A stretch of DNA of 55,698 nucleotides from a virus, in IMG/VR virus record IMGVR_UViG_3300009706_000010, positions 1 to 55,698 of that record. The stretch is one strand, 5' to 3'. The notes beneath the pieces were generated by a model. It was not told the origin of the DNA. It worked only from the letters and a program-made list of their open reading frames with translations, and made no database searches. This document shows, in pieces, positions 1 to 55,698 of this stretch; positions within the stretch are counted from its first letter, which is position 1, and the number at the start of each line of letters is the position of its first letter. A program made the position numbers and the translations under genes.

Positions 1-41
1 ATATACCCTGTGGATTTAGGCGGAGTGAGGCGCCGAAAGAC
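1..41. repeat. Terminal direct repeat, left copy
   Basis: These 41 bases recur as the last 41 bases of the window (55658-55698) with one difference: A at position 18, G at 55675. This supports a circular or terminally redundant molecule. In the reading frame of the small gene that ends at 55685, the A version makes a TAG stop where the G version has a Trp codon. Confidence 0.9.
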
Positions 42-61
42 CGCGCCCTCCCTTCGCGTAG

Positions 62-76
62 ATTTTGGTCCAAAAT
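62..76. promoter_or_regulatory. Perfect palindrome upstream of HNH gene
   Basis: The sequence ATTTTGG-T-CCAAAAT is a perfect 7+1+7 inverted repeat in the short leader before the first gene. It resembles the 'gattttggtaatatcaaatc' block of the early promoter at 39905 but has no TTGAC box in front of it. It may be an operator; no function can be assigned. Confidence 0.45.
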
Positions 77-122
77 GGTAGTTGTCAGAAAACGCGATTT
101 CACAAAGGTGGAGGAACGGGGC

Positions 123-785
123 ATGGCGGGAAGACCCGGTAGGTCTGGACGGAAGCCGAAGGGCACGGAAGCTCACGTTTTAGCTGGCAGTTACCGGAAG
201 GATCTGCACGGGCCGGTCCCGTTGGGGCTCTCTCTCGATCGCTCGAAATCCTACCGCTGGCGACATGGAGGCAAGTGTGCAAACTGCGGGAATCCAACGT
301 GCTTGAGTAGCCTGCGTTGCCTCCCCTGTCATAGACGTTACACAGCGGCAAAGGTGAGGGTATGCGTCCACTGTGGTTGCGACGTTCTCGGGCGCGGGAA
401 TGGCATCAGAACATGCAGCTACGCGTGTTTCCTCGCTCGAAAACTGAGTTTGGCAGAAAAACACAGGAAGCTGGGGTCAAGGGCGGAACGGGCTCGTCAA
501 CGCAGGCGCCGTGCCAGTTTTCGGCGGAAGGCGCGTGGCGGGAAGCTCGAAGTGGGCAGGTGGCGGCGAATCTGCGAACGGGACTGTTGGGTTTGCTGGG
601 TCTGCGGAGGCGGAATTGACCCGACGTTAGCAGTCCCTCACAGGCTCGCCGGGACGGCGGATCACGTGATCGCGCTGTTGGACGGCGGGAGTGATACCGA
701 TGGCAATATCAAGGCTGCTCACATGACGTGCAATTCTAGGCGCGGGAGATTAGAACGGCTGAGTAGGCCGGAAGGTGTTTCTTGA
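123..785 (+). CDS. HNH endonuclease with terminase-small-subunit-like N-terminus
   Basis: The C-terminal third carries an HNH-type nuclease core: CWVCWVCGGG, then an ADHVIAL segment supplying the general-base His, then the H-x3-N segment AAHMTCNSR. The middle holds CxxC pairs (CANCG, CLPCH, CVHCG, CSYAC) that probably bind zinc. The first 35 residues, beginning MAGRPGRSGRKP and including YRKDLHGPVP, closely match the start of the terminase small subunit encoded at 985. HNH proteins next to terminase genes assist cos cleavage in HK97-like phages, so a packaging role is plausible; a homing endonuclease that captured a terminase start is the alternative. The start at 123 is chosen because GGAGG lies about 8 bases upstream. 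Confidence 0.85.
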   Translation: MAGRPGRSGRKPKGTEAHVLAGSYRKDLHGPVPLGLSLDRSKSYRWRHGGKCANCGNPTCLSSLRCLPCHRRYTAAKVRVCVHCGCDVLGRGNGIRTCSYACFLARKLSLAEKHRKLGSRAERARQRRRRASFRRKARGGKLEVGRWRRICERDCWVCWVCGGGIDPTLAVPHRLAGTADHVIALLDGGSDTDGNIKAAHMTCNSRRGRLERLSRPEGVS

Positions 786-940
786 CCATCAACATCAGGC
801 TCGCGGACCTCACCCCGGAGGAGCGCGAGCACTTCGAGGAGAGGGCGGCGATTCGGGAGTTCGAGGGTAACGAAAGTCGGGAGGACGCTGAACGCGCTGC
901 GCTGGCGGAAGTTCTTGACCGCAGGCGGAAGAACCTGTGA
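782..940 (+). CDS. Small hypothetical protein
   Basis: A 52-residue, highly charged protein (starts MTINIRLADLTPEER, ends LDRRRKNL) uses a TTG start that overlaps the TGA of the HNH gene (TTGA). It is predicted helical, has no membrane segment and no family is recognised. Its position between the HNH gene and terminase small subunit suggests a packaging-operon accessory protein. The start codon is uncertain. Confidence 0.55.
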   Translation: MTINIRLADLTPEEREHFEERAAIREFEGNESREDAERAALAEVLDRRRKNL

Positions 941-984
941 TATTCTGCCTTTGGCACAAAATGACATTGGAGAGACGCTAAGGC

Positions 985-1560
985 ATGGCAGGCAGGAAGG
1001 GCAGATCAGGCCGGAAACGGATACCGGCTGAGGTGCATGCCGCTCGTGGGACATACCGGGCTGACCGCCACGGGCCGCTGCCTGACGGGGTGACGCCGGT
1101 CGTCATCAGGGGCGCCTTCTCTGGCGTCTCACGCAGGCCGTCAGAGGCTCCGTCGGTGGCAGATGTCGCGCCACCGATGCCTTATCTCACCGCTGAGGAC
1201 TGCCCGGCCATCCTGACGCCTGAGGGCGCGACGTTTTGGGAGAAGTTGATCACCGCCCGGCCCACCGAAAAAGTCTACGAGCAAGCGGTGGCGACTTACG
1301 TGCAGGCTTGGGAGACATGGCAGCGAGCGGTTCGGCTGATTCAGTCGGTGGGCGATGTCGTGCGGCAGGGCGAGGGGAAGACGGCGCGACCGATTCAGAA
1401 CCCGAACCATGCGATTCGCCGGGACGCAGAGAAGACAATGCTTGACGTTGGCCGGTTCCTTGGCTGGCAGTCGAAGGACGCGGCGAGTGACCGCAGAGGC
1501 GAGGAAGCACCGACGGTGACCCGGCTTGAGGCGTTCTTGGCGTCGAGAAATGGACGCTGA
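985..1560 (+). CDS. terS: Terminase small subunit (P27-like)
   Basis: The DNA-recognition subunit of the packaging motor, 191 residues. It has the basic N-terminus MAGRKGRSGRKR, then PYLTAEDCPAILTPEGATFWEKL, a central helical region (YEQAVATYVQAWETWQRA) and a C-terminal AEKTMLDVGRFLGW helix. This order is typical of the P27 family, which recognises the packaging site. The large subunit is about 5 kb downstream at 6597, an unusually wide separation. The start has GGAGAG roughly 12 bases upstream. Confidence 0.85.
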   Translation: MAGRKGRSGRKRIPAEVHAARGTYRADRHGPLPDGVTPVVIRGAFSGVSRRPSEAPSVADVAPPMPYLTAEDCPAILTPEGATFWEKLITARPTEKVYEQAVATYVQAWETWQRAVRLIQSVGDVVRQGEGKTARPIQNPNHAIRRDAEKTMLDVGRFLGWQSKDAASDRRGEEAPTVTRLEAFLASRNGR

Positions 1561-1925
1561 TGGCTTTCACACCTCCACTCACCGAGTCTAAGTGTTTCGC
1601 GGCGGCGGCTTCCGGATTGTCACAGGCGGCGAATGACGCTTCGGAAGCCGTTCGGAAGTTTGGCGAGGCATGTGGTCACGATCCTCAGCGGCGTTTACGT
1701 GGGGGTATCCCTGAGGTAGCGGTAGCTGCTCTGCACGGCACTGAAGTCGTCGTTCCGGCTGCGGCGCTGGAGCCATTTGAGCGAATCCAGATATCACGAG
1801 CCAACCACAGGCGGCACGAGGTCAACAAGGCGGCTGAGCGGCGGAATCAGGAGGCGCCTCCGGTAATGCCGGAGGAGGCTCCGGCGCAAAACACCGGTGA
1901 TCGGCGAATCACCTTCGAGGAGTAG
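1560..1925 (+). CDS. Hypothetical protein with LHGxExVVP motif
   Basis: A 121-residue protein whose ATG overlaps the terminase small subunit stop by one base (TGATG). Its centre, VAALHGTEVVVPAAALEPF, resembles the C-terminal motif of this phage's own tape measure protein (VLHGREAVVPVDKAQEF), a motif frequent at the ends of tape measure proteins. The C-terminus GDRRITFEE is encoded by DNA that also supplies the SD (GAGGAGTA) for the next gene. The N-terminal half is predicted helical. Function unknown. Confidence 0.7.
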   Translation: MAFTPPLTESKCFAAAASGLSQAANDASEAVRKFGEACGHDPQRRLRGGIPEVAVAALHGTEVVVPAAALEPFERIQISRANHRRHEVNKAAERRNQEAPPVMPEEAPAQNTGDRRITFEE

Positions 1926-1927
1926 TG

Positions 1928-2548
1928 ATGGCAAAGCGAGCAGCGAAACCAGTGGCGCAACCGCTGTCGGACTTCCGCCCTTTGGCGGAGGGGAAAAACC
2001 CAAACAAGCACACACAGCAGGGCATGGGCCAGCTTGATTCGGCGATGTCTCGGCACGGGTTTACCACACCGATGACGGCGGCTGCCGACGGGGATATTCT
2101 GGACGGGAACGCCAGATTGGAGAAGGCAGGCGAGCGCTTCCCCGGCGTGGACCCGATCGTGATCGAGCATGACGGGACGCGACCGATTATCGCCGTTCGG
2201 ACGGATATCGCGTCAGCGGATGACCCGTTAGCGCGAGACATCATCGTGTCATCGAACCGGATCTCTGAGGCCAACCTTGATTACGATCTGGCGGTGCTTC
2301 ATGGGCTGGCGGCGGATGGGCTCGACTTGACACCGTATGAATTCCCGGCAGACCTCTTGGCGCCGGTGAGCTCGGGTTCTGGCTTCAGTCCGTCCGTTGA
2401 GCCCACTGTCGGCGGTTCGGGCGCTGTCACGGACGCTCAGGTGGCGGCGACCGGAGAGCGGCTGACAGCGCAGGTAACAACGGAGGCTCCGGCGATTCGT
2501 GAGGTCGTCTGTCCTCACTGTGGCAAGGACTTCGGCATCGAGGGGTGA
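1928..2548 (+). CDS. ParB-like nuclease-domain protein with zinc-finger tail
   Basis: A 206-residue ParB/sulfiredoxin-fold protein. The opening PLSDFRPLAEGKNPNKHTQQGMGQLDSAM and the DGDILDGNARLEKAGERFPG segment match the ParB N-terminal domain that binds or cleaves nucleotides and DNA. The last residues carry CPHCGKDF, half of a zinc ribbon. Phages often carry such proteins near terminase genes, sometimes with DNA-modification enzymes. The ATG at 1928 is preferred over a GTG one codon earlier because GAGGAG precedes it at good spacing. Confidence 0.75.
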   Translation: MAKRAAKPVAQPLSDFRPLAEGKNPNKHTQQGMGQLDSAMSRHGFTTPMTAAADGDILDGNARLEKAGERFPGVDPIVIEHDGTRPIIAVRTDIASADDPLARDIIVSSNRISEANLDYDLAVLHGLAADGLDLTPYEFPADLLAPVSSGSGFSPSVEPTVGGSGAVTDAQVAATGERLTAQVTTEAPAIREVVCPHCGKDFGIEG

Positions 2549-2550
2549 AT

Positions 2551-2769
2551 ATGGCTGGCGATAAGGACAAAACACCGGTGGTCCAGGCGCAGAATACGTG
2601 CAAGCACTGTTGGCATCTTCAGCGGGAGGTCCGGTCCACCTTTTCTGGGGTGGACAGCGAGGTATGCTGCCGGTGTGGGCTCTGGCGGCATCGGAAGTGG
2701 GTGCTGGCGAAAGATCCGAAGCACGGCCCGTTCGCAGCGGCGACCATCAAGAAATACGTGAAGGAATGA
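2551..2769 (+). CDS. Small zinc-ribbon protein
   Basis: A 72-residue protein with two CxxC pairs (CKHC near residue 17 and CCRC near residue 41), which predict a zinc ribbon. A GTG at 2545 overlapping the previous stop is an alternative start; the ATG at 2551 has GAGGGG at suitable spacing. It lies in the accessory block between the terminase genes. Function unknown. Confidence 0.65.
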   Translation: MAGDKDKTPVVQAQNTCKHCWHLQREVRSTFSGVDSEVCCRCGLWRHRKWVLAKDPKHGPFAAATIKKYVKE

Positions 2770-3161
2770 CCATCGCCACGAATACTCTTGCGCTCGGACT
2801 GGTGAGCACGTATGGCCGGGCGATTGCCACGGAGATTGCTACGGCGATTCTTGCAGCGACAAACGAGGAGCCGTTCGACCGCTTCGCCCGGCTGGTCGCA
2901 GCGATGCCGTTCCAAGTCGCGGTGACCATGCCGGATAATCCTCACTCCTACACCTTACGCCGGAAGTGGGATGACGATGCGGACTTCGTGTTCTGTGTCA
3001 ATTTCATCCGGTCGGATGGCTACAAGGCGCGGTTCGGGCGCTACGACTTCCCGCAACTGGACTGCGGTGAATTCTTCTATTGGACTATGTATGACGACAT
3101 CAAGGACACAGCTCTGTTCAATCGGAAGCCGCTGAGTCAGAAGGGAGTGCCGCGCCGGTGA
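2766..3161 (+). CDS. Hypothetical accessory protein
   Basis: A 131-residue soluble protein (MTIATNTLALGLVSTYG...) whose ATG overlaps the end of the zinc-ribbon gene. The middle is rich in aromatic and charged residues (RRKWDDDADFVFCVNFIRSDGY) and there is no obvious catalytic motif. It is translationally coupled to the glycosyltransferase-like gene downstream through a 4-base overlap, so it probably belongs to the same accessory operon. No family recognised. Confidence 0.6.
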   Translation: MTIATNTLALGLVSTYGRAIATEIATAILAATNEEPFDRFARLVAAMPFQVAVTMPDNPHSYTLRRKWDDDADFVFCVNFIRSDGYKARFGRYDFPQLDCGEFFYWTMYDDIKDTALFNRKPLSQKGVPRR

Positions 3162-3712
3162 CTCGAATTATTGTGACGACTATGCCGGACTCGCGGTTTA
3201 TTTCGTATCTGCTCGATCGGCTGCCGACACTGGAGGTCGTGGAGGACACGAAGCGGGATGCGTGGGATACCTACATGCGCTCACTAGAAGTGCAGGGCGA
3301 CGATCCAGCGATCCACATGGAGGACGATATTCTCCTGACTCGTGACTTTGCCGCGAAGGCGCAGGCCGTGATCGACAAACGCCCGGATTCGGTCATCCAG
3401 TTCTTCAGTATGCGCGGCAAGGACTTGACGGTAGGTTCGAGGTGGGACCGTCAGTTCGCCATGAATCAATGCACTTACCTGCCTGCCGGATACCCGGCGG
3501 CGTTCATGCCGTTCGCGGAGTCGTGGACCCGTCGTGCAGAGAATCCGTATGGCTACGATACGTGTTTCAACGACTGGCTGCGCTCTCGCCGTGAGCCGTA
3601 TTGGATCTCTGTCCCCTCGCTCGTTGAGCATCGCGTGGCTGTGAGCAGGATCGCGAGGTCGCGAAGCTCAAGGCGGCAGAGTAAGACGTTCACGGATCTT
3701 GACGAGGAGTAG
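3158..3712 (+). CDS. Glycosyltransferase-like protein
   Basis: A 184-residue protein beginning at a GTG that overlaps the previous stop. The segment AIHMEDDILLTRDF resembles the acidic metal/nucleotide-sugar motif (ExDD) of small glycosyltransferases, and the C-terminal VPSLVEHRVAVSR...SKTF resembles the end seen in phage-encoded members. The target could be modified DNA bases, virion protein or host glycan; the sequence does not decide. It shares an operon with oxygenase-, methyltransferase- and PP-loop-type genes. The C-terminal LDEE codons double as the SD for the next gene. Confidence 0.6.
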   Translation: MTRIIVTTMPDSRFISYLLDRLPTLEVVEDTKRDAWDTYMRSLEVQGDDPAIHMEDDILLTRDFAAKAQAVIDKRPDSVIQFFSMRGKDLTVGSRWDRQFAMNQCTYLPAGYPAAFMPFAESWTRRAENPYGYDTCFNDWLRSRREPYWISVPSLVEHRVAVSRIARSRSSRRQSKTFTDLDEE

Positions 3713-3713
3713 A

Positions 3714-4235
3714 ATGGCGACATTCAAGTGGAACACTCCGTTGTCCCATCAGCGGTCACAGCCGGTCCTTCGCTATCGCGACATCTCGTTACCGGACTCG
3801 ATCGGGCTTTACCCGGAGATGTTGGAGCAGATGTTCCCGTCGGCGAATCACTCGTTGAAAACGTGGGGTAGGACTCCCGGCGTCAAGGAAAACGATCCTC
3901 ACTGGATTGGGGTCCGGAAGCAGACACCGTTGCACACGGACAAGGCATACCCTCGCTACACGCACCAGATCATGGTCAACGTCGATCCGGGTTTCTGCTT
4001 GCGCGGTGTGTCGCTGGCTGAGATTCAGTTGAAGCGGGGCCGGTATTTCGTGCTGGACACGCATAGCCCTCACCAGTTATTCGCCGGAGGAAATTGGCCG
4101 GCTCCACAGTGGTATCTGGCACTGTCGCTGGACACCTTCGTGGACGACGCACCGGACGCTGACGTTATCCACGCGCTGCTCGGCTACGCTGCGACCTTCA
4201 AGTTCGATGACGTTCACCCGATGCCGCTCACGTAG
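3714..4235 (+). CDS. Putative 2OG-Fe(II) oxygenase / cupin-fold protein
   Basis: A 173-residue protein. An H-x-D pair (PLHTDKAY, His74 and Asp76) and a distal histidine in VLDTHSPHQLF (His117 or His120), about 43 residues later and following a predicted beta strand, fit the facial triad of 2-oxoglutarate/Fe(II) oxygenases. An arginine for 2-oxoglutarate is not obvious, so the assignment is tentative. Such enzymes can hydroxylate bases or small molecules. It lies between the glycosyltransferase-like and methyltransferase genes. The start has GAGGAG upstream. Confidence 0.5.
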   Translation: MATFKWNTPLSHQRSQPVLRYRDISLPDSIGLYPEMLEQMFPSANHSLKTWGRTPGVKENDPHWIGVRKQTPLHTDKAYPRYTHQIMVNVDPGFCLRGVSLAEIQLKRGRYFVLDTHSPHQLFAGGNWPAPQWYLALSLDTFVDDAPDADVIHALLGYAATFKFDDVHPMPLT

Positions 4236-4241
4236 GGCGCC

Positions 4242-4793
4242 ATGGGCAGAGTCTCGTATCTTCGCGACATCCGCCGAAAGCTCGGGACGGTTGGCCGCGT
4301 GGCAGAGATCGGTGTGCTGCGCGGTCGCTTCGCTGCCTCCCTCCTCGCTGAGCTTCGGCCACGGGAACTAATCCTCGTGGACCCATGGCGGCAGATGGAT
4401 CACACCTATTCTTCGTCTGCCTCCGCTTGGGACTTCCGGCATGATTACGTTCAGAAGCGGTTCGAAGGCGACAAGCGTGTTCGGATACTTCGGGCTACCT
4501 CCCTTGAAGCGGCGCCGCTCATCATGGACGGCTCACTCGATCTGGTCTACATCGATGCTGACCATCGCGAGGAGTCGGTTTTGGCAGACCTGATCGCGTG
4601 GGCGCCGAAGGTCAGAGACGGTGGGTTCATCGCCGGTCACGACTTCACGCCGGATGATCCTCGAACTCGCGAGGTCGTGTCGGCTGTGCGGCGGTTCTTC
4701 GGCCCGGACTTCGAGCGGATCGTGTCGCCTCTGGAGCGTGAGGGCACCGGAGCCCGTCACATGCCTCGCTCCTACTTCCTGAGGGTGGAATAG
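4242..4793 (+). CDS. Class I SAM-dependent methyltransferase
   Basis: A 183-residue Rossmann-fold methyltransferase of the Methyltransf_24/FkbM-like type. Motif I is VAEIGVLRGRFAASLL, the acidic end of strand 2 is LILVDPW, and the later strand with DLVYIDADHREE followed by VRDGGFIAGHDF is characteristic. This family mostly methylates sugars or small molecules rather than DNA bases, and no DPPY-type motif is present. The neighbouring glycosyltransferase- and oxygenase-like genes suggest a common modification pathway. Confidence 0.8.
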   Translation: MGRVSYLRDIRRKLGTVGRVAEIGVLRGRFAASLLAELRPRELILVDPWRQMDHTYSSSASAWDFRHDYVQKRFEGDKRVRILRATSLEAAPLIMDGSLDLVYIDADHREESVLADLIAWAPKVRDGGFIAGHDFTPDDPRTREVVSAVRRFFGPDFERIVSPLEREGTGARHMPRSYFLRVE

Positions 4794-5929
4794 TGCCTCC
4801 GGCGTCTGCGAAGATCTACCTTCCGGAGAACGTGCTGGAGGCGGCGCTGGACCGGATTCGTTGGGTCTATGACCACTTCGAGTATGTCGATGTGTCCTTC
4901 TCGGGCGGCAAGGACAGCACGGTTGTCCTGAACCTCGCCCTGCAAGTCGCGGAGGAGAAGGGGCGTTTGCCGGTCCCGGTCGTGTTCATCGATCAAGAGG
5001 CGGAATGGGCCACGGTGATTGAATACATCCGCTCGGTGATGTCAGATCCACGCGTCGATTGCCAATGGCTTCAGGTGCCGATCCGGCTTTTCAACGCGAC
5101 CTCGACGGCTCACCCGTGGCTTCATTGCTGGAATCCGGAGGAGGAAGTGGAGTGGATTCGCCCGAAGGAAGCGGACTCGATTCACGAGAACGTCTACGGG
5201 ACTGACCGATTCGTGAAGCTGTTCGAAGCCTACGAGTATCACCACCGGCCCGATGTTCCAGTGGCATCGCTGACCGGCGTGAGGGCGGAGGAGAGCCCGG
5301 CCCGGCGTCTCGGGCTGACGGTCTACGAGACGTTCAAAGGCGTGACGTGGGGCTCGGTGAAGAACAAGGGCGTTGACCACTACTCCTTCCATCCGCTCTA
5401 TGATTGGCGCACCTCGGACATCTGGAAGGCGATTCACGACCATTCGTGGGCCTACACCAAACTGTATGACTGGCAATATCAGTATGGGACTCCGCTTCGT
5501 GAGATGAGGGTGTCGAACGTCCACCACGAGACGGCTGTCAAGACGCTGTTTCATCTTCAGGAGATCGAGCCGGAGACGTGGAATAGAATCACGAAGCGGC
5601 TGCAAGGGACGAACACGGCGGCAATGCTGGCGGAGAACTTCATGTCGCCGTCGAAGCTTCCGCCGATGTTCACGGACTGGCGCGACTACCGAAACCATCT
5701 GCTGAAGAACCTGATTCCGGGTGAGAGCGATCGGGCCTACTACCGGAAGACCTTCGCAGCCTACGATGCCCGTTACGCCGGTGCGAAGCCTACCACGCTG
5801 AAATCGCTGGTGTCCACGCAGATTTCGGTGCTACTGGTGAATGACAGAGAGGGGACGAAGTTGAGCACATTCCGCGCAAACAATGGCGTCGAAGCGAAGG
5901 GGCTTCGGCAGGCTCGGGTGAAGTCGTGA
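4793..5929 (+). CDS. PAPS-reductase-family PP-loop enzyme (IbrA-like)
   Basis: A 378-residue ATP-pyrophosphatase-fold protein with the PP-loop SFSGGKDS at residues 35-42 and the long C-terminal extension typical of IbrA-like proteins (DUF3440-type). It is directly followed, with a 4-base GTGA overlap, by a ParB-domain protein, the IbrA-IbrB arrangement known from enterobacterial and phage genomes. Relatives such as DndC activate substrates by adenylation for sulfur transfer; whether this one handles sulfur is not shown. The GTG start overlaps the methyltransferase stop by one base. Confidence 0.82.
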   Translation: MPPASAKIYLPENVLEAALDRIRWVYDHFEYVDVSFSGGKDSTVVLNLALQVAEEKGRLPVPVVFIDQEAEWATVIEYIRSVMSDPRVDCQWLQVPIRLFNATSTAHPWLHCWNPEEEVEWIRPKEADSIHENVYGTDRFVKLFEAYEYHHRPDVPVASLTGVRAEESPARRLGLTVYETFKGVTWGSVKNKGVDHYSFHPLYDWRTSDIWKAIHDHSWAYTKLYDWQYQYGTPLREMRVSNVHHETAVKTLFHLQEIEPETWNRITKRLQGTNTAAMLAENFMSPSKLPPMFTDWRDYRNHLLKNLIPGESDRAYYRKTFAAYDARYAGAKPTTLKSLVSTQISVLLVNDREGTKLSTFRANNGVEAKGLRQARVKS

Positions 5930-6600
5930 CCTCGCCCTCTGTTCCGTCAGAGCTATCACATGGGCTCAGGGCATTCATCCATGGTGCGTATGAACGCTTG
6001 GACGCAATGAACGCTATTCGCGAGATATTGCACGACTTGTCGCCGAACGCTTCCTCGCCGGTCGATCTGGTGCGATGGATTCCGATCGAGGGCATCGAGG
6101 CGAACGACTACAATCCGAATGCCGTGGCTCAGGTGGAGATGGGCCTATTGCAGAAAAGCATCGAGCATGACGGCTACACGCAGCCTCTTGTTACCATCTT
6201 CGATGCAGAGCGGGGCAAGTTCATCATCGTGGACGGCTTCCACCGGTATTTCGTCGGGAAGAACAGCGAGACGATTCGCGGCAGCGTGAATGGTCGGCTG
6301 CCCTGCGTCGTCATCGAGAAGGACATCAACGATCGCATGGCAAGCACGGTGCGGCATAACCGCGCCCGGGGCAAGCACTCGATTGGCGGTATGGCGTCGA
6401 TGGTGTTCGCGATGCTGGAAAACGGATGGACTGATGCGGAGATCTGCAACGAGCTTGGCATGGAGCCGGAGGAGGTGCTGCGGCTGAAGCACATAACGGG
6501 CTTCTCGCGGCTGTTCGAGAACGCGGAGTATAGCCGGGCATGGGTCACGAAGACGCAGACCCGTGTGCGTCTCGCAGCGGAGGCAGGCGGCGACAAGTGA
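5926..6600 (+). CDS. ParB-domain protein (IbrB-like)
   Basis: A 224-residue partner of the PP-loop enzyme. Residues about 48-130 form a ParB nuclease-like domain (VRWIPIEGIEANDYNPNAV, then KFIIVDGFHRYFVG and the conserved VRHNRARG), followed by a helix-turn-helix-like segment (WTDAEICNELGMEPEEVLRL). The product probably works with the upstream enzyme. Its TGA overlaps the GTG start of terminase large subunit, so this accessory cassette is translationally coupled to packaging. Confidence 0.82.
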   Translation: MTSPSVPSELSHGLRAFIHGAYERLDAMNAIREILHDLSPNASSPVDLVRWIPIEGIEANDYNPNAVAQVEMGLLQKSIEHDGYTQPLVTIFDAERGKFIIVDGFHRYFVGKNSETIRGSVNGRLPCVVIEKDINDRMASTVRHNRARGKHSIGGMASMVFAMLENGWTDAEICNELGMEPEEVLRLKHITGFSRLFENAEYSRAWVTKTQTRVRLAAEAGGDK

Positions 6601-8561
6601 CAACGAAGCGCCCGGCGACCAAACGGAAGACTGCGACGAAGCGGAAGCGCCCGGCGGCACCTGGGGCCAAGCGCCCGGCGCTGATCGGCCCGACCTCGAA
6701 AGACCCGGTGACGACGTATGCCCGGGATGTGGGAGCAGGTAAGATTCTGGCCGGGCGCATGGTGCGGCTGGCCTGCGCTCGTCACCTTGACGACCTGAAG
6801 CGGCAGACGACGGACAAGAGTTTTCGGTGGCGCTTCAGCGCGGAACGGGCGGCGCTCTGCACGAAATTCTTCCGGGACTTCCTCACCCTCGATGACGGTT
6901 CGCCGTTCATTCTCATGAACTGGACGAATTTCATCCTTGGCTCGCTCGAAGGTTGGGTGGACGGGGACAATAACCAGCGCTTCACGACCTCCTACACTGA
7001 GACATCGAAGGGCAGCGCGAAATCTCCCACGGCTGCGGGTTACGGGCTCTATGGCTTGGTTGGCAAGGATGAGTTCAGCGCTGAGGTTTATGCACTCGGC
7101 GTCGATGGAAATCAGGCCGGATACCTCTTCAAGTTCGCGAAACGCATGGCCGATCGATCGGATGCCCTGATGAGCGTTCTGGATGTCGGCGAGTATCAGA
7201 TATCGTGGGTTAATCGGGGCTCGTTTTTCAAACCGCTTTCAGCGGAAGGCCGGTCACTGGACAACAAGCGACCTTACCTCGCGATCGTGGACGAGCTTCA
7301 CGAGCACCCAACGTCGGTCATCCCTGAGAAGATGCGGCTCGGCTTCAAGGGCCGGAAGAATGCGCTCCTGTTCGAGATCACGAATGCAGGATTCGACAAG
7401 ACAAGCGTGTGCTGGGAGCACCACGACTACACGGTGAGGGTGCTCGAAAAGACTGTTACCGGCGCAGCGGCGGAGCGCTGGTTCGGCTACATCTGCCACC
7501 TTGACCCGTGCGAGGAACATCGGCTGGACGGACACACATCGCCTGTCGATGGCTGTGTAGACTGCGACGACTGGACGAACCCGAACTGCTGGCTAAAGGT
7601 GCAGCCTGCGCTGGATGTCACCATCTCCACGGAACAGCTTCAGGCAGTCGTGGACGAAGCGCGGGACCGCCCGGCGACACAGTCGCGGACTCGGCGCTTG
7701 TCGTTCTGCACTTGGACGCAGGGCCACACGGTCTGGATTCCCTACGACCGGTGGGACCGCTGTCAAGTTCCGGAAGTGCTGACTGAGAACCGCGATCGGG
7801 CCTGTGCAATCGGCTTCGATATGAGCGAGAAACTCGACCTAACGGCAGGCGTCGTGGCAATCCGGGTGGATGATGACGAGGACGCGGAGCCGGAGACGGT
7901 AGAGTTGACGGAAGTCGTCGGCGAGGAGAAGGTGACGCGGATTCTGGATCTGAATTTCTGCATCGAGCTTGTGCCGTTCTTCTGGATTCCGGAGGACACG
8001 GCAAAGGAGCGGGAGAAGTCGGAGCATGTTCCGTTTTCGCTCTGGCGCGACATCGGTGCGATGCGCTTCACTCCCGGGCCGGTCATCGATCACGATCTGA
8101 TCTATCAGCAGGTCATCAAGGAAATCGTTCCGGCCTACCGTCCGCAGCGCGTCGGCTACGATCCGCACAATGCCACTCAATTCGCGGTGGCGCTGCGGGA
8201 CAAGGGGAAGCAGGAGATCGCAGAGGTCCGGCAGGGCCGGGCGATGTCGGAAACCTTCAAGCTGTTCGAAGCGCTCGTGCATCTGAAGCGCGTCCGGCAT
8301 GCGGGGAATCCGGTGCTCGGCTGGTGTCTGGCAAACGCGGAGCCGAAGACAGACCGTTACGAGAACGTGTGGGTAGAAAAGCCTAGCAAAACACGCCGAA
8401 TTGACGGCATAATCGCTACAGTTATCGCGCTCTCACAGCTTGTCCTCCTGCCTGCGAGGGTGCGGCGGAAGCGGCGTGAAGCGAGGGTCTTCACCCCGGG
8501 AGGCTTCAAGCCTCTTATCGGGCCGAAGGATGAACAGACGACGGCGGAGACACCATCATGA
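6597..8561 (+). CDS. terL: Terminase large subunit
   Basis: The packaging ATPase and nuclease, 654 residues from a GTG that overlaps the previous stop. The N-terminus is a very basic tract (KRPATKRKTATKRKRPA). The Walker A-like segment ETSKGSAKSPTAA is at about residues 135-147, and Walker B LAIVDELHEHP with Asp232-Glu233 follows. The C-terminal RNase H-like nuclease shows IGFDMSEKLDLTA and VGYDPHNATQFA. This is the Terminase_1 type found with HK97-like heads. The next gene starts at an ATGA overlap. Confidence 0.95.
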   Translation: MTTKRPATKRKTATKRKRPAAPGAKRPALIGPTSKDPVTTYARDVGAGKILAGRMVRLACARHLDDLKRQTTDKSFRWRFSAERAALCTKFFRDFLTLDDGSPFILMNWTNFILGSLEGWVDGDNNQRFTTSYTETSKGSAKSPTAAGYGLYGLVGKDEFSAEVYALGVDGNQAGYLFKFAKRMADRSDALMSVLDVGEYQISWVNRGSFFKPLSAEGRSLDNKRPYLAIVDELHEHPTSVIPEKMRLGFKGRKNALLFEITNAGFDKTSVCWEHHDYTVRVLEKTVTGAAAERWFGYICHLDPCEEHRLDGHTSPVDGCVDCDDWTNPNCWLKVQPALDVTISTEQLQAVVDEARDRPATQSRTRRLSFCTWTQGHTVWIPYDRWDRCQVPEVLTENRDRACAIGFDMSEKLDLTAGVVAIRVDDDEDAEPETVELTEVVGEEKVTRILDLNFCIELVPFFWIPEDTAKEREKSEHVPFSLWRDIGAMRFTPGPVIDHDLIYQQVIKEIVPAYRPQRVGYDPHNATQFAVALRDKGKQEIAEVRQGRAMSETFKLFEALVHLKRVRHAGNPVLGWCLANAEPKTDRYENVWVEKPSKTRRIDGIIATVIALSQLVLLPARVRRKRREARVFTPGGFKPLIGPKDEQTTAETPS

Positions 8562-8824
8562 CAAAGCAAGAGTGGAGGAACGCCCTTGTTCGGGTGTGGG
8601 CCTACCGCCAGAACATCGGCTTCGAGGATGTCGTGCTGTTCGCAGGGATGGCGCTGATCACGGTCGCGCTCTGGCCGCTGGCGGAGCGCTGGTTCGGCGC
8701 CGGGCAGGTGGCATTCCTTCCCGCTGGTGGTATCCTTGTGTATATGGCTTTGCCTCAGCGGTTGGGGTTTTTCCATCGCGTGACGCTTCAGGGGCCACCG
8801 CAGGCGCCTAAGGGGAGAGGATAA
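8558..8824 (+). CDS. Small membrane protein of head operon
   Basis: An 88-residue protein with two predicted membrane segments (VVLFAGMALITVALWPLA and GQVAFLPAGGILVYMALP) and a basic, proline-rich tail. It overlaps the terminase stop by 4 bases and directly precedes portal. Its role is unknown; phages with HK97-type heads sometimes carry small hydrophobic proteins here. Confidence 0.65.
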   Translation: MTKQEWRNALVRVWAYRQNIGFEDVVLFAGMALITVALWPLAERWFGAGQVAFLPAGGILVYMALPQRLGFFHRVTLQGPPQAPKGRG

Positions 8825-8826
8825 CC

Positions 8827-10110
8827 GTGAGCATCTTTGGCAGCATGGCTACCACGAGCGTTAAGGCATCGAGCGACATGGACCGTTCGGGCTGGATGTA
8901 TCAGAGCACACCCTATTTCCCCTCCGAGTGGAACACGATGCTGTCGGCGGCAGGATTCACGGTAACGCCTGAGGGAGCGATGGCGCTGTCGTCGTTCTAC
9001 TCCGGCGTGACGATGATCGCGGCTGACCTCGCGGCATGCCCGTGGAACACCTACGAGATGTACCCGGACGGCAAGGGCAAAGATCAGGTGCTCGGCGGAT
9101 TAGGCATGTTCGGCGTGAAGGGGCTGGCGTATCGCCTGCGCTGGCAGCCGAATGACACACAGACCTCCATCGAGTTCTTCATGTCGATGGTGGCGCAATT
9201 TCTGTTGCGCGGAGTCGCCTACGCTGAAATCGTGTCAGGGCCACGGCTCGCTGCGAACGAGCAGTTCATCCCGCGCCATCCCGATCGTGTGACTCCTGAG
9301 CGCTTGCCGTCGGGACGCTTCCGTTACAAGCTACTGGAGTCGGACGGGCAGCCACGATACGTGACGCAGGAGGAAATGCTGGTTGTCCGCGACCTCTCGT
9401 TCGACAACGGTCTGACCTTCGCATCACGGACGCGGTTCGGCGCGGCGGCGCTCGGCTCTGCACTCGCGGCGCAGAAGGCTGCGATGAAGTTCTTCAAGTC
9501 GGGCATGACGGCAGGGACCGTGGCGACCTACGTTGGCGACATGGAGCCGGAGGACGAAGACAAGCTCCACGCGAGCATTTCCCGCTATGCCTCAGGCGTG
9601 GAGAATTCGTTCGGCCTGATGCTGATTCCGGATGATGTCAAGATCACGAATCTGTCGGTGGACCCTGACAAGGCACAGATGATGCAGACGCAGGAGTGGG
9701 GCGTGAAGGATGTCGCCCGGCTGTTGCGAATTCCACCCTCGAAGCTCGGCGTAAAAGATGGGCAGTCCTACTCAACGGCGGTTCAGGAGGCGATCGATTA
9801 CATCAATACGTGCCTCCGCCCGATCGCTGTGTCCTTCGAGCAGGCGTTTCAGAGGGATGTCATCATCCGGAAGTCTGAGTTCGTAGTGGAATGCGAGCTT
9901 GAGGCGCTGATGCGCGGTGACTTCGAGATGCAGGCGAAGTATTACGAGCTGTTCATCAAGAGCCGGATTATGCGACCGAGTGAGGTCCGTGTTCGCCTGA
10001 ACATGAATCCCGATGAGGCTCTTGACGAATTGAGCGCCGGGGACATGCGCCCGGGGACTCCTGCCGGTTCGACTCCTCCAACGGAGACTGACGGCGTTGC
10101 GGATGACTAG
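8827..10110 (+). CDS. Portal protein (HK97 family)
   Basis: A 427-residue portal that forms the dodecameric DNA channel at one capsid vertex. The SSFYSGVTMIAADLAACPWNTYE region near the N-terminus and the GVKDVARLLRIPPSKLGV segment are hallmarks of the HK97/phi-type portal family. The GTG start is preceded by the strong SD GGAGAGGA. It lies in the canonical order terminase, portal, protease, capsid. Confidence 0.94.
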   Translation: MSIFGSMATTSVKASSDMDRSGWMYQSTPYFPSEWNTMLSAAGFTVTPEGAMALSSFYSGVTMIAADLAACPWNTYEMYPDGKGKDQVLGGLGMFGVKGLAYRLRWQPNDTQTSIEFFMSMVAQFLLRGVAYAEIVSGPRLAANEQFIPRHPDRVTPERLPSGRFRYKLLESDGQPRYVTQEEMLVVRDLSFDNGLTFASRTRFGAAALGSALAAQKAAMKFFKSGMTAGTVATYVGDMEPEDEDKLHASISRYASGVENSFGLMLIPDDVKITNLSVDPDKAQMMQTQEWGVKDVARLLRIPPSKLGVKDGQSYSTAVQEAIDYINTCLRPIAVSFEQAFQRDVIIRKSEFVVECELEALMRGDFEMQAKYYELFIKSRIMRPSEVRVRLNMNPDEALDELSAGDMRPGTPAGSTPPTETDGVADD

Positions 10111-10141
10111 GTGTAGAATAACCAGCGGGAGAACCTGACAC

Positions 10142-11266
10142 ATGATCAACGAATTCAAGTCTTTCCTTGGAAGCGGCCTGTGGTCGGTAGAGTCTCGGGC
10201 GCTTCAGTCGCTCGTCAACCGTGCTGAAAACGTCACCGCACAGGAGCTTGAGGCGGCGTTTTCCGCCTTCAGTGAAGCGACCTCGCGAAAGCCTGCGCTG
10301 AGCATGGTTGGCGATGTCGCGGTGATTGGCATGTCCGGCCCTATCACTTACCGGGAAACATGGATGTCGATGTTCTTCGGCGGTGCCTCCATCGAGAGCA
10401 TGCAGAACCAGTTTCGTATGGCGCTCGCGGATGAGGATGTGAAAGCGATCGTCTTCCGCTGCGATACGCCGGGCGGGACCGTGGAGATGGTTCCGGAATT
10501 CGCTGATGAAATTTTCGCCGCTAGGGGCGTGAAGCCGATCGTTGCGGTGGCCGACACTATGATCTGCTCTGCCGGGATCTGGCTCGCGGCGCAGGCTGAT
10601 CAGATTTGGGTGTCTTCGTCGTCGCTGGTCGGCTCGATTGGCGTGTTCATGGAGCACGAGGACTTGAGCGGCATGTTGGAGCAGGCCGGAGTCAAGATCA
10701 CCACGATCTCCTACGGCGAGCACAAGACAGACGGTTCCCAATGGCTGCCGCTGGCTGATGAGGCTCAGAAGGGGTTTCAGGCCGATGTCAACCAGATGGG
10801 CCGGGAGTTCGATGGAGCCATGGCCCGTGGCCGGGGCGTGAGCACGAAAGTCGTCGCTGACACCTTCGGGCAGGGGAAGGTCTTCCGTGGCCGGGCGGTG
10901 ATTTCCGCTGGCTTGGCCGACAAGTTCGGGACGGCTGCCGTGATGATGAAGCGAGTCACGAAGGTCCGGGCGGCGGGGCCGGGGCTGGCTCTTGAGGCGG
11001 CTGTCACTACTCCTGTCCCTGCGGCGGCTTCGGTTCTCGCTACCATCCCGAAGTGCACAACCTGTGCGACTGGATGCGACTGCCCTGGCGCAGCCTGTAA
11101 TCCGGGCTGCGAGACATGCGGCGCGGAATGCCCGTGCTTTATCACCGAACTACAAGCTGACAACAGTGAGTCAGACGCGGAAGCGGAAGCGCTCGCGACT
11201 GGTGCGCGGCAGGCTGACGTTGACCTGACAGAATCCACGCTTGCGCTGATGAGCTCAATCGTGTAA
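10142..11266 (+). CDS. S49/SppA-type capsid maturation protease with Cys-rich tail
   Basis: A 374-residue prohead protease of the ClpP/crotonase fold. FRCDTPGGTV (about 106-114) builds the oxyanion region, Ser143 in MICSAGIWLAA is the likely nucleophile, and Lys195 in YGEHKTDG the likely general base. It should process scaffold or capsid N-termini. Residues 305-332 hold nine cysteines in 28 residues (pattern CxxCxxxCxC, then CxxxCxxCxxxCxC), an unusual metal-binding-like addition. An acidic stretch follows (SESDAEAEA). Portal lies upstream and the major capsid gene downstream. Confidence 0.9.
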   Translation: MINEFKSFLGSGLWSVESRALQSLVNRAENVTAQELEAAFSAFSEATSRKPALSMVGDVAVIGMSGPITYRETWMSMFFGGASIESMQNQFRMALADEDVKAIVFRCDTPGGTVEMVPEFADEIFAARGVKPIVAVADTMICSAGIWLAAQADQIWVSSSSLVGSIGVFMEHEDLSGMLEQAGVKITTISYGEHKTDGSQWLPLADEAQKGFQADVNQMGREFDGAMARGRGVSTKVVADTFGQGKVFRGRAVISAGLADKFGTAAVMMKRVTKVRAAGPGLALEAAVTTPVPAAASVLATIPKCTTCATGCDCPGAACNPGCETCGAECPCFITELQADNSESDAEAEALATGARQADVDLTESTLALMSSIV

Positions 11267-11313
11267 TCTCTGTTTATTCGATTTCACTTTCCCACTTGGA
11301 GCGAAGCAGACAA

Positions 11314-12876
11314 ATGAACAAGCCTCTTACTGTTGCGTCATTTATGGTTGACCTGATGACCGGCCTTTCCGCAGCGAGCACGGATGTCGTGCAGGTCTGT
11401 CTTAACAAGATGGGATTCGAACATACGAGCCCGTGGTTGTCGAAGATGGCAATGAGCGCCGCAGTCCTTGTGACGGCTGCCATACTTGAGCAGCCCGAAC
11501 AGGCTGTCCTTTTGATGGGCATCGTCGGTGCCGAACCTGCCGGTATTCGCGCCCTGCGGGAAAAGGCGGCGAGCATTCACGCCTCACTGAAGGCTCTGAA
11601 CGACAAGGCGGTGGCGGCTGCCACGGCTGGCGGTCCCGCGCTGACGGACGAGGATCGGGCCAGTGTCACCGCGCTGAAGGCTGAGTTCGAGACGGTCGAA
11701 GGTCTTCGTGTGGACGCGGTGCGGCTGAACGAAGCGGAGCGGAACGCGCCTGTCGCGCCTGACCCGGATGCGAAGGCGGCTGCCGCAGCTGCGCCGGACG
11801 TGAAGGCCGGAACGCTTCGCTCTGAGCTTGACCCGGGGCGTGGGTTCGCTGACCATCGCGAAATGCTTCAGGACGTGATGAACGCCGGGATGACTGGCCG
11901 CGTGTCCGAGAAGCTTCGGCCACTTCAGGCAACGCAGGGTTCAGATGAGCAGGGTGCTTACAGTGATCCGGCTGGCGGGTTCCTCATCCCTCGCGGAGTT
12001 GCGCCGGGCCTACTGACCACGGCGGCGGAGTCAGATTTCATCGCGCCTTTGGTGACGAACATCTCGCCGATGACCGCACCGACTGTCGCCTTCAACGCTC
12101 GGGTGGACAAGAATCACACTACTAGCGTCTCGGGCGGATTCACTGTTTCCCGGCGCCCGGAGACAGTGGACGGAACTTCGAGCCGTGTGACTTTCGAGCA
12201 GGTCATCCTGACGGCGAACGAGGAGTTCGGCTTGGCGTATGCCACTGAGCGCATTCTGAGCGATTCGCCTCAGTCTTTCGTGGCGATTATCTCGGCAGGC
12301 TTCACGGATGAGTTCGCGAACAACGCCATCAGCGAGCGGCTGAACGGCACCGGTGTCGGTGAGCGTGGGGGCATCCTCCACGCCAACAACGGATCGCTGA
12401 TCACTGTCGCGAAGGAAACCGGACAGGCGGCGGCGACCATCGTGAAGGAGAACATCGATGCCATGGCGGCTCGGTGCTGGCGCTACGGCTCGGCGGTATG
12501 GATCGCGAACCAGTCCACCCGTCCGCAGCTTCGCAGTCTCGTGCAGGTGATTGGCACCGGCGGCAACCCGGTTCCGTATTTCTTGACGAGCGGCGGTCAG
12601 GAAACGTTGGACGGGCGCCCGATTTACTTCACGGAGCATGCGAAGAACCTCGGCACCGTCGGGGATCTGGTGCTGGCGAACTGGTCGCAGTATCTTGAGG
12701 GTGAGTATCAGGGTATGCAGCAGGCGGAGAGCATTCACGTTCGCTTCGTCTCGGCTGAGAGGGCGTTCCGCTTCTACAAGCGGAATGATGGCCGGACGTG
12801 GTGGAGGTCGGCGCTGACTCCGAAGAATAGTGCGCCTACGCTGTCTCCGTTCCTGACGCTGGCGACACGGGCGTAA
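11314..12876 (+). CDS. HK97-family major capsid protein
   Basis: A 520-residue capsid protein. Residues about 80-150 form the coiled-coil delta/scaffold domain (REKAASIHASLKALNDKA and following), then an Ala-rich linker, then the HK97 fold from about residue 200 (DPAGGFLIPRGVAPGLL, later SPQSFVAIISAGFTDEFA and RCWRYGSAVWIAN). The first ~75 residues are more hydrophobic than usual (LVTAAILEQPEQAVLLMGIVG) and lie ahead of the normal delta domain. The ATG at 11314 is preferred; a TTG at 11296 is possible. Confidence 0.92.
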   Translation: MNKPLTVASFMVDLMTGLSAASTDVVQVCLNKMGFEHTSPWLSKMAMSAAVLVTAAILEQPEQAVLLMGIVGAEPAGIRALREKAASIHASLKALNDKAVAAATAGGPALTDEDRASVTALKAEFETVEGLRVDAVRLNEAERNAPVAPDPDAKAAAAAAPDVKAGTLRSELDPGRGFADHREMLQDVMNAGMTGRVSEKLRPLQATQGSDEQGAYSDPAGGFLIPRGVAPGLLTTAAESDFIAPLVTNISPMTAPTVAFNARVDKNHTTSVSGGFTVSRRPETVDGTSSRVTFEQVILTANEEFGLAYATERILSDSPQSFVAIISAGFTDEFANNAISERLNGTGVGERGGILHANNGSLITVAKETGQAAATIVKENIDAMAARCWRYGSAVWIANQSTRPQLRSLVQVIGTGGNPVPYFLTSGGQETLDGRPIYFTEHAKNLGTVGDLVLANWSQYLEGEYQGMQQAESIHVRFVSAERAFRFYKRNDGRTWWRSALTPKNSAPTLSPFLTLATRA

Positions 12877-12934
12877 TCTCGGGCTGAGTTGCTCGAATCT
12901 TGAGTTCGGTTTCTTTTTCCTGAGGGCATAGCAG

Positions 12935-13354
12935 ATGGCTTACACAGCGAATCGGTTGCTTGCGCGGTTCCTGAGCCGCACCTACATTCACGACATCGCC
13001 GACGCGACGGTCGCCACGGAGATCGCGTGGGTCAAGATGGGTCTTGCCTTCGTGGCGAAGGCCACGCTGGTGAGCGGCACGGGCGTCCTGACCTTCCGCA
13101 TCATGGCGGCGACGGACAGTTCGGGGACGGGCTCCACGGTGGTCGTCGCGCATGCCACGCCGACGACGGCTGACGCGGCGGGTGACCAGCTTGTGCTGGA
13201 AGTCTCGGCTGAACAGGTGCTCGCGGCGCTCGCGTCCGCATCGCATGTGTCAGTGGAGATCGACAACGACCACGCGGATGACATCATGGCGATTGATTAC
13301 CTGATGGAAGGCCTGAACGCCTATGACGGGCTGACGGCGGATGTCATCGCGTAA
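12935..13354 (+). CDS. Head protein, possible decoration protein
   Basis: A 139-residue, beta-rich, threonine- and alanine-rich protein (MAYTANRLLARFLSRTYIHD...). Its location right after the major capsid gene, with its own SD-like GAGGG, fits a minor head or capsid decoration protein. No enzyme motif or membrane segment is visible. The assignment rests on position and composition only. Confidence 0.6.
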   Translation: MAYTANRLLARFLSRTYIHDIADATVATEIAWVKMGLAFVAKATLVSGTGVLTFRIMAATDSSGTGSTVVVAHATPTTADAAGDQLVLEVSAEQVLAALASASHVSVEIDNDHADDIMAIDYLMEGLNAYDGLTADVIA

Positions 13355-13383
13355 GAGGCTCCGGTAACTCGGTATTCGTCAGT

Positions 13384-13404
13384 GGGGCAGCTTCGGCTGC
13401 TCTG
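13384..13404 (+). promoter_or_regulatory. UUCG-tetraloop hairpin between head genes
   Basis: GCAGC-TTCG-GCTGC forms a 5-base-pair stem closed by an unusually stable UUCG tetraloop, extended by weaker flanking pairs. It lies in the gap between the putative decoration gene and the beta-helix gene. With no U-tract behind it, mRNA stabilisation or processing is as likely as termination. Confidence 0.55.
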
Positions 13405-13433
13405 CTGCCATGTCACAAAGGACAACCCTGAAC

Positions 13434-14363
13434 ATGCGAACAGCCCTTTTCTCTCGTCAACAGTCGGGCGGCGTCTTCACGATCGCCGATTTTGCACAGC
13501 ATCCCGGCGAAATCTTTTTCGTCCACTCCGGAACCGGCACGGATAGCGCCGGATACGGCAAGAACCCTGACGCGCCGTTCGCGTCACTGTCCTACGCATT
13601 CTCCAGTGACCTCCTGACGGCATCGAAGGGCGATGTGGTCTACCTTATGCCGGGCCATGTGGAGTCTATCGCGAACGCACAGGTGGCGATGGACATCGCT
13701 GGTGTGGCGGTCATCGGTGTGGGCAGCGGCTCGGTCACTCCTCAAGTGCATTTCGACCACGCGAACGCCAGTATCGACATCTCGGCGAGCGGGTGTTCAA
13801 TCGACAATGTGCGGCTGCTCCCGTCGGTGACGATCGTCGCGATCGGTATCGATGTCAACGCGGCGGCGCTCGATACCACGCTGTCGAACATCGAGGTTCT
13901 CCCGGGCGAGGACGGCGCCGGTGTGGACGAATTCGTGTTGGCGATCGACATCAAGGCCGGGTGCTCCCGAACGCGGGTGAGCGGCATCAAGGTGCGGCAG
14001 CATGCGTCGGCGGCTGGCTGCGTGGCAGCGGTGAAGCTGACGGGCGCGAGTGATGATGTGGTCATCGAGGATGGTGACTTCGATATGGCAGGTGCGGCTC
14101 TGGTCGCGCCCATCAACGGGGACACCACGCTTTCGACCGGCGTTCGGATTCGGCGCTGCACCTTCGTCACGGACGCGGGTGAGCCCGGCTTCGAGCTTTT
14201 GACCGGCACGACCGGTGTCGCGGAAGATTGCTTAGTCTTCGGGAACTTCGCCACGCTGGCGGCGGCGCTGGTCGGTGACGGCATCGCTCGGTTCCGCTGC
14301 GAGAACATCGAGGTGGCGGCGGAGTCTGGCGGCGTGATTGGCACGGCGTCGGCTGACGACTAA
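13434..14363 (+). CDS. Right-handed beta-helix virion protein
   Basis: A 309-residue protein. After an N-terminal segment (SGGVFTIADFAQHPGEIFFVHSG) it shows repeating rungs such as GCSIDNVRLLPSV, TTLSNIEVLPGE, CSRTRVSGIKVR, DDVVIEDGDFD and GVRIRRCTFVTD, the pattern of pectate-lyase-like right-handed beta helices. These are usually surface-exposed trimeric virion or fibre proteins. Its place among head genes suggests a capsid or neck decoration. The ATG at 13434 has AAGGA upstream; an ATG at 13410 lacks an SD. Confidence 0.8.
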   Translation: MRTALFSRQQSGGVFTIADFAQHPGEIFFVHSGTGTDSAGYGKNPDAPFASLSYAFSSDLLTASKGDVVYLMPGHVESIANAQVAMDIAGVAVIGVGSGSVTPQVHFDHANASIDISASGCSIDNVRLLPSVTIVAIGIDVNAAALDTTLSNIEVLPGEDGAGVDEFVLAIDIKAGCSRTRVSGIKVRQHASAAGCVAAVKLTGASDDVVIEDGDFDMAGAALVAPINGDTTLSTGVRIRRCTFVTDAGEPGFELLTGTTGVAEDCLVFGNFATLAAALVGDGIARFRCENIEVAAESGGVIGTASADD

Positions 14364-14368
14364 AGCTG

Positions 14369-14620
14369 ATGGTTCTGACTCTGGAGGCGCGTGACGAAAT
14401 CACCGCCTCCAGACTCGGGCCGGTTCGCCAGATAAAGATATTCGCGCCGGGCTACCCTCCGCTCCAGTGGCGCGAGGTGTGGGAGCGCTTCATGGTGGAA
14501 TACCCGGGGCAATGGGCGGTCCAGATGTTTCCGCCTGAGGGCAGCCTAGTGGACGGTAAAGCGGTATATCACCTTTGGGTACTGGAAAACGCGCCTGAAG
14601 GATTGGACATTCGCAAATGA
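14369..14620 (+). CDS. Conserved small phage protein
   Basis: An 83-residue protein with the pattern W..F...YPGQWAVQMFPPEGSLVD....YHLWVLENAPEGLDI, recurrent in small proteins of phage structural operons (of the DUF7694 kind, as far as I can judge by eye). Its stop overlaps the LamG gene start by 4 bases. Biochemical role unknown. Confidence 0.7.
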   Translation: MVLTLEARDEITASRLGPVRQIKIFAPGYPPLQWREVWERFMVEYPGQWAVQMFPPEGSLVDGKAVYHLWVLENAPEGLDIRK

Positions 14621-15402
14621 GTTCATTGGGTCCGTGGCAGCTTCCGACGATCGTTAACACCTTCATGGCGGTGCTTGGCACGATTACTCCGAGCTTCTGG
14701 CCGTTTATGGAGAAAACCGGTGTCTTGGTGTCCGGCCTGTCAGTCGGCGACTTGATACCGTCGGAGACGTCAGGCGCAGCGGAAGCGCTTGAAGATGATT
14801 TCGCACCTTACGAGCATGTGGGCTTGGTGCAGTCCTACCACTTCCACCCGACCGGCGATCATCATCTGGCCGGAATCGACCACGCCAACTACAGCTTCGG
14901 GGACGGAACCGACGATTCGGCATTCTCTGTCGGGGTATGGATTTGCCCGAATTCGATAGCCACGAATGTCATCGTGGCGAAGTATGACTCCGCTGGTAAT
15001 CTTGAGGAGTGGCGGTTCTTCATCGACAGCAACGGAAAGCTGTCGCTAGAGCTTCACGATGCGTCGGCGTCAGCCTCGGAGATCGCCATCAGCGACGACG
15101 CGCTGACTATCGGGCAATGGGTGTTTGCCTTGGCGTCATACGACGGCGGTCAGGCGTCTCCTGTTGTCAATCTGTATGTGGACGGAACGCTGGTCAATGA
15201 CGGCTCGACCACGGAGACGGGTTCGTATGTCGCGATGGAAGCGACGGCGGCGCCGCTGACGGTCGGTTGCAGCGGCGTGACGGCCACGCCAGTCGCCGAG
15301 TTCCACGGGCGCATCGCTCTGCCCTTCGTGACAGGGAAAGCGCTTACAGCGGCGGAGGTGAGCCAGCTACACGAGCTTGGTTCAGTCCTTCTTGGGGTCT
15401 AA
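14617..15402 (+). CDS. LamG/concanavalin-like virion protein
   Basis: A 261-residue protein whose C-terminal ~180 residues form a LamG-type jelly roll: YSFGDGTDDSAFSVGVWICPNS, IVAKYDSAGNLEEWRFFID, GQWVFALASYDGG and VNLYVDGTLVNDGST are characteristic strands, ending with FHGRIALPFVTGKALTAAEVSQLHELG. These domains bind carbohydrates or decorate virions. The N-terminal ~75 residues are probably an anchoring segment. It lies between head and connector genes, so capsid decoration is likely. Confidence 0.82.
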   Translation: MSSLGPWQLPTIVNTFMAVLGTITPSFWPFMEKTGVLVSGLSVGDLIPSETSGAAEALEDDFAPYEHVGLVQSYHFHPTGDHHLAGIDHANYSFGDGTDDSAFSVGVWICPNSIATNVIVAKYDSAGNLEEWRFFIDSNGKLSLELHDASASASEIAISDDALTIGQWVFALASYDGGQASPVVNLYVDGTLVNDGSTTETGSYVAMEATAAPLTVGCSGVTATPVAEFHGRIALPFVTGKALTAAEVSQLHELGSVLLGV

Positions 15403-15414
15403 GGTTGCAGGCCC

Positions 15415-16356
15415 ATGTTAAGCCTAGTCACCGGCCCGGCCACTGAGCCGGTCACTGTCGCTGAGGCCCGGCGGCAGCTTCTCCTGAATTCAAGCGAAGG
15501 CGAGCCGGTTCCCCCGGCGCCTACGGCTGTGCTCGCGGCGGCTGGCGTTGGCCTAGTCGATGACGGTATCCACAAATACTTGTGGACATTCGTGACTGCT
15601 GACGGGGAAACCTCGGCTGGCGACATCTCGGCGCCGGTGACGGTTGCGGACAAGTCTAGTGATGGCAAGGTCGCGGTGTCCGTCCCGATCGGCGGCTCGG
15701 CATGCACCTCGCGGAAGGGCTATCGGACCTCGGCGGGTGGCGCGGTCTTCGGTCTCTTCGTGACGGTCGCGGACAATACCACCATCACGACGACCGACAA
15801 CATCGCGGACAGTGCGCTCGGCGCCGCGCCTCCGACTACCAACACAACGGCTGACCCGGAGATTACTCGGTGGCTGTCTTCGTGTCGGCTTCGGGCTGAG
15901 CGGGTATCGCGCCGGGCGCTTATCACGCAGGTCTGGAACCTCGTGCTCGATGTCTTCCCGTCCTGCGGGTATATCCACCTGCCGAAGCCTCCGCTGATTT
16001 CGGTGAGCTCGATCACGTATCTCGACACAGACGGGGCTTCGCAGACCTTCGCGGCGTCGAAGTATGTTGTGGAGATACCGGCGGGTCCGTTCGCTCAGCA
16101 TGGGAAGATTTCGCTGGCCTACAATGAGGCGTGGCCGTCTTTGTATGGGCAGGCGAACGATGTGACAGTCCAATTCACGGCAGGCTATGGCGCAGCCGGT
16201 GATGTCCCGGCGATGCTGAAGGACGGCATCCTGCTGGACATCGCCACGCGCAGTTCTATGCGGGAGAACCTGTCGGTCGGCGCGGCTTCCCCACGCCATG
16301 TGCCGGGGACGGCGAATGAGATATACCGGGCGTTCCGGGTATGGGCTCCACGGTGA
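15415..16356 (+). CDS. Head-tail connector (gp6/phiE125 gp8-like) with inserted Ig-like domain
   Basis: A 313-residue adaptor. The family pattern is split: PVTVAEARRQLLLN lies at residues 12-25, while the rest (TRWLSSCRLRAERVSRRALITQVW, LPKPPLISVSSITYLDTDG and VQFTAGYG) begins near residue 150. Residues about 33-146 are an inserted beta-sandwich domain (HKYLWTFVTADGETSAGD..., GYRTSAGGAVFGLFVTVADN, ADSALGAAPPTTNTT) of the Ig/Fn3-like type common in phage virion proteins. The adaptor ring sits under the portal, and the insert would project outward. Confidence 0.85.
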   Translation: MLSLVTGPATEPVTVAEARRQLLLNSSEGEPVPPAPTAVLAAAGVGLVDDGIHKYLWTFVTADGETSAGDISAPVTVADKSSDGKVAVSVPIGGSACTSRKGYRTSAGGAVFGLFVTVADNTTITTTDNIADSALGAAPPTTNTTADPEITRWLSSCRLRAERVSRRALITQVWNLVLDVFPSCGYIHLPKPPLISVSSITYLDTDGASQTFAASKYVVEIPAGPFAQHGKISLAYNEAWPSLYGQANDVTVQFTAGYGAAGDVPAMLKDGILLDIATRSSMRENLSVGAASPRHVPGTANEIYRAFRVWAPR

Positions 16357-16937
16357 GGACTGACATTGGCGCGATGCGCGAGCGGTTACTGGTGCAGAGG
16401 AACGATGTTGAGTCGCTGACCCTTTCGAGCCTGACGCGGGTTTCGACGACGGCGACCGGCACGACGGCGAAGCCTCACGGATACCTCGCTGGAGACTATG
16501 TGACGATCGCGGGTGTCACCACGGGAACGACTGGCTGGAATGCGAAGTGGAAGATCGCGACTGTCCCAACGACTCTCACATTTACCTTCACTTGCTCTGA
16601 CGCTCTGGACACTCCCGGAACAGGTTCGATGACGGTCGTTTACGCCAGTAACGCGCAGGGCGGGAAGGTTGTCCCATGGCGCACGTTCGATACCATCCCG
16701 GCGGCAATGATGGCCCTGAGCGCTCGCGAGCGCCACGCCTTCGATGCGGTGCAGTCGTCTACGGCGTATCGCTTCCGGGTTCGGGTAAACGCGACGTTGG
16801 CGCCGGAGATGCGGTTGCTGTGGACTCCATCGGCGCCGTTTGGAGCCCTCACGAAGACGCTCGAAATCACCGGGCTGCCTCCGTTCGAGGATGGCCGGAC
16901 ATGGCAGTTCATTGAAGCGGCGGAGGTCGGCGCGTGA
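16341..16937 (+). CDS. Head closure protein (gp16-like) with inserted beta domain
   Basis: A 198-residue protein. IGAMRERLLVQR at the start and FDTIPAAMMALSARERHAFDAVQSSTAYRFRVRV further on match the SPP1 gp16/HK97-type head-tail joining family. Residues about 28-102 are an insertion containing PHGYLAGDYVTIAG and TFTFTCSDALDTPGTGSMTV, the beta domain also found at 17879 and 24997 (databases often label it an E1 FCCH-like domain). The start lies inside the previous gene. Confidence 0.82.
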   Translation: MGSTVRTDIGAMRERLLVQRNDVESLTLSSLTRVSTTATGTTAKPHGYLAGDYVTIAGVTTGTTGWNAKWKIATVPTTLTFTFTCSDALDTPGTGSMTVVYASNAQGGKVVPWRTFDTIPAAMMALSARERHAFDAVQSSTAYRFRVRVNATLAPEMRLLWTPSAPFGALTKTLEITGLPPFEDGRTWQFIEAAEVGA

Positions 16938-17359
16938 GTTCCGGGGATCTCACGGCTGCCTCGCCGGTCCTTCAGGCGGTGTTCGGCGTGTTGCAGGATG
17001 CCACGCTTCAGGCCGCTATCGGCGGTCGTCTGTTCGATGACATTCCGGAGGACACACCGCGCCCGTGCATGCTGATGGAGATCCTAGACGAGCGCGACCT
17101 TCGTGGGTTCGGGATGGGGACTCTACCGGAACTTGACCTCCGGACACATGCGTATTCAGACAGCGGCAGTATGATGCAGGCGCAGGACATCAATCGGCAA
17201 GCCGTGGCGCTGCTGAAGGACGCGGCGCTGACGGTGACGGGCTTTTCACAGGCCGGTCGTGTTACATACCGGCGCTCTGTCACAGTCAAAGATGAAGTGC
17301 TTCACGGAGTCAAGGTTCACGAAATCGTTTCCCTTTTTACCGTTTGGGTGGAACAATGA
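16934..17359 (+). CDS. Tail terminator / DUF3168 family
   Basis: A 141-residue protein matching the DUF3168 tail-completion family: SPVLQAVFGVLQDATLQAAIGGRLFDDIPEDTPRPCMLMEI near the start and a YRRSVTVKDEVLHGVKVHEIVSLFTVWVEQ C-terminus. Members cap the tail tube at the head-proximal end. The GTG start overlaps the preceding stop by 4 bases. Confidence 0.82.
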   Translation: MSSGDLTAASPVLQAVFGVLQDATLQAAIGGRLFDDIPEDTPRPCMLMEILDERDLRGFGMGTLPELDLRTHAYSDSGSMMQAQDINRQAVALLKDAALTVTGFSQAGRVTYRRSVTVKDEVLHGVKVHEIVSLFTVWVEQ

Positions 17360-17556
17360 CAGAAGCGGGTCGCGCAGGCGCTATCGTGGCGCCGGACGGG
17401 CGCCCGGCCAGAAGAATCACAGAGCAGGGGACATCAAAGCAGCCGTGTCCGAACTGTAACGCGGGGCCGGACAAGCGTCGGGCTTCCGGTGGGTTTGGGC
17501 TTCCGCACATACTCTGCGCTGTTTGCGGCTTCGCTTGGGAGAATGAAACGCCATGA
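17356..17556 (+). CDS. Small zinc-ribbon protein
   Basis: A 66-residue protein with PCPNCNAG and LCAVCGFAW, two CxxC knuckles about 23 residues apart that predict a classical zinc ribbon. It overlaps genes on both sides by 4 bases within the tail operon. It may be a tail-assembly accessory or regulator; function unknown. Confidence 0.7.
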   Translation: MTEAGRAGAIVAPDGRPARRITEQGTSKQPCPNCNAGPDKRRASGGFGLPHILCAVCGFAWENETP

Positions 17557-17876
17557 CTGACCGATTCCGCGCTAACCGACAGTTCAAGTATCCCGCGAAC
17601 GCTGAGTCTCTGGCGTTGGTCCTCGCGGCGGGTGGGATTGCGAAGCTCACTCCTGAAGACCGTGCGAAGGTTACGTTCAAGCGCGTGGACGTTGGCGGCG
17701 ATTGCTCGGACATGCCTGCGGAGTCGATACCGTTGCGGCTGGCTCGTGGAGAAATTACGCGACTCGGCGCCGTGTCGCCAACTCCAGAATTGGCTCCGGT
17801 GAGGCCAGTGACGCCGCTGAGGGCTGTTTCGGGAATAGCCGGTCGGGTGGACGTGTTCGATAACGGGAGGGGCTAA
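17553..17876 (+). CDS. Hypothetical tail-operon protein
   Basis: A 107-residue protein (MTDRFRANRQFKYPANAESLALVLAAGG...) with a proline-rich middle (PTPELAPVRPVTPL) and no recognised domain. Proteins of similar size and composition often precede tail-tube genes in siphophages. Start and stop are tightly coupled to the neighbours. Confidence 0.6.
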   Translation: MTDRFRANRQFKYPANAESLALVLAAGGIAKLTPEDRAKVTFKRVDVGGDCSDMPAESIPLRLARGEITRLGAVSPTPELAPVRPVTPLRAVSGIAGRVDVFDNGRG

Positions 17877-17878
17877 GC

Positions 17879-18871
17879 ATGGCGACTGGTAAATACGGCG
17901 GGAAAAGCGTTTTCTTTTTCGCTGACGGTTACAATTTGATCACGGCGAAGCTCAAGGGCTTGCGCTTCAAAGTGACCGCCATGACGGAGGATGTCACCGG
18001 GCTCGGGGACTCCGCTGAAGCGCACCTGCCAACCGGGCTGTCGAAAGCGGAGTTGTCACAGGATGGCGGGTTCTTCGATACGGCTGCCCTTCAGACACAC
18101 GCCGCACATTCCGGCAGCGTCCCCACGACGCCTCAGGCGCCCGTGAGGACTGTTTGTGCCGGGTTCGCTGGCGCTACCATCGGCGAGATGTTCATCGGCT
18201 TTATCGGCGCGTTCACGGGCGCCTACGAGGTCTTGGCGCAGCTTGGTTCGTTGACGAAGGCGAACGTGGAATACACGATCTCTGGGCAGCTTGACCGTGG
18301 GCAGATTCTCCAGCCGTTGGCGACGAAAACCGCCGATTGGGATACACAGTCTACGCCGGTTGATTACACGTTGGACCCGCAGCAGCGTGTCATTCCTATC
18401 ACCTCGAATTCGCAGGCGAACCCGTCGGTTGTGACCTGCCCTGTCCCTCATGGGTTGACCTCCGGCGACATCATCTTGATTGCCGGTGTGTCAAGCTCAA
18501 ATGCAGACATCAACGGCCAGCAGACGGCCACGGTAATCGACACGCTGACCTTCTCGGTCGCGGTGGATGCGTCGGTGTCTGCGGGGACCGGAGGGACGTT
18601 CGTTCGGGCGAATACCGCAGACGGCGGCGTTGGGTATCAGCAGAACACGGAGGGCTCGGGCTTCACGAATTTCGTTGGGACAATTCAGGACTCGCCGGAC
18701 GACATCACCTACGCGACATTGGTCGCGTTCACGGACTCGGTATCGGACCCGGTTGCGGAGCGCGTCACCGTTTCGGGGACCGTTGATCGGTATCTGGCCT
18801 ACGATGGCAATGTGACAGGCTCGGGGACGATCGGTGTCTTCGCCGGGTTCTGTCGAACGCTTCCGTCCTGA
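17879..18871 (+). CDS. Tail-tube-like protein with inserted beta domain
   Basis: A 330-residue protein whose start, MATGKYGGKSVFFFADGYNL, resembles that of the shorter tail-tube-like protein at 19192 (MPGKYGSASVTITYDDG). Residues about 170-244 hold the inserted beta domain (VPHGLTSGDIILIAG, TLTFSVAVDAS, GTGGTFV) also seen at 16341 and 24997. The remainder is beta-rich as expected for a major tail or tube-associated protein. I infer it forms or decorates the tube; which of the two paralogues is the main tube protein is not decided. Confidence 0.7.
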   Translation: MATGKYGGKSVFFFADGYNLITAKLKGLRFKVTAMTEDVTGLGDSAEAHLPTGLSKAELSQDGGFFDTAALQTHAAHSGSVPTTPQAPVRTVCAGFAGATIGEMFIGFIGAFTGAYEVLAQLGSLTKANVEYTISGQLDRGQILQPLATKTADWDTQSTPVDYTLDPQQRVIPITSNSQANPSVVTCPVPHGLTSGDIILIAGVSSSNADINGQQTATVIDTLTFSVAVDASVSAGTGGTFVRANTADGGVGYQQNTEGSGFTNFVGTIQDSPDDITYATLVAFTDSVSDPVAERVTVSGTVDRYLAYDGNVTGSGTIGVFAGFCRTLPS

Positions 18872-19083
18872 TGGATCTCGACAACCCTGCGCTGGCTCGA
18901 TTACTGGCGCAGGTGAAGGAAGTCGAAGGCGCGACACGGGCGGCTATGCGGACGAAGGACGAAGCTGAGCGTGATCAGGCGGTGATTGCAATGCGGCTGT
19001 CCACGGCGCTCAGGCAGAAGATTGAGACATGGATCGGTCTTCGTGCAATTCGTGATTCCCTTCGCGGACCAAACACGGTATAG
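18871..19083 (+). CDS. Small helical protein
   Basis: A 70-residue, strongly helical, charged protein (MDLDNPALARLLAQVKEVEGATRAAMRTKDE...) starting on the last base of the previous stop (TGATG). No known domain. Its position between the two tail-tube-like genes suggests an assembly role. Confidence 0.55.
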   Translation: MDLDNPALARLLAQVKEVEGATRAAMRTKDEAERDQAVIAMRLSTALRQKIETWIGLRAIRDSLRGPNTV

Positions 19084-19191
19084 TTACTGCGTTCAGACAA
19101 TTTACGTCTCGGCCCACTCTCGCCGCACTAGTCCTGCCGCGTTGGCCGTCTGAGGCTCTAACATTCCCGCGAGCGGGAGAGGAGCCCAACG

Positions 19192-19617
19192 ATGCCCGGA
19201 AAATACGGATCAGCTTCAGTCACGATCACTTACGATGACGGACCCGGCGGAACGGGGCGCGTCATCACCGGGCATGTCCTGACGATGAGCGGGGCGAAGA
19301 TCACCTCAGCCATGCAGGCATCCCACGCCTTCGGGGACGGGTGGGAAGAGTCAACGCCTTCCGGCCTGATGAAAATGGACCCTGTGACCGTCACGGGATT
19401 CTTCGACACGACGGCCACGACCGGGCCACACGTCGTCTTCATCGCGCCTGACGACGGTCCGCAGGATTCCACGCGAACGCTCGTGATGGTCTTCGGCGAC
19501 AGTAAAACCATGACCGTCGAAACCTACCTCGTGTCGTATGAGGTATTGGGTAAGAACGGGGCGCTGACTGAGTTCTCGGCAGTCATCCAGCCCACCGGCA
19601 CCGCTACGTGGTCGTAA
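19192..19617 (+). CDS. Tail tube protein
   Basis: A 141-residue beta-rich protein with the order typical of small tail tube subunits: MPGKYGSASVTITYDDG, VITGHVLTMSGAKITSAMQASHAFGDGWEES, MDPVTVTGFFDTT and a C-terminal strand FSAVIQPTGTATWS. The strong SD GAGAGGAG and a long 5' gap suggest independent, high expression, as expected for a major tail protein. A stable hairpin follows the gene. Confidence 0.75.
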   Translation: MPGKYGSASVTITYDDGPGGTGRVITGHVLTMSGAKITSAMQASHAFGDGWEESTPSGLMKMDPVTVTGFFDTTATTGPHVVFIAPDDGPQDSTRTLVMVFGDSKTMTVETYLVSYEVLGKNGALTEFSAVIQPTGTATWS

Positions 19618-19643
19618 GACGGTAGCGCAAGCGTAGATTCTGT

Positions 19644-19691
19644 GGCTCCGGACCCATCCCCCACAATCCTGTCGGGGATGGCACCGGAGCC
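19644..19691 (+). terminator. Strong two-part hairpin after tail tube gene
   Basis: GGCTCCGG pairs perfectly with CCGGAGCC (8 base pairs), and CCATCCCC pairs perfectly with GGGGATGG (8 base pairs), separated by a 2x2 internal loop and closed by a 12-base loop. There is no T-run behind it. It may be a partial terminator, or protect the 3' end of tail-tube mRNA so that less chaperone and tape measure is made. Confidence 0.7.
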
Positions 19692-19715
19692 CGTTAATCA
19701 CACGGAGCCACACCA

Positions 19716-20446
19716 ATGAGTATCTTCGCCTCTCTCGTCACGAAAATCCTCGTCGTTCCCGATCTCCCCGATCACACCATCACTATCCGTAAGCTGGCGC
19801 CGAAGCATTTGGAAGCAGCGGCCACCGCGCATCAGAAGGCATCGATCGAAGCGGTGAAGGAGATGGGTGGACCGGCGTTCATCACAGAGCTTCAGGCGCT
19901 TACCGGCGTGAAGACGGCGCCGAAGGATCAGGCCGAAGACGGTCCGGCGGAGACGGTCGCGGGGATCAAGCGTGACCCGACTGACGGTTTCGATCGTGTG
20001 GTTCTTTTTCGCTCGGCGATCACCGGTTGGACATTCGATAAGGACCACACGGACGAGGATGTGCTGACGGACATCGAGGGCGACGTGAGTGACTGGCTCG
20101 CCACGGAGATCCTGACGCTGGCGAAGCCATCGCTGTTTTCGGAGGACGGCCCAAAAAACGACTGAGGTTCCTTGAGCGCTGTTTGCGCGGTGAGGGACCA
20201 ATGCCCGTCATCTGGTGGGTGAGTCGGCTTTGCGAGGAGTTCCATTGCTTGCCCTCGCAGGCGTGGCGGGAGTATCAGAACTTACCCTCTGGCATCATCG
20301 AGGAGATCTTGGAAGCTCGGCAGTATGTGTCAGTCCGGAACGCCTACGAGCAGGCGACCGACACGGCGAAGTTGCCTCAGTCGGAGATGCTCGATCTCGT
20401 TCGTGAGATTGATTTCTCGCTCGCTCAGGAAGACGGCTTAGTTTAG
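19716..20446 (+). CDS. Tail assembly chaperone pair (G and G-T frameshift fusion)
   Basis: The 0-frame product (19716-20165, 149 residues, MSIFASLVTKILVV...) contains KLAPKHLEAAATAHQKA and ends LFSEDGPKND. Just before its stop is the slippery heptamer A AAA AAC at 20153-20159. A -1 slip continues as KKRLRFLERCLRGEGPMPVIWWVSRLCEEFHCLP... to 20446 with no stop between. This is the lambda G/G-T arrangement: a chaperone and a longer fusion recruit tail tube subunits to the tape measure. An ATG at 20201 (MPVIWW) could also start a free C-terminal part. Confidence 0.88.
20153..20159 (+). promoter_or_regulatory. -1 ribosomal frameshift site (A AAA AAC)
   Basis: The heptamer is in the right phase: 0-frame codons are CCA AAA AAC GAC TGA. 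It lies four codons ahead of the 0-frame stop, and the -1 frame is open through the downstream tail chaperone region. AAAAAAC is among the most efficient bacterial -1 slippery sequences. Confidence 0.85.
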
Positions 20447-20459
20447 GGAGGGTGGTCAC

Positions 20460-20852
20460 ATGCCGGGAATGTTGAGTGTGCAAGTCGTGGGCGTTCAGTC
20501 CACGCTCGATGCCCTTGACAAGCTCGGCGACCGCGCCTCGAAACTGGTCGATGAAGTGGCTTCGCAGGCGGCTGATAACATCGTGCGTGAAGCCGCGCAG
20601 CGTGTCAGGCGCCGGACTGGCCGGACGGCTCGGGCCATCACAAAAGAGCGAGCGAACGACGGCAACGGCTTCGTTGTCTTCGTCGATACGCCTGAGGATA
20701 CGTGGCCGAACCTTGACATCGGTCTGGAGTTCGGAACCATCCACATGACGGCGGCGCCCTTCCTTCATGTCTCGGCGCTTTTGGAGTCTGAGGCATTCCA
20801 ACGAGCGCTAGAGCAGGCGCTTGAGGATGCGTTGTCTGAGGTGAGCGCGTAA
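20460..20852 (+). CDS. HK97 gp10-like tail completion protein
   Basis: A 130-residue protein with the gp10/tail-completion pattern: VQSTLDALDKLGDRASKLVDEVASQAADNIVREAAQRVRRRTGRTARAI, then a short beta section and GLEFGTIHMTAAPFLHVSALL. This family normally lies between head closure and tail terminator; here it sits between the chaperones and the tape measure, a displaced position. The SD GGAGGG precedes the start. Confidence 0.8.
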   Translation: MPGMLSVQVVGVQSTLDALDKLGDRASKLVDEVASQAADNIVREAAQRVRRRTGRTARAITKERANDGNGFVVFVDTPEDTWPNLDIGLEFGTIHMTAAPFLHVSALLESEAFQRALEQALEDALSEVSA

Positions 20853-23800
20853 TGGCTGGCAACAGCATGGTCGTTCGGATCGCCGGGGATCTTTCCGAGC
20901 TTCGCCGGACGCTCGCGGAAGGCACCTCGGCGATCACGACCACGACGGCGGCGATGAGCAAGCTGGCGGGTTCGCTGAACAGCGGTCCGTTGATCCAGCG
21001 AGCGCATAACGTCGTCGCGGCAATCAATAAAGTGGGCGTGTCTACCCTGACGGCATCCCAATCTGCTACCCAACTCAAAGTCTTGGACGCGGCTATGGCG
21101 AAGCTGGCCCTGACCGGCAAGCCTATCCCGGCAGATATGCAACGGATGGCAGCCGCGTTGCGGTCTATGGCGCCTCCTGTGAAGACGCTTGAGGCTCGCA
21201 TGGCGGCGTTGGCGAACAAGGTCAACACCTTCGGGCAAGCGGCGCGGACCATCGGCGTTGGCTTCACGGCAGCTTTTACGGCTCCTATCGTCGGGTTCGG
21301 CGTGGCGTCTGTCAAGGCGTTCGCGGACTTCGATCAGGCGATGACCAACTCAACCGCCATCATGGGCAACGTGTCCGATCAGATGAAGGGCGAGATGTCG
21401 GACGCTGCCCGTGAGGTTGGCCGGACCACGACATTCTCGGCCACGGAAGCGGCGGAAGCGTATTTCTTCCTCGCGTCGGCTGGCTTGGATGCGGCGTCAT
21501 CGATCGCGGCGATGCCGAAGGTTGCCTCGTTCGCTCAGGCTGGCAACTTCAGCTTGGCGCTTGCCACGGACCTCTTGACGGATGCACAGAGCGCCCTCGG
21601 TCTGACGATTCGCGATGATGTCGTGGAGAACATGGCCAACATGGTGCACGTCAGCGACGTGCTGGTGAAGGCGAACACCCTTGCAAATGCTTCTGTCCAA
21701 CAGTTCTCTGTCGCTCTGACGACGAAGGCCGGTAACGCGATGAAGCAGTTGAACATCGACATCGAATCCGGTGTCGCTGTGCTTGCCGCATGGGCCGATC
21801 AGGGCATCAAGGGGACGCTGGCCGGTGAGCGCTTCAACATGGTCACGCGGGACTTGCAGAAGGCCGTGATGAAGAACGGTGAAGAGTTCAAGCGCTTGAA
21901 CATCGCTGTCTTCGATTCACAGGGCAATTTCCGGAACATGTCGGACATCACGGAAGACCTCGAAAAGAACCTGTTGGGAATGTCGGCGGAGCAGCAGAAT
22001 GCCACGCTGGCGTCTCTCGGCTTCACCTCGAAGACCATTTCGGCTACGCGGTCCTTGGTAGGTTTGTCGGGCTCGATTCGTGATTACGAGTCATCGTTGC
22101 GCGATGCGGCAGGTATCACGGATGAGGTCGCGGCGAAGCAGTTGGAAAGCTTCTCGGCGGCGCTGTCGTTGGCATGGGGTAAGGTCGTTGACCTTGGTAT
22201 CGAGATTGGTGGGACGCTGGCTCCGATGATCCTCAAACTTGTGGATGCGATGGACCCGGCGATAGACCGGCTCCAGTCGCTCGCACGGAGCTTCACAGAA
22301 TCAAGTCGGACGACGAAAATCGTGATCATCGGTGTGCTTGGCCTGATGGCGGCGATTGGCCCGTTGCTGGTCGCTGTGGGCATGCTTGGTATGGCCCTTG
22401 GGCCGATTATCACGGCTTACGGATTGTGGGCAGGCGCGAGCGCAACGGCTGTCGCTGCGGCTGGACCGGCAACGGCAGGGCTGGCAGCTACCGGGACGGC
22501 GGCGGCGGCGTCTACGGGCATGTTGGCCGGGCTGGTGGCGGTCATGACGGGTCCGGTGGGCCTGACGGTTGCGGCGGTAGCGCTCGCGGCGGGAGTGTTA
22601 TACGCAACGGACGGCTTGGGTGACATCAAGGAAGCGGCGGAAGACGCTGGTGGGATTCTCTCCAGCCTCGCAACGATCGTGGCAACGGAGGCCACCATAC
22701 AGTTCAATCAATTCGCGGAATCTGCTGGCTACATCATGGAGCAGTTGGACAAGCTGAAGCTTTCCACTGACGACTACGGTGGCGCGACCTCAGCGGCTGT
22801 TGCGGAGGCGAATCCGTTCTTAGGTGTATTGAACTTGTTCGGTGGCGTCCTGCCGGTAGTGGATAAGTTCTTGTCGGATGTCGCGGCATCGTCTATGCGA
22901 GCGAAGGACGACATGCAGGGGTTCATCAGCGGGACATCGAACGCTGCGAACGGCGTATCGGCGGCGCTGGCGCTGGTGGGCCCGGCCTTCATCCGGTCAT
23001 CCACGGAAACGGCTCGGCTGGCTGCTGAGGCACTTGCGCTCAAGAACGAGATGGAGGAGACGGCGGCGGCAGCCGAAAATATGAGCAAGGCCGTTCAGTC
23101 GTTAGCTGACTCGATGGGCAAGGACGGGTTGGAGGCGGCGCAGGTTTTCGAGAAGGCGGTGGAAGCGGTCGGCGGCGTATCTACGCTGACGCAGGGGAAC
23201 ATCGACAAATACGCGAAAACGCTGGATGAGGTGATAGAGCAGTATCGGCTGTTCGGCCCTGCTGGCGCGGCGATCGTTGCTCACTTCGAGGAGGTGCGCG
23301 ACACGCTACCGCAGACTACGGAGGAGATGAAGCAGGCGGCGGAACAGTTGAAGTTCATGAACAAGGAATGGTCAGCTATGCAGGTGCTTCTGTCTAGCAC
23401 TCAGAAGACCATGGCGAACTTCGCAGACGCGACCTCACCGCGTCTGCGCGGACTCCTCGATCAAGCGATTCAGGTTCCCCCGGTGATGGCGATGGGATCT
23501 GCTGGTCTGGTGAAATTCGTTGAGTCTCTGAACCTGTCGGATCACGACAAGATGATGAATTTTTTCGGGCCGTTGGCGCCGGATAAAATTCCAAGCACTC
23601 TCGGAGCGATCAAGGGTGCGCTGTCGGACATGCCGAACGTCATCATGTCGGCGATCACCGGCGGCGGCGATGTCGCTGGCGCTATCGGTGGTTCCATCTT
23701 CGGTAAGATATTTGACCCTGCTGGTGGACTTGTGACGAAGGCAACATCGAAGCTGACCGGAGCCTTGGGCTCGACAATCGGTGGCGCCCTCGGCTCTGTC

Positions 23801-25000
23801 CTGCCCGGCATCGGGACGTTGCTTGGCTCGCAGGCCGGGAAGTTGCTTACTCCGCTTGTGGGCAAGGTTGGTAGTTTCTTCTCTGGCATGTTCGGGAAGT
23901 CGCAGGGCCGGAAGGATCTCGAAGCGGCGAACGAGGTCATCTACAAATATCAGCGTGAGCTTCTCGCTACTCACGGATCACTGGAGGGCATTCGCGAGGC
24001 AGGCGGAGCAGCCGGGGTTGAGTTAGCGAATGCGTGGGGCTCGCAGAACGTCAAAGGGTTAGAACACTTCAAGAACCTGATGGACGAGTTCGGCAAGTCT
24101 ATCGAGACGGCGGCGAAGGAGACGGAGCGGCTGGCCGAAGAAACGAAGCGGTTGGCTGAGGAGCAGGAGGAGTTAGAGCGGATCGCTCGCGGCACGATGG
24201 ATGCCATGACGACAGACCTTGAACGGCTTCAGGCTCGTTACGACAACGTCGCATCGGTTGAGAAGATGGAAAAGGCGCTGGCTGACATGGCAGCCGGTGG
24301 GGGGCTCGACCTTCGCACCTTGACCCGCAGTATCGAAGACATGAAGAAGTCGCTTGGGGCTTCGAACCCTGTCGTGCAGCGGCTTGAGCAGATCATGGCG
24401 CACTTCGCGGCCACAGGGATCTTGGATGTGGACGCATTGGCGTTGGCGTTCGCCGACCTCAGGGGTGAGATGGAGCTACCGATCGTTCCGAAGATTGTCG
24501 TTCCTGACGTTCCGCCGATAGATATTCCGATAAACGTCATCATGCCGACCGCTGCTTTTTTGCGTGACTTCCTGAATGCGAGCCTGTTCGAGCAGAACGA
24601 GGCTTCAGATTGGAGTGACGAGCAGGTTCGGAACGCTGTTGAGGACTTCCTGAACAATAACCCGGGAGATGAAGGGCGGATACCGTCTGCGCTCGGCATT
24701 CCGGCGTCTCGTTTGAATGATCTCGGTCTGGCAGGATACAAGCAAGGCACTCCGAATCTTGGATTCATGGACTTCGGCGCCGGAACGCCGACTGTGCTTC
24801 ACGGGCGCGAAGCCGTCGTGCCGGTAGACAAGGCGCAAGAGTTCGCGGCGAAGGTCGCAGGCGGGATCGGCCACGGCGAACACGGTGAGGAAGGGAACCA
24901 TACCCTCGCGACACTGACGCGCATTGAGGCGAGCTTACGGCGGCAGCCTCGTGCGCTGGCGCTCGCGATGAAGGAGGCGAAAGCCTTAGGTGGCCGGTGA
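20852..25000 (+). CDS. Tail tape measure protein (TP901 type)
   Basis: A 1382-residue protein that sets tail length. The N-terminal half contains the TP901 core: FADFDQAMTNSTAIMGNVSDQM, AREVGRTTTFSATEAAEAYFFLASAGLDA, and FSAALSLAWGKVVDLGIEIGGTLAP. Hydrophobic stretches (about residues 495-590) probably form the membrane-active part. A charged helical region (ETERLAEETKRLAEEQEELE) lies near residue 1100, and the C-terminal PTVLHGREAVVPVDKAQEF motif is typical. At the usual 1.4-1.5 angstrom per residue the tail would be roughly 200 nm. Confidence 0.93.
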   Translation: MAGNSMVVRIAGDLSELRRTLAEGTSAITTTTAAMSKLAGSLNSGPLIQRAHNVVAAINKVGVSTLTASQSATQLKVLDAAMAKLALTGKPIPADMQRMAAALRSMAPPVKTLEARMAALANKVNTFGQAARTIGVGFTAAFTAPIVGFGVASVKAFADFDQAMTNSTAIMGNVSDQMKGEMSDAAREVGRTTTFSATEAAEAYFFLASAGLDAASSIAAMPKVASFAQAGNFSLALATDLLTDAQSALGLTIRDDVVENMANMVHVSDVLVKANTLANASVQQFSVALTTKAGNAMKQLNIDIESGVAVLAAWADQGIKGTLAGERFNMVTRDLQKAVMKNGEEFKRLNIAVFDSQGNFRNMSDITEDLEKNLLGMSAEQQNATLASLGFTSKTISATRSLVGLSGSIRDYESSLRDAAGITDEVAAKQLESFSAALSLAWGKVVDLGIEIGGTLAPMILKLVDAMDPAIDRLQSLARSFTESSRTTKIVIIGVLGLMAAIGPLLVAVGMLGMALGPIITAYGLWAGASATAVAAAGPATAGLAATGTAAAASTGMLAGLVAVMTGPVGLTVAAVALAAGVLYATDGLGDIKEAAEDAGGILSSLATIVATEATIQFNQFAESAGYIMEQLDKLKLSTDDYGGATSAAVAEANPFLGVLNLFGGVLPVVDKFLSDVAASSMRAKDDMQGFISGTSNAANGVSAALALVGPAFIRSSTETARLAAEALALKNEMEETAAAAENMSKAVQSLADSMGKDGLEAAQVFEKAVEAVGGVSTLTQGNIDKYAKTLDEVIEQYRLFGPAGAAIVAHFEEVRDTLPQTTEEMKQAAEQLKFMNKEWSAMQVLLSSTQKTMANFADATSPRLRGLLDQAIQVPPVMAMGSAGLVKFVESLNLSDHDKMMNFFGPLAPDKIPSTLGAIKGALSDMPNVIMSAITGGGDVAGAIGGSIFGKIFDPAGGLVTKATSKLTGALGSTIGGALGSVLPGIGTLLGSQAGKLLTPLVGKVGSFFSGMFGKSQGRKDLEAANEVIYKYQRELLATHGSLEGIREAGGAAGVELANAWGSQNVKGLEHFKNLMDEFGKSIETAAKETERLAEETKRLAEEQEELERIARGTMDAMTTDLERLQARYDNVASVEKMEKALADMAAGGGLDLRTLTRSIEDMKKSLGASNPVVQRLEQIMAHFAATGILDVDALALAFADLRGEMELPIVPKIVVPDVPPIDIPINVIMPTAAFLRDFLNASLFEQNEASDWSDEQVRNAVEDFLNNNPGDEGRIPSALGIPASRLNDLGLAGYKQGTPNLGFMDFGAGTPTVLHGREAVVPVDKAQEFAAKVAGGIGHGEHGEEGNHTLATLTRIEASLRRQPRALALAMKEAKALGGR

Positions 25001-26739
25001 TGGGCGCTACGGGAAGCCTAAAGTTCGAGGTCGAGCTCACGACCGGCGTGTGGACGGACATCACCGCTGACACTGACGCTGCTTCAGGGCTCTCGTTTGG
25101 CTACGGCATCAACGGGAACAAGCCGCTGGACTCTATCGCAGGAGTCGGCACCTTAGAATTCGCGCTCAATAACTGGCAGACGGCTGCCGGTCGCCCTGAA
25201 GGCTACTACTCGCCGAATCACGCCTCCGTCCGTTCCGGATGGACATTCGGTAAAGTCTTCCGCTTGGTGGCCGCCACGGGCAGCACAGCGGCCGTGACGA
25301 GCATTACAGAGTCGGCAGGGACGGCGACTGTGACAACGGCGGCTCCTCATGGTCGCTCGACTGGCGACTACGTGACGATCGCGGACGCGGTGGAGACGGA
25401 TTACAACGGGACGTTCCAGATCACCGTCACGGGCGCATCGACCTTCACGTATGTCGTGGCGAATTCTCCCTCATCTCCGGCGACCGGAACGATCACCGTC
25501 ATTCGGTCGGCGCTGAAGTTCTACGGGAAAATTGACACTATTTTGCCGATAGCCGGGCAGTCCAAAGAAAAGCGTGTGTTGGTTACGGTGAATGACACGA
25601 TCGCGGATGTCCTCGAAGCAGACGTTCGCGAGCTTGACTTGCAGATTAACAAAACAGAGGCGGAGTGCCTCACCGCTATATTGGATTCGCTGCCGTCATC
25701 GGCGCAGCCACCGGCGCGTGATTTCGATACTGGCGTTGATACTTTCCCGTGGGCGTTTGATGATTTGGGCTCCGGGGTGAAAGGGCTGGCTCTAGTCAAG
25801 GATGCCGTGCAGAGTGCGCTGGGGATGTATTTCGCGAAGGGCGACGGGACGCATGCGTATCGTAGTCGGACGTCACGGGCGACCGGTTCTAGCGTCTTCA
25901 CCTTCGCCGATTCTATGCACGGGTTGAACGTCCCTTCAGGGCTCGACGGAGTATTTAATCGTGTCGGTGTGACCGTCAACAAGAAAGTGGTGTCGGCGAA
26001 TCCAGACGAAGAACTATACACCCTCCCGACGGGAGCGTTCATTGAGGTTACGGACGGCGGGACCGTGAAGCTTTTCACAGACTATACGGACCCGAATGAT
26101 AGGCAGACCTCCATCGGCGGCAGCGAGGTTGTCACGACGCTGGTCGCGGGGACTCACTTTCAGGCGTTCGCGAATTCTGATGGAACAGGCTCGGACTTGT
26201 CGGCGTCGATGACTCCAACGCTTGCGGACTTTGGCTCGTCTGCTAAGTGGACGTTCGTCAATGCAGCCGGGCAGACGGCTTATGTCACCTTGCAGAAGGT
26301 GATCGGGAAGGCCGTTCGGAACCCCGGTCCTCAGCGAGCGGAGTCTTATGTGGCAAAGGGTTACGGTGACCGCCCGTTGGAAATCAACCTCCGGTATCAA
26401 GACGATCTGGAGATCGGGCAGAGCGCCGCAACTTACACCCGGTCGCAGAATGACTCACTGAGTCACCAAATGGAATCGCTGATGTTCATCGCGAACGACT
26501 CACAGGCATTCATGGGCGAAGCGGTGTATCGGGAGATCGGCGACCGTATCACAGTCACAGAGCAGGTCACAGGGCTGGCGCTGGTAGATGCCATCATTCA
26601 GCGTGTAGAATGGAAGGTGAGCGCAGGCCCGTGGATTGAGTGCACCTTCGGGCTCGCACCGGCTTCGACGCTGGCGTTCTGGCTGTGGGGGGTTGTCGGT
26701 CAGTCGGAGTGGGGCGAAACGACGTATTACGGATTCTAA
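24997..26739 (+). CDS. Distal tail / tail hub protein with inserted beta domain
   Basis: A 580-residue protein starting MGATGSLKFEVELTTGVWTDIT, typical of proteins that follow the tape measure and form the tail-tip hub. Residues about 97-169 are the inserted beta domain (APHGRSTGDYVTIAD, YNGTFQITVTGASTFTYVV, ATGTITV) also found at 16341 and 17879. Later segments (AESYVAKGYGDRPLEINLRYQDDLEIGQ and RVEWKVSAGPWIECTFGLAP) are beta-rich and end with aromatic residues. It overlaps the tape measure stop by 4 bases. Confidence 0.75.
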   Translation: MMGATGSLKFEVELTTGVWTDITADTDAASGLSFGYGINGNKPLDSIAGVGTLEFALNNWQTAAGRPEGYYSPNHASVRSGWTFGKVFRLVAATGSTAAVTSITESAGTATVTTAAPHGRSTGDYVTIADAVETDYNGTFQITVTGASTFTYVVANSPSSPATGTITVIRSALKFYGKIDTILPIAGQSKEKRVLVTVNDTIADVLEADVRELDLQINKTEAECLTAILDSLPSSAQPPARDFDTGVDTFPWAFDDLGSGVKGLALVKDAVQSALGMYFAKGDGTHAYRSRTSRATGSSVFTFADSMHGLNVPSGLDGVFNRVGVTVNKKVVSANPDEELYTLPTGAFIEVTDGGTVKLFTDYTDPNDRQTSIGGSEVVTTLVAGTHFQAFANSDGTGSDLSASMTPTLADFGSSAKWTFVNAAGQTAYVTLQKVIGKAVRNPGPQRAESYVAKGYGDRPLEINLRYQDDLEIGQSAATYTRSQNDSLSHQMESLMFIANDSQAFMGEAVYREIGDRITVTEQVTGLALVDAIIQRVEWKVSAGPWIECTFGLAPASTLAFWLWGVVGQSEWGETTYYGF

Positions 26740-26740
26740 T

Positions 26741-27205
26741 ATGGCTGAGTTCACGCATATCATCGGGCCGCGACAGGTGCACAACGTCACGACGGCGCAG
26801 GTCTACCTCCTCGCGCAACTGCGGCAGATCCGTGCGACGGTGCAGCGCGGTTTGCAGCCGGAGGGAACCGTTCCTCACGTAGTCACACCGGCGCCGAAAC
26901 CTTACATCGGGCATCGAGGATGGATGCTGATCTGTTCGTGCAATGGCGGTGTCTCTGTCAGCGTTGAGTGGGATCTGGCGTGTTGCTTCGAGTGCGGGGC
27001 GTTGTATGCCGGGCTTGAGTTCCCTGCGAATCGGGAGGAGATTGAAGCGCTTCTCTTGCAGAGGCCGGAAAGGTTCCGTTTGTGGAATCCGCCTGCCGCT
27101 GTTAAGAACAGCCCGGAGCCTGAAACTGTCTCGTCTCTGGTGGTCGAAAACCTGAAATATGGGTGGCCTGTCCCTGCCGCGATCGTTGAAGAGGTTGCTT
27201 CGTAA
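26741..27205 (+). CDS. Tail-region hypothetical protein with Cys motifs
   Basis: A 154-residue protein (MAEFTHIIGPRQVHNVTTAQVYLLAQLRQ...). A central LICSCNGGVSVSVEWDLACCFECGALYAG segment supplies five cysteines suggestive of a zinc site. The C-terminal part is proline-rich and helical. It lies between hub and fibre genes, so a tail-tip role is likely, but no family is recognised. Confidence 0.65.
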   Translation: MAEFTHIIGPRQVHNVTTAQVYLLAQLRQIRATVQRGLQPEGTVPHVVTPAPKPYIGHRGWMLICSCNGGVSVSVEWDLACCFECGALYAGLEFPANREEIEALLLQRPERFRLWNPPAAVKNSPEPETVSSLVVENLKYGWPVPAAIVEEVAS

Positions 27206-27960
27206 TGGCTTATTCTGCGCCTCTCGCTGTCATCACTGGTGACCTCGCGACGGCGGCGCAATACAACACCTACACGAAGGACAGTATTATCGCGATGTAC
27301 GCAGGGGCGATCTCCGTGACCTCGCAGGCGACGAACGATGTGATCGTGGCTACTAGTTCCACGCAGCTTGGTCGAACGCCGAACATCAGCGTGGCGCAAG
27401 GCGGCACGGGTGTCGCAGCACTCACCGCAAATTCACTCCTGCTAGGCGCGGGGACATCGGATGTCACGTTTGCGGCTCCGGGCAGTAATGGCAATGTCCT
27501 CACATCGAATGGCACGGTATGGGCGAGTGCGGCGGCGGCAGTAGGTGGCAAGGTGCTGCAGGTTGTGTCGGCGGTGTACGGAACTGCGGCAAGCTCGTCG
27601 TCGGCTACGGCTGTGGATACGGGATTAACCGCGACGATTACGCCCGCGTCTACGTCCAATAAAGTACTGGTGATCATCTGCCAAGCAGGTGTCGGGAAGG
27701 ACACAGGCAACGCGTATCTTGATCTGCGCGCCTATCGCGGTGCGACCGAGATCAATAAGATGGGCGTCACCGTGGGATACACCGGCTCTTCAATCGCGCT
27801 TCGGATGGCGAGCGTATCCTGCGTCGTGTTGGATTCGCCGTCTAGTACGAGTGCCGTCACATACAAAACGAAGTTCGCCTCGGCTCCAGGGGTCGCACAG
27901 GTGTTCATTCAGAAGTCAGGCGAGGAAAGCACGATCGCGCTGATAGAGATCGCGGGGTAA
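27205..27960 (+). CDS. Tail fibre protein
   Basis: A 251-residue fibre. The N-terminus (MAYSAPLAVITGDLATAAQYNTYTKDS) resembles tail-attachment domains, the middle has the shaft repeat SVAQGGTGVAALTANSLLLG and GSNGNVLTSNGTVW found in many fibres, and the C-terminal ~130 residues form a beta-rich tip domain (KVLVIICQAGVGKDT..., EESTIALIEIAG) likely to contact the host. A tail-assembly-chaperone-like gene follows. Confidence 0.85.
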   Translation: MAYSAPLAVITGDLATAAQYNTYTKDSIIAMYAGAISVTSQATNDVIVATSSTQLGRTPNISVAQGGTGVAALTANSLLLGAGTSDVTFAAPGSNGNVLTSNGTVWASAAAAVGGKVLQVVSAVYGTAASSSSATAVDTGLTATITPASTSNKVLVIICQAGVGKDTGNAYLDLRAYRGATEINKMGVTVGYTGSSIALRMASVSCVVLDSPSSTSAVTYKTKFASAPGVAQVFIQKSGEESTIALIEIAG

Positions 27961-27967
27961 TTGAGTC

Positions 27968-28315
27968 ATGAGTCTGATACACGCTATATGCGAACAGTGG
28001 CCGGGTGCTCAATGCGTCACACGAGGTGATGGTAGCTTCGAAGTGCTCGAACGGTGGGATGGGCCGATGCCGCAGCCGACAGACACCGAGATCACCCAAG
28101 CGGTTTCTGATTATGTATTGATCGAACAGCTTGCGAAGCTACGAGTCGAGCGCAATGGACTACTCGCAGCATCCGATTGGACAGACCTGCCGAATGCCCA
28201 GTTGTCCGCAGAGCAGAAAAACGCATGGCAAACGTATCGACAAGAACTACGTGATCTCCCGGAGAACACTGTTGATCCAGAAAATCCCGTCTGGCCCATC
28301 GCCCCGGCAGACTGA
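27968..28315 (+). CDS. Tail fibre assembly chaperone-like protein
   Basis: A 115-residue protein with the pattern LRVERNGLLAASDWTDLPNAQLSAEQKNAWQTYRQELRDLPENT, characteristic of the Phage_tail_APC-type assembly chaperones encoded just after fibre genes. The start shows no clear SD. The stop overlaps the next ATG by one base. Confidence 0.8.
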   Translation: MSLIHAICEQWPGAQCVTRGDGSFEVLERWDGPMPQPTDTEITQAVSDYVLIEQLAKLRVERNGLLAASDWTDLPNAQLSAEQKNAWQTYRQELRDLPENTVDPENPVWPIAPAD

Positions 28316-28701
28316 TGGCTGTGGCCGTAACGAAGGAAGACCTCACAGCCTTCGGGGTTCAGCTTACGGCGCTGAATGCCTCGCAGCACGAGCAACTCTC
28401 GGCGTCAGTCGCGGAGATCAAGACATCGGTGCTCGCCATCGCGACCGCTGCGGAGGTTCGGACGGTCAGGACGCACGATCGCATCGATGCGCTTGACCTC
28501 AGGATCAACGGGCGTCTGGTGAAGGCGGTAGACGGCGTGAACGACCATGAGGTTCGCGTCACGGTCTTGGAGAAGCGCCCAAAAGCACTCTCGCGCCGGG
28601 AGTTCTGGTCTGGTGTGTCGGTCCTTGGAACAGCAGGAGGAGTCATCCTATGGGTGGTGCTAGTAGCGCAGGCTGCGAAAGAGGCAGGGCTGTCACCGTG
28701 A
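28315..28701 (+). CDS. Coiled-coil protein with C-terminal membrane anchor (lysis-associated)
   Basis: A 128-residue protein: a helical, probably coiled-coil N-terminal part (HEQLSASVAEIKTSVLAIATAAEVRTV...), then RRE and one membrane helix (FWSGVSVLGTAGGVILWVVLVAQAA). This resembles XhlA/haemolysin-type proteins found beside holins. It directly precedes endolysin with a 4-base overlap, so a lysis role is likely. Confidence 0.65.
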   Translation: MAVAVTKEDLTAFGVQLTALNASQHEQLSASVAEIKTSVLAIATAAEVRTVRTHDRIDALDLRINGRLVKAVDGVNDHEVRVTVLEKRPKALSRREFWSGVSVLGTAGGVILWVVLVAQAAKEAGLSP

Positions 28702-29156
28702 CGATGTTCACGGATGCCCTGCGCTTCGTCGGGCAGGTCATGGAGATCAAGGGGTCTGAACATCAGCCGTTCATCCAATGGTGCTTCTCGCTCTGTGGCT
28801 ACGGCCCTGAGACGCCGGACGAGACGCCATGGTGTTCTGCCTTTGTCAACGAGCTTGCGTGGCGCCTACGGCTTCCTCGCTCGAAATCAGCAGCGGCGCG
28901 GTCGTGGCTCAACGTCGGGCGCCCGATTTCGTTGAGCGAGGCGAGGGCGGAGAACGATGTGGTGGTCTTCAAGCGCGGCGGCGCCGGGCAGCCCGGGCCG
29001 GAAGTCACGAAAGGTGCGCCGGGGCATGTCGCGGTCTTCGCTGGCTTTGAGGCGCCGTGGGAGAACGTGCAGGTCATCGGCGGCAATCAGGCGGATGGTG
29101 TCACGGTCGCATCCTTCCCGGTCGATCGGGTGCTTGGCGTTCGGAGGCTGGACTGA
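28698..29156 (+). CDS. Endolysin (TIGR02594-type NlpC/CHAP-like)
   Basis: A 152-residue cell-wall hydrolase. TPWCSAFVNELAWRLRLPRS supplies the nucleophilic Cys, AAARSWLNVGRPI and the later PGHVAVFAGFEAPWENVQVIGGNQADGV supplies the catalytic His and the conserved GGNQ turn. This pattern marks the TIGR02594 family, commonest in phages of Gram-negative hosts. There is no signal peptide, so export relies on a holin. The GTG at 28698 overlaps the upstream stop; an ATG at 28704 is possible. Confidence 0.88.
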   Translation: MTMFTDALRFVGQVMEIKGSEHQPFIQWCFSLCGYGPETPDETPWCSAFVNELAWRLRLPRSKSAAARSWLNVGRPISLSEARAENDVVVFKRGGAGQPGPEVTKGAPGHVAVFAGFEAPWENVQVIGGNQADGVTVASFPVDRVLGVRRLD

Positions 29157-29461
29157 TGGGCCTACGAGACGCGGTAAACAAGTTCAAGGCGTGGCGGGAA
29201 TACGGGCGCCTGAAAAAGCTGTGGGAGGGCTACAGGATGAACAAGGGACACGAGCCGGTTATGCTCGCATCGGTCGTTCGGTCGGCTGCGGTGATCGCGG
29301 CGCTCTTGGGCTACGCTGAAATCAGCGAGGAGCAGGTGGAGTCAATCGTTGTCGTGGGCGGCGCGGCGATCGTTGGCTTCGACATACTCAGTTCATGGCT
29401 CACCCGGCGGAAGACTGTCTCGGTGAAGAAACTTGAAGAGGAAGGCAAGGTGGTATCGTGA
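29156..29461 (+). CDS. Putative holin
   Basis: A 101-residue protein with a basic N-terminus, two predicted membrane helices (VMLASVVRSAAVIAALLGYA and VESIVVVGGAAIVGFDILSSWL) and a charged C-terminus (RRKTVSVKKLEEEG). Size, topology and position directly after the endolysin fit a class II holin. Its ATG overlaps the endolysin stop by one base. Confidence 0.72.
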   Translation: MGLRDAVNKFKAWREYGRLKKLWEGYRMNKGHEPVMLASVVRSAAVIAALLGYAEISEEQVESIVVVGGAAIVGFDILSSWLTRRKTVSVKKLEEEGKVVS

Positions 29462-29718
29462 ATCGCCTCCGGTCGTTCTTCGGGTTCCTCGGTCGTCTGA
29501 TGATGCGCGGGTTCAAGCTCGCGCAGAAGCGCGGCCTGTCTGACTTCGCGTTGGAAACGGCGCTCCAGCTTGCCCGTGCCGCGCAGTCCACATCGCAGGA
29601 TGGCCGAACAAAGCATGATTGGGTGCTGGGTCAGCTTACGCAGCGTGGCCTGTCGGAGAATATCGCCCGGGGCGCGATTTTCCTCGCCGTTGAGATAATC
29701 AAGGGCGACCGAAAATAG
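29458..29718 (+). CDS. Small lysis-operon protein
   Basis: An 86-residue protein with an amphipathic, basic N-terminus (MNRLRSFFGFLGRLMMRGFKLAQKRG) and a C-terminal helix (ENIARGAIFLAVEIIKG). It starts at a GTG overlapping the holin stop and ends on the TAG that belongs to the A-rich element of the first early promoter. A lysis accessory role is inferred from position only. Confidence 0.6.
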   Translation: MNRLRSFFGFLGRLMMRGFKLAQKRGLSDFALETALQLARAAQSTSQDGRTKHDWVLGQLTQRGLSENIARGAIFLAVEIIKGDRK

Positions 29719-29757
29719 TTCTTGACATGTCTGTTAATTGATATTATCATTCAGGGC
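29711..29757 (+). promoter_or_regulatory. Early promoter-operator 1 (leaderless)
   Basis: GAAAATAG, then TTGACA at 29722, a 17-base spacer and TATCAT at 29745. The -10 lies inside the palindrome TGATA-T-TATCA (29739-29749). An ATG follows 7 bases after the -10, so the transcript should begin at or next to that ATG. Confidence 0.88.
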
Positions 29758-30033
29758 ATGGACAAGATAAAGACGACGTGCGGTAAAGGCGGCTGCTACC
29801 TCAAGCCTGAGATTTGGTCATGCTCCGGCTGTAACACACTGATTTTGCGCGAGGAGGCAAGGCACACGGTTCCGGATGGTAGCTATAGTCGGAGCTATCA
29901 TTGCCGCTGTTTCGATGTCGCTGATGCTGATGCAGGATTGAGCATTGACGAACCGGAAGTCTGCGACGTTTGCGATCGGGCTATCACAGAGCATTCAAAC
30001 GATTGCCCTGAGAGCGACGAAAACCGAAAATAG
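29758..30033 (+). CDS. Small Cys-rich early protein
   Basis: A 91-residue protein with CGKGGC, CSGCNTL and CDVCDRAITEHSNDC, suggesting two zinc-binding knuckles. The start is the ATG placed 7 bases after the -10 of promoter 1, with no SD, so translation is predicted to be leaderless. It ends with the TAG of the A-rich element of promoter 2 (ENRK-stop). Function unknown; probably regulatory or host-directed. Confidence 0.72.
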   Translation: MDKIKTTCGKGGCYLKPEIWSCSGCNTLILREEARHTVPDGSYSRSYHCRCFDVADADAGLSIDEPEVCDVCDRAITEHSNDCPESDENRK

Positions 30034-30071
30034 CCCTTGACATCGGCGCAAGATTTGGTAATATCAATCTT
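30025..30071 (+). promoter_or_regulatory. Early promoter 2 (class II, with leader)
   Basis: GAAAATAG, TTGACA at 30037, 16-base spacer, TAATAT at 30059, within TGGTA-A-TATCA. Unlike most copies it lacks an adjacent ATG: transcription should start near 30071 and run through a strong hairpin before the gene at 30139. Confidence 0.78.
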
Positions 30072-30075
30072 GCAA

Positions 30076-30119
30076 GCGCGGCTCCGGCTGTCAGATACGG
30101 GCTCTGGCCGGAGTCGCGC
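30076..30119 (+). promoter_or_regulatory. 5' leader hairpin
   Basis: A continuous 13-base-pair stem (GCGCGGCTCCGGC against GCCGGAGTCGCGC, one G-T wobble) with an 18-base loop occupies the leader right after the predicted transcription start. The gene's SD (AGGAG) lies outside it. It could stabilise the mRNA, attenuate transcription or bind a regulator. Confidence 0.72.
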
Positions 30120-30138
30120 AAACTAGGAGATTGAGACG

Positions 30139-30369
30139 ATGACGACACTAAACAAAGTGGCCGAAGCGCTCAAATCGCTGTCTGACGCCACGGACCCTGC
30201 CGAGATTTTCTTCTGTATTCACTACACCACAAAGCGAGTGGCGAAGGAAGCCGGGGTGAGCGAGGCTTCGGCCCGATACCATCTGAGCAAATTGGTTCGC
30301 TGCCGGGGCTTTTACCGGAAGCGCTTTTCTGGCGGTGCCTTCGGCTATCGCTGCGAGGTGGAGCGATGA
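30139..30369 (+). CDS. Winged helix-turn-helix protein
   Basis: A 76-residue DNA-binding protein. TTKRVAKEAGVSEASARYHLSKLV is a clear helix-turn-helix with recognition helix SEASARYHLSKLV, and YRKRFSGGAFGYRCEV forms the wing. It is the only obvious small transcription factor among the early genes, so it is the best candidate to bind the TGATA-N-TATCA operators; that is inference. It has an SD (AGGAG) and a structured leader, unlike its leaderless neighbours. Confidence 0.8.
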   Translation: MTTLNKVAEALKSLSDATDPAEIFFCIHYTTKRVAKEAGVSEASARYHLSKLVRCRGFYRKRFSGGAFGYRCEVER

Positions 30370-30539
30370 GTAACGCAGAGTGCGCTGGCATGGTCATCGA
30401 GTATGTGCACGAAGGTCGGACACCGGCGAATCAGCGTGTCTTAGCGAGGCTGGCGCAGGCATCGCGGCAACTGCGGGACGCTGGCGTGGATGTCCTTGAT
30501 CCGGTGGCGCTGTCACTGATCGCGATGGCCGGGGAATGA
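30366..30539 (+). CDS. Small hypothetical protein
   Basis: A 57-residue helical protein (MSNAECAGMVIEYVHEGRTP..., ending VALSLIAMAGE). The ATG overlaps the winged-helix gene stop by 4 bases, indicating coupled translation in one operon. No family recognised. Confidence 0.6.
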   Translation: MSNAECAGMVIEYVHEGRTPANQRVLARLAQASRQLRDAGVDVLDPVALSLIAMAGE

Positions 30540-30634
30540 CGCTGCTGGATGTAGAGGCGGTGCTAGCTCGGCTCCGGCGCGGAGAAGTCTCGGTGGCCGA
30601 CGCTCGGCGAGCGGTCGCGGGGTGGCTCCGATGA
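30536..30634 (+). CDS. Very small hypothetical protein
   Basis: A 32-residue protein (MTLLDVEAVLARLRRGEVSV...WLR) with ATGA overlaps at both ends, which is why it is counted despite its size. It is predicted as one or two amphipathic basic helices. No function can be assigned. Confidence 0.5.
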   Translation: MTLLDVEAVLARLRRGEVSVADARRAVAGWLR

Positions 30635-30867
30635 GGAGTAAACCGCAGAGAAGACATCATTCGATGAAGATCGGTGGTCAGCGCAAGTCGAAATACGCTG
30701 ACGACACAACGATCAGGATGGACTGCTTCGGCGGCTACGATGAGCACTCTGTCACCGAAGCGCTGCCTCGATTCGTTCCCTTCTCCGGAATGGACTCCCT
30801 TAACGGTCAGACCGGCCCTCACCTCTCACGATTCCTGCTGTTGCAAATAGTCGAAAATAACTCTTGA
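30631..30867 (+). CDS. Small basic hypothetical protein
   Basis: A 78-residue protein with a basic start (MRSKPQRRHHSMKIGGQRKSK). It overlaps the preceding gene by 4 bases and terminates on the TGA within TTGACA of promoter 3, so its last codons are promoter sequence (VENNS-stop). No known domain; the far C-terminus may not be meaningful. Confidence 0.55.
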   Translation: MRSKPQRRHHSMKIGGQRKSKYADDTTIRMDCFGGYDEHSVTEALPRFVPFSGMDSLNGQTGPHLSRFLLLQIVENNS

Positions 30868-30898
30868 CATCCCACCAGATTGATATTATCATTCGGAC
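30851..30898 (+). promoter_or_regulatory. Early promoter-operator 3 (leaderless)
   Basis: Two A-rich blocks, TTGACA at 30864, 17-base spacer, TATCAT at 30887 inside TGATA-T-TATCA. The ATG follows 6 bases after the -10. Confidence 0.88.
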
Positions 30899-31195
30899 AT
30901 GGCAAAGACACAGACGATGACGGCGGCGAGGATGGGCAAGCTGATCGCGGCGACTTCTGACCGGCTGCCGACAATTTCCGAGTGGCTGCGGCGGATGGAA
31001 GCGATCGGCAACGAGTATCTGAACGAAGCTATCGAGGGGATCTGGTGCGGACGATCGGGCGAGGTCCGGCTGAGTCTTCCGGACCCGCTGAAGCCTGCCA
31101 CGATGTCGGCTTTTCTCTGCATGGGTTGGCACGAAGGCAAGGTCGAATTCTGCTACCTCACGTCGTATCGCGTCACCGGGGGTGGAATCCGATGA
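30899..31195 (+). CDS. Early hypothetical protein
   Basis: A 98-residue soluble protein with predicted leaderless translation (MAKTQTMTAARMGKLIAATSDRLPT...). The middle is helical (WLRRMEAIGNEYLNEAIEGIW) and the end beta-rich (KVEFCYLTSYRVTGGG). No family recognised. It is coupled to the next gene by an ATGA overlap. Confidence 0.68.
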   Translation: MAKTQTMTAARMGKLIAATSDRLPTISEWLRRMEAIGNEYLNEAIEGIWCGRSGEVRLSLPDPLKPATMSAFLCMGWHEGKVEFCYLTSYRVTGGGIR

Positions 31196-31512
31196 CACTC
31201 GATGAAGCGTGCAAGATCGTCCTGCCGGAGCTTCGGGCGGTCACGATCGACGCTTGGGGGCCGGATGACTTCGAGGACGATCCGGAACTGAAAACGATAG
31301 TTGACGACGTTGGAGCAGGCGTGTTTTCTCCGCCGGTCGTCGCAGAGTTGCTTGACAGGTCAAACGCAGATTGGGTGCGCGGCAGGATGAAGACAGCGGT
31401 ATTCACTGTCCTTGCCGGGCATGGCGCGTTGGAGGAATTTGACGACGAGGCGGTTTGGTCGCGTCGGCCTATCACACGGATGATCAACGGCACACGCTAC
31501 ATCATAGGTTAG
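31192..31512 (+). CDS. Early acidic hypothetical protein
   Basis: A 106-residue acidic protein (MTLDEACKIVLPELRAVTIDAWGPDDFEDDPELKT...). DNA-mimic-like acidity in the first half is notable but there is no clear family. It starts at an ATGA overlap and lies in the operon of promoter 3. Confidence 0.6.
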   Translation: MTLDEACKIVLPELRAVTIDAWGPDDFEDDPELKTIVDDVGAGVFSPPVVAELLDRSNADWVRGRMKTAVFTVLAGHGALEEFDDEAVWSRRPITRMINGTRYIIG

Positions 31513-31523
31513 GAGATTCAACG

Positions 31524-31742
31524 ATGACTGACGCAGCCACACGCGGCATACTGACCGGCAATCTGTGGGCGCTCCCGTCCACGGTCGCATTCCAAACATT
31601 CGAGGAGCTACAGGTGGGCGACTTGTTCAAGGAATACGGCGGCACCGGTGAGGTCTTCAAAAAGGTGAGCGACGGCGAGGCGTGGGGCGACGATGGCACC
31701 AGTATCCACTTCGCACTTGCGGCGACGGTCATCCCGGGATGA
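31524..31742 (+). CDS. Early protein, 'W-PSTV' domain
   Basis: A 72-residue protein with its own SD (AGGAG). The segment LWALPSTVAFQTFEELQVGDLF closely matches TWSMPSTVTHQRFEVLLVGDVF in the protein encoded at 32000, and both end with a TVIPG/KVVPA-like tail. The two therefore share a small beta-rich domain of unknown function that is used alone here and fused there. Confidence 0.68.
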   Translation: MTDAATRGILTGNLWALPSTVAFQTFEELQVGDLFKEYGGTGEVFKKVSDGEAWGDDGTSIHFALAATVIPG

Positions 31743-31945
31743 CGAAATACACGCTGCTGTATCGCCCACCCTGCTTCTCTAGCCTCCCTCGCGCCGGTTG
31801 GACGCTGCTCGAACGTCCGCAGGGGCCGGGCTTCGAGCTTCGCCCGGACCTCCCGGTGAGCGCTCACCGGTTCGGCGTCATGACATTCGACCGTGAGCTA
31901 ACGGCGGAGGAAGTCGAGTCGTTCGAACTCCAGCGGGTGCCTTGA
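31739..31945 (+). CDS. Small early hypothetical protein
   Basis: A 68-residue protein (MTKYTLLYRPPCFSSLPRAGWTLLERP..., ending VESFELQRVP) coupled by an ATGA overlap. It looks like a single small alpha/beta fold; no family is recognised. Confidence 0.58.
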   Translation: MTKYTLLYRPPCFSSLPRAGWTLLERPQGPGFELRPDLPVSAHRFGVMTFDRELTAEEVESFELQRVP

Positions 31946-31999
31946 AAATAGTTGAAATAATCCTTGACTCGCACCGGGATTGATATTATCATTCTAGGC
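31944..31999 (+). promoter_or_regulatory. Early promoter-operator 4 (leaderless)
   Basis: A tandem A-rich block (GAAAATAGTTGAAATAA), TTGACT at 31964, 17-base spacer, TATCAT at 31987 within TGATA-T-TATCA, and ATG 7 bases later. Confidence 0.9.
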
Positions 32000-32389
32000 A
32001 TGGAGATGACGACGACGCCAACCAAAATCCAAGGAGTATCCGATATGACTGTTCGATTTGATTCGCTCGCCATCGATGCGAAATTCGCCGGGGTCAATGG
32101 CCCACGGACGGTGCGCTACATCAAGACCGGGCCGGGGCATGCCGTCGCGGCGGCTGGCGGCGTTGGTCAGGCGGTATTTCAGCCGCACGAGCTTGTCGAG
32201 CCTGAGCACACATGGTCGATGCCATCCACGGTCACACATCAGCGGTTCGAGGTCTTGCTGGTCGGCGATGTCTTCGCGATGCTGGCGCATCCCACCGTTC
32301 GGCTGACGAAGACCGGCTCACATACGGCGGCTGACTCCGACGAACGTGAGATGTCGATCGGGCCGTTGGGGAAGGTCGTCCCGGCATAG
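32000..32389 (+). CDS. Early two-domain protein (mosaic)
   Basis: A 129-residue protein from the leaderless ATG. Its opening MEMTTTPTKIQGVSD is shared in pattern with other promoter-adjacent genes. An alternative start at 32045 (MTVRFDSL) has AAGGAG in front, so two starts may be used. The N-terminal domain (VRFDSLAIDAKFAGVNGPRT, YIKTGPGHAV, GGVGQAVF) matches the neighbour at 32472, while the C-terminal domain (WSMPSTVTHQRFEVLLVGDVF) matches the gene at 31524. It therefore looks like a recombinant of the two. Function unknown. Confidence 0.72.
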   Translation: MEMTTTPTKIQGVSDMTVRFDSLAIDAKFAGVNGPRTVRYIKTGPGHAVAAAGGVGQAVFQPHELVEPEHTWSMPSTVTHQRFEVLLVGDVFAMLAHPTVRLTKTGSHTAADSDEREMSIGPLGKVVPA

Positions 32390-32397
32390 CATCCCAC

Positions 32398-32426
32398 TCC
32401 CGGCGCGGGGTATTCTCGCGCCGGGA
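32398..32426 (+). terminator. Hairpin terminator before promoter 5
   Basis: TCCCGGCGCG pairs perfectly with CGCGCCGGGA (10 base pairs, 9-base loop) and is followed by the A/T-rich AAAATAAT. It separates the promoter-4 operon from promoter 5, so it probably ends transcription. Confidence 0.75.
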
Positions 32427-32471
32427 AAATAATCCTTGACTCTCACCGGGATTGATATTATCATCATGGAG
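32425..32471 (+). promoter_or_regulatory. Early promoter-operator 5 (leaderless)
   Basis: TTGACT at 32436, 17-base spacer, TATCAT at 32459 within TGATA-T-TATCA. An ATG at 32466 is too close to be transcribed; the ATG at 32472 is exactly 7 bases after the -10, as in the other copies. Confidence 0.88.
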
Positions 32472-32864
32472 ATGGAGACGACGACGACGGCCACAGCGAA
32501 TCAGGGAGACACGCCAATGACCATCCAAGTTCGATTCGACTCGCTCGCTATCCACACCGGCTTCATGGCAATCAACGGCCCACGGGAAGTGCAATACATC
32601 AAGGTCGGCGGTCGGCATGCCACGCCGGTCGGCGGCGTCGGAGTCGCGGCATTCATGGGCGGCGAGATGGTCACACCGGAAGCGCCCGGCGTCGTCGGCT
32701 CGGCCACGAGCCCGGTCAATCTGGCTAAAGCGCTCGTATCGCAGACCGGCACGGAGACTTGCTCGGCCTGCCTTCACACTATCGTCGCCGGGCTCCCGAT
32801 GACGCAGAGCGGCAGCGGCGACTATTACCACATGACGGCTGACGACTGCGGGGCGGCTCGATGA
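32472..32864 (+). CDS. Early protein, 'RFDSLAI' domain
   Basis: A 130-residue protein (METTTTATANQGDTP...). A second start at 32517 (MTIQVRFDSL) is preceded by AGGGAG. The domain VRFDSLAIHTGFMAINGPRE, YIKVGGRHAT, GGVGVAAF is paralogous to that in the 32000 protein. The C-terminal part has CSACLHTIV and a final Cys, perhaps a metal site. Its stop overlaps the ligase start by 4 bases. Confidence 0.7.
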   Translation: METTTTATANQGDTPMTIQVRFDSLAIHTGFMAINGPREVQYIKVGGRHATPVGGVGVAAFMGGEMVTPEAPGVVGSATSPVNLAKALVSQTGTETCSACLHTIVAGLPMTQSGSGDYYHMTADDCGAAR

Positions 32865-33949
32865 CACGGGAATTTCCCTCGAAGTCATCGAGCGCAATCC
32901 ACACGATGACCTTCACGGCGGCAGGCGCGATTGACTGGTGCACTTGCCCGGCATGGCGGAATCAGAAGCCGAACAAGCCTCGCGACTGCCCACACGCCCG
33001 TCTCGTGCGAGCGGAGGGGCAGACGGGCCAGACATCGCCGGAGCCGGTGAAAGCCTCACAGGAGGCGAGCAGCGCAGCCGACGAGCCGGTTCGCGGCCTG
33101 CCTCCGGCGCCAATGCTCGCGTCTGCGATGACGACGCGGGTAGAGGGCGCCGAGTTTGACGCCACGTTCGCTCACGGCTGGACGATGGAGCAGAAGATGG
33201 ACGGCCACCGGATTACGGTCGTCATCGAGGGCGCGGATGTGTGGGCCTACGCTCGTCCACGGGGCGACAAGCCACCGACATCGGTGCAGATGCCCGGCAT
33301 GATGATCGAAGCGCTTCAGGCGCTCGGCACTGGCGTCTACGACGGCGAGTTCGTCACGCCGGGCGGAATTTCGAGCGACGTATCGCGGGTGCTGGCGGCG
33401 ATTCGGAACGGGCAGTCGGACGGCTCGGATCTGATGTTCATCGCTTGGGATGTCGTCTCACTCGATGGCGCCTCCGTCGCCTGCTCCTACAGCACACGGC
33501 GGCGTGAGATGCTGCTGGACCGGCTGCGCCGTCTCCCGGCAGGCCAGCGCAGCGTGTCCACGGTCGAGTCAGTCACGCCGACATGGGCCGCGATCGAGGA
33601 AATCTGGCGGCAGGGCGGTGAGGGCGCGATTCTGAAGCGTTCGGCGGCGACGTATCAGGCCGGGCGCCGGTCACCGGACTGGCTGAAGGTGAAAGAGGAA
33701 GGCGCGGCGGTCGGCAGAATCACCGGATTCAAGCCGGGATCGTTCGGGCCACACTCGGTCACTTGCCTCACGCTGGAGAGCGGTATCGAGACGACGGTGA
33801 AGACGAAGAACAAGGCCACGCTGGCTGACATCGCGAAGGACGAAACGCGCTACATCGGCGCACGGCTGGTGATCTCCCACAAAGGACTGTTGAAGGGCGG
33901 CAAGCCGCGACACCCTGTTTTTGATCATCTAGCAGGAGAGGGGGAGTAA
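32861..33949 (+). CDS. ATP-dependent DNA ligase with N-terminal SWIM-type zinc finger
   Basis: A 362-residue protein. Residues 27-45 (WCTCPAW...DCPHARLV: Cys27, Cys29, Cys43, His45) form a SWIM-type CxCxnCxH finger, then a linker. The ligase adenylation motif is EQKMDGHR with Lys112 as the expected AMP-linked residue, followed by VYDGEFV, LMFIAWDVV, GGEGAILKR and SPDWLKVK (motifs III to V), then an OB-fold (AVGRITGFKPG...). It should seal nicks during replication or recombination. The SWIM finger probably targets DNA and is an unusual addition. Confidence 0.9.
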   Translation: MTREFPSKSSSAIHTMTFTAAGAIDWCTCPAWRNQKPNKPRDCPHARLVRAEGQTGQTSPEPVKASQEASSAADEPVRGLPPAPMLASAMTTRVEGAEFDATFAHGWTMEQKMDGHRITVVIEGADVWAYARPRGDKPPTSVQMPGMMIEALQALGTGVYDGEFVTPGGISSDVSRVLAAIRNGQSDGSDLMFIAWDVVSLDGASVACSYSTRRREMLLDRLRRLPAGQRSVSTVESVTPTWAAIEEIWRQGGEGAILKRSAATYQAGRRSPDWLKVKEEGAAVGRITGFKPGSFGPHSVTCLTLESGIETTVKTKNKATLADIAKDETRYIGARLVISHKGLLKGGKPRHPVFDHLAGEGE

Positions 33950-33996
33950 TTGAGCGGACACCATCGGATACTGAGGCTGAGCATAGGAGGCGAACG

Positions 33997-34122
33997 ATGA
34001 CTAGGACGGTAGAACAACGGCGGCAGCATGTCGCGGGTGTGATGATGGCGGCGATCATGGCCGGGACCGCTGCCGGAGTCGCGATCGGTGGGCTGATCGT
34101 ATGGGCGCTCGGCCATGGATAA
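33997..34122 (+). CDS. Small single-pass membrane protein
   Basis: A 41-residue protein: short basic N-terminus (MTRTVEQRRQHVAG) and one membrane helix (VMMAAIMAGTAAGVAIGGLIVWALG). The strong SD TAGGAGG precedes it. The 47-base gap upstream shows nothing else. Function unknown. Confidence 0.62.
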   Translation: MTRTVEQRRQHVAGVMMAAIMAGTAAGVAIGGLIVWALGHG

Positions 34123-34276
34123 CGGCAGGGTGAGGATCGGCGACTGGTGTCCGATCTGCTTCGGCCCGTGCAGAGGCCGTGGAAACGCGCCTGATGGGTG
34201 GGCATGGCTCGGCTTGGCGCTGGTCGTTATTGTGGCTGTCACCGCTGCCCTGGTCTTCCTGCCGGGCCTGCTGTGA
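34115..34276 (+). CDS. Small membrane protein with Cys motif
   Basis: A 53-residue protein overlapping the previous gene. WCPICFGPC near the N-terminus suggests metal binding, and a C-terminal membrane helix follows (WLGLALVVIVAVTAALVFLPGLL). Its TGA overlaps the GTG of the next gene. Likely an early host-membrane factor; function unknown. Confidence 0.6.
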   Translation: MDNGRVRIGDWCPICFGPCRGRGNAPDGWAWLGLALVVIVAVTAALVFLPGLL

Positions 34277-34527
34277 AATTGACGCCGGAGCACTTCAAGC
34301 TAAAGGCGCCATGCGTGTCCTGTCCGTTCATGCGGGGCGGTGTGAAGCACGGGCCGGAGTCGGCATTCGGGTATGCCGCTCATCTCACGTTCGGCAACCG
34401 GATTCGCGGTGCTCACGCGGTCGCGAGCTTCGGCTTCGATTTGATCGGGCGCCTTGTCCGGCTCGGCACACGATCGCGGCTCGGCCTTCCCACGCAGGTC
34501 TGGCGAGCAGAGGACGACGGAAAATGA
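34273..34527 (+). CDS. Small Cys-containing hypothetical protein
   Basis: An 84-residue protein from a GTG overlapping the previous stop (VKLTPEHFKLKAPCVSCPFMRGG...). CVSCPF resembles a zinc knuckle or redox pair. A different reading frame is also open across part of this region, but overlap spacing and coupling favour this one. No family recognised. Confidence 0.58.
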   Translation: MKLTPEHFKLKAPCVSCPFMRGGVKHGPESAFGYAAHLTFGNRIRGAHAVASFGFDLIGRLVRLGTRSRLGLPTQVWRAEDDGK

Positions 34528-34691
34528 AACCAATCGAAGTCATGTTCGCAGAGCAGGCGGAACGGCTGCGCCGGATGCCGATTCGCGCCACTCAGCCGCA
34601 CCATTGCCACGACCGGAAGTGCGGACTGTGCAAGCGCCGGATCAGGAACGAGGATCAGCGGAAGTATCGGAAGCGGGTGGAGAATGGGTGA
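34524..34691 (+). CDS. Small zinc-finger-like protein
   Basis: A 55-residue basic protein (MKPIEVMFAEQAERLRRMP...) with HHCHDRKCGLCKRRIRNEDQRKYRKR, a Cys/His cluster followed by a basic helix, suggesting nucleic-acid binding. The ATG overlaps the previous stop by 4 bases. Confidence 0.62.
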   Translation: MKPIEVMFAEQAERLRRMPIRATQPHHCHDRKCGLCKRRIRNEDQRKYRKRVENG

Positions 34692-35166
34692 GGTCACTCC
34701 GGCGCAATTCGGGCTGTTGGGCTACATGCAGTCGCTCACCGTCATGCACTACGGTCGGAAGGCTGAGCGCCGGGCGCAGGGCTTCGCCTTCAGTTGCATC
34801 GAGGAGTATCTGTTACTGCGTGGCAGGCTGTGGAATCGCGAGGACTGGCGGAAGCCGTTCGGCTTCGCGATGATGACACCGAAACAGTGTTTCGATAACG
34901 CTTACTGGCTGGCATCGAGCCGTGTCGGACTGCGCTACGTGGAAGGCTACGCCACCAGCGTGATACCGATCCTGCATGCGTGGTGCGTAGACGGGAACGA
35001 TCAGGTCATCGACCTGACATGGCGGGAGTTCTCGCACACCAACGAAGTGCCGAGTTACTTCGGCGCCGTCTTCCCACTGGCGACGGTGAAAGCCTGTCGC
35101 TCGGCGAGGAACTGTTCGGTCCTGCAAGATTGGGAAAACGGCTATCCGGTGCTCCGGGCGCAATGA
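34684..35166 (+). CDS. Putative cysteine peptidase-like phage protein
   Basis: A 160-residue protein. KQCFDNAYWLA, then YVEGYA, PILHAWCVDGNDQVIDLTW fits a recurrent phage family in which Cys, His and Asp occur in the order of a papain/transglutaminase-like triad (Cys in QCFDNA, His in LHAW, Asp in VIDLTW). Enzymatic activity is inferred only. It is the last gene before a hairpin and promoter 6. Confidence 0.68.
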   Translation: MGEVTPAQFGLLGYMQSLTVMHYGRKAERRAQGFAFSCIEEYLLLRGRLWNREDWRKPFGFAMMTPKQCFDNAYWLASSRVGLRYVEGYATSVIPILHAWCVDGNDQVIDLTWREFSHTNEVPSYFGAVFPLATVKACRSARNCSVLQDWENGYPVLRAQ

Positions 35167-35186
35167 TGCCACGGTCTGGTGGCGTC
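35165..35186 (+). terminator. Hairpin before promoter 6
   Basis: GATGCCAC pairs with GTGGCGTC (8 pairs, one T-G) around a 6-base loop, starting at the stop codon of the upstream gene. It probably reduces read-through into promoter 6. No T-run. Confidence 0.55.
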
Positions 35187-35193
35187 TGAAGGG

Positions 35194-35252
35194 TTGAAAA
35201 TAATCGAAAAGAACCCTTGACTCTCGCTATGGTTGATATTATCATTCTAGGT
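35194..35252 (+). promoter_or_regulatory. Early promoter-operator 6 (leaderless)
   Basis: Two GAAAA blocks, TTGACT at 35217, 17-base spacer, TATCAT at 35240 within TGATA-T-TATCA, ATG 7 bases later at 35253. Confidence 0.9.
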
Positions 35253-35534
35253 ATGGCGATGACGACGACGGCAACCGAGATTCAGGGAGATACCATGATC
35301 CACGAAATGACGGCCAACACAATCCAGACACCCCGGACCTATTCGACTTTCGGCAATGCGAAGGCGAAGCTGATCAAGGCGATCGAAATCTCGGGTCACA
35401 AGCCTGATGCTGTCCGCTGGATGATCGGGGTGGCTGACGATGGTCGCTTCGCTCCGGTCGTCATCGGCGCCAACGACCGCGCCGGACAGAGCAACATGGA
35501 CTTCATCCACATCGGCGTCACGGTGGTCGGATGA
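35253..35534 (+). CDS. Early hypothetical protein
   Basis: A 93-residue protein opening MAMTTTATEIQGDT, the shared N-terminal pattern; an alternative ATG at 35295 (MIHEMTANTIQ) follows AGGGAG. The body (KAIEISGHKPDAVRWMIGVADDGRFAPVVIG) looks alpha/beta. No family recognised. Confidence 0.68.
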   Translation: MAMTTTATEIQGDTMIHEMTANTIQTPRTYSTFGNAKAKLIKAIEISGHKPDAVRWMIGVADDGRFAPVVIGANDRAGQSNMDFIHIGVTVVG

Positions 35535-35779
35535 CCGGGGGTTTGGGAACGCGGAGCGCTGCGGAGTTTGAGCGCACCTGCCGGGCGCAGGATGCGTTCG
35601 ATCTGGCGCTCGGCGAGGACTATGGAAACTTCATGGAACGTCACATGGTCGTCACGGAGATGGCGTGGGATGGCGATGCGAAGGCGGAGGCCGAACTAGT
35701 GGAGATGGAGGCCCGACTGACCCGGGCAGAGCGCGTTCGCAGCAAGATCGAGGCGACACCGCTCAGGGGTGAGAGATGA
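35531..35779 (+). CDS. Small early helical protein
   Basis: An 82-residue charged helical protein (RTCRAQDAFDLALGEDYGNFMERHMVV..., EARLTRAERVRSKIEA) coupled by ATGA overlaps at both ends. No known domain. Confidence 0.6.
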   Translation: MTGGLGTRSAAEFERTCRAQDAFDLALGEDYGNFMERHMVVTEMAWDGDAKAEAELVEMEARLTRAERVRSKIEATPLRGER

Positions 35780-36024
35780 ACCGATACGCAGCGACGGGCC
35801 GTTCGGATCAAGAGGTGCAGCGAACCTTCTCCTCCAAGCGCGAGGCGAACGACTACGCGAGCCGTGTGAGATTTCAAGGTGGCCGGGTGCTGATTCACGA
35901 CTTGCAGACCGGGGTGATTATCCGCGACACCGGGAAGCCGCACGGGCAGGTATGGGCCTTCCCGTCTCGGAAGGGTGAGCCGTCACCTTTACCGAAAATA
36001 GTTCTTGACTCTCACCTGGTTTGA
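35776..36024 (+). CDS. Small early protein running into promoter 7
   Basis: An 82-residue protein (MNRYAATGRSDQEVQRTFSSKREANDYASRV...). FSSKREANDYASRV and GKPHGQVWAFP suggest a small alpha/beta fold. The reading frame ends inside the operator of promoter 7, so its last ten residues are encoded by promoter DNA. Confidence 0.58.
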   Translation: MNRYAATGRSDQEVQRTFSSKREANDYASRVRFQGGRVLIHDLQTGVIIRDTGKPHGQVWAFPSRKGEPSPLPKIVLDSHLV

Positions 36025-36040
36025 TATTATCATTCTGGAC
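35993..36040 (+). promoter_or_regulatory. Early promoter-operator 7 (leaderless)
   Basis: GAAAATAG, TTGACT at 36005, 17-base spacer, TATCAT at 36028 within TGATA-T-TATCA, ATG 7 bases later. It drives the small gene at 36041 and the AAA+ ATPase. Confidence 0.9.
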
Positions 36041-36253
36041 ATGGCGAATGCGACGACACTGACGGAGCGCACAGAGGTCGCGGGAATCCAAGTCGAAGTG
36101 AGAGAGATGGATTTCCTGCTCGCGATGTTCAAGCGACTCGGCGGGACCGCTGACGGCGCAACGGACAAAAGCATCGACCTGCACTTTCCGACTGAGCGAG
36201 CAGCCAACGAGTTCAAGGCTGCCGCTGTCACACGCGGCGCAATTTTTGATTAG
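36041..36253 (+). CDS. Small early protein before AAA+ ATPase
   Basis: A 70-residue protein starting leaderless at promoter 7 (MANATTLTERTEVAGIQVEVREMDFLLAMFKRLGG..., ending RAANEFKAAAVTRGAIFD). It resembles a small regulatory alpha/beta protein; no family recognised. Its last codons are followed by the strong AGGAGG SD of the AAA+ gene. Confidence 0.65.
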   Translation: MANATTLTERTEVAGIQVEVREMDFLLAMFKRLGGTADGATDKSIDLHFPTERAANEFKAAAVTRGAIFD

Positions 36254-36261
36254 GAGGACCG

Positions 36262-37779
36262 ATGACGACGAAAACGACCACGGTGAGCGGCATGGTGAAG
36301 GCATTCAAGGCGGCACGGCGCTGCTCTTGCCCGATCGTCGCGATCGAGACTCCGGACCCGGCAGCCACGATCGATGAGATTGTGGCCGTCGTCAAGGGCG
36401 CGGCGGTCGCGCAATGGGATCTGGTGCGAGGGCTGCGCGGTGTCAACAAGGCGGCACAGTCGGCGCTTGTAGATGTCAACCCGGATGCGACGGTGAGCCC
36501 GGTGGAGGCGCTGGCGGCGCTGGCTGGCAAGGCGCCGGAGGATAGCGTCACCTTCATGATGAACGCGCACCATCATCTTGCGGACCCGGGGGTGGCGCAG
36601 GCGGTGTGGAACCTCCGCGATGAGTTCAAGGGCAACGGGCGGATGCTGGTCTTGCTTGGTCCGGCCTTCCAACTTCCCTCCGAACTGGCTGGCGATGTCG
36701 TCGTGCTTGACGAGCCGCTGCCGACACGCGATGACCTGAGCGCGATCGTCACGAAGCAATACGAAAACGGCGAGGTCGCGCAACCGGATGACTCCACGCG
36801 GTCGGCGGCGCTCGATGCGCTGGTGGGCCTACCGTATTTCACGGCGGAACAGGTCGTCGCGATGTCGCTGACACCTACCGGGGTGGATGTCGATGCGCTG
36901 TGGGATCGCAAGCGAAAGGCGATCGAGAACACCGAAGGGCTGCGGGTGTGGCGAGCGCAGCCGGGCGACACGACGCTGGACGAGCTTCACGGCATCGATA
37001 ACGTGATTGGCTTCCTGCGGCGCCTGATTGCCGCGAACGCCTTCGGGGCGATTGTCTTCATCGATGAGGGTGACAAGGCGTTCGCCGGGGGGATGTCAGA
37101 CCACACCGGCGACTCGGGGGTGAGCAAAGATCAGGTGGGAACGGTCCTGTCCTACGTCGAGGATACGAAGTCACTCGGGGTGCTGCTGGCAGGCATGACG
37201 GGCGCCGGAAAAACACAGCTTGCGAAGGCGGTGGGGCAGGCGTCAGGCAAGCCACTCATCATGTTCGATATGGCAGGCATGAAGGGCGGGACGGTCGGTG
37301 AGAGCGAACGGGCGATTCGGGCGGCGCTGAAGGTCGTCACGGCTACCGCTGAGGGCCGGGTGCTTTTCATCATGACCGCGAACAAGACCACGCAGTTCTC
37401 GCCGGAGCTTAACCGGCGCTTCCCTGACCAATTCTTTTTCGACACGCTGAGTGAAGAGGGGCGCGAAGCCTGCTGGACCGTCTACGCGGGAAAGTGCAAG
37501 CTGACACCGCTTCAGGCGTCACGGCCCACGGGATTCGATGAGGGCTGGACGGGCGCTGAAATCAAACGGGCCTGCGAACGGGCGGCGCTTTTCAACCAGA
37601 CAATCGAGGAGGCGGCACGATACATCGTCCCGGCGGCTGTCTCGGCGAAGGCCACGATAGACAACCTGCGGCGCGAAGCTGCCGGGCGCTTCCTCTCGGC
37701 GAGTGACCCGGGGCTGTATCAACCGGCGGTCGCGGACTCACCGGCGGAAGCCACGCGGAAGTTCAGGACGGAGGACTGA
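36262..37779 (+). CDS. Ycf46-like AAA+ ATPase, Walker B before Walker A
   Basis: A 505-residue ATPase. Residues about 95-155 (VTFMMNAHHHLADPGVAQAV..., PSELAGDVVVLDEPLPTRDDL) form the degenerate N-terminal domain of Ycf46-type AAA proteins. The catalytic domain has an unexpected order: AIVFIDEGDKAF with the GDSG loop (Walker B, Asp268-Glu269) comes first, Walker A GMTGAGKT (311-318) second, then GGTVGESERAIRAAL, sensor-1 TANK (Asn374) and LNRRF (arginine finger). In normal family members Walker B lies between GESE and TAN. DUF1257 and DUF2997 genes, its usual companions, lie about 2.5 kb downstream. The C-terminus is RKFRTED. Confidence 0.88.
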   Translation: MTTKTTTVSGMVKAFKAARRCSCPIVAIETPDPAATIDEIVAVVKGAAVAQWDLVRGLRGVNKAAQSALVDVNPDATVSPVEALAALAGKAPEDSVTFMMNAHHHLADPGVAQAVWNLRDEFKGNGRMLVLLGPAFQLPSELAGDVVVLDEPLPTRDDLSAIVTKQYENGEVAQPDDSTRSAALDALVGLPYFTAEQVVAMSLTPTGVDVDALWDRKRKAIENTEGLRVWRAQPGDTTLDELHGIDNVIGFLRRLIAANAFGAIVFIDEGDKAFAGGMSDHTGDSGVSKDQVGTVLSYVEDTKSLGVLLAGMTGAGKTQLAKAVGQASGKPLIMFDMAGMKGGTVGESERAIRAALKVVTATAEGRVLFIMTANKTTQFSPELNRRFPDQFFFDTLSEEGREACWTVYAGKCKLTPLQASRPTGFDEGWTGAEIKRACERAALFNQTIEEAARYIVPAAVSAKATIDNLRREAAGRFLSASDPGLYQPAVADSPAEATRKFRTED

Positions 37780-37976
37780 TGGAAATCAAGTCACGGAGGG
37801 GGTTCGACGCGGCGGTATATCGGCAGACCGAACTTGAGGATAGCGTGGACGGCGATGTGGATGCGCTGTCGGCTGAAGAACAAGTGGAATTCGAGGCGAT
37901 CGGGGATGCGATTATCGCGTGGGAAGACAAGTGCGAAGAACGCGGCGGCAAACTGAACCGCTACGGGGGCGACTGA
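37779..37976 (+). CDS. Small acidic protein
   Basis: A 65-residue acidic protein (TELEDSVDGDVDALSAEEQVEFEAIGDAIIAWEDKCEE). Its ATG overlaps the ATPase stop by one base, so it is probably made with the ATPase. No family recognised. Confidence 0.6.
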   Translation: MEIKSRRGFDAAVYRQTELEDSVDGDVDALSAEEQVEFEAIGDAIIAWEDKCEERGGKLNRYGGD

Positions 37977-38389
37977 TGGCAAGCGCAACGGCGATTCGGC
38001 AGGGATGGGCAGATCACACCGAACTGACACCTTCGGACGGTGGGAAGTCGTGGATGGTGCAGAAGAACGTCAACGGGGCGTTCCGCTGCTCCTGCCCGGC
38101 CTACATCTTCAGCAAGGCACCGAAGGGGTGCAAGCATGTCGCCCGGGTGAAGTATCTGGAGGAGGAGAACAGGACACTTGAGCCCTACGTTGAGGAGGCA
38201 TCGAGCATCCTCACGGAGATGCTTCAGCATGTCGGACTAAACCGTTCAGAGTTCGTCGGCCCGGAGTTGCGAAACCAGATGGGCGCGGTGCTTGCGCTTC
38301 GGCTTCAGGCGCTCAGCACGATCGCGGTCACGGTCGCTTCGCCGACGGCTGCCACACGCGGGGTGCGGAAGATTCGGTTCGATGACTGA
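37976..38389 (+). CDS. SWIM-type zinc-finger protein
   Basis: A 137-residue protein. GKSWMVQKNVNGAFRCSCPAYIFSKAPKGCKHVARV is a SWIM finger (CxCxnCxH, residues about 37-54), a DNA- or protein-binding module. The C-terminal half is helical and ends RKIRFDD, similar to the tails of the AAA+ and 41625 proteins. It is coupled by one-base overlap. Confidence 0.78.
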   Translation: MASATAIRQGWADHTELTPSDGGKSWMVQKNVNGAFRCSCPAYIFSKAPKGCKHVARVKYLEEENRTLEPYVEEASSILTEMLQHVGLNRSEFVGPELRNQMGAVLALRLQALSTIAVTVASPTAATRGVRKIRFDD

Positions 38390-38816
38390 ATTCACGAGAA
38401 CGGCCTGCTCGTGTCCGGCCTGCGTTGAATGCTGCCAGCGGCAGCCCGGGCCACTGGCGCCGGGCGACATGGAGAAAATCGCGGAGTGGGTAGGGCAGCC
38501 GGTAAACGAGGTCATGCAATACTTTTGGGCATCGCCCGGTGCGCTCGTGCAGGATGTCGAGACGGGACGGCGCCGGATGATTCCAACGATCACGCCGAAG
38601 ATAGAGGCCCATGGCTGCACGTTCCTTGTCGATAACCGCTGCGTGATTCATCCTGTCGCGCCGTTCGGCTGTTCGAAGTTCGACACGCACCAGCGCCCGG
38701 CAGAGTATGTCCCACGGGCAGCCTTCCTGTATCGGAGCATCGAGGACAGCGACGTGTATGCACGGCAGCGGGGCATGCTGCCACCTGCTACGAGTTGGAA
38801 ACCGAGAGGGCGGTAA
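38382..38816 (+). CDS. YkgJ-type cysteine-cluster protein
   Basis: A 144-residue protein with CSCPACVECC near the N-terminus and GCTFLVDNRCVIHPVAPFGCS later, the CxxCxxCC plus C...C...P..C pattern of YkgJ-like Fe/Zn-cluster proteins. Known relatives bind metal; the biochemical role is unclear. It lies in the ATPase operon. Confidence 0.8.
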   Translation: MTEFTRTACSCPACVECCQRQPGPLAPGDMEKIAEWVGQPVNEVMQYFWASPGALVQDVETGRRRMIPTITPKIEAHGCTFLVDNRCVIHPVAPFGCSKFDTHQRPAEYVPRAAFLYRSIEDSDVYARQRGMLPPATSWKPRGR

Positions 38817-38870
38817 AATAGTTGAAAATAGTTATTGACTTCCACGTAGATTGATATTATCATTCTGGAC
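38813..38870 (+). promoter_or_regulatory. Early promoter-operator 8 (leaderless)
   Basis: Two AAAATAGTT blocks, TTGACT at 38835, 17-base spacer, TATCAT at 38858 within TGATA-T-TATCA, ATG 7 bases later. Confidence 0.9.
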
Positions 38871-39146
38871 ATGGACAAGGCAACGACTTTCGAAACGATG
38901 ACGCTCACAGTAACCGCGCTGATGGTCATGGGCCTGGACGATATCGGTCGCGTTCCTGATGTCGCCCGGCGGCGCGATGGTAGTAAGGTCATTTGCACTG
39001 GCGAGCGGAGCGATCTGCTCTATATCGTGCAAGAACTGAACGATCGGGCCACTGAGGGTGACGGCGGATACGGTGAAACGGCAAGGGATAAAGCGGTCTG
39101 CCGACGGGCCGTTAAGGCGGCGGCGCGGCAGGGCTTCCACCTCTAA
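38871..39146 (+). CDS. Early hypothetical protein
   Basis: A 91-residue protein from a leaderless ATG (MDKATTFETMTLTVTALMVMGLDDIG...). The C-terminal part is basic and helical (TARDKAVCRRAVKAAARQGFHL). No family recognised. Directly after its stop ATTTCAA/TTGAAAT forms a small hairpin that overlaps the A-rich element of promoter 9. Confidence 0.65.
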   Translation: MDKATTFETMTLTVTALMVMGLDDIGRVPDVARRRDGSKVICTGERSDLLYIVQELNDRATEGDGGYGETARDKAVCRRAVKAAARQGFHL

Positions 39147-39158
39147 TTTCAACGCGCT

Positions 39159-39205
39159 TGAAATAGTTCTTGACACCGGCGAAGTTTGATATTATCATTC
39201 TGGAT
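39159..39205 (+). promoter_or_regulatory. Early promoter-operator 9 (leaderless)
   Basis: GAAATAG, TTGACA at 39170, 17-base spacer, TATCAT at 39193 within TGATA-T-TATCA, ATG 7 bases later. Confidence 0.9.
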
Positions 39206-39895
39206 ATGGAGATGACGACGGCAACCGCGAAGCAGGAGGCGACCATGACAACGAAGAAAATCACGAAGGCGACACTGAAATCCTTTGTCAAGCGTAACCG
39301 CGAGAATCTGAGGATTCTGGTGTCGAGTCGATTCGATAGCATGACGGACGGGGTTCGCGCCACTGGCGATTCGACGTTCGAGGATGTCACGCCAACGTCA
39401 TACGATGTCGAGGGAACGACACTCGGGATCGAAGGGCTCTGGCTGGTCGGCGGTTCGCGGAATTACTTCTCGGCCTTCGAGGGCGACACGCACACCGGCA
39501 TCCGGGTTTCTAACTGCTGCGGCTCCGTCACGGTCGCGATTCGGAAGTCGGGCGGCGCGGAACTGGAAATTCAACCGGAGCATGTCGCGCCTGATGTCCC
39601 GGCGGGAGTTCAGCCGGAGCCCGACAGCCAAGTGTGCGCGAGGGTTGGAGGGTTAGAATTCACTCGGCGCGAGCTTTCCGACTTGTTCGACACCGTCGCG
39701 CCACAGACGAACTGGAAGCAGCGCATCGACACGACGGTGACACGGGATCTGTCGGATAGTCGGCTGGTTGGTCTTCGGGAAGCGATCATCTTCTACACGG
39801 GTTCGGTCCCCACTATTTCGCTGAGCTTCAGGGACGACGGGACGACGGCGTATCGGGTGCAAGCTGACGGCTACTATCAGGCGATCGGCGCCTGA
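39206..39895 (+). CDS. Early two-part hypothetical protein
   Basis: A 229-residue protein opening MEMTTATAKQEAT; a second start at 39245 (MTTKKITKATLKSFV) has AGGAGG in front. TLKSFVKRNRENLRILVSSRFDSMTDGV resembles N-terminal segments of phage helix-rich LPD-like proteins. The rest is beta-rich. The C-terminal half repeats the theme of small early domains. No confident family. Confidence 0.68.
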   Translation: MEMTTATAKQEATMTTKKITKATLKSFVKRNRENLRILVSSRFDSMTDGVRATGDSTFEDVTPTSYDVEGTTLGIEGLWLVGGSRNYFSAFEGDTHTGIRVSNCCGSVTVAIRKSGGAELEIQPEHVAPDVPAGVQPEPDSQVCARVGGLEFTRRELSDLFDTVAPQTNWKQRIDTTVTRDLSDSRLVGLREAIIFYTGSVPTISLSFRDDGTTAYRVQADGYYQAIGA

Positions 39896-39938
39896 AAATA
39901 ACCCTTGACATCCACGCAGATTTTGGTAATATCAAATC
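39893..39938 (+). promoter_or_regulatory. Early promoter 10 (class II, leaderless)
   Basis: GAAAATAA, TTGACA at 39905, 16-base spacer, TAATAT at 39927 within TGGTA-A-TATCA, and ATG 6 bases after the -10. Confidence 0.85.
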
Positions 39939-40271
39939 ATGAATAAGACGACGACAGAACAGCACGACGATTTCCGCGATGTCCCGCATGTCGCGAGTGT
40001 CATCCTTCATCAACTCGGCGGTCGGCGCTTCCGGAGGATGACCGGCGCGAAAACCTTCGTCGGGCAACAGAATGACGACGGGACCGGCTGGCTGCGCTTC
40101 CGGCTCCCGAAGCCACGGTGCATCATTCAGGTCACGCTTACGGCCATGGATACCTACATCGTGAGGAGGCTGGCGCTGAACGGACAGGAACGGAAGGTCT
40201 GCGAAGATGTCTACGCGGACAATCTCGAAGCGGTTTTCACCGGCATGACCGGACTTTACACGAGGCTTTAA
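39939..40271 (+). CDS. Early hypothetical protein before DUF1257 gene
   Basis: A 110-residue protein (MNKTTTEQHDDFRDVPHVASVILHQLGG...), leaderless at promoter 10. The beta-rich middle (KTFVGQQNDDGTGWLRFRLPKP) and conserved-looking end suggest a small soluble enzyme-like fold, but no motif is recognised. It is the first gene of the DUF1257-DUF2997 operon. Confidence 0.68.
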   Translation: MNKTTTEQHDDFRDVPHVASVILHQLGGRRFRRMTGAKTFVGQQNDDGTGWLRFRLPKPRCIIQVTLTAMDTYIVRRLALNGQERKVCEDVYADNLEAVFTGMTGLYTRL

Positions 40272-40273
40272 CC

Positions 40274-40726
40274 ATGTCACACGTAGCAGCGGTATCACTC
40301 TACGTCACGGACCTCGATGCGCTCGAAGCGGTCGCGGACCGTCTCGGCTTCAAACTGATGCGCGGCCAGAAAACTTGGGCGTGGTATGGCCGGGCGGTCG
40401 GTGAGAGCGAAGCGGCGGCACAGGGCCACTCGGCGAAGGACTTCGGCAAGGGCGTTCACGCGCTTCGACTGAAGGATCACGGTCCCGGCGATTACGAGAT
40501 CGGTCTGGTGGCCCGGCTGGACGGCAAGCCGGGGTTCGAACTGCTCCACGACTCATGGGGTATGCACGGGCGGAAGCTGACGGCTGCCGCTGGTGCCGGG
40601 CTCGGGACGCTCAAACGCGAACTGGCGGCGGAGGTATCCACGCGGATCTTGCAGCGACAGGGCTATCGAGTCTCACGGATTATTCAGCCGGACGGCGGCA
40701 TCAAACTTCGAGGTGCACGAGCATGA
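40274..40726 (+). CDS. DUF1257 (Ycf35-like) protein
   Basis: A 150-residue protein starting MSHVAAVSLYVTDLDALEAVADRLGFKL, with YEIGLVARLDGKPGFELLHDSWG and the C-terminal GYRVSRIIQPDGGIKLRG, matching DUF1257, whose plastid and cyanobacterial members are called Ycf35. Molecular function is not established. It is followed by DUF2997 and belongs with the Ycf46-like ATPase encoded upstream, an association known from cyanobacteria and other bacteria. Confidence 0.85.
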   Translation: MSHVAAVSLYVTDLDALEAVADRLGFKLMRGQKTWAWYGRAVGESEAAAQGHSAKDFGKGVHALRLKDHGPGDYEIGLVARLDGKPGFELLHDSWGMHGRKLTAAAGAGLGTLKRELAAEVSTRILQRQGYRVSRIIQPDGGIKLRGARA

Positions 40727-40908
40727 AGGAAATCACCGTCAACATTTCGGAAGCTGGCGATGTGGAGGTATCCACGAAGGGGTTCGCTGGCAAAGCCTGT
40801 CAGGACGCCACGAAGCAGCTAGAGGCGGCGCTAGGCGCCACGACAGCGGACACGCCGACTGCTGAGATGATGAAGCGCAACACGGCTCACCTGAGGGCAG
40901 GACAGTGA
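40723..40908 (+). CDS. DUF2997 protein
   Basis: A 61-residue protein, MKEITVNISEAGDVEVSTKGFAGKACQDATKQLEAALG, which is the DUF2997 pattern: a small beta-alpha protein nearly always next to DUF1257 and a Ycf46-like ATPase. It overlaps the neighbours by 4 bases on both sides. Function unknown; a complex with DUF1257 is plausible. Confidence 0.87.
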   Translation: MKEITVNISEAGDVEVSTKGFAGKACQDATKQLEAALGATTADTPTAEMMKRNTAHLRAGQ

Positions 40909-41165
40909 CCCACGATGTCATCATCTCGCCCACCGGTGAGATCAGCTTCATTTATGCCGATGGGCTGGCGGCGCTGGTGGATGCGGGAGAAGGGACGATC
41001 ACCCGGGCGAGCCACGTCGAACCGGCTTCGGCGTATGGGCTGTCTGGCACCGGATGGGTGGCCGATATGGCGCCAAGCGCGGGGCCGCTGCTAGGGCCGT
41101 TCGAGACACGCGGGGAAGCGCTCACCGCTGAGGTCGCATGGCTTCAAGAGAATCGGGGGCTCTGA
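40905..41165 (+). CDS. Conserved small phage protein (RASHVEP family)
   Basis: An 86-residue protein (GTG start). The central RASHVEP, WVADMAPSAGPLLGPFETRGEALTAEVAWL is a recurrent motif set in small phage proteins, often near DUF2997. It appears to be a single alpha/beta domain; no activity is known. Confidence 0.72.
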   Translation: MTHDVIISPTGEISFIYADGLAALVDAGEGTITRASHVEPASAYGLSGTGWVADMAPSAGPLLGPFETRGEALTAEVAWLQENRGL

Positions 41166-41557
41166 TGGCAACAGGTCAAAAACTGTCACCTTCCGCGTTG
41201 CGGGAGAGGCGATTGCGCCGGGAACGGTTTGCCACGCTCTCCGCAGACAACCGGAGGCTGGTCACGGAAAGCGATGGTTGGCGGGAGAAACACGCAGTCG
41301 CTGTTCGATCGCTCACGGAGGTCGCGAAGGAAGCGAGTGAGGGCCAGATGGAAATCTTACGGCTCCGGGCCTTGCTTGGCACAGCCGGGGATGCGATACG
41401 GATCGGGTTGCGGAAGGACTTCGCGGCGCTCGTATCGGATGGGCTGGCGGCGCGGACTGCGGAGCAGCACGGCGATTTCCCTTGGTGCGATGACTGCAAG
41501 AGTTACCATCACTCGGATAATCCAACCTGCGTCACTTGGCACCCGCTGAAAAAATAG
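41165..41557 (+). CDS. Coiled-coil protein with C-terminal zinc-like motif
   Basis: A 130-residue protein. Basic helical N-terminus (SALRERRLRRERFATLSADNRRLVTES), a coiled-coil centre, and PWCDDCKSYHHSDNPTC at the end that could bind zinc. It ends on the TAG of the A-rich element of promoter 11. Function unknown. Confidence 0.65.
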   Translation: MATGQKLSPSALRERRLRRERFATLSADNRRLVTESDGWREKHAVAVRSLTEVAKEASEGQMEILRLRALLGTAGDAIRIGLRKDFAALVSDGLAARTAEQHGDFPWCDDCKSYHHSDNPTCVTWHPLKK

Positions 41558-41598
41558 TTCTTGACACCGGCTGTCAATTTGATACCATCAATAAATCG
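41549..41598 (+). promoter_or_regulatory. Early promoter 11 (divergent copy)
   Basis: AAAAAATAG, TTGACA at 41561, 16-base spacer, TACCAT at 41583 within TGATA-C-CATCA, a half-broken palindrome. The first ATG is 10 bases after the -10 and opens an 8-codon mini-ORF rather than the gene. Confidence 0.72.
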
Positions 41599-41625
41599 AT
41601 GCGGCAATCACGCCGCGAGGGCTAA
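41599..41625 (+). CDS. Leader peptide mini-ORF
   Basis: ATG at 41599 encodes MRQSRREG and stops at TAA whose last base starts the next gene (TAATG). A small hairpin (GCGGC-aatcac-GCCGC) lies within it. It may couple or modulate translation of the downstream gene. Coding function is unproven. Confidence 0.4.
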   Translation: MRQSRREG

Positions 41626-42545
41626 TGAAGATGACGACGACAAACGCAGCGGAGCAGGGGAACCTTATCGCGACCAAAACGATTTGCCTGTGTTTGGAGC
41701 GCGGGAAGTTCGGGAACAGCAAAAAGGCGGGGCTGAGCGCGGTCACGGTGCGAGCGGACAAGACTCGGCTTCGGATGTCGAAGCAGTTGATTGATTCGCC
41801 GGAACTGACGAATATTTCGAAACTGGACACGGAGGTATCGATCTACCTCTCGGCGCTGGCGTCACCGTCACTGATGAAGGGCGGTATCTACATGGTGCCG
41901 ATCGCCGGGGTATCGGCGCTAGAGGCGGCGTTGAAGGGCTTCCAGACTCGGCGGCAAGCCTTGGTGGAAATCGCGGTGGAGAAATTCGACCAACGGGTGC
42001 AGGAAACGATCGAGCCACTCGGCGATGTCTACGACGCCAGCGACTACCCCACGGCTGAGGCGTTCAGGGACACCTTCAAGTTCTCTTGGCGCTATGTCAC
42101 CTTTGACACGCCGCAGCGCTTGAAGGCGATTAGCTCGGAACTGTTCGAGTCGGAGCGGGAGAAACACGCCGCGCACTTGTCGTCGGTCGCTGACTCCTGC
42201 CGGGATGCGATGCGAACCGGGCTCGCGGATCTGGTCAAGCATCTGGTGGACAAGCTGACGCCGGGCGCGGACGGCAAAAAGAAGGTGTTCAGCAAGTCGG
42301 CGGTGGAAAGCATGAACGAGTTTCTTGCGTCCTTCGACATGCGGAACGTGACTGAGGACAGCGAACTGTCGGCGCTGGTCGTCAGGGCTCGGGCGGCAAT
42401 CTCCGGGGTGGATGCGCCTATGCTTCGGACGAACGACGAAGTTCGGACGACGGTCTTGGATCAGTTCTCGGGGCTGGCGGATTCGCTCGAAGTCTTGACG
42501 GCGCAACGCGGCGATCGGAAAATCGAATTCGAGACGGAGGACTGA
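41625..42545 (+). CDS. Early protein of recombination/ATPase region (possible DUF3150-like)
   Basis: A 306-residue helical protein. It opens MKMTTTNAAEQGN, the shared N-terminal pattern, here with no later SD-start, showing that the pattern is translated. FQTRRQALVEIAVEKFDQRVQE, YPTAEAFRDTFKFSWRYVTFDTP and LVKHLVDKLTPGADGKKKVFSKSAVESMNEFLASF resemble phage DUF3150-type proteins that accompany AAA+ ATPases; this is by eye. The tail is DRKIEFETED, like that of the ATPase. Confidence 0.72.
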   Translation: MKMTTTNAAEQGNLIATKTICLCLERGKFGNSKKAGLSAVTVRADKTRLRMSKQLIDSPELTNISKLDTEVSIYLSALASPSLMKGGIYMVPIAGVSALEAALKGFQTRRQALVEIAVEKFDQRVQETIEPLGDVYDASDYPTAEAFRDTFKFSWRYVTFDTPQRLKAISSELFESEREKHAAHLSSVADSCRDAMRTGLADLVKHLVDKLTPGADGKKKVFSKSAVESMNEFLASFDMRNVTEDSELSALVVRARAAISGVDAPMLRTNDEVRTTVLDQFSGLADSLEVLTAQRGDRKIEFETED

Positions 42546-42550
42546 CACGA

Positions 42551-42886
42551 ATGGTCTGGCACTACGGCCACGGAGGGACCCGGGCCTGCGGAGAGGAGAC
42601 GGGGTTCGAAACGACGAACCCGGTCAACGTCACTTGCGCTGCCTGCAAGCCACTGATGGTGCAGGAAACAGCGCTGGACATCCAGCGGAGGCTCCGGACG
42701 GATTTACTTCACTCGTATGGGACGGTTCGGGCGAGCGATCTGGCGGTGGCCTTGACATATGAGTTGGGGAACATCCTCGCGAAATCGTGCCCGACGCCTG
42801 AGCGAGCTCACGGAGCGGTCGATCGAATCGCTTGCACACTGAAAGAACAAATCGATACATTCGGAGTTGGAGGCTCCCATCCATGA
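42551..42886 (+). CDS. Early hypothetical protein
   Basis: A 111-residue protein with a possible zinc site (ACGEETG, CAACKPL) and a helical remainder (IQRRLRTDLLHSYGTVRASDLAVALTYELG). The start has GGAGGAC upstream. No family recognised. Confidence 0.62.
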   Translation: MVWHYGHGGTRACGEETGFETTNPVNVTCAACKPLMVQETALDIQRRLRTDLLHSYGTVRASDLAVALTYELGNILAKSCPTPERAHGAVDRIACTLKEQIDTFGVGGSHP

Positions 42887-43131
42887 AGACGAACGCAACG
42901 GCGCCGAAGCGCCCACCGAAACGCACTGGCGGTATGCCGGGCGTCGAAACCATCTTCCCTCGCAAGGTCCGGAAGTCGCTGAGCTTCACGGCCACGCCGA
43001 GAGTGCGGAAGCTGCTGGCAGCCGCGCAGAAGAAAAACAAGCTGAGTCGCAGTGACACGCTCGGGCTACTGGTCACGGCGTTTGCGGCTCAGATTCCGGC
43101 GGCGCTCAAGGCGCACGTCATTGAGGAGTAA
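42883..43131 (+). CDS. Basic ribbon-helix-helix-like protein
   Basis: An 82-residue basic protein. KSLSFTATPRVRKLLAAAQKKNKLSRSDTLGLLVTAF looks like a strand followed by two helices, as in ribbon-helix-helix DNA-binding proteins. The last codons (IEE) provide the GAGGAG SD for the next gene. A possible regulator of the recombination operon. Confidence 0.65.
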   Translation: MKTNATAPKRPPKRTGGMPGVETIFPRKVRKSLSFTATPRVRKLLAAAQKKNKLSRSDTLGLLVTAFAAQIPAALKAHVIEE

Positions 43132-43135
43132 AGCT

Positions 43136-44293
43136 GTGTCAAGTGAACTGGCGCGGGTAGGCGGCAGCGACCCTGTTGGCCTTGTCCGACCACCAGAGGA
43201 AACCTTGTCGTCGGCTGGAGCGGCGGCAACGGCGCTGATGGGCATCATCAGTAAGAAGCCGAAGAAACTCATGTTCAACGGAGAGCAGTATCTTGAGGTG
43301 GACGATTGGGAAACCATCGGCGCCTTCCACGGATGCACGGCTGATGTCGTGTGGTCGAGGGAAATCACGCTTGAGATTGCGGACAAGGACGGGAACGCGA
43401 TTCGAGGGTGGGAAGCACGGGCGGTCTTACTCGACCGGACGGGCCGCGAATTGACCCACGCCGATGCCATGTGCCTGAGCGATGAAGCCAAGTGGAGCGA
43501 GCGCCCAAAGTATGCGTGGGTCTATGTCCTGAAGGACGGCACGACGAGCGAGGAGGACCCGGGCGCTGCGAATATCGAATGGGTGCCGAACCCGAACAAG
43601 CCGGATGGCGTCATGCCGAAAAAAGTGCGGCAGCTTGTCGGCTCGGAGGCTCCACCGGAGTTCCAAATGCGTTCCATGGCGCAGACACGGGCGGTCGCGA
43701 AGGCGCACAGCAACGTCTTCCGATGGGTGGCTCGGCTCGCTGGATGCGCCGGGACACCGGCGGATGAATTGCCGGACATCGAAACCGTGGACCGGGAGAC
43801 GGGAGAGGTCACGACAAAGGCACCGGCGGCTGCTCGGCCTGCCGCTGCTCGGCCTGCGGCGCAACCAGCGAAGCAATGCCCTGAGGTTCGCGATGGTCAA
43901 CAGTGCAGAAGGGTAGAGGGCCACACGAAGACGGAGCATGTTTTCGATAAGGTGGCAGACACAGCGGTGCCTCCACCAGCGGTGCCTCCACCAGCGGCTC
44001 CGGCTCATACGGTGGCGCAGCCTCCGGTCACGGTCAAGGACATCACGAGCCGAAGCGGAACGAAGGCCGGGAAGCCGTGGACAGTCTGGACGGTTGTCTT
44101 TTCAGACAAGGTGCAGACCGTCGGGCCTGATGCTCAGACAACAGACCGGGCCGGGACGTTCTCGGAAACGATCGCCGGGGCAGCCGACAATGCCCGGGCG
44201 GCTGGCGTGAACTGCTATCCGAAGATCACCTCGGAGAAGAACGGACGCGGGTATGTTGACCACAACATAACCGCGCTTCCGACGGATAGCTAA
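43136..44293 (+). CDS. Putative phage recombination/annealing-type protein
   Basis: A 385-residue protein from a GTG. The N-terminal domain contains KKLMFNGEQYLEVDDWETIGAFHG and RSMAQTRAVAKAHSNVFRWVARLAG, motifs recurrent in proteins encoded next to phage RecB-like nucleases. A Pro/Ala-rich linker (AAARPAAARPAAQPA, PPPAVPPPAAPA) follows a small Cys motif, and the C-terminal ~90 residues (VTVKDITSRSGTKAGKPWTV...) look like an OB-fold. Single-strand DNA binding or annealing is inferred. Confidence 0.65.
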   Translation: MSSELARVGGSDPVGLVRPPEETLSSAGAAATALMGIISKKPKKLMFNGEQYLEVDDWETIGAFHGCTADVVWSREITLEIADKDGNAIRGWEARAVLLDRTGRELTHADAMCLSDEAKWSERPKYAWVYVLKDGTTSEEDPGAANIEWVPNPNKPDGVMPKKVRQLVGSEAPPEFQMRSMAQTRAVAKAHSNVFRWVARLAGCAGTPADELPDIETVDRETGEVTTKAPAAARPAAARPAAQPAKQCPEVRDGQQCRRVEGHTKTEHVFDKVADTAVPPPAVPPPAAPAHTVAQPPVTVKDITSRSGTKAGKPWTVWTVVFSDKVQTVGPDAQTTDRAGTFSETIAGAADNARAAGVNCYPKITSEKNGRGYVDHNITALPTDS

Positions 44294-44877
44294 TGCTCGG
44301 AGTGACCCGCACTCTAGTCGCAGCAGGCCGGATTGAAGGCCGGTTCTTCTCGGAGGAAGCGGCGGAGCGCGGGTCACGACTGCATGCCTACACGGATGAC
44401 ATCGACACGGGGCGCGAACTGCGAGGGATGCCGAACGACTGGTGGGGATACATCGAGGCGTATCAAACCTTCCTCGCTGTTGTCCGGCCCGTCTACGGCG
44501 AGCCGGACTGGTGGGCTACGATTCTGAACGTCACGCCGGGGTATGGGAGAATTGCGACGGACCCGGGCGCCACGAGTTGTATCGAGCGATTCGTTCAGTC
44601 GGAGGCGCTGAACCTGCGAGGGAGGATTGACAGGATTTGCAAGCGGATGTTCACGAGCCCGGCGATTCTGGACTTCAAGTTCGGCGCTGAGCAGGAGTGG
44701 CACGGCGAGCAACTCGCACTCTACAACCGCATCTGTCCGGTCGGCGCTCGATGGGCGGTGTATTTCAGGAAGGACGGAACCTACAGGGTCAAGCAGTATC
44801 GAGGTATGACGGACGATGCACGAGCGATGGCGGATCTGGCGAAGGTGCGGAAACAGGAGATGACGAACAATGGCTGA
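44293..44877 (+). CDS. RecB/Cas4-type PD-(D/E)XK exonuclease
   Basis: A 194-residue nuclease. RLHAY (His31), LRGRIDRI (Asp113), AILDFKFG (Asp127, Lys129) and GEQLALYNR (Gln140) are the ordered motifs of RecB/Cas4-like exonucleases. It probably resects ends for recombination with the upstream annealing-type protein. Start and stop are coupled (TAATG). Confidence 0.85.
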   Translation: MLGVTRTLVAAGRIEGRFFSEEAAERGSRLHAYTDDIDTGRELRGMPNDWWGYIEAYQTFLAVVRPVYGEPDWWATILNVTPGYGRIATDPGATSCIERFVQSEALNLRGRIDRICKRMFTSPAILDFKFGAEQEWHGEQLALYNRICPVGARWAVYFRKDGTYRVKQYRGMTDDARAMADLAKVRKQEMTNNG

Positions 44878-45634
44878 ATCGGTTTCACTTGCAAAATTTG
44901 AATCTGACCCGGAGGACGGGCAGACGATCGAGGCGGCGAACACTCCGATCGTGTCGGCGGAGGACTACGAACGCGGATGGGCGATCGAACATGCGCTGGC
45001 AGCGCTCGAAGATCAGATCACGAAGCACTATCAAGGGACGAAGGACAGCCTGAACGCTCTGGTCGCGGCGTTCAGGGAGATGGCGAACGGGGATCTGGTC
45101 CCGATCAGGGAAGCGCGGAAGCTGCTCCGGGCGAATCTCGGGGCGTGGAAGGACGCAGCGGACGCAGCGGACGCACTGGAGACGGCGCGTGTGGAGGCGG
45201 AAGCGGCGGAGGTGCAGCGGCAGCTTCACGAGAGCACGGTGGCAGCGGTGGAAGCTATCGCTGCGGCTGAGCCGGACCCGATCGTGTCGGAGGCATTCAA
45301 GCAGGAGGCGGTGGCAATCGCAGCAGCACCGGCGGCGCGACGGGCCACGGCTGCTGTCACGAGCGCACCGAAGATCGCAGGCGGCGGGTTCCGGCTCGAA
45401 TGGTCGGCGGAGATCGTCGATGTGAAAAGCCTGATCCGTGCATGGCTCAACGGTAAGTGTTTCCTCGATGAAGGCGGGTTGATTGAAGGGCTGCAACCTC
45501 AGATGAACGCGCAGGCCGACACGCTGAAGAACAATCTCCCGCAGGCATTCCCGGGGACGGCGGTGCATTCCAAGAACGTACCGGTCACGCGGCGCCGGGC
45601 TCGCAAGGCGGCTCCGAAGGCGGCAAAAGCGTGA
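44870..45634 (+). CDS. Helical DNA-metabolism accessory protein
   Basis: A 254-residue protein: a long coiled-coil region (residues about 30-125, rich in Ala/Glu), then FRLEWSAEIVDVKSLIRAWLNG and a strongly basic end (TRRRARKAAPKAAKA). It lies between nuclease and primase-helicase, as similar helical proteins do in other phages. A DNA-binding or recombination accessory role is inferred. Confidence 0.65.
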   Translation: MAESVSLAKFESDPEDGQTIEAANTPIVSAEDYERGWAIEHALAALEDQITKHYQGTKDSLNALVAAFREMANGDLVPIREARKLLRANLGAWKDAADAADALETARVEAEAAEVQRQLHESTVAAVEAIAAAEPDPIVSEAFKQEAVAIAAAPAARRATAAVTSAPKIAGGGFRLEWSAEIVDVKSLIRAWLNGKCFLDEGGLIEGLQPQMNAQADTLKNNLPQAFPGTAVHSKNVPVTRRRARKAAPKAAKA

Positions 45635-47832
45635 GCCTCGCAGTCACGCGAGTCTGCGAGCGGCTGACGGGTGTCCAAGGCTCAGGCGACAACCTGAAGG
45701 CGAAGTGTCCGGCGCATGAGGACCGGGTGGCGAGTCTGTCGATCGGTGAGGGCAGCGGTGGCCGGGTGCTCCTGCATTGCCACGCTGGCTGCGCTCCGAC
45801 TGACATCGTGGCCGCTGCCGGGCTGACCTTCACGGATCTGTTCCCACCGAATGACGGCGCGACTGCGGTGCCGGACAGGGGCGAGGAAGCCTACTCTTAC
45901 ACTGATGCTGAGGGAGTGCCGGTCTATCAAGTAGTGAGGATGGCCGGGAAGGACTTCCGGCAACGGCGCCCGGATGGTTCCGGCGGGTGGATTTGGAAGA
46001 TGACCGGCGTGAAGCGTGTGCCTTTCCGGCTACCTGAGCTTCAGGGTGTCGAAACGGTCTTCGTCGTAGAGGGGGAGAAGGACTCGAACCGGCTCTGGTC
46101 GCACAGTATCCCTGCCACGACGAATTGCGGCGGCGCCGGGAAGTGGGGCGCGTCGGAGACAAAGGCGCTGAAGGCGGCAGGCTGCACACGAGTCGTCGTG
46201 CTGCCGGACAACGACCGCCCGGGGCTCAGCCATGCCGAGAACGTCGCACAGCGCTGCCGGGGCGCTGGCATGGCTGCAACGGTCATCCTCCTGCCCGGGC
46301 TCGACAGTCACGGAGATGTCTCGGACTGGCTGAGTGCCGGTAACTCGCCCGGGGATCTGCTGACGCTGGTCGGCGCGACACCCTACATCGTGCCTCCGGC
46401 TGGAGCGGTGGCGGCGCTGCCGGAGCTACCGGCACCGGCGGCAACCATCTTCGATGACCCGGCGAATGCCCATCGTGACCCGGCGACGGAAGCCGCGTTC
46501 GGGGAACGCTTCGCGGAGGAACATTCTCACATCTTCCGATTCGACATCCGGCGCAAGGCGTGGCTCAAGTATGAGGAGCCTCAGTGGAAGCTGGACCCGG
46601 GGAAGGTCGTTCGACGGGCGGCGCTCGACTACGTGCGAGCCCGGCAGGTTGAGGCGGTCACGCTGGTAGACATGGACAAGCGGCGGCGCCTGCTGAAGTT
46701 CGGCATCGCGTCCGAAACCAAGGCGGCGCTCGACCACATCGTATCGATCGCTGAGTGGCAGCCCGGGATGATGGACAGCGGCGAGGGATGGAACGCTGAC
46801 CCATGGCTGCTCGGTGTCCCGAACGGTGTCGTCGATCTGAGAACTGGCAACCTCCGGGCCGGGCATGCCGACGACCGTATCACGATGGTGGCCGGGGTGC
46901 CGTATGACGCTGAGGCTCAGTGTCCGCGCTGGTGGCGCTTCCTGATGGAAGTGTTCGAGAATGACACGGAGCTTGTAGACTTCGCGTGGAAACTGGCAGG
47001 CTACATGCTGACGGGGCGCACGACGGAGCAGATCATCACCATCTGCTACGGCCCGGGCGGCAACGGGAAGTCGCGGTTCCTCAGCGTCTTGAAAGCGGCA
47101 CTCGGCGACTACGGCGCCACGCTGCCCTTCTCCAGCTTGACCCATGTGCCGTCAGGAAATGAACCATCCAACGATCTCGCGGCGCTCGAAGGGAAGCGCT
47201 TGATCACGGCAAGCGAAATCAACGAAGGCGCTCGGCTGAACGAGGCTCGTCTGAAAAGCCTGACGGGTGAGGATGCGATCAGTGCTCGCTTCCTTTACGG
47301 GGAACACTTCACCTTCATGCCGGTCGGCAAGTTGATATTCAGCGTGAATCACAAGCCGGTCGTCAAGGATGACAGCCACGGGTTCTGGCGGCGCGTCCGG
47401 CTCTTGCCCTTCATGCACAAGTTTGAGGGCGCTGAACGCGATCTCGGGCTGGCGGAGAAGCTTACGGCTGAGATGCCCGGAATACTGGCGTGGGCGGTCC
47501 AAGGCTGCACGGCATGGCAGGAGGCAGGGGCTTTGCCTATCCCTGAGGCGATACGTGTCGCCACAAGCGAATACGAGGCCGACAGCGACCAATTAGCGGA
47601 GTTCATCCAGACTCGATGCGAGGTCCACGCCGATGAGACGACGCCGGGCGCGGCACTCTACAAGTCGTATCAGGAATGGTGCGATGCGAACAGGCTCGGG
47701 AAGTATGACCGGCTGACATCGAACGCTTTCGGGCGGCTGCTCGGCTCGAAATTCCGGAAAAAGCACACGGCGGGAGGCTCGGTTTACATAGGATTGGCTG
47801 TTAAGACGGGGATTCCGGGGCTCCGGGCATGA
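45631..47832 (+). CDS. Primase-helicase (P4/D5 type)
   Basis: A 733-residue replication protein. An N-terminal CHC2-like zinc finger (KCPAHED, Cys26/His29; LHCHAGC, Cys50/Cys54), a TOPRIM-like domain (FVVEGEKD, Glu148; VVLPDNDRPG, Asp193), then a D5-type SF3 helicase with Walker A CYGPGGNGKS (474-481) and LIFSVNHKPV, and a C-terminal winged-helix region (YQEWCDANRLGKYDRLT...). It should melt the origin, unwind and prime. The GTG start overlaps the previous stop by 4 bases. Confidence 0.92.
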   Translation: MSLAVTRVCERLTGVQGSGDNLKAKCPAHEDRVASLSIGEGSGGRVLLHCHAGCAPTDIVAAAGLTFTDLFPPNDGATAVPDRGEEAYSYTDAEGVPVYQVVRMAGKDFRQRRPDGSGGWIWKMTGVKRVPFRLPELQGVETVFVVEGEKDSNRLWSHSIPATTNCGGAGKWGASETKALKAAGCTRVVVLPDNDRPGLSHAENVAQRCRGAGMAATVILLPGLDSHGDVSDWLSAGNSPGDLLTLVGATPYIVPPAGAVAALPELPAPAATIFDDPANAHRDPATEAAFGERFAEEHSHIFRFDIRRKAWLKYEEPQWKLDPGKVVRRAALDYVRARQVEAVTLVDMDKRRRLLKFGIASETKAALDHIVSIAEWQPGMMDSGEGWNADPWLLGVPNGVVDLRTGNLRAGHADDRITMVAGVPYDAEAQCPRWWRFLMEVFENDTELVDFAWKLAGYMLTGRTTEQIITICYGPGGNGKSRFLSVLKAALGDYGATLPFSSLTHVPSGNEPSNDLAALEGKRLITASEINEGARLNEARLKSLTGEDAISARFLYGEHFTFMPVGKLIFSVNHKPVVKDDSHGFWRRVRLLPFMHKFEGAERDLGLAEKLTAEMPGILAWAVQGCTAWQEAGALPIPEAIRVATSEYEADSDQLAEFIQTRCEVHADETTPGAALYKSYQEWCDANRLGKYDRLTSNAFGRLLGSKFRKKHTAGGSVYIGLAVKTGIPGLRA

Positions 47833-48068
47833 AAATTCTGTCACTTTCGTCTACTTTAGTGCGGGATATTCCCCAAACTGAGGACACTTTAGGGCTTTTC
47901 ATGGCATGTCACGAAGGCCAGAAAAACGAAAGTGACAGAATTTTCCTAATGAATGACAGATTGAGGGCACTTAGAAAAACTCTGCTTTACAATTATTCTC
48001 TTATACAACTTCTTAAGAGAGAATATTCTGTCATACCGTCATTTATCGGTATGGCGCTTCAACGGTAA
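47829..48068 (+). CDS. Doubtful small ORF in AT-rich region
   Basis: A 79-residue frame (MKILSLSSTLVRDIPQTED...) whose ATG overlaps the primase stop by 4 bases. Its codon and base use are unlike every neighbour, and it spans a perfect inverted repeat and several repeated boxes. It may be a chance frame through a replication origin; a real small replication protein is possible. Confidence 0.3.
   Translation: MKILSLSSTLVRDIPQTEDTLGLFMACHEGQKNESDRIFLMNDRLRALRKTLLYNYSLIQLLKREYSVIPSFIGMALQR
47831..47945. repeat. Perfect 20-base inverted repeat
   Basis: GAAAATTCTGTCACTTTCGT at 47831-47850 is the exact reverse complement of 47926-47945, with 75 bases between. The left arm begins at the stop codon of the primase-helicase gene. 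Confidence 0.92.
47831..48060. other. Candidate replication origin (AT-rich, repeat-rich)
   Basis: About 230 bases much richer in A/T than the rest, directly after the primase-helicase gene. It holds a perfect 20-base inverted repeat, four copies of a TTCTGTCA-like box in both orientations (47836, 47933 and 47954 inverted, 48026), TCTCTTA/TAAGAGA (47997-48020) and ATACCG/CGGTAT (48033-48052). Repeats plus AT-rich DNA beside a helicase gene fit an origin; regulatory sites are the alternative. Confidence 0.6.
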
Positions 48069-48089
48069 TCGGATTCGGAGGTTACGACC

Positions 48090-48335
48090 ATGGCGACGAG
48101 CAACAGGATCAGCGGAACGATGAAGGCCGTGAAGCACGAGATGGGCTTCGGCTTCATCACACACGACGCGACCGGGCAGGACTACTTCATGCACCGAACC
48201 GCGTTCATCCTTAACGAGGGGCAGGACGCGGCGACGGAGTGGGAGACGCTAGAGGTTGACGATCGGGTGGAATTCGAGCCCGTCGAAGGCCCGAAGGGGC
48301 TCCGGGCTATCGAAGTCGTTCGGATAGACGGGTGA
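48090..48335 (+). CDS. Cold-shock-domain protein
   Basis: An 81-residue CSD/OB-fold protein: GTMKAVKHEMGFGFITHD (RNP1-like GFGFI) and QDYFMHRTAF (RNP2-like, FMH) are diagnostic. It binds single-stranded RNA or DNA and could act as RNA chaperone. A strong GGAGG SD precedes the start. First gene after the candidate origin. Confidence 0.85.
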   Translation: MATSNRISGTMKAVKHEMGFGFITHDATGQDYFMHRTAFILNEGQDAATEWETLEVDDRVEFEPVEGPKGLRAIEVVRIDG

Positions 48336-48838
48336 GCGGCGGTCACGAGCCGATTCAACAGCCCGGGAAGTCGAAGCAGTCGTTTTCAACACCTGCGGAC
48401 TTCATGGCTGCTGTGAAGACACGATTCCGTATCGAGCAGTTCGCTCACGACTTCGCGGCTGAGCGGTCGAATACGAAGGCCCGGCACTGGTTCGGGCGCG
48501 GCATCGATGCGCTGAGTTTTGAAGACTGGAGCGCCTACATTCCGGAACGAGAGTGGGGCTGGCTGAATCCGGAGTTCGGGCATATTCGGCCATGGGCTGA
48601 ACGGTGCGTTGAAACCGGCTGGATGGACCGGAACATTATGCTGCTCACTCCGGCGGCTGTCGGATCGAACTGGTATCGGGAGGTGGTAGAGCCGCATGGG
48701 TATTGCCTGTTCCTGAACGGGCGGCTACACTTCGATCCAGCGCATCCCACATGGGGTTATCCGAAGGACTGCATGTTGTCGCTGTTCGGGCCGGGCTTTC
48801 ACGGATATTCGAACGACACATGGGCATGGAGGTCATGA
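48332..48838 (+). CDS. Phage Dam-family N6-adenine methyltransferase, altered motif
   Basis: A 168-residue protein with the layout of phage Dam (DNA_N-6-adenine-MTase) proteins: QSFSTPADFMAAVKTRF, FAHDFAAERSNTKA, WGWLNPEFGHIRPWAERCVETG, IMLLTPAAVGSNWYREVV, CLFLNGRLHF and YPKDCMLSLFGPG. The catalytic (D/N)PP(Y/F) motif reads NPEF, with the second proline replaced by Glu, so activity may be lost or altered. The GTG start overlaps the cold-shock gene stop. Confidence 0.82.
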   Translation: MSGGHEPIQQPGKSKQSFSTPADFMAAVKTRFRIEQFAHDFAAERSNTKARHWFGRGIDALSFEDWSAYIPEREWGWLNPEFGHIRPWAERCVETGWMDRNIMLLTPAAVGSNWYREVVEPHGYCLFLNGRLHFDPAHPTWGYPKDCMLSLFGPGFHGYSNDTWAWRS

Positions 48839-49158
48839 TGCACCGATTCAGTGCGGAGCGATTGGCGGCGTATACGAAACTGCTGAGGAAGCGCGACCTG
48901 ACGGACCCGTCTCCGGACGGGAAACCGGACATATTCGACAATTTCGCACTCCTGCGGGGTAAGGCGCCACGCTCGCGGCGAGGGCATCGGCAGACATGCG
49001 CCGGGAGCCCGGACCGGATGCGAACGACGTGGCTACGGGCGGCGCAGGGGTGGACACAGCTTCGCCTTGCCACTAGCGATGGTGTCCTGAACGGATGGAA
49101 GTCGGCGCGGACACACCGGAGCCGCAGGGACAGAGTTGTGATGCTTCGGCGTGGGTAG
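48835..49158 (+). CDS. Basic hypothetical protein
   Basis: A 107-residue, very basic protein (RGKAPRSRRGHRQTC, SARTHRSRRDRVVMLRRG) starting at an ATGA overlap with the Dam-like gene. No domain is recognised. Nucleic-acid binding is likely from charge. Confidence 0.55.
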   Translation: MMHRFSAERLAAYTKLLRKRDLTDPSPDGKPDIFDNFALLRGKAPRSRRGHRQTCAGSPDRMRTTWLRAAQGWTQLRLATSDGVLNGWKSARTHRSRRDRVVMLRRG

Positions 49159-49179
49159 TATGGTAAGGTCGAACGGACG

Positions 49180-49728
49180 ATGACGACGGGCCGATTGACA
49201 CCAGCACCTTTGATTGTCGGCGGGTTCTCGCTTGAGGACCGGCAGGCGGTCCCGATAGGTGAGCCAACCCTCGAAGGATTCCTCGAAGCTGTCTCCGCAT
49301 GCCGGTTCATGGTCGCGAATGCTGAGATGTGGCTTGGCGACCTCCTGAACTACGGTGAGGCAGCCTACGGTGAGAAATACTCGCAGGCAATCGACGCCAC
49401 AGGGCTGTCCTATTCAACGCTGGCGAATGTCGCATCGGTCGCGAAGCGTGTGCCAATTTCCCGCAGGCGGGAAGATCTGACCTTCGGCCATCATGAAGCG
49501 GTGGCGAAACTGGAGCCGCAGCAGCAGGTGGATTGGCTGGAGCATGCGGCGGTTACCGGCACACGGCGCGATGACCTGAGAACACAGATCAAGTCGGCAG
49601 GGACGCAGGCGAGCAATCCGAGAGTCAAGCTGTGGCTCTTGGTCGAATGCAACGACATCGCCGATCAGGTTGCGCTGCGCGATCGGATGGTGTCAGAGGG
49701 GCGAATTGTCAAGCTAACAGCGGAGTAG
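49180..49728 (+). CDS. LmbU-like regulatory protein
   Basis: A 182-residue protein. EMWLGDLLNYGEAAYGEKYSQAIDATGLSYSTLANVASVAKRVPISRRREDLTFGHHEAVAKLEPQQQ-type helical sequence follows the recurrent pattern of phage and LmbU-like putative DNA-binding regulators. A weak promoter-like TTGTGA-17-TATGGT lies upstream, ending near 49163. Specific target unknown. Confidence 0.7.
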   Translation: MTTGRLTPAPLIVGGFSLEDRQAVPIGEPTLEGFLEAVSACRFMVANAEMWLGDLLNYGEAAYGEKYSQAIDATGLSYSTLANVASVAKRVPISRRREDLTFGHHEAVAKLEPQQQVDWLEHAAVTGTRRDDLRTQIKSAGTQASNPRVKLWLLVECNDIADQVALRDRMVSEGRIVKLTAE

Positions 49729-49738
49729 GAGACGACGA

Positions 49739-49858
49739 ATGACGTTCAAGATAGCGGTGGATGGTATACGCCGTCCCGGCTTCGGGAAAATACAAGTCAC
49801 TGAAGGCGTGAAGCTGTTCAACGAAGGAGGCGCAAGTGACGGCCTTCTGGAAACCTGA
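49739..49858 (+). CDS. Very small hypothetical protein
   Basis: A 39-residue protein (MTFKIAVDGIRRPGFGKIQ...) preceded by GGAGACG and overlapping the next gene, whose SD (AAGGAGG) lies inside it. No known family. Confidence 0.45.
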   Translation: MTFKIAVDGIRRPGFGKIQVTEGVKLFNEGGASDGLLET

Positions 49859-50696
49859 TTATACGAAGGAACGTGCGGCTCGGAAGCTGGCCGTGAAGGC
49901 TGAAGACCGGGCAAGCTCGGCGGTGGTGGGCTCAGGCAAGCGGAGCGGTGGACGCTGCGAGGTGCGCGAGCTTCAGGGCATGACATCGGTTCGATGCGGT
50001 CGCGGCGCGATAGAGGTGCACCACATGATCGGCGGTCGCGGCAAGCGTGGCCGGGGTGCATCGGCGACGGCTGAGTGCAAACAGCATGTGTGCACGGCTT
50101 GTCATCAGGACATCACGGGCGGCATAGGCGGTCGGCGCTTAATCCTCCTCGCTGCGCCGGGCGATGTTCCTAACTACTTAGATGTGTATATGAGGGCGGC
50201 AATGAGGAAGGCGGCACGGCGATACTGGCGCGATGTCACGCCGGAGCAGCTTCACGCTCGCCGCGCTGGCTTGCGCACGACACTATTGTCGAAGCCTCCG
50301 CGACCACGGTCTGGTAACGTCTATAGTCGGACAAAAAGTGGCAAGCGAGCCGACCTTGGTGGGCAGTTTTTTCGGTCAGCATGGGAGGCAAACTACGCTC
50401 GATATTTGAATTGGTTGATTGCGCGGGGGAAGCTTCGCGAGTGGTCCTTTGAGCCGCGCACCTTTGTGTTCCATGGCGTGACTCGGGGCGTCTTGACCTA
50501 CACACCTGATTTCTTAGTCGTGGAGTCTGATGGGTCTAGCTGTTGGCATGAAGTCAAAGGGTGGATGGACGCGAAAAGCAAGGCGAAGTTGAAGCGCTTC
50601 GCGAAGTTTTACCCTGACGAGAGATTGATTGTCATTGGCGCCACGGAATACAAGGCGCTGTCGAAGTGGTCAGGGTTGATACCGGGGTGGGAATGA
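49836..50696 (+). CDS. HNH domain fused to PD-(D/E)XK nuclease (DUF1064-like)
   Basis: A 286-residue protein with two nuclease modules. Residues about 40-95 form an HNH-like zinc finger (Cys41, Cys54, VHH 61-63, CTACH 86-90). Residues about 175-275 form a DUF1064-like PD-(D/E)XK domain: GGQFFRSAWEANYARYL (Glu184), YTPDFLVVE (Asp225), CWHEVKGWM (Glu239, Lys241). The DNA of the second half (from about 50280) is visibly more A/T-rich. DUF1064-type enzymes may resolve Holliday junctions or cut phage DNA. Confidence 0.8.
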   Translation: MTAFWKPDYTKERAARKLAVKAEDRASSAVVGSGKRSGGRCEVRELQGMTSVRCGRGAIEVHHMIGGRGKRGRGASATAECKQHVCTACHQDITGGIGGRRLILLAAPGDVPNYLDVYMRAAMRKAARRYWRDVTPEQLHARRAGLRTTLLSKPPRPRSGNVYSRTKSGKRADLGGQFFRSAWEANYARYLNWLIARGKLREWSFEPRTFVFHGVTRGVLTYTPDFLVVESDGSSCWHEVKGWMDAKSKAKLKRFAKFYPDERLIVIGATEYKALSKWSGLIPGWE

Positions 50697-50722
50697 CGGA
50701 AATCACGATCGAGGAGGTCTGA

Positions 50723-50923
50723 GTGGAAGCGATTACGGTATCGTGGTCATGCGCGAAATGTGAGAGGCAGGGCGGTATGAACCTACTCCCAACGTCCACC
50801 GAGTCAGAACCGGAGACGGGAGCGCGGCATCAGCGGTGGACTCGGGCTTACTGTGTCCCTGACTGCCTGTTCCGAATCCCTGCGGCGCCCGGCTGCACCT
50901 TCAAGCTTCACACTATCGACTGA
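50723..50923 (+). CDS. Small Cys-containing protein
   Basis: A 66-residue protein from a GTG with GAGGAGG upstream. SWSCAKCERQGG and CVPDCLF suggest a zinc-ribbon. Overlaps the next gene by one base. Function unknown. Confidence 0.6.
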   Translation: MEAITVSWSCAKCERQGGMNLLPTSTESEPETGARHQRWTRAYCVPDCLFRIPAAPGCTFKLHTID

Positions 50924-51156
50924 TGGCGAAGGAATGGCCCATTGAGAGGATGCACCGGGAGCATGGCCGGGACTCGGAGAACGCCTGCGGTGATTGTCGC
51001 TTCTGCGTCCAGCTTCAGAAGCCTCACTTTGCTCGGGGCCATGTCATGAAGTCTTACTGTTTCAAGGCTCCGGCGCGGCTGAATGCCCACGGCGAAACGA
51101 TGCGACCGATTTGGCTGAAGCGCTGGACCGCTTGCGGGTTACATGAAACCGAATAG
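50923..51156 (+). CDS. Small Cys-containing protein
   Basis: A 77-residue protein with ACGDCRFCVQL, SYCF and a final TACG: four or five cysteines for a metal site. TGATG coupling to the gene before and overlap with the gene after. No family recognised. Confidence 0.6.
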   Translation: MAKEWPIERMHREHGRDSENACGDCRFCVQLQKPHFARGHVMKSYCFKAPARLNAHGETMRPIWLKRWTACGLHETE

Positions 51157-51352
51157 GCGGCAGTTCCTCGCGGCGCTCGCGGCTGTCCAGCTGGCGGCGG
51201 CGCTTCCGGCATCCATGCCAAACGTCGTATGGACAACCGTCGTGTCCGCCGATGGTGATGGCGGGTTCTTGGTCACGCAAGAGGTCGCGGAGTGGCTACT
51301 CGCGAACCCGGGTGACTCGGAGCGCGGCGAATTAACGAGGCTTGGGTTCTGA
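51143..51352 (+). CDS. Small exported protein with Tat-like signal
   Basis: A 69-residue protein. MKPNRRQFLAALAAVQLAAALPASMP has the twin-arginine pattern (RRQFL), a hydrophobic segment and an A-x-A-type cleavage region near residue 24. The mature part would be only about 45 residues (VVWTTVVSADGDGGFLV...). Export by the host Tat system is predicted from sequence alone. Confidence 0.6.
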   Translation: MKPNRRQFLAALAAVQLAAALPASMPNVVWTTVVSADGDGGFLVTQEVAEWLLANPGDSERGELTRLGF

Positions 51353-51774
51353 TGCCTGAAGCGTTGAAGAAACCATGCGCGGTGCGAGGCGGCGGGTGTC
51401 CTGAACTGGTCGCTGACGGCTGCTGCCCGGCCCACACGCGACAACAGGAAGCCTACCGGGGCTCGGCTGCCTCCCGTGGCTACGATTCGCACTGGTCGAA
51501 GGTCTTTCGGCCTGCGTTCTTCCGGGCGTTGATTCGTCATGGCATCACGCCGGTGTGCGGCGAAGCGCTGCCGTGGGGACCACGAGCAGCTACCCTGAAG
51601 GCGAGCGCCTGTCACAAGGCCGGGTTGCTTCAGGCGCGGACGCTGCACCTTGACCACACGCCTCCGTTGGAAGACCACGAGCGGCAGAGCCGTTCAGCGG
51701 TGGAAGACATGGGGCGTATCGGGCTGCTGTGCCGGTCGTGCCATGCGCGGAAAACACAGGAGGAGAATCGATGA
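51352..51774 (+). CDS. HNH endonuclease
   Basis: A 140-residue protein. CAVRGGGCPELVADGCCPAH, YRGSAASRGYDSHWSKVFRPAFF, LHLDHTPPL (the His of the HNH core) and LLCRSCHARKTQEE are characteristic of phage HNH proteins of this size. It is the third HNH protein in the genome. It could function in packaging or as a free-standing homing enzyme. Confidence 0.85.
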   Translation: MPEALKKPCAVRGGGCPELVADGCCPAHTRQQEAYRGSAASRGYDSHWSKVFRPAFFRALIRHGITPVCGEALPWGPRAATLKASACHKAGLLQARTLHLDHTPPLEDHERQSRSAVEDMGRIGLLCRSCHARKTQEENR

Positions 51775-51935
51775 AGCACCGGGAAGGGTGTCCGAAACTG
51801 ACGGTTATAGCCGACATGGAAGACTGCATCTGTCAGAGGATTGGGGCCGGTGAATTGGCCTTCCGGATCGTTGGCGGCGCGGCGCTGCTCGCCTTGTATT
51901 TCTACACGGCTCAGTTCATCCCATGGAAACAGTGA
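51771..51935 (+). CDS. Small membrane protein
   Basis: A 54-residue protein: hydrophilic N-terminus with three cysteines (REGCPKLTVIADMEDCICQ) and one membrane helix (LAFRIVGGAALLALYFYTAQFI). SD AGGAGG precedes the start. Unknown function. Confidence 0.6.
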   Translation: MKHREGCPKLTVIADMEDCICQRIGAGELAFRIVGGAALLALYFYTAQFIPWKQ

Positions 51936-52108
51936 CGCCTCAGCCGTCATGCGCGTTCGCTCCCTGCGCTGAAGTTACAAAGTGCGCCATGGTCGGAGGC
52001 TGCCCGAACAGGAAGGCGGCGAAAACGGAACGAGAACTCGCGGCATACGTGAAACCGGCTGACGGCTCGCCGGGGCCGCGCCTGCTGTCGGCGATGTTCC
52101 AGATTTAA
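51923..52108 (+). CDS. Small Cys-rich protein
   Basis: A 61-residue protein (METVTPQPSCAFAPCAEVTKCAMVGGCPNRK...) with four cysteines spaced 4-5 residues apart at its start, likely metal-binding. Overlaps the membrane protein gene. No family recognised. Confidence 0.55.
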   Translation: METVTPQPSCAFAPCAEVTKCAMVGGCPNRKAAKTERELAAYVKPADGSPGPRLLSAMFQI

Positions 52109-52118
52109 CGGAGGGACA

Positions 52119-52343
52119 ATGGATCTCGAAGCGTTCTTTGAGCTTCAGTTGCGGCGGGTGCGGATGGGCTCGGCCACCTACTCCGTTAAGAGCGGTGACG
52201 CGCCGCATTGTGAGCCGCTGCGCCCACGGCAGGGCGCAAGATTCCGCTGTGCTTGCGGAAGGGTCCGGCCCGGCGACCGTGCGCGATGCAGGCATTGTGC
52301 AGGGCTGGGTAGGCAAATCTCACGAAGGGAAAATAGTTCTTGA
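52119..52343 (+). CDS. Small basic zinc-finger-like protein
   Basis: A 74-residue protein with a strong SD (GGAGGG). FRCACGRVRPGDRARCRHCAG is a CxCx10CxxC zinc-ribbon-like motif. It ends on the TGA inside TTGACA of promoter 12 (ENSS-stop). Confidence 0.62.
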   Translation: MDLEAFFELQLRRVRMGSATYSVKSGDAPHCEPLRPRQGARFRCACGRVRPGDRARCRHCAGLGRQISRRENSS

Positions 52344-52376
52344 CATCCACGGCGGGTTGATATTATCATTCTGGAT
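52330..52376 (+). promoter_or_regulatory. Early promoter-operator 12 (leaderless)
   Basis: GAAAATAG, TTGACA at 52340, an 18-base spacer, TATCAT at 52364 within TGATA-T-TATCA, ATG 7 bases later. It lies 10 kb from the previous copy. Confidence 0.88.
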
Positions 52377-52607
52377 ATGGACATCATGCATAACGGAGCG
52401 GCGGCAAAGGCGGCGATCGAGGATGCGGCTCACGATGAGTCGATGCGGCGAGTCGCGGCTTTCAACGAAGATGGCAGCGACGGATTCCTCGATGAGTGGA
52501 TGGACGACACGCTGCACAATGCGAGCGTGGAAGCCGCTGCGGCTCCGGTCGCTGATGACCACGACGAAATGCTCGGCGAATTGCTCGGCGATGAGATCCT
52601 GTTTTAA
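52377..52607 (+). CDS. Small acidic early protein
   Basis: A 76-residue, strongly acidic protein (MDIMHNGAAAKAAIEDAAHDES..., DDHDEMLGELLGDEILF) predicted to be leaderless at promoter 12. Net charge and small size recall DNA-mimic inhibitors, but this is only a composition argument. No family recognised. Confidence 0.62.
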   Translation: MDIMHNGAAAKAAIEDAAHDESMRRVAAFNEDGSDGFLDEWMDDTLHNASVEAAAAPVADDHDEMLGELLGDEILF

Positions 52608-52638
52608 CAGCGCAGCGACGACGACGACGGAGGACACC

Positions 52639-53073
52639 ATGCGATTGAGAAACACCACGGACATTCCGAACGAGACGATTCGCGAGGTCGTTCGATTCAC
52701 TTGCCCGTCTGGCGTAAGCGGCTACGATGTAAAGGTTGCTCAGAACCACACTAGCAGGCTGAAGGGGAAGGCATACCCGCAAGGCAGCGGACTACACTCT
52801 ACGGCTTCGCCGTTCATCAACCTATATATCGGCGCGGCTAGCGAGTTCCCCGCACCGCCGGTCGAAGTGCGACACCGGCCCGGATACCTGCCGATGCCGT
52901 ATTTCGCCACGCAGCTTGAAGCGTTGGTCTATCTTGCCGCCCACGAGTTGCGGCACCTCTGGCAAGCGCGAGTAAAGAGAGGTCGGCGAGTATGGGGTGC
53001 GAAAGGACAATTCTCCGAACGAGACGCTGACGCCTACGCGCTAAAAACACTGAGGGCATGGCGCCGAAAATAA
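52639..53073 (+). CDS. Putative zinc metallopeptidase-like protein
   Basis: A 144-residue protein. LAAHELRHLWQ contains an HExxH-type zinc motif (HELRH) and the downstream FSERDADAYALKTL can supply the third ligand (Glu or Asp), the layout of small gluzincin-like phage proteins. The leader contains GACGACGACGACGG and GGAGG. The start follows promoter 12's first gene. Substrate unknown. Confidence 0.68.
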   Translation: MRLRNTTDIPNETIREVVRFTCPSGVSGYDVKVAQNHTSRLKGKAYPQGSGLHSTASPFINLYIGAASEFPAPPVEVRHRPGYLPMPYFATQLEALVYLAAHELRHLWQARVKRGRRVWGAKGQFSERDADAYALKTLRAWRRK

Positions 53074-53087
53074 AAGTTCTCGAAACT

Positions 53088-53132
53088 GAAAATAGTTCTT
53101 GACTCTCACGCTCATTTTGTTAATATCAATTC
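53088..53132 (+). promoter_or_regulatory. Early promoter 13 (class II, leaderless)
   Basis: GAAAATAG, TTGACT at 53099, 16-base spacer, TAATAT at 53121 within TGTTA-A-TATCA, ATG 6 bases after the -10. Confidence 0.85.
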
Positions 53133-53396
53133 ATGAATAAGACGATGACGACGACGGCGGCGAACCCTGCTCCCCTCCTCGCGAAACTGGCTGAGCTTCG
53201 GGCTCGCCGCGAGGCCCACGAGAATTCCAAGTGCGATGTCTGCGGCTTGCATGCCGACATCCACCGACCGGGCTGCCCTGATGCGCCGATGTCACCGGAG
53301 GAGATCGCGTATCAGGAGAAGTCGTTCGTAGACTCCTGCGCTGACAACTCGGAAGACTATCCCGGCCAGCGCATCACCGGGCCTGCTGATGCTTAA
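53133..53396 (+). CDS. Early protein with zinc motif
   Basis: An 87-residue protein (MNKTMTTTAANPAPLLAKLAELRARREAHENSK...) with CDVCGLHADIHRPGCPD, a CxxC...C metal-binding-like site. Start is leaderless at promoter 13. Its opening repeats the MNKT(M)TTT pattern seen at 39939. Confidence 0.66.
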   Translation: MNKTMTTTAANPAPLLAKLAELRARREAHENSKCDVCGLHADIHRPGCPDAPMSPEEIAYQEKSFVDSCADNSEDYPGQRITGPADA

Positions 53397-53934
53397 CCTG
53401 ACCATCGAGACGGGGCGATTCGGCGCGAACGTCTGGTGCCATCTGGAGGAGGGAGATCCGTGCGCTCAGGCGGAAAGCTTCGTGATCGCAACCGGCGCTA
53501 CGCAGGCGGAAGCGGTGAGCGCCGCGATTGAGTCACTGGCTGATGCCGGTGCGCGGCTGAGCATCCACCGACCGCAATTTGTCACGCCGCGCTTCCCTGT
53601 CCCATCGCTCGATGAGGCGCTTGAGCCGCAGCCGAGCCTGTTCGAGACGCACCCGCCCTTCAAAGGGGAGACGTATGACCCGGAGTTGGACGGCGAGCGG
53701 CTGACGGGACAGTTGGCAATCACGAAATCTCACATGCTGCTGTATTTCCCGGTGTGGCAGAGCCTTTCGGAGATTCGGGCAGCAACGGGATACCCGGAGG
53801 CGAGCATCAGCGCCCGGCTTCGCGATCTCACGCATGACCGGTTCGGAGGCTTCATCAAGCAGAAGCGGCGCCGGACACGCGGAACATGGGAATACCGGAT
53901 CGTGCCGGTAGGAGGTGACGCGGATGCAGAGTGA
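53389..53934 (+). CDS. Winged-helix C-terminal protein
   Basis: A 181-residue protein. The C-terminal third (GQLAITKSHMLLYFPVWQSLSEIRAATGYPEASISARLRDLTHDRFGG-like pattern, then KQKRRRTRGTWEYRIV) is a winged helix typical of phage proteins that sense or bind DNA. The N-terminal half is beta-rich (TIETGRFGANVWCHLEEGD). Possible regulator or replication accessory. Confidence 0.7.
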   Translation: MLNLTIETGRFGANVWCHLEEGDPCAQAESFVIATGATQAEAVSAAIESLADAGARLSIHRPQFVTPRFPVPSLDEALEPQPSLFETHPPFKGETYDPELDGERLTGQLAITKSHMLLYFPVWQSLSEIRAATGYPEASISARLRDLTHDRFGGFIKQKRRRTRGTWEYRIVPVGGDADAE

Positions 53935-54211
53935 CAGGCAGGAACAGCGGCAGGCTCGGCAGGTTGAAGACGAGCGCTATCGGATTGCGGCAGCGAAGCT
54001 CACCGGGCATTCGTTCCGGCCTGAATGCGAGGTGCGCCGGACGGCGAGTAACGATGGAGCGTTCATCGGCATCGAGGTATGGGTGCAGAAGGCTCAACTC
54101 GACAAGCTCGCTCCACCGATGACCTTCGCTTGTATGTATTGCGGTGTGCTCGTGCTGGCGCATGGCGAGGAGCAGGCCCGGGCGGCAGGCGTGTGGATGC
54201 GGTTCAGATGA
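53924..54211 (+). CDS. Small hypothetical protein
   Basis: A 95-residue protein with a strong SD (AGGAGGTGA). Basic helical start (MQSDRQEQRQARQVEDERYR), central beta region and CMYCGVLVLAHGEE with a CxxC. No family recognised. Confidence 0.62.
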   Translation: MQSDRQEQRQARQVEDERYRIAAAKLTGHSFRPECEVRRTASNDGAFIGIEVWVQKAQLDKLAPPMTFACMYCGVLVLAHGEEQARAAGVWMRFR

Positions 54212-54327
54212 CGGTGCACACCTGCTCAGTGAGAGGCGTGGGCTTCCCGTGCTTGCTCTGTCAGCGAACAGGATCGACACAGGCGTTTACAGCGGCGGTG
54301 GATGAGATCGTCGGCAGGGACGCATGA
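54208..54327 (+). CDS. Very small Cys-containing protein
   Basis: A 39-residue protein (MTVHTCSVRGVGFPCLLCQRTG...) with three cysteines, coupled by ATGA overlaps on both sides. Unknown function. Confidence 0.5.
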   Translation: MTVHTCSVRGVGFPCLLCQRTGSTQAFTAAVDEIVGRDA

Positions 54328-54575
54328 CGCTGTTCCTGCTCGCGGCTTACACCGTCATCTTCCTGCTGTGTTGGAATTTCCGCAGGCGCCTGTTCCTGCT
54401 TCTGCTGACCGGAGTCGGGGTGTATTTCTGGCTCTGGTATGTCGCCGCGATCGAGGTGCATGAGGCGTTCGGGCTCTGGTGGCCGACGGTCTTGGCGTTC
54501 GTCGCCGTCGTGATATTCGCGCTCCAGTCATGCTACCGGGCGGCGGTGGACTGGCAGAAGGGGAAACGACCGTGA
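54324..54575 (+). CDS. Multi-pass small membrane protein
   Basis: An 83-residue protein with three predicted membrane segments (LFLLAAYTVIFLLCW, LFLLLLTGVGVYFWLWYV, WWPTVLAFVAVVIFALQ) and short basic ends. Coupled to both neighbours. Might alter the host membrane; function unknown. Confidence 0.65.
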   Translation: MTLFLLAAYTVIFLLCWNFRRRLFLLLLTGVGVYFWLWYVAAIEVHEAFGLWWPTVLAFVAVVIFALQSCYRAAVDWQKGKRP

Positions 54576-54727
54576 CTTGGGCTGAGTTCAAGGCGTCTGT
54601 TGAGAAGGCCGGTGTTCAGGACTCCGATGACATAGCCTACATCGATGTGGGGATGTTCTCTGGAGGCGTTGAGGCACATCGGGACGGGCCTTGCTGGCGG
54701 CGGGTGTGCTGTATGCCGCGACTGTAG
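54572..54727 (+). CDS. Small hypothetical protein
   Basis: A 51-residue protein from a GTG overlapping the previous stop (VTWAEFKASVEKAGVQDSDDIAYIDV...). WAEFKxxVEKAGVxDxDxIxYIDV is a pattern seen in small phage proteins. The C-terminus has three cysteines. Confidence 0.58.
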   Translation: MTWAEFKASVEKAGVQDSDDIAYIDVGMFSGGVEAHRDGPCWRRVCCMPRL

Positions 54728-54760
54728 ACGGGCTCGTGATCTGGAACGAGAGGAGAAACG

Positions 54761-55510
54761 ATGACGACTGAGACAGACGGCCCGGGATGGATAGGCCACT
54801 TCAAATGCTCCTACTGCCCGAAGACATGGAGTTACCGCAGCGCGTGGGGCTATCTGCGCCTGCTTCCTGCTGTCATCTGGCATGAGACGCTGTGTGGAGT
54901 CGGTCGTGATCCTGCCTTCGATGAGGACGTGAGCCACGACAACCCATGCGCTCAGCCTCTACGGCGCGGCGGTAAGGTCGCGCCTCCTGAGCCATGGCCC
55001 GGCCCACCTGAGCGGGTCACAGGAGTTGACCTCGCCTCCGGCTCTGATCGGACGGTGATCCATCGGCCACCCTTCCCACCGAACAGAGGCATCAAGGAAG
55101 GCAGACGGGAGTCTACTCCACCATCCGGGGGTATCCCCCTTCGCCGTGCGCCTGATCGCGTTCAGTCGAAAGGCTGCGGCATTTGCGCTCACTGGCGGCG
55201 CGATGCGGTCAGCGGCACACCCATCGGGGATTGCGGCATCCGGTCATGGTGGAGAACCGCAGCGGAAGACACCTGCCCTGATTGGACACAAGTGGGCCAG
55301 CACCGGGAAGCCGGAGAGGCGGCGGCGCAGCCAGCGGCAGGCCCGGGCCAGTGTCGTGACTGTCGCTCATGGGCCGAGCCTGCCGGACAGGACGTTGAGC
55401 CATGGCGCAGGGAAGGGACGTGTTGCAACCTTGGTAGCCAGCGGCAGACCACGAAGGCGCTGGACTCCTGCCTTGAATGGCAAGCGGCGCGGCATGTCGA
55501 GACACCATGA
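54761..55510 (+). CDS. Cysteine-rich protein with tandem C-terminal metal motifs
   Basis: A 249-residue protein with SD GAGGAG. The N-terminus has FKCSYCPKTW. The C-terminal ~100 residues contain two similar units: CGICAHWRR...GDCGI...DTCPDW, then CRDCRSWAE...GTCCN...DSCLEW, suggesting a duplicated zinc-binding domain. A Pro-rich linker lies between. A second frame is open across part of this region but lacks such structure. Function unknown. Confidence 0.68.
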   Translation: MTTETDGPGWIGHFKCSYCPKTWSYRSAWGYLRLLPAVIWHETLCGVGRDPAFDEDVSHDNPCAQPLRRGGKVAPPEPWPGPPERVTGVDLASGSDRTVIHRPPFPPNRGIKEGRRESTPPSGGIPLRRAPDRVQSKGCGICAHWRRDAVSGTPIGDCGIRSWWRTAAEDTCPDWTQVGQHREAGEAAAQPAAGPGQCRDCRSWAEPAGQDVEPWRREGTCCNLGSQRQTTKALDSCLEWQAARHVETP

Positions 55511-55535
55511 AGGGCAGGCCGGTATCGGTATCCCT

Positions 55536-55685
55536 ATGGGTATAGAGGTATCCCTACCTCCGGCGCTTCCCACCGGAAACAGAAAACCGAGGACCGCCCG
55601 GCGCTACCGGAACGTCTGGAGGGAGCAGGACCGGCGACTGGCTACCGGCTGCTGGGTATATACCCTGTGGATTTGGGCGGAGTGA
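55536..55685 (+). CDS. Small basic ORF at the contig end
   Basis: A 49-residue basic protein (MGIEVSLPPALPTGN..., RRYRNVWREQDRR, ending WIWAE). No clear SD. The terminal-repeat mismatch turns its WIWAE-stop into WI-stop in the left copy. Could be real or a chance frame. Confidence 0.35.
   Translation: MGIEVSLPPALPTGNRKPRTARRYRNVWREQDRRLATGCWVYTLWIWAE
55654..55665. promoter_or_regulatory. Perfect palindrome GGGTATATACCC at the junction
   Basis: A perfect 12-base palindrome; the right terminal repeat begins inside it at 55658. Just upstream (55520-55560) GGTATC-type words recur several times in both orientations. Its position just ahead of the terminase genes fits a packaging or regulatory site. 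Confidence 0.45.
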
Positions 55686-55698
55686 GGCGCCGAAAGAC
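55658..55698. repeat. Terminal direct repeat, right copy
   Basis: Forty of 41 bases match positions 1-41. The single difference is G here versus A at position 18. Confidence 0.9.

Follow-up and report, generated by a model that had tools for sequence, protein, structure and literature searches.

We identified a gene cassette in a 55,698-nucleotide viral sequence (IMG/VR record IMGVR_UViG_3300009706_000010, positions 1 to 55,698; hereafter the window) that joins a constant core of ParB-domain and IbrA-like proteins to a variable module of a putative glycosyltransferase (GT) and a decorator enzyme. We put its role as a late, post-replicative DNA hypermodification cassette at about an even chance. 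In a wider form, which we hold more tentatively, it may be a widespread, undescribed system for DNA glyco-hypermodification in phages that are mostly uncultured, in which the ParB/IbrA core is coupled to the terminase and the identity of the sugar tag is switched, in serotype-like fashion, by exchange of the GT-decorator block.

Exactly nine open reading frames (ORFs), at 1560-6600 on the + strand, separate terS from terL, the number given in the original prediction. In this phage, the cassette is bordered upstream by terS (985..1560, +), which is of the Terminase_4/P27 type (Pfam PF05119, 35.8 bits; cut-off 24.7). Its stop is overlapped by 1 nt by the start of orfA (1560..1925, +), a 121-aa protein with no family match and, by tblastn, no counterpart in other cassette loci. 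Downstream lies terL (6597..8561, +; TerL_ATPase 71.5 bits, TerL_nuclease 112.8 bits), for which a GTG start at 6597, overlapping the ParB2 stop by 4 nt, is more likely than the mechanical ATG at 6540. The stop/start junctions from terS to terL were all within -4 to +6 nt (10/10), and 8/10 overlapped by 1 or 4 nt. With ten such tight junctions, the predicted coupling of the cassette into the terminase operon stands at the sequence level. A second record, IMGVR_UViG_3300027844_000463, showed 99-100% protein identity across all terS–terL genes, and the window cassette is therefore no assembly chimera.

After orfA come ParB1 (1925..2548, +; phrog_498 3.3e-9, phrog_620 1.5e-6), with the C-terminal zinc-ribbon-like tail CPHCGKDFG, and a 74-aa zinc-ribbon-like protein recognised by its CxxC...CxxC sequence (2545..2769, +), with matches to NMD3 and Churchill zinc profiles that were weak and fell short of the cut-off. 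They are followed by a 'D' domain protein of an uncharacterised family (2766..3161, +; 50 relatives), GT (3158..3712, +; phrog_854 5.9e-7), which carries a GT-A-like EDD motif and belongs to the variable module, a putative Fe(II)/2-oxoglutarate oxygenase (OG; 3714..4235, +) in the decorator slot, and an optional class I SAM methyltransferase (MT; 4242..4793, +; Pfam Methyltransf_24 69.7 bits). The cassette closes with the IbrA-like PP-loop enzyme (4793..5929, +; phrog_2302 3.5e-83), in which PAPS_reduct (PF01507, 66.2 bits) precedes DUF3440 (PF11922, 37.8 bits), both over cut-off, and with the IbrB-like ParB2 (5926..6600, +; phrog_2159 1.5e-70), which has a ParB/Srx-type domain and a DGFHR motif. 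On these scores, the earlier calls of an IbrA-like enzyme and a methyltransferase are solid. So is ParB2, one of the two ParB-domain proteins predicted, the call for ParB1 being weaker. The glycosyltransferase-like protein was supported by its phrog_854 match and by weak Glyco_transf_25 matches in 4/45 relatives. The possible 2OG-Fe(II) oxygenase, which itself matched no Pfam family, was supported by fold and metal triad.

Profile searches recovered the arrangement ParB1-D-GT-decorator-IbrA-ParB2 in ~80 viral loci, or 65 once redundant loci are set aside. Co-occurrence was counted in the 44 non-redundant loci with adequate flanks, where IbrA lay near GT in 43, ParB2 in 42 and a ParB1-type gene in 35; cassette neighbours were co-oriented in all 142 of 142 cases. 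The first 12 kb of the window had no megablast match among deposited phages. Among 50,697 deposited phages, GT matched Hendrix only (RefSeq and GenBank records) and OG matched none; relatives of IbrA were present in 215 deposited phage records. A scan of 84,980 species genomes returned 2 small MAG contigs with a match, and because only two peptide patterns were scanned, the near absence of the cassette from host genomes is a rough impression.

IbrA/IbrB pairs in phages and prophages consist of the same two adjoining families (phrog_2302 and phrog_2159) as in the cassette, and the pair might act as regulators that co-activate prophage or late genes, with the GT and oxygenase genes as passengers. 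IbrA and IbrB both carry the annotation 'co-activator of prophage gene expression' in Streptococcus phage CHPC1148, where the pair is distant from the terminase. Directly before the terminase, as in the cassette, IbrA/ParB is also found in Mycobacterium phage Athena and Arthrobacter phage Laroye, but there GT and the decorator slot are lacking and the IbrAs are distant in the tree. In FCV-1, the pair is located after terL. We consider a regulatory role improbable, since passengers would not be kept as strictly as GT with IbrA, which flank the decorator slot in most loci. The catalytic PP-loop of IbrA is also intact, each position of SGGKDS being conserved at 97-100% in 71 relatives.

We examined the link to the terminase across the cassette records. 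TerL was detected in 42/50 records and lay downstream on the same strand, at 0.2-2.8 kb, in 38 of these 42; the count rises to 40/42 if two contigs are circular. In L027 and L029, TerL was 0.8-1.5 kb downstream of the cassette. The cassette-linked TerLs form three groups that BLAST cannot relate to one another. For the original prediction, cassette homologues scattered over loci unconnected with packaging would have counted against it; with TerL linked in 38/42 records, this check did not refute it. The common gene order is cassette-terS-terL, with a terS-like ORF between cassette and terL in the relatives inspected, and terS upstream of the cassette is a variant peculiar to this window. Because relatives keep terS beside terL, the separation of terS and terL was rejected as the key feature. 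The prediction is thus partly supported: the enzyme calls and the tie between a modification-type cassette and packaging held up well, and the terS–terL gap did not hold as a general feature.

The similarity of the cassette to Dnd phosphorothioation was then considered. The PP-loop enzyme DndC and the ParB-superfamily protein DndB are members of a DNA modification system (PMC10853773), a pairing that the cassette shares, and IbrA could be taken to insert sulfur. IbrA matched the PADLOC DndC profiles weakly (E about 6e-9), the match being limited to residues 15-98; against TIGR03183 (DndC), it scored 26.6 bits with a cut-off of 290.4, over residues 31-98 only. No cysteine was invariant in the 71 IbrA relatives (highest column 76%), which makes both PAPS-reductase and DndC chemistry unlikely. 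The score against TIGR02057 was 19 with a cut-off of 254, and, with the catalytic cysteine lacking, we discarded an auxiliary metabolic role in PAPS reduction. Moreover, no DndA, DndD or DndE gene was seen between terS and terL, where the cassette has a GT and an oxygenase instead. A Dnd-type sulfur modification is therefore very improbable.

We next turned to the variable module. In the 92 members of the GT family, D57 (97%), D134 (100%) and H158 (97%) were conserved along with an EDD/EED-type motif; further weak family matches were to Glycos_transf_2 and MGAT4. Sequence searches of the GT and OG profiles against solved structures gave nothing useful, and curated families recognised no cassette enzyme as a DNA-specific transferase. 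Sugar-related genes accompany the GT in several loci: its neighbour in both L022 and L024 is a nucleotide-sugar epimerase (Epimerase E=1.3e-44), the L026 cassette has a cytidylyltransferase (3e-15), and upstream in L037 lie a hexapeptide transferase and a gene of GT2 type.

The OG metal triad (H74-x-D76...H120) was identical in 52/52 relatives, and the candidate 2OG-binding residues R81 and R97 were found in 51/52 and 43/52, respectively. The AlphaFold2 model (pLDDT 91.8) is a double-stranded beta-helix (DSBH), and its best VIA-align match was proline 3-hydroxylase (Z 8.7, 3.8 A over 125 residues). Foldseek returned a cupin (E=1.2e-4) and AspH (4.2e-4). Cupins score nearly as high, so the function of OG cannot be read from the fold by itself; the triad and the modelled fold support the assignment as a putative oxygenase. 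OG was replaced by a GNAT or a methyltransferase in 13/62 loci, and 7 had no decorator. Relatives of the window MT were present in just 4 other loci. The decorator in L010, L040, L062 and L075 has 194-200 aa and a DNA-amino-methyltransferase-like layout, in which an [E/D]PPW-like motif, EPPW in L062 and L075 but diverged in L010 and L040, precedes a glycine-rich SAM-type motif; L007 has a similar DPPW protein between GT and OG. Pfam and PHROGs matches of these EPPW-type decorators were weak, with weak Methyltransf support in L040 and L010 only, so that the methyltransferase assignment depends on the motifs.

In the base J pathway, a JBP oxygenase and a glucosyltransferase produce a glycosylated base. 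The cassette has a similar oxygenase-glycosyltransferase pair, but its OG is dispensable, and OG is therefore probably not the maker of the GT acceptor. A base-J-like scheme in which OG makes the hydroxyl for GT was rejected as a general scheme because of the loci where OG is replaced or the decorator is absent.

Comparison of related phages showed that near-identical backbones swap GT as one block with the gene after it, which encodes an oxygenase, acetyltransferase or methyltransferase. IbrA could be 94-95% identical between phages with GTs at 41-46% identity. Between L033 and L085, the nucleotide identity of ~0.9 dropped to 0.55 across GT and the greater part of OG, and between L053 and L006, OG was swapped for a GNAT with IbrA identity at 94%. 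This exchange resembles antigenic variation, and variable glycosylation would equally fit a virion protein or surface glycan. Together with the fact that GT, acetyltransferase, methyltransferase, oxygenase and sugar-nucleotide genes make up a usual glycan-building set, it brings in the main rival, also raised in the original prediction as altered glycans, in which the target of GT and decorator is a capsid or tail protein or the host surface. Action on structural proteins would then explain why the cassette stands at the head of the structural operon, and in the window the portal, S49 protease and capsid genes come directly next. We regard this rival as unlikely, since the constant partners of GT are IbrA and ParB2, not structural genes, and terS/terL adjoin the cassette in the great majority of loci. 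To our knowledge, PP-loop ATPases and ParB-fold proteins have no role in protein glycosylation.

The ParB and D proteins were also examined. PF02195 scored 17.8 bits on ParB2, under the cut-off of 26.3, and a Noc/ParB structure profile matched at 4.6e-4; no ParA adjoins the gene. The D family has the invariant motifs P-H-x-Y, Y-W-x-M and N-R and is fused to a SAM methyltransferase in L014, L015, L021 and L058; the model of D (pLDDT 88) had no convincing fold match (best Z 3.6). ParB-fold proteins can be nucleotide enzymes, as a weak match of ParB2 to SbnI (E=0.033) recalls, and every cassette enzyme could act on nucleotides. The substrate might thus be a free nucleotide or small molecule, such as a metabolite serving counter-defence or a modified nucleotide destined for incorporation, and not polymer DNA. 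We see only a slim chance of this, as the cassette lacks nucleotide kinase, thymidylate-synthase-like and polymerase genes and is linked to packaging, not replication genes. ParB-domain genes accompany CmoX, an experimentally shown phage cytosine modification (PMC12783734). Their frequent occurrence beside CmoX/CmoY cytosine carboxymethylation in Synechococcus phage S-B43 is like the cassette, but the Cx-SAM and AMP-forming ligase chemistry is unlike it (PMC12783734). Serratia phage eta has a ParB homologue and ordinary DNA (PMC3918226), so a ParB gene alone is no sign of modification.

We infer DNA as the substrate, and late expression, from the presence of ParB and PP-loop proteins and from where the cassette lies. 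Phage Mu Mom is a late, post-replicative DNA modification. Late timing and action on DNA awaiting packaging would be expected for the cassette too, and both have GNAT-type enzymes; unlike Mom, the cassette is multi-enzyme and would use sugar chemistry. In DNA hypermodification, the cassette would be co-transcribed with the packaging genes and act after replication, during packaging, as does the late mom function. The constant core would activate a DNA position, with IbrA possibly adenylating a target group using ATP at its PP-loop and the ParB-type proteins binding or passing on DNA and nucleotide. The variable module would then build or attach a sugar, with GT drawing on a nucleotide sugar. 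Trimming of the sugar would fall to the decorator, which may be a Fe/2OG hydroxylase, N-acetyltransferase or methyltransferase, single or combined. Swapping GT and decorator would alter the tag with the core unchanged, so that related phages may evade modification-specific host nucleases.

Two cultured Microbacterium phages (Rogerhendrixvirus), Hendrix and Leaf, open the cassette to laboratory testing. The right end of Hendrix carries the family GT, a second glucosyltransferase, a D-methyltransferase fusion, a GNAT and IbrA, continuing across the map ends to three ParB genes, a small ORF and terL. Leaf has two annotated glycosyltransferases, a GNAT, a D-domain methyltransferase, IbrA, three ParB genes and terL, and its gene 156 matched the GT family weakly (E=1e-4). 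Compared with the window cassette, both lack OG and have additional glycosyltransferases. The searchable literature gives gene-by-gene annotation only for this cassette, with no reported function. If our reading is true, a large DNA modification family would be added to phages known almost solely from metagenomes, and IbrA/ParB pairs would gain a testable biochemical function. Modification would be tied directly to the packaging operon, with a modular route to varied DNA chemistry that would be a natural counter to host nucleases targeting particular modified bases.

In the window, a 55,698-base record from an uncultured virus, terS (985-1560; Terminase_4) and terL (6597-8561; TerL_ATPase and TerL_nuclease) lie on the same strand as the ORFs between them. 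The original prediction was that nine genes separate the two and are coupled into the terminase operon. Exactly nine ORFs were counted, all on a single strand, and the ten terS-to-terL junctions all measured -4 to +6 nt, eight being stop/start overlaps of 1 or 4 nt, which confirms the coupling at the sequence level. The arrangement is real, because a second record, IMGVR_UViG_3300027844_000463, encodes these proteins with 99-100% identity. An HNH endonuclease gene (75-785) lies directly upstream of terS. Its product shares an N-terminal stretch with TerS (985-1095; about 57% likeness over 37 aa, GRxGRSGRK...), as if borrowed from it.

The IbrA-like PP-loop enzyme (4793-5929; PAPS_reduct and DUF3440) and the methyltransferase MT (4242-4793; Methyltransf_24) were assigned securely, as proposed. 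Of the two proposed ParB-domain proteins, ParB2 (5926-6600) is secure and ParB1 (1925-2548) gave a weaker ParB match. The putative glycosyltransferase GT (3158-3712) matches phrog_854. Among 45 of its relatives there were weak matches to Glyco_transf_25, Glycos_transf_2 and MGAT4, and the family (92 relatives) keeps an E-D-D-type motif (D57 97%) as well as D134 (100%) and H158 (97%). A family search with OG (3714-4235) itself gave no match. Since H74-x-D76...H120 was identical in 52 of 52 relatives and the AlphaFold2 model (pLDDT 91.8) formed a double-stranded beta-helix, OG is likely an Fe(II)/2-oxoglutarate oxygenase, still putative. The best structural matches were proline 3-hydroxylase, a nucleoside-antibiotic hydroxylase, AspH, ALKBH enzymes and cupins, the cupins scoring almost as high as the oxygenases. 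Protein D (2766-3161) belongs to an undescribed family with invariant P-H-x-Y, Y-W-x-M and N-R. Four loci (L014, L015, L021 and L058) encode D as a fusion with a SAM methyltransferase, and comparison of the D model with structures found no clear fold.

A GT alignment search of viral contigs found 91 relatives, of which 80 were kept. Profile scans showed the order ParB1-D-GT-decorator-(MT)-IbrA-ParB2 in most of these loci, the decorator being the gene slot between GT and IbrA; a few were rearranged. Removal of GTs more than 90% identical left 65 loci, 44 with enough flank. Among these 44 we found IbrA in 43, ParB2 in 42, ParB1 in 35, D in 29, OG in 26 and a GNAT acetyltransferase in 6, and all 142 counted neighbours shared the GT strand. 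GT relatives in species genomes were limited to two small MAG contigs among 84,980. In 50,697 deposited phages, GT was found in Microbacterium phage Hendrix only and OG in none. One enlarged, partly duplicated cassette (L087:6564-13093) has three GT-family genes, two ParB2, GNAT and MT, then terS-terL. Three tandem GT-family genes precede OG-IbrA-ParB2 in L057 (6340-13090 of a 74-kb record) and L056. A protein of about 285 aa, with no clear match in family searches, lies between decorator and IbrA in L040 (9112-9975) and L048 (4460-5308), whose IbrAs are sisters.

TerL (phrog_2) was detected in 42 of 50 cassette records, some of them near-duplicates so that the independent number is smaller, and was always on the cassette strand. 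It started 0.2-2.8 kb downstream of the cassette in 36 records and 0.8-1.5 kb downstream in two more, L027 and L029. In L009 and L020 it follows the cassette provided that the contig is circular. L040 and L057 break the pattern, TerL not being close downstream in L057. The TerLs formed three groups unconnectable by BLAST, and GTs were up to 64% identical between phages of different groups. The cassette thus moves between phage lineages yet keeps its place. The other loci inspected had a small ORF between cassette and terL, HTH-like in most and terS-like (Terminase_4 in L027); terS upstream of the cassette is a local variant in the window. In L026, a cytidylyltransferase-like enzyme (10878-11300; CTP_transf_like, 3e-15) is inserted between ParB2 and the terS-like ORF.

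Cultured phages were also compared. Athena and Laroye have a smaller ParB/IbrA set ahead of the terminase, whereas ParB-IbrA follows terL in FCV-1 and IbrA/B is distant from the terminase in CHPC1148. In Hendrix and Leaf, the right map end bears glycosyltransferase(s), GNAT, methyltransferase and IbrA, and the left end has three ParB genes, a small ORF and terL; Hendrix alone has a strong GT-family member, Leaf having one weak match. Hendrix gene 4 (L091:1994-2530), annotated 'Rnase E', occupies the position of the terS-like ORFs. Its Leaf counterpart is annotated 'DNA binding protein', and gene 4 is probably a mis-annotated terS-like DNA-binding protein.

Near-identical cassettes diverged in GT and the decorator slot alone. 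L033 and L085 share 95% (IbrA), 90% (ParB2) and 89% (ParB1) identity versus 41% for both GT and OG; nucleotide identity falls from about 0.9 to 0.55 across the GT-OG block and rises again at IbrA. The same held for L053/L006 (IbrA 94%, ParB2 93% versus GT 46%; OG in one, GNAT in the other), L062/L005 (IbrA 79% versus GT 44%; methyltransferase in place of OG) and L043/L051 (IbrA 94% versus GT 45%). This constant frame with an exchanged block is a pattern beyond the original prediction. The slot held OG in 42 loci and GNAT in 9; a further 4 had an [E/D]PPW-type methyltransferase-like protein there, and 7 had no gene in it. Small [E/D]PPW-like proteins in the GT-IbrA interval (L062:2552-3154, L075:3161-3745, L010:4916-5500, L040:8516-9115, L007:667-1221) show the motif, diverged in L010 (EVPW) and L040 (EPAW), then, at the C-terminus, a glycine-rich SAM-type motif; this order resembles that of permuted DNA amino-methyltransferases.

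The donor is very likely an activated sugar, because some cassettes contain an additional nucleotide-sugar epimerase (L022, L024) or the cytidylyltransferase (L026), and further glycan enzymes lie upstream in L037. Read most economically, the cassette would be a DNA hypermodification system that acts post-replicatively and belongs to the packaging operon; the chief rival of this reading, also possible, is virion-protein glycosylation. IbrA, using ATP, and its ParB-type partners would activate or present DNA, GT would attach a sugar, and the decorator would then trim it. Sulfur insertion or PAPS reduction by IbrA is unlikely, since it has no invariant cysteine and its DndC match is fragmentary. 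TilS-type enzymes adenylate a carbonyl, and IbrA may catalyse a similar reaction. ParB-domain genes accompany proven phage cytosine modification (PMC12783734), and DndC is accompanied by the ParB-superfamily DndB (PMC10853773).

Our literature search, incomplete in coverage, found no description of a GT-decorator-IbrA-ParB cassette. Iyer and colleagues reportedly may have predicted related PP-loop/ParB systems in 2013. We place the cassette with phage DNA modification islands, its chemistry being putative. DNA would be its substrate, modification would come late, and its role may be evasion.

Follow-up and report, generated by a model that had tools for sequence, protein, structure and literature searches.

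Can an AAA+ ATPase domain carry its Walker B motif ahead of its Walker A motif and still be a conserved, probably working enzyme? This question is raised by one gene in a 55,698-nucleotide virus record (IMGVR_UViG_3300009706_000010, hereafter the window; coordinates written with two dots are on its + strand). Few molecular machines have been studied as much as AAA+ proteins, whose linear motif order is embodied in the profiles that annotate them. The ORF at 36262..37779, whose ATG is preceded by a Shine-Dalgarno sequence (GGAGGA, 36253..36258), translates into a 505-residue tandem AAA+ protein related to Ycf46 (relatives include L003, L014, L015 and L094-L125, among others). We consider it highly likely that this protein belongs to a group of Ycf46-derived phage remodelling ATPases that arose by a single ancestral swap, and that it is probably a working motor with a rewired topology, its activity being predicted.

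From the N- to the C-terminus, the second ATPase domain begins with a displaced β3-α3 block (residues 259-304; 37036..37173), in which the Walker B/β3-α3 elements (263-301) include Walker B Ile267-Asp268-Glu269 (37060..37068) and GDSG (283-286). This is followed by the β1-α1-β2-α2 block (305-364; 37174..37353), with Walker A GMTGAGKT (311-318; 37192..37215), which fits the GxxxxGK[ST] pattern, and GESE (346-349; 37297..37308) at the start of α2, where VG-x-S is conserved. The β4 strand with the sensor-1 Asn374 (TANK; 37360..37386) comes directly after α2, as the original prediction had said of the GESE helix and the TANK strand. The domain ends with a putative arginine finger, RRF (385-387; 37414..37422), whose role is assigned from its position, and a C-terminal helical lid with a WTGAEI motif (398-480; 37453..37701), which AlphaFold2 models as helices and which matches AAA_lid_3 weakly. 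At the sequence level, the AAA+ signature of hhhhDE, sensor-1 Asn and Arg finger is present as IVFIDE, TAN and RRF, conserved in 32 aligned members. That prediction had also listed every motif as present, and its numbering (IDE 267-269, TGDSG 282-286, GMTGAGKT 311-318, GESE 346-349, TANK 372-375) is confirmed.

We built three block HMMs from 73 conventional Ycf46-like proteins: block A (β1-α1-β2-α2, including Walker A and GES; segA), block B (β3-α3, including Walker B and GDSG; segB) and block C (β4 with sensor 1 onward; segC). Each matched the window protein once, block B at 263-298 (E 4e-11), block A at 306-361 (E 4e-17) and block C at 367-441 (E 1e-8). This gives B-A-C in place of A-B-C, far above chance, which bears out the claim that Walker B precedes Walker A. 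The protein departs from the Ycf46-like order of Walker A, GESE, Walker B/GDSG and TAN, and both it and its family depart from the general AAA+ order of β1 (Walker A), β2, β3 (Walker B) and β4 (sensor 1). The Pfam AAA match (PF00004, E 7e-12) is confined to residues 307-370, a warning that order-dependent profiles catch only part of such domains. A narrowed gapped DNA pattern for Walker B followed by Walker A had no match within the window.

Since the virus record that makes up the window is metagenomic, a chimeric contig produced by assembly or sequencing could in principle mimic this order, but there is virtually no chance that it does here. Two IMG/VR contigs from other samples are 99.95% identical to the window over stretches of 10.5 and 11.5 kb that run through the gene, so that three assemblies agree, and the cultured, completely sequenced Tunturiibacter phage Tunturi_3 (PP885686) encodes a protein, gp103, that is 37% identical and shows this order too. 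The order is also shared by contigs in Acidobacteriota genome bins (45% and 43% identity) and by 32 further viral contigs (35-51% identity). An artefact is already refuted because independent genomes carry the same order, and the assembly error named in advance as fatal to the prediction fails against these independent assemblies and the cultured phage. The paper on Tunturi_3 mentions no ATPase in its main text.

The block order is B-A-C in 35 of the 36 members of our first set, the remaining one having no segB match. Viral scans with the window protein alone or with a two-sequence alignment returned two contigs at 100% and nothing else. A second scan gave a wider set of viral and Acidobacteriota loci, in which 88 ORFs are B-A-C (70 distinct sequences of the ATPase domain, D2), 25 are A-B-C and two lack a block-B match; none of the 88 B-A-C and 25 A-B-C ORFs has a second block B. 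Of 396 genomes sampled from Acidobacteriota, the phylum to which the Bryobacterales bin belongs, three carry the permuted gene. Its occurrence is thus sporadic, as expected for phages or prophages, and these carriers may be phage contigs binned into MAGs. One permuted ATPase, L185 (IMGVR_UViG_3300031772_000003), has an intein-like insert in the sensor-1 strand, right before the catalytic Cys-Asn (IATC-LTGDTLVERNDG...HTFVAAGLVVHN-CNN).

Phylogenetic trees were inferred only from parts untouched by the swap, namely the N-terminal domain (D1) and the sensor-1-to-lid region. All permuted proteins group together in a single clade (bootstrap/SH-aLRT 100/100; SH-aLRT 100 in two further trees), and the tree demands one order change. 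They are therefore a single-origin family rather than a one-off, a result beyond the original prediction. Their nearest relatives have the conventional order (with support between 86 and 100 across taxon sets) and are phage-borne (L186, L187, L189, L190, L192, L193, L195, L196, L200), together with two Planctomycetaceae contigs (L016, L017), for which a pattern-based scan found no viral relatives. The D1 and lid tree with its conventional phage sisters places the parts outside the swapped blocks within the Ycf46-like ancestry.

Comparison with a conventional sister locates the breakpoints. The sister reads ...RPRG/VLLLSPPGCGKS...IDAMAP/CVLFVDEIEKALAG...TWLNDHKS/DVFFVGTCN, and the permuted protein reads ...RPR/SIVFIDEIEKALAG...TFMQDKNATG/MLFIGPPGAAKT...VVEAVSQ/NRALFIATCN, where slashes mark the block borders. 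Judged from this alignment, the change is an exact swap of adjacent blocks, [β1-α1-β2-α2][β3-α3] to [β3-α3][β1-α1-β2-α2]. The earlier suggestion of a strand-helix transposition rather than decay holds, given this clean swap relative to the sisters, the retained catalytic residues and purifying selection (see below). All three breakpoints lie in loops preceding strands. Such a swap would result if part of the region were duplicated in tandem and each block then lost one of its two copies; no B-A-B-C intermediate was found with the block HMMs among the 88 B-A-C and 25 A-B-C ORFs of the wider set.

AlphaFold2 models of the full-length protein (32 sequences) reached a pLDDT of 87.5 and a pTM of 0.78, and those of D2 alone a pLDDT of 89.3 and a pTM of 0.86. 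The displaced block is modelled as a strand at 263-267 and helices at 270-278 and 289-301; the strand is confident and hydrogen-bonded (pLDDT about 94 around it), and D2 is one compact unit. Foldseek matched the full-length model to the tandem AAA proteins Rix7, NVL and Cdc48, and the best matches in a viral library were phage proteins annotated as Ycf46 (TM 0.60-0.69). From the models and these matches, we therefore take the N-terminal α/β domain (residues 8-235; 36283..36966) for what is probably a first AAA+ domain (D1) that has degenerated, with normal element order but no Walker A, and assign residues 244-480 to the permuted second domain. When D2 was aligned sequentially with Foldseek, TM scores were 0.4-0.66 with high rmsd, which is expected under permutation but is not proof of it.

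Covariation provides a further view of the arrangement. In the permuted set, the pore loop 2/α3 region couples most strongly with pore loop 1/α2 in a parallel register, a post hoc result for which 0/105 other windows scored as high (Neff 58). The conventional set lacks an equal regional enrichment between pore loop 2/α3 and pore loop 1/α2, and the covariation maps of the two sets correlate at 0.033, with 5.8% of nulls as high. The coupling in the permuted set hints weakly that α3 lies beside α2. Taken together with the short linkers, the compact domain and the invariance of the catalytic residues, covariation suggests that strand 3 may occupy its usual slot between strands 2 and 4. The confident strand, the compact domain and covariation thus bear indirectly on the structural outcome named in advance as fatal to the prediction, in which residues 263-300 lie outside the strand-3 position.

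A permutation alters which loops are tethered, and β3-α3 could instead be swapped into a neighbouring subunit or placed elsewhere in the sheet, giving a topology truly unlike AAA+. This is very unlikely. The linkers α3-β1 (302-304) and α2-β4 (364-366) are about three residues each, which leaves too little chain for exchange between subunits; D2 reaches its pTM of 0.86 as a monomer, and α3 couples to α2 in a parallel register. Somewhat less far-fetched but still improbable is a reading in which the swap destroyed the active site, and the permuted, catalytically dead protein persists as an AAA scaffold that binds nucleotide or has a structural role. Its case is the active site itself: the third Walker A glycine (residue 316) is Ala or Ser in half of the clade (G/A/S = 34/29/7 in the 70 distinct permuted sequences), Walker B is EE rather than DE in two of the 70 (DE in 68), and the Walker B region of one member, L113, is degenerate (VLIDEFGD). 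Since this glycine is present in 104/104 conventional sequences, its relaxation is specific to the permuted clade, and some of the 36/70 members with Ala or Ser could handle nucleotide differently. However, RavA/MoxR ATPases whose P-loop is GxxGxAKS are active, so Ala or Ser variants need not be inactive. Among the 32 aligned members, moreover, Walker A Lys317, Walker B Glu269, sensor-1 Asn374 and the finger Arg386 are invariant and Asp268 is nearly so. Purifying selection in the permuted clade is strong, the displaced block included: between pairs of related sequences, dN/dS is 0.04-0.14 for the whole gene and 0-0.21 for the displaced block.

A working motor with swapped blocks, the reading that we prefer, can be pictured as follows. 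One ancestral swap in the catalytic domain would have placed β3-α3 ahead of β1-α1-β2-α2. In the AAA+ topology, loops preceding strands lie at the edge of the Rossmann-like sheet opposite the nucleotide site; with the breakpoints at that edge, the strands can keep the canonical three-dimensional order 5-1-4-3-2. Walker B, at the strand-3 tip, would then lie next to both Walker A and sensor 1. ATP hydrolysis is probably retained, carried out by D2 in a putative ring whose D1 is inactive, and a client would be pulled through pore loops 1 and 2. The ATPase would act with the DUF1257, DUF2997 and DUF3150-like products encoded nearby. The swap itself might not be neutral, a tentative and rather unlikely proposal in which it re-wires the coupling of nucleotide state to pore movement: pore loop 2/α3 would be tethered directly to the P-loop strand and strand 4 freed from α3. 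If true, this would explain why the third Walker A glycine, otherwise universal, is optional in the permuted clade only. A natural clade of single origin indicates that the AAA+ fold tolerates internal permutation under strong selection, and nature here provides a test of which loop connections the motor stroke depends on.

How does this clade relate to known systems? The conventional Ycf46-like proteins of phages and bacteria share its tandem architecture, GES, sensor-1 Asn, WTGAEI lid, and DUF1257 and DUF2997 neighbours, whereas the permuted clade has Walker B/α3 ahead of Walker A, often has Ala or Ser as the third Walker A glycine, and has a shorter Arg-finger segment (RRF as against RAERFDG). 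The tandem classic AAA proteins Cdc48/p97, NVL and Rix7 resemble the window protein in the full-length fold, in having two AAA domains and, by sequence, in the region from Walker A to GES; they differ in their conventional order and low sequence identity, and the window protein has no visible p97-type N-domain. Changed motif order in P-loop NTPases is familiar from RsgA/YjeQ, circularly permuted GTPases with the order G4-G5-G1-G2-G3 and moved termini. Here, in contrast, the termini are unchanged, only an internal segment is permuted, and the enzyme is an AAA+ ATPase rather than a GTPase. The anti-phage ATPase IteA (NCBIfam NF042959) aligns with the C-terminal half (344-442), but its 30.1 bits are far under the 510-bit cut-off and the match spans only α2 to the lid, and we rejected membership in that family; a literature search on IteA found no relevant paper. 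Searches of solved structures gave no full-length sequence match, the best stretches covering the Walker A block only. The original prediction knew of no described AAA+ protein with Walker B first, and our search of the open-access literature found no permuted AAA+ domain described. We rate the permuted clade as a new topology within AAA+, not as a new superfamily.

The ATPase gene lies in a DNA-metabolism region, flanked on one side by a gene for DNA ligase (32861-33949) and on the other by genes for an exonuclease (44293-44877) and a primase/helicase (45631-47832). Four genes recur beside it across the family, encoding a DUF1257 (Ycf35-like) protein (40274..40726), a DUF2997 protein (40723..40908; PF11211, E 1e-13; 24/36 loci), a conserved 86-residue protein of an unnamed family (40905..41165; 18/36 loci) and a 306-residue distant relative of DUF3150 (41625..42545; 31/36 loci). 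The DUF1257 assignment comes from family HMM links and aligned homologues, six of seven matching PF06868, the window copy itself having no Pfam match; for the DUF3150-like protein, PF11348 matches the best homologue with E 1e-5 and the window copy with E 0.08. The start of the DUF2997 gene overlaps the stop of the DUF1257 gene (40274-40908).

The conventional-order sister phages carry the same module (DUF1257, DUF2997, a DUF3150-like protein and a small protein of the 86-residue family), and conventional Rhizobium and Aeromonas phages carry the DUF1257-DUF2997 pair. A DUF1257 (Ycf35) and DUF2997 neighbourhood is characteristic of Ycf46-like ATPases, and the window gene has it. On the simplest view, the permuted enzyme descends from this module's conventional motor, with its topology re-wired, and its job is therefore probably unchanged. 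Ycf46-like ATPases have the DUF1257-DUF2997 pair beside them in bacteria as well as in phages that infect several different hosts. The cyanobacterial genes for DUF2997 and ycf35 (DUF1257) cluster with the ferredoxin gene fed7 (PMC4284462), which is the sole functional lead that we found for the module. Searches of solved structures with the DUF1257-like and DUF3150-like partners gave no match, and a literature search on DUF3150 found no relevant paper.

Two smaller features of the region deserve mention. A small protein encoded at 37961-38389 shows a SWIM-like C-x-C...C-x-H pattern (CSCPAYIFSKAPKGCKH) and has homologues in 10/36 related loci, with no Pfam match. Eight near-identical + strand elements (GAAAATAgTTcTTGAC...TTGATATTATCATTCtGGacATGG), found by a repeat script at 29738, 31980, 32452, 35233, 36021, 38851, 39186 and 52357, contain TTGACT-N17-TATCAT with an ATG about 7 nt on. 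They look like a phage promoter family producing nearly leaderless mRNAs of small genes, and the closest copy upstream of the ATPase is a putative sigma70-type promoter at 36005..36033.
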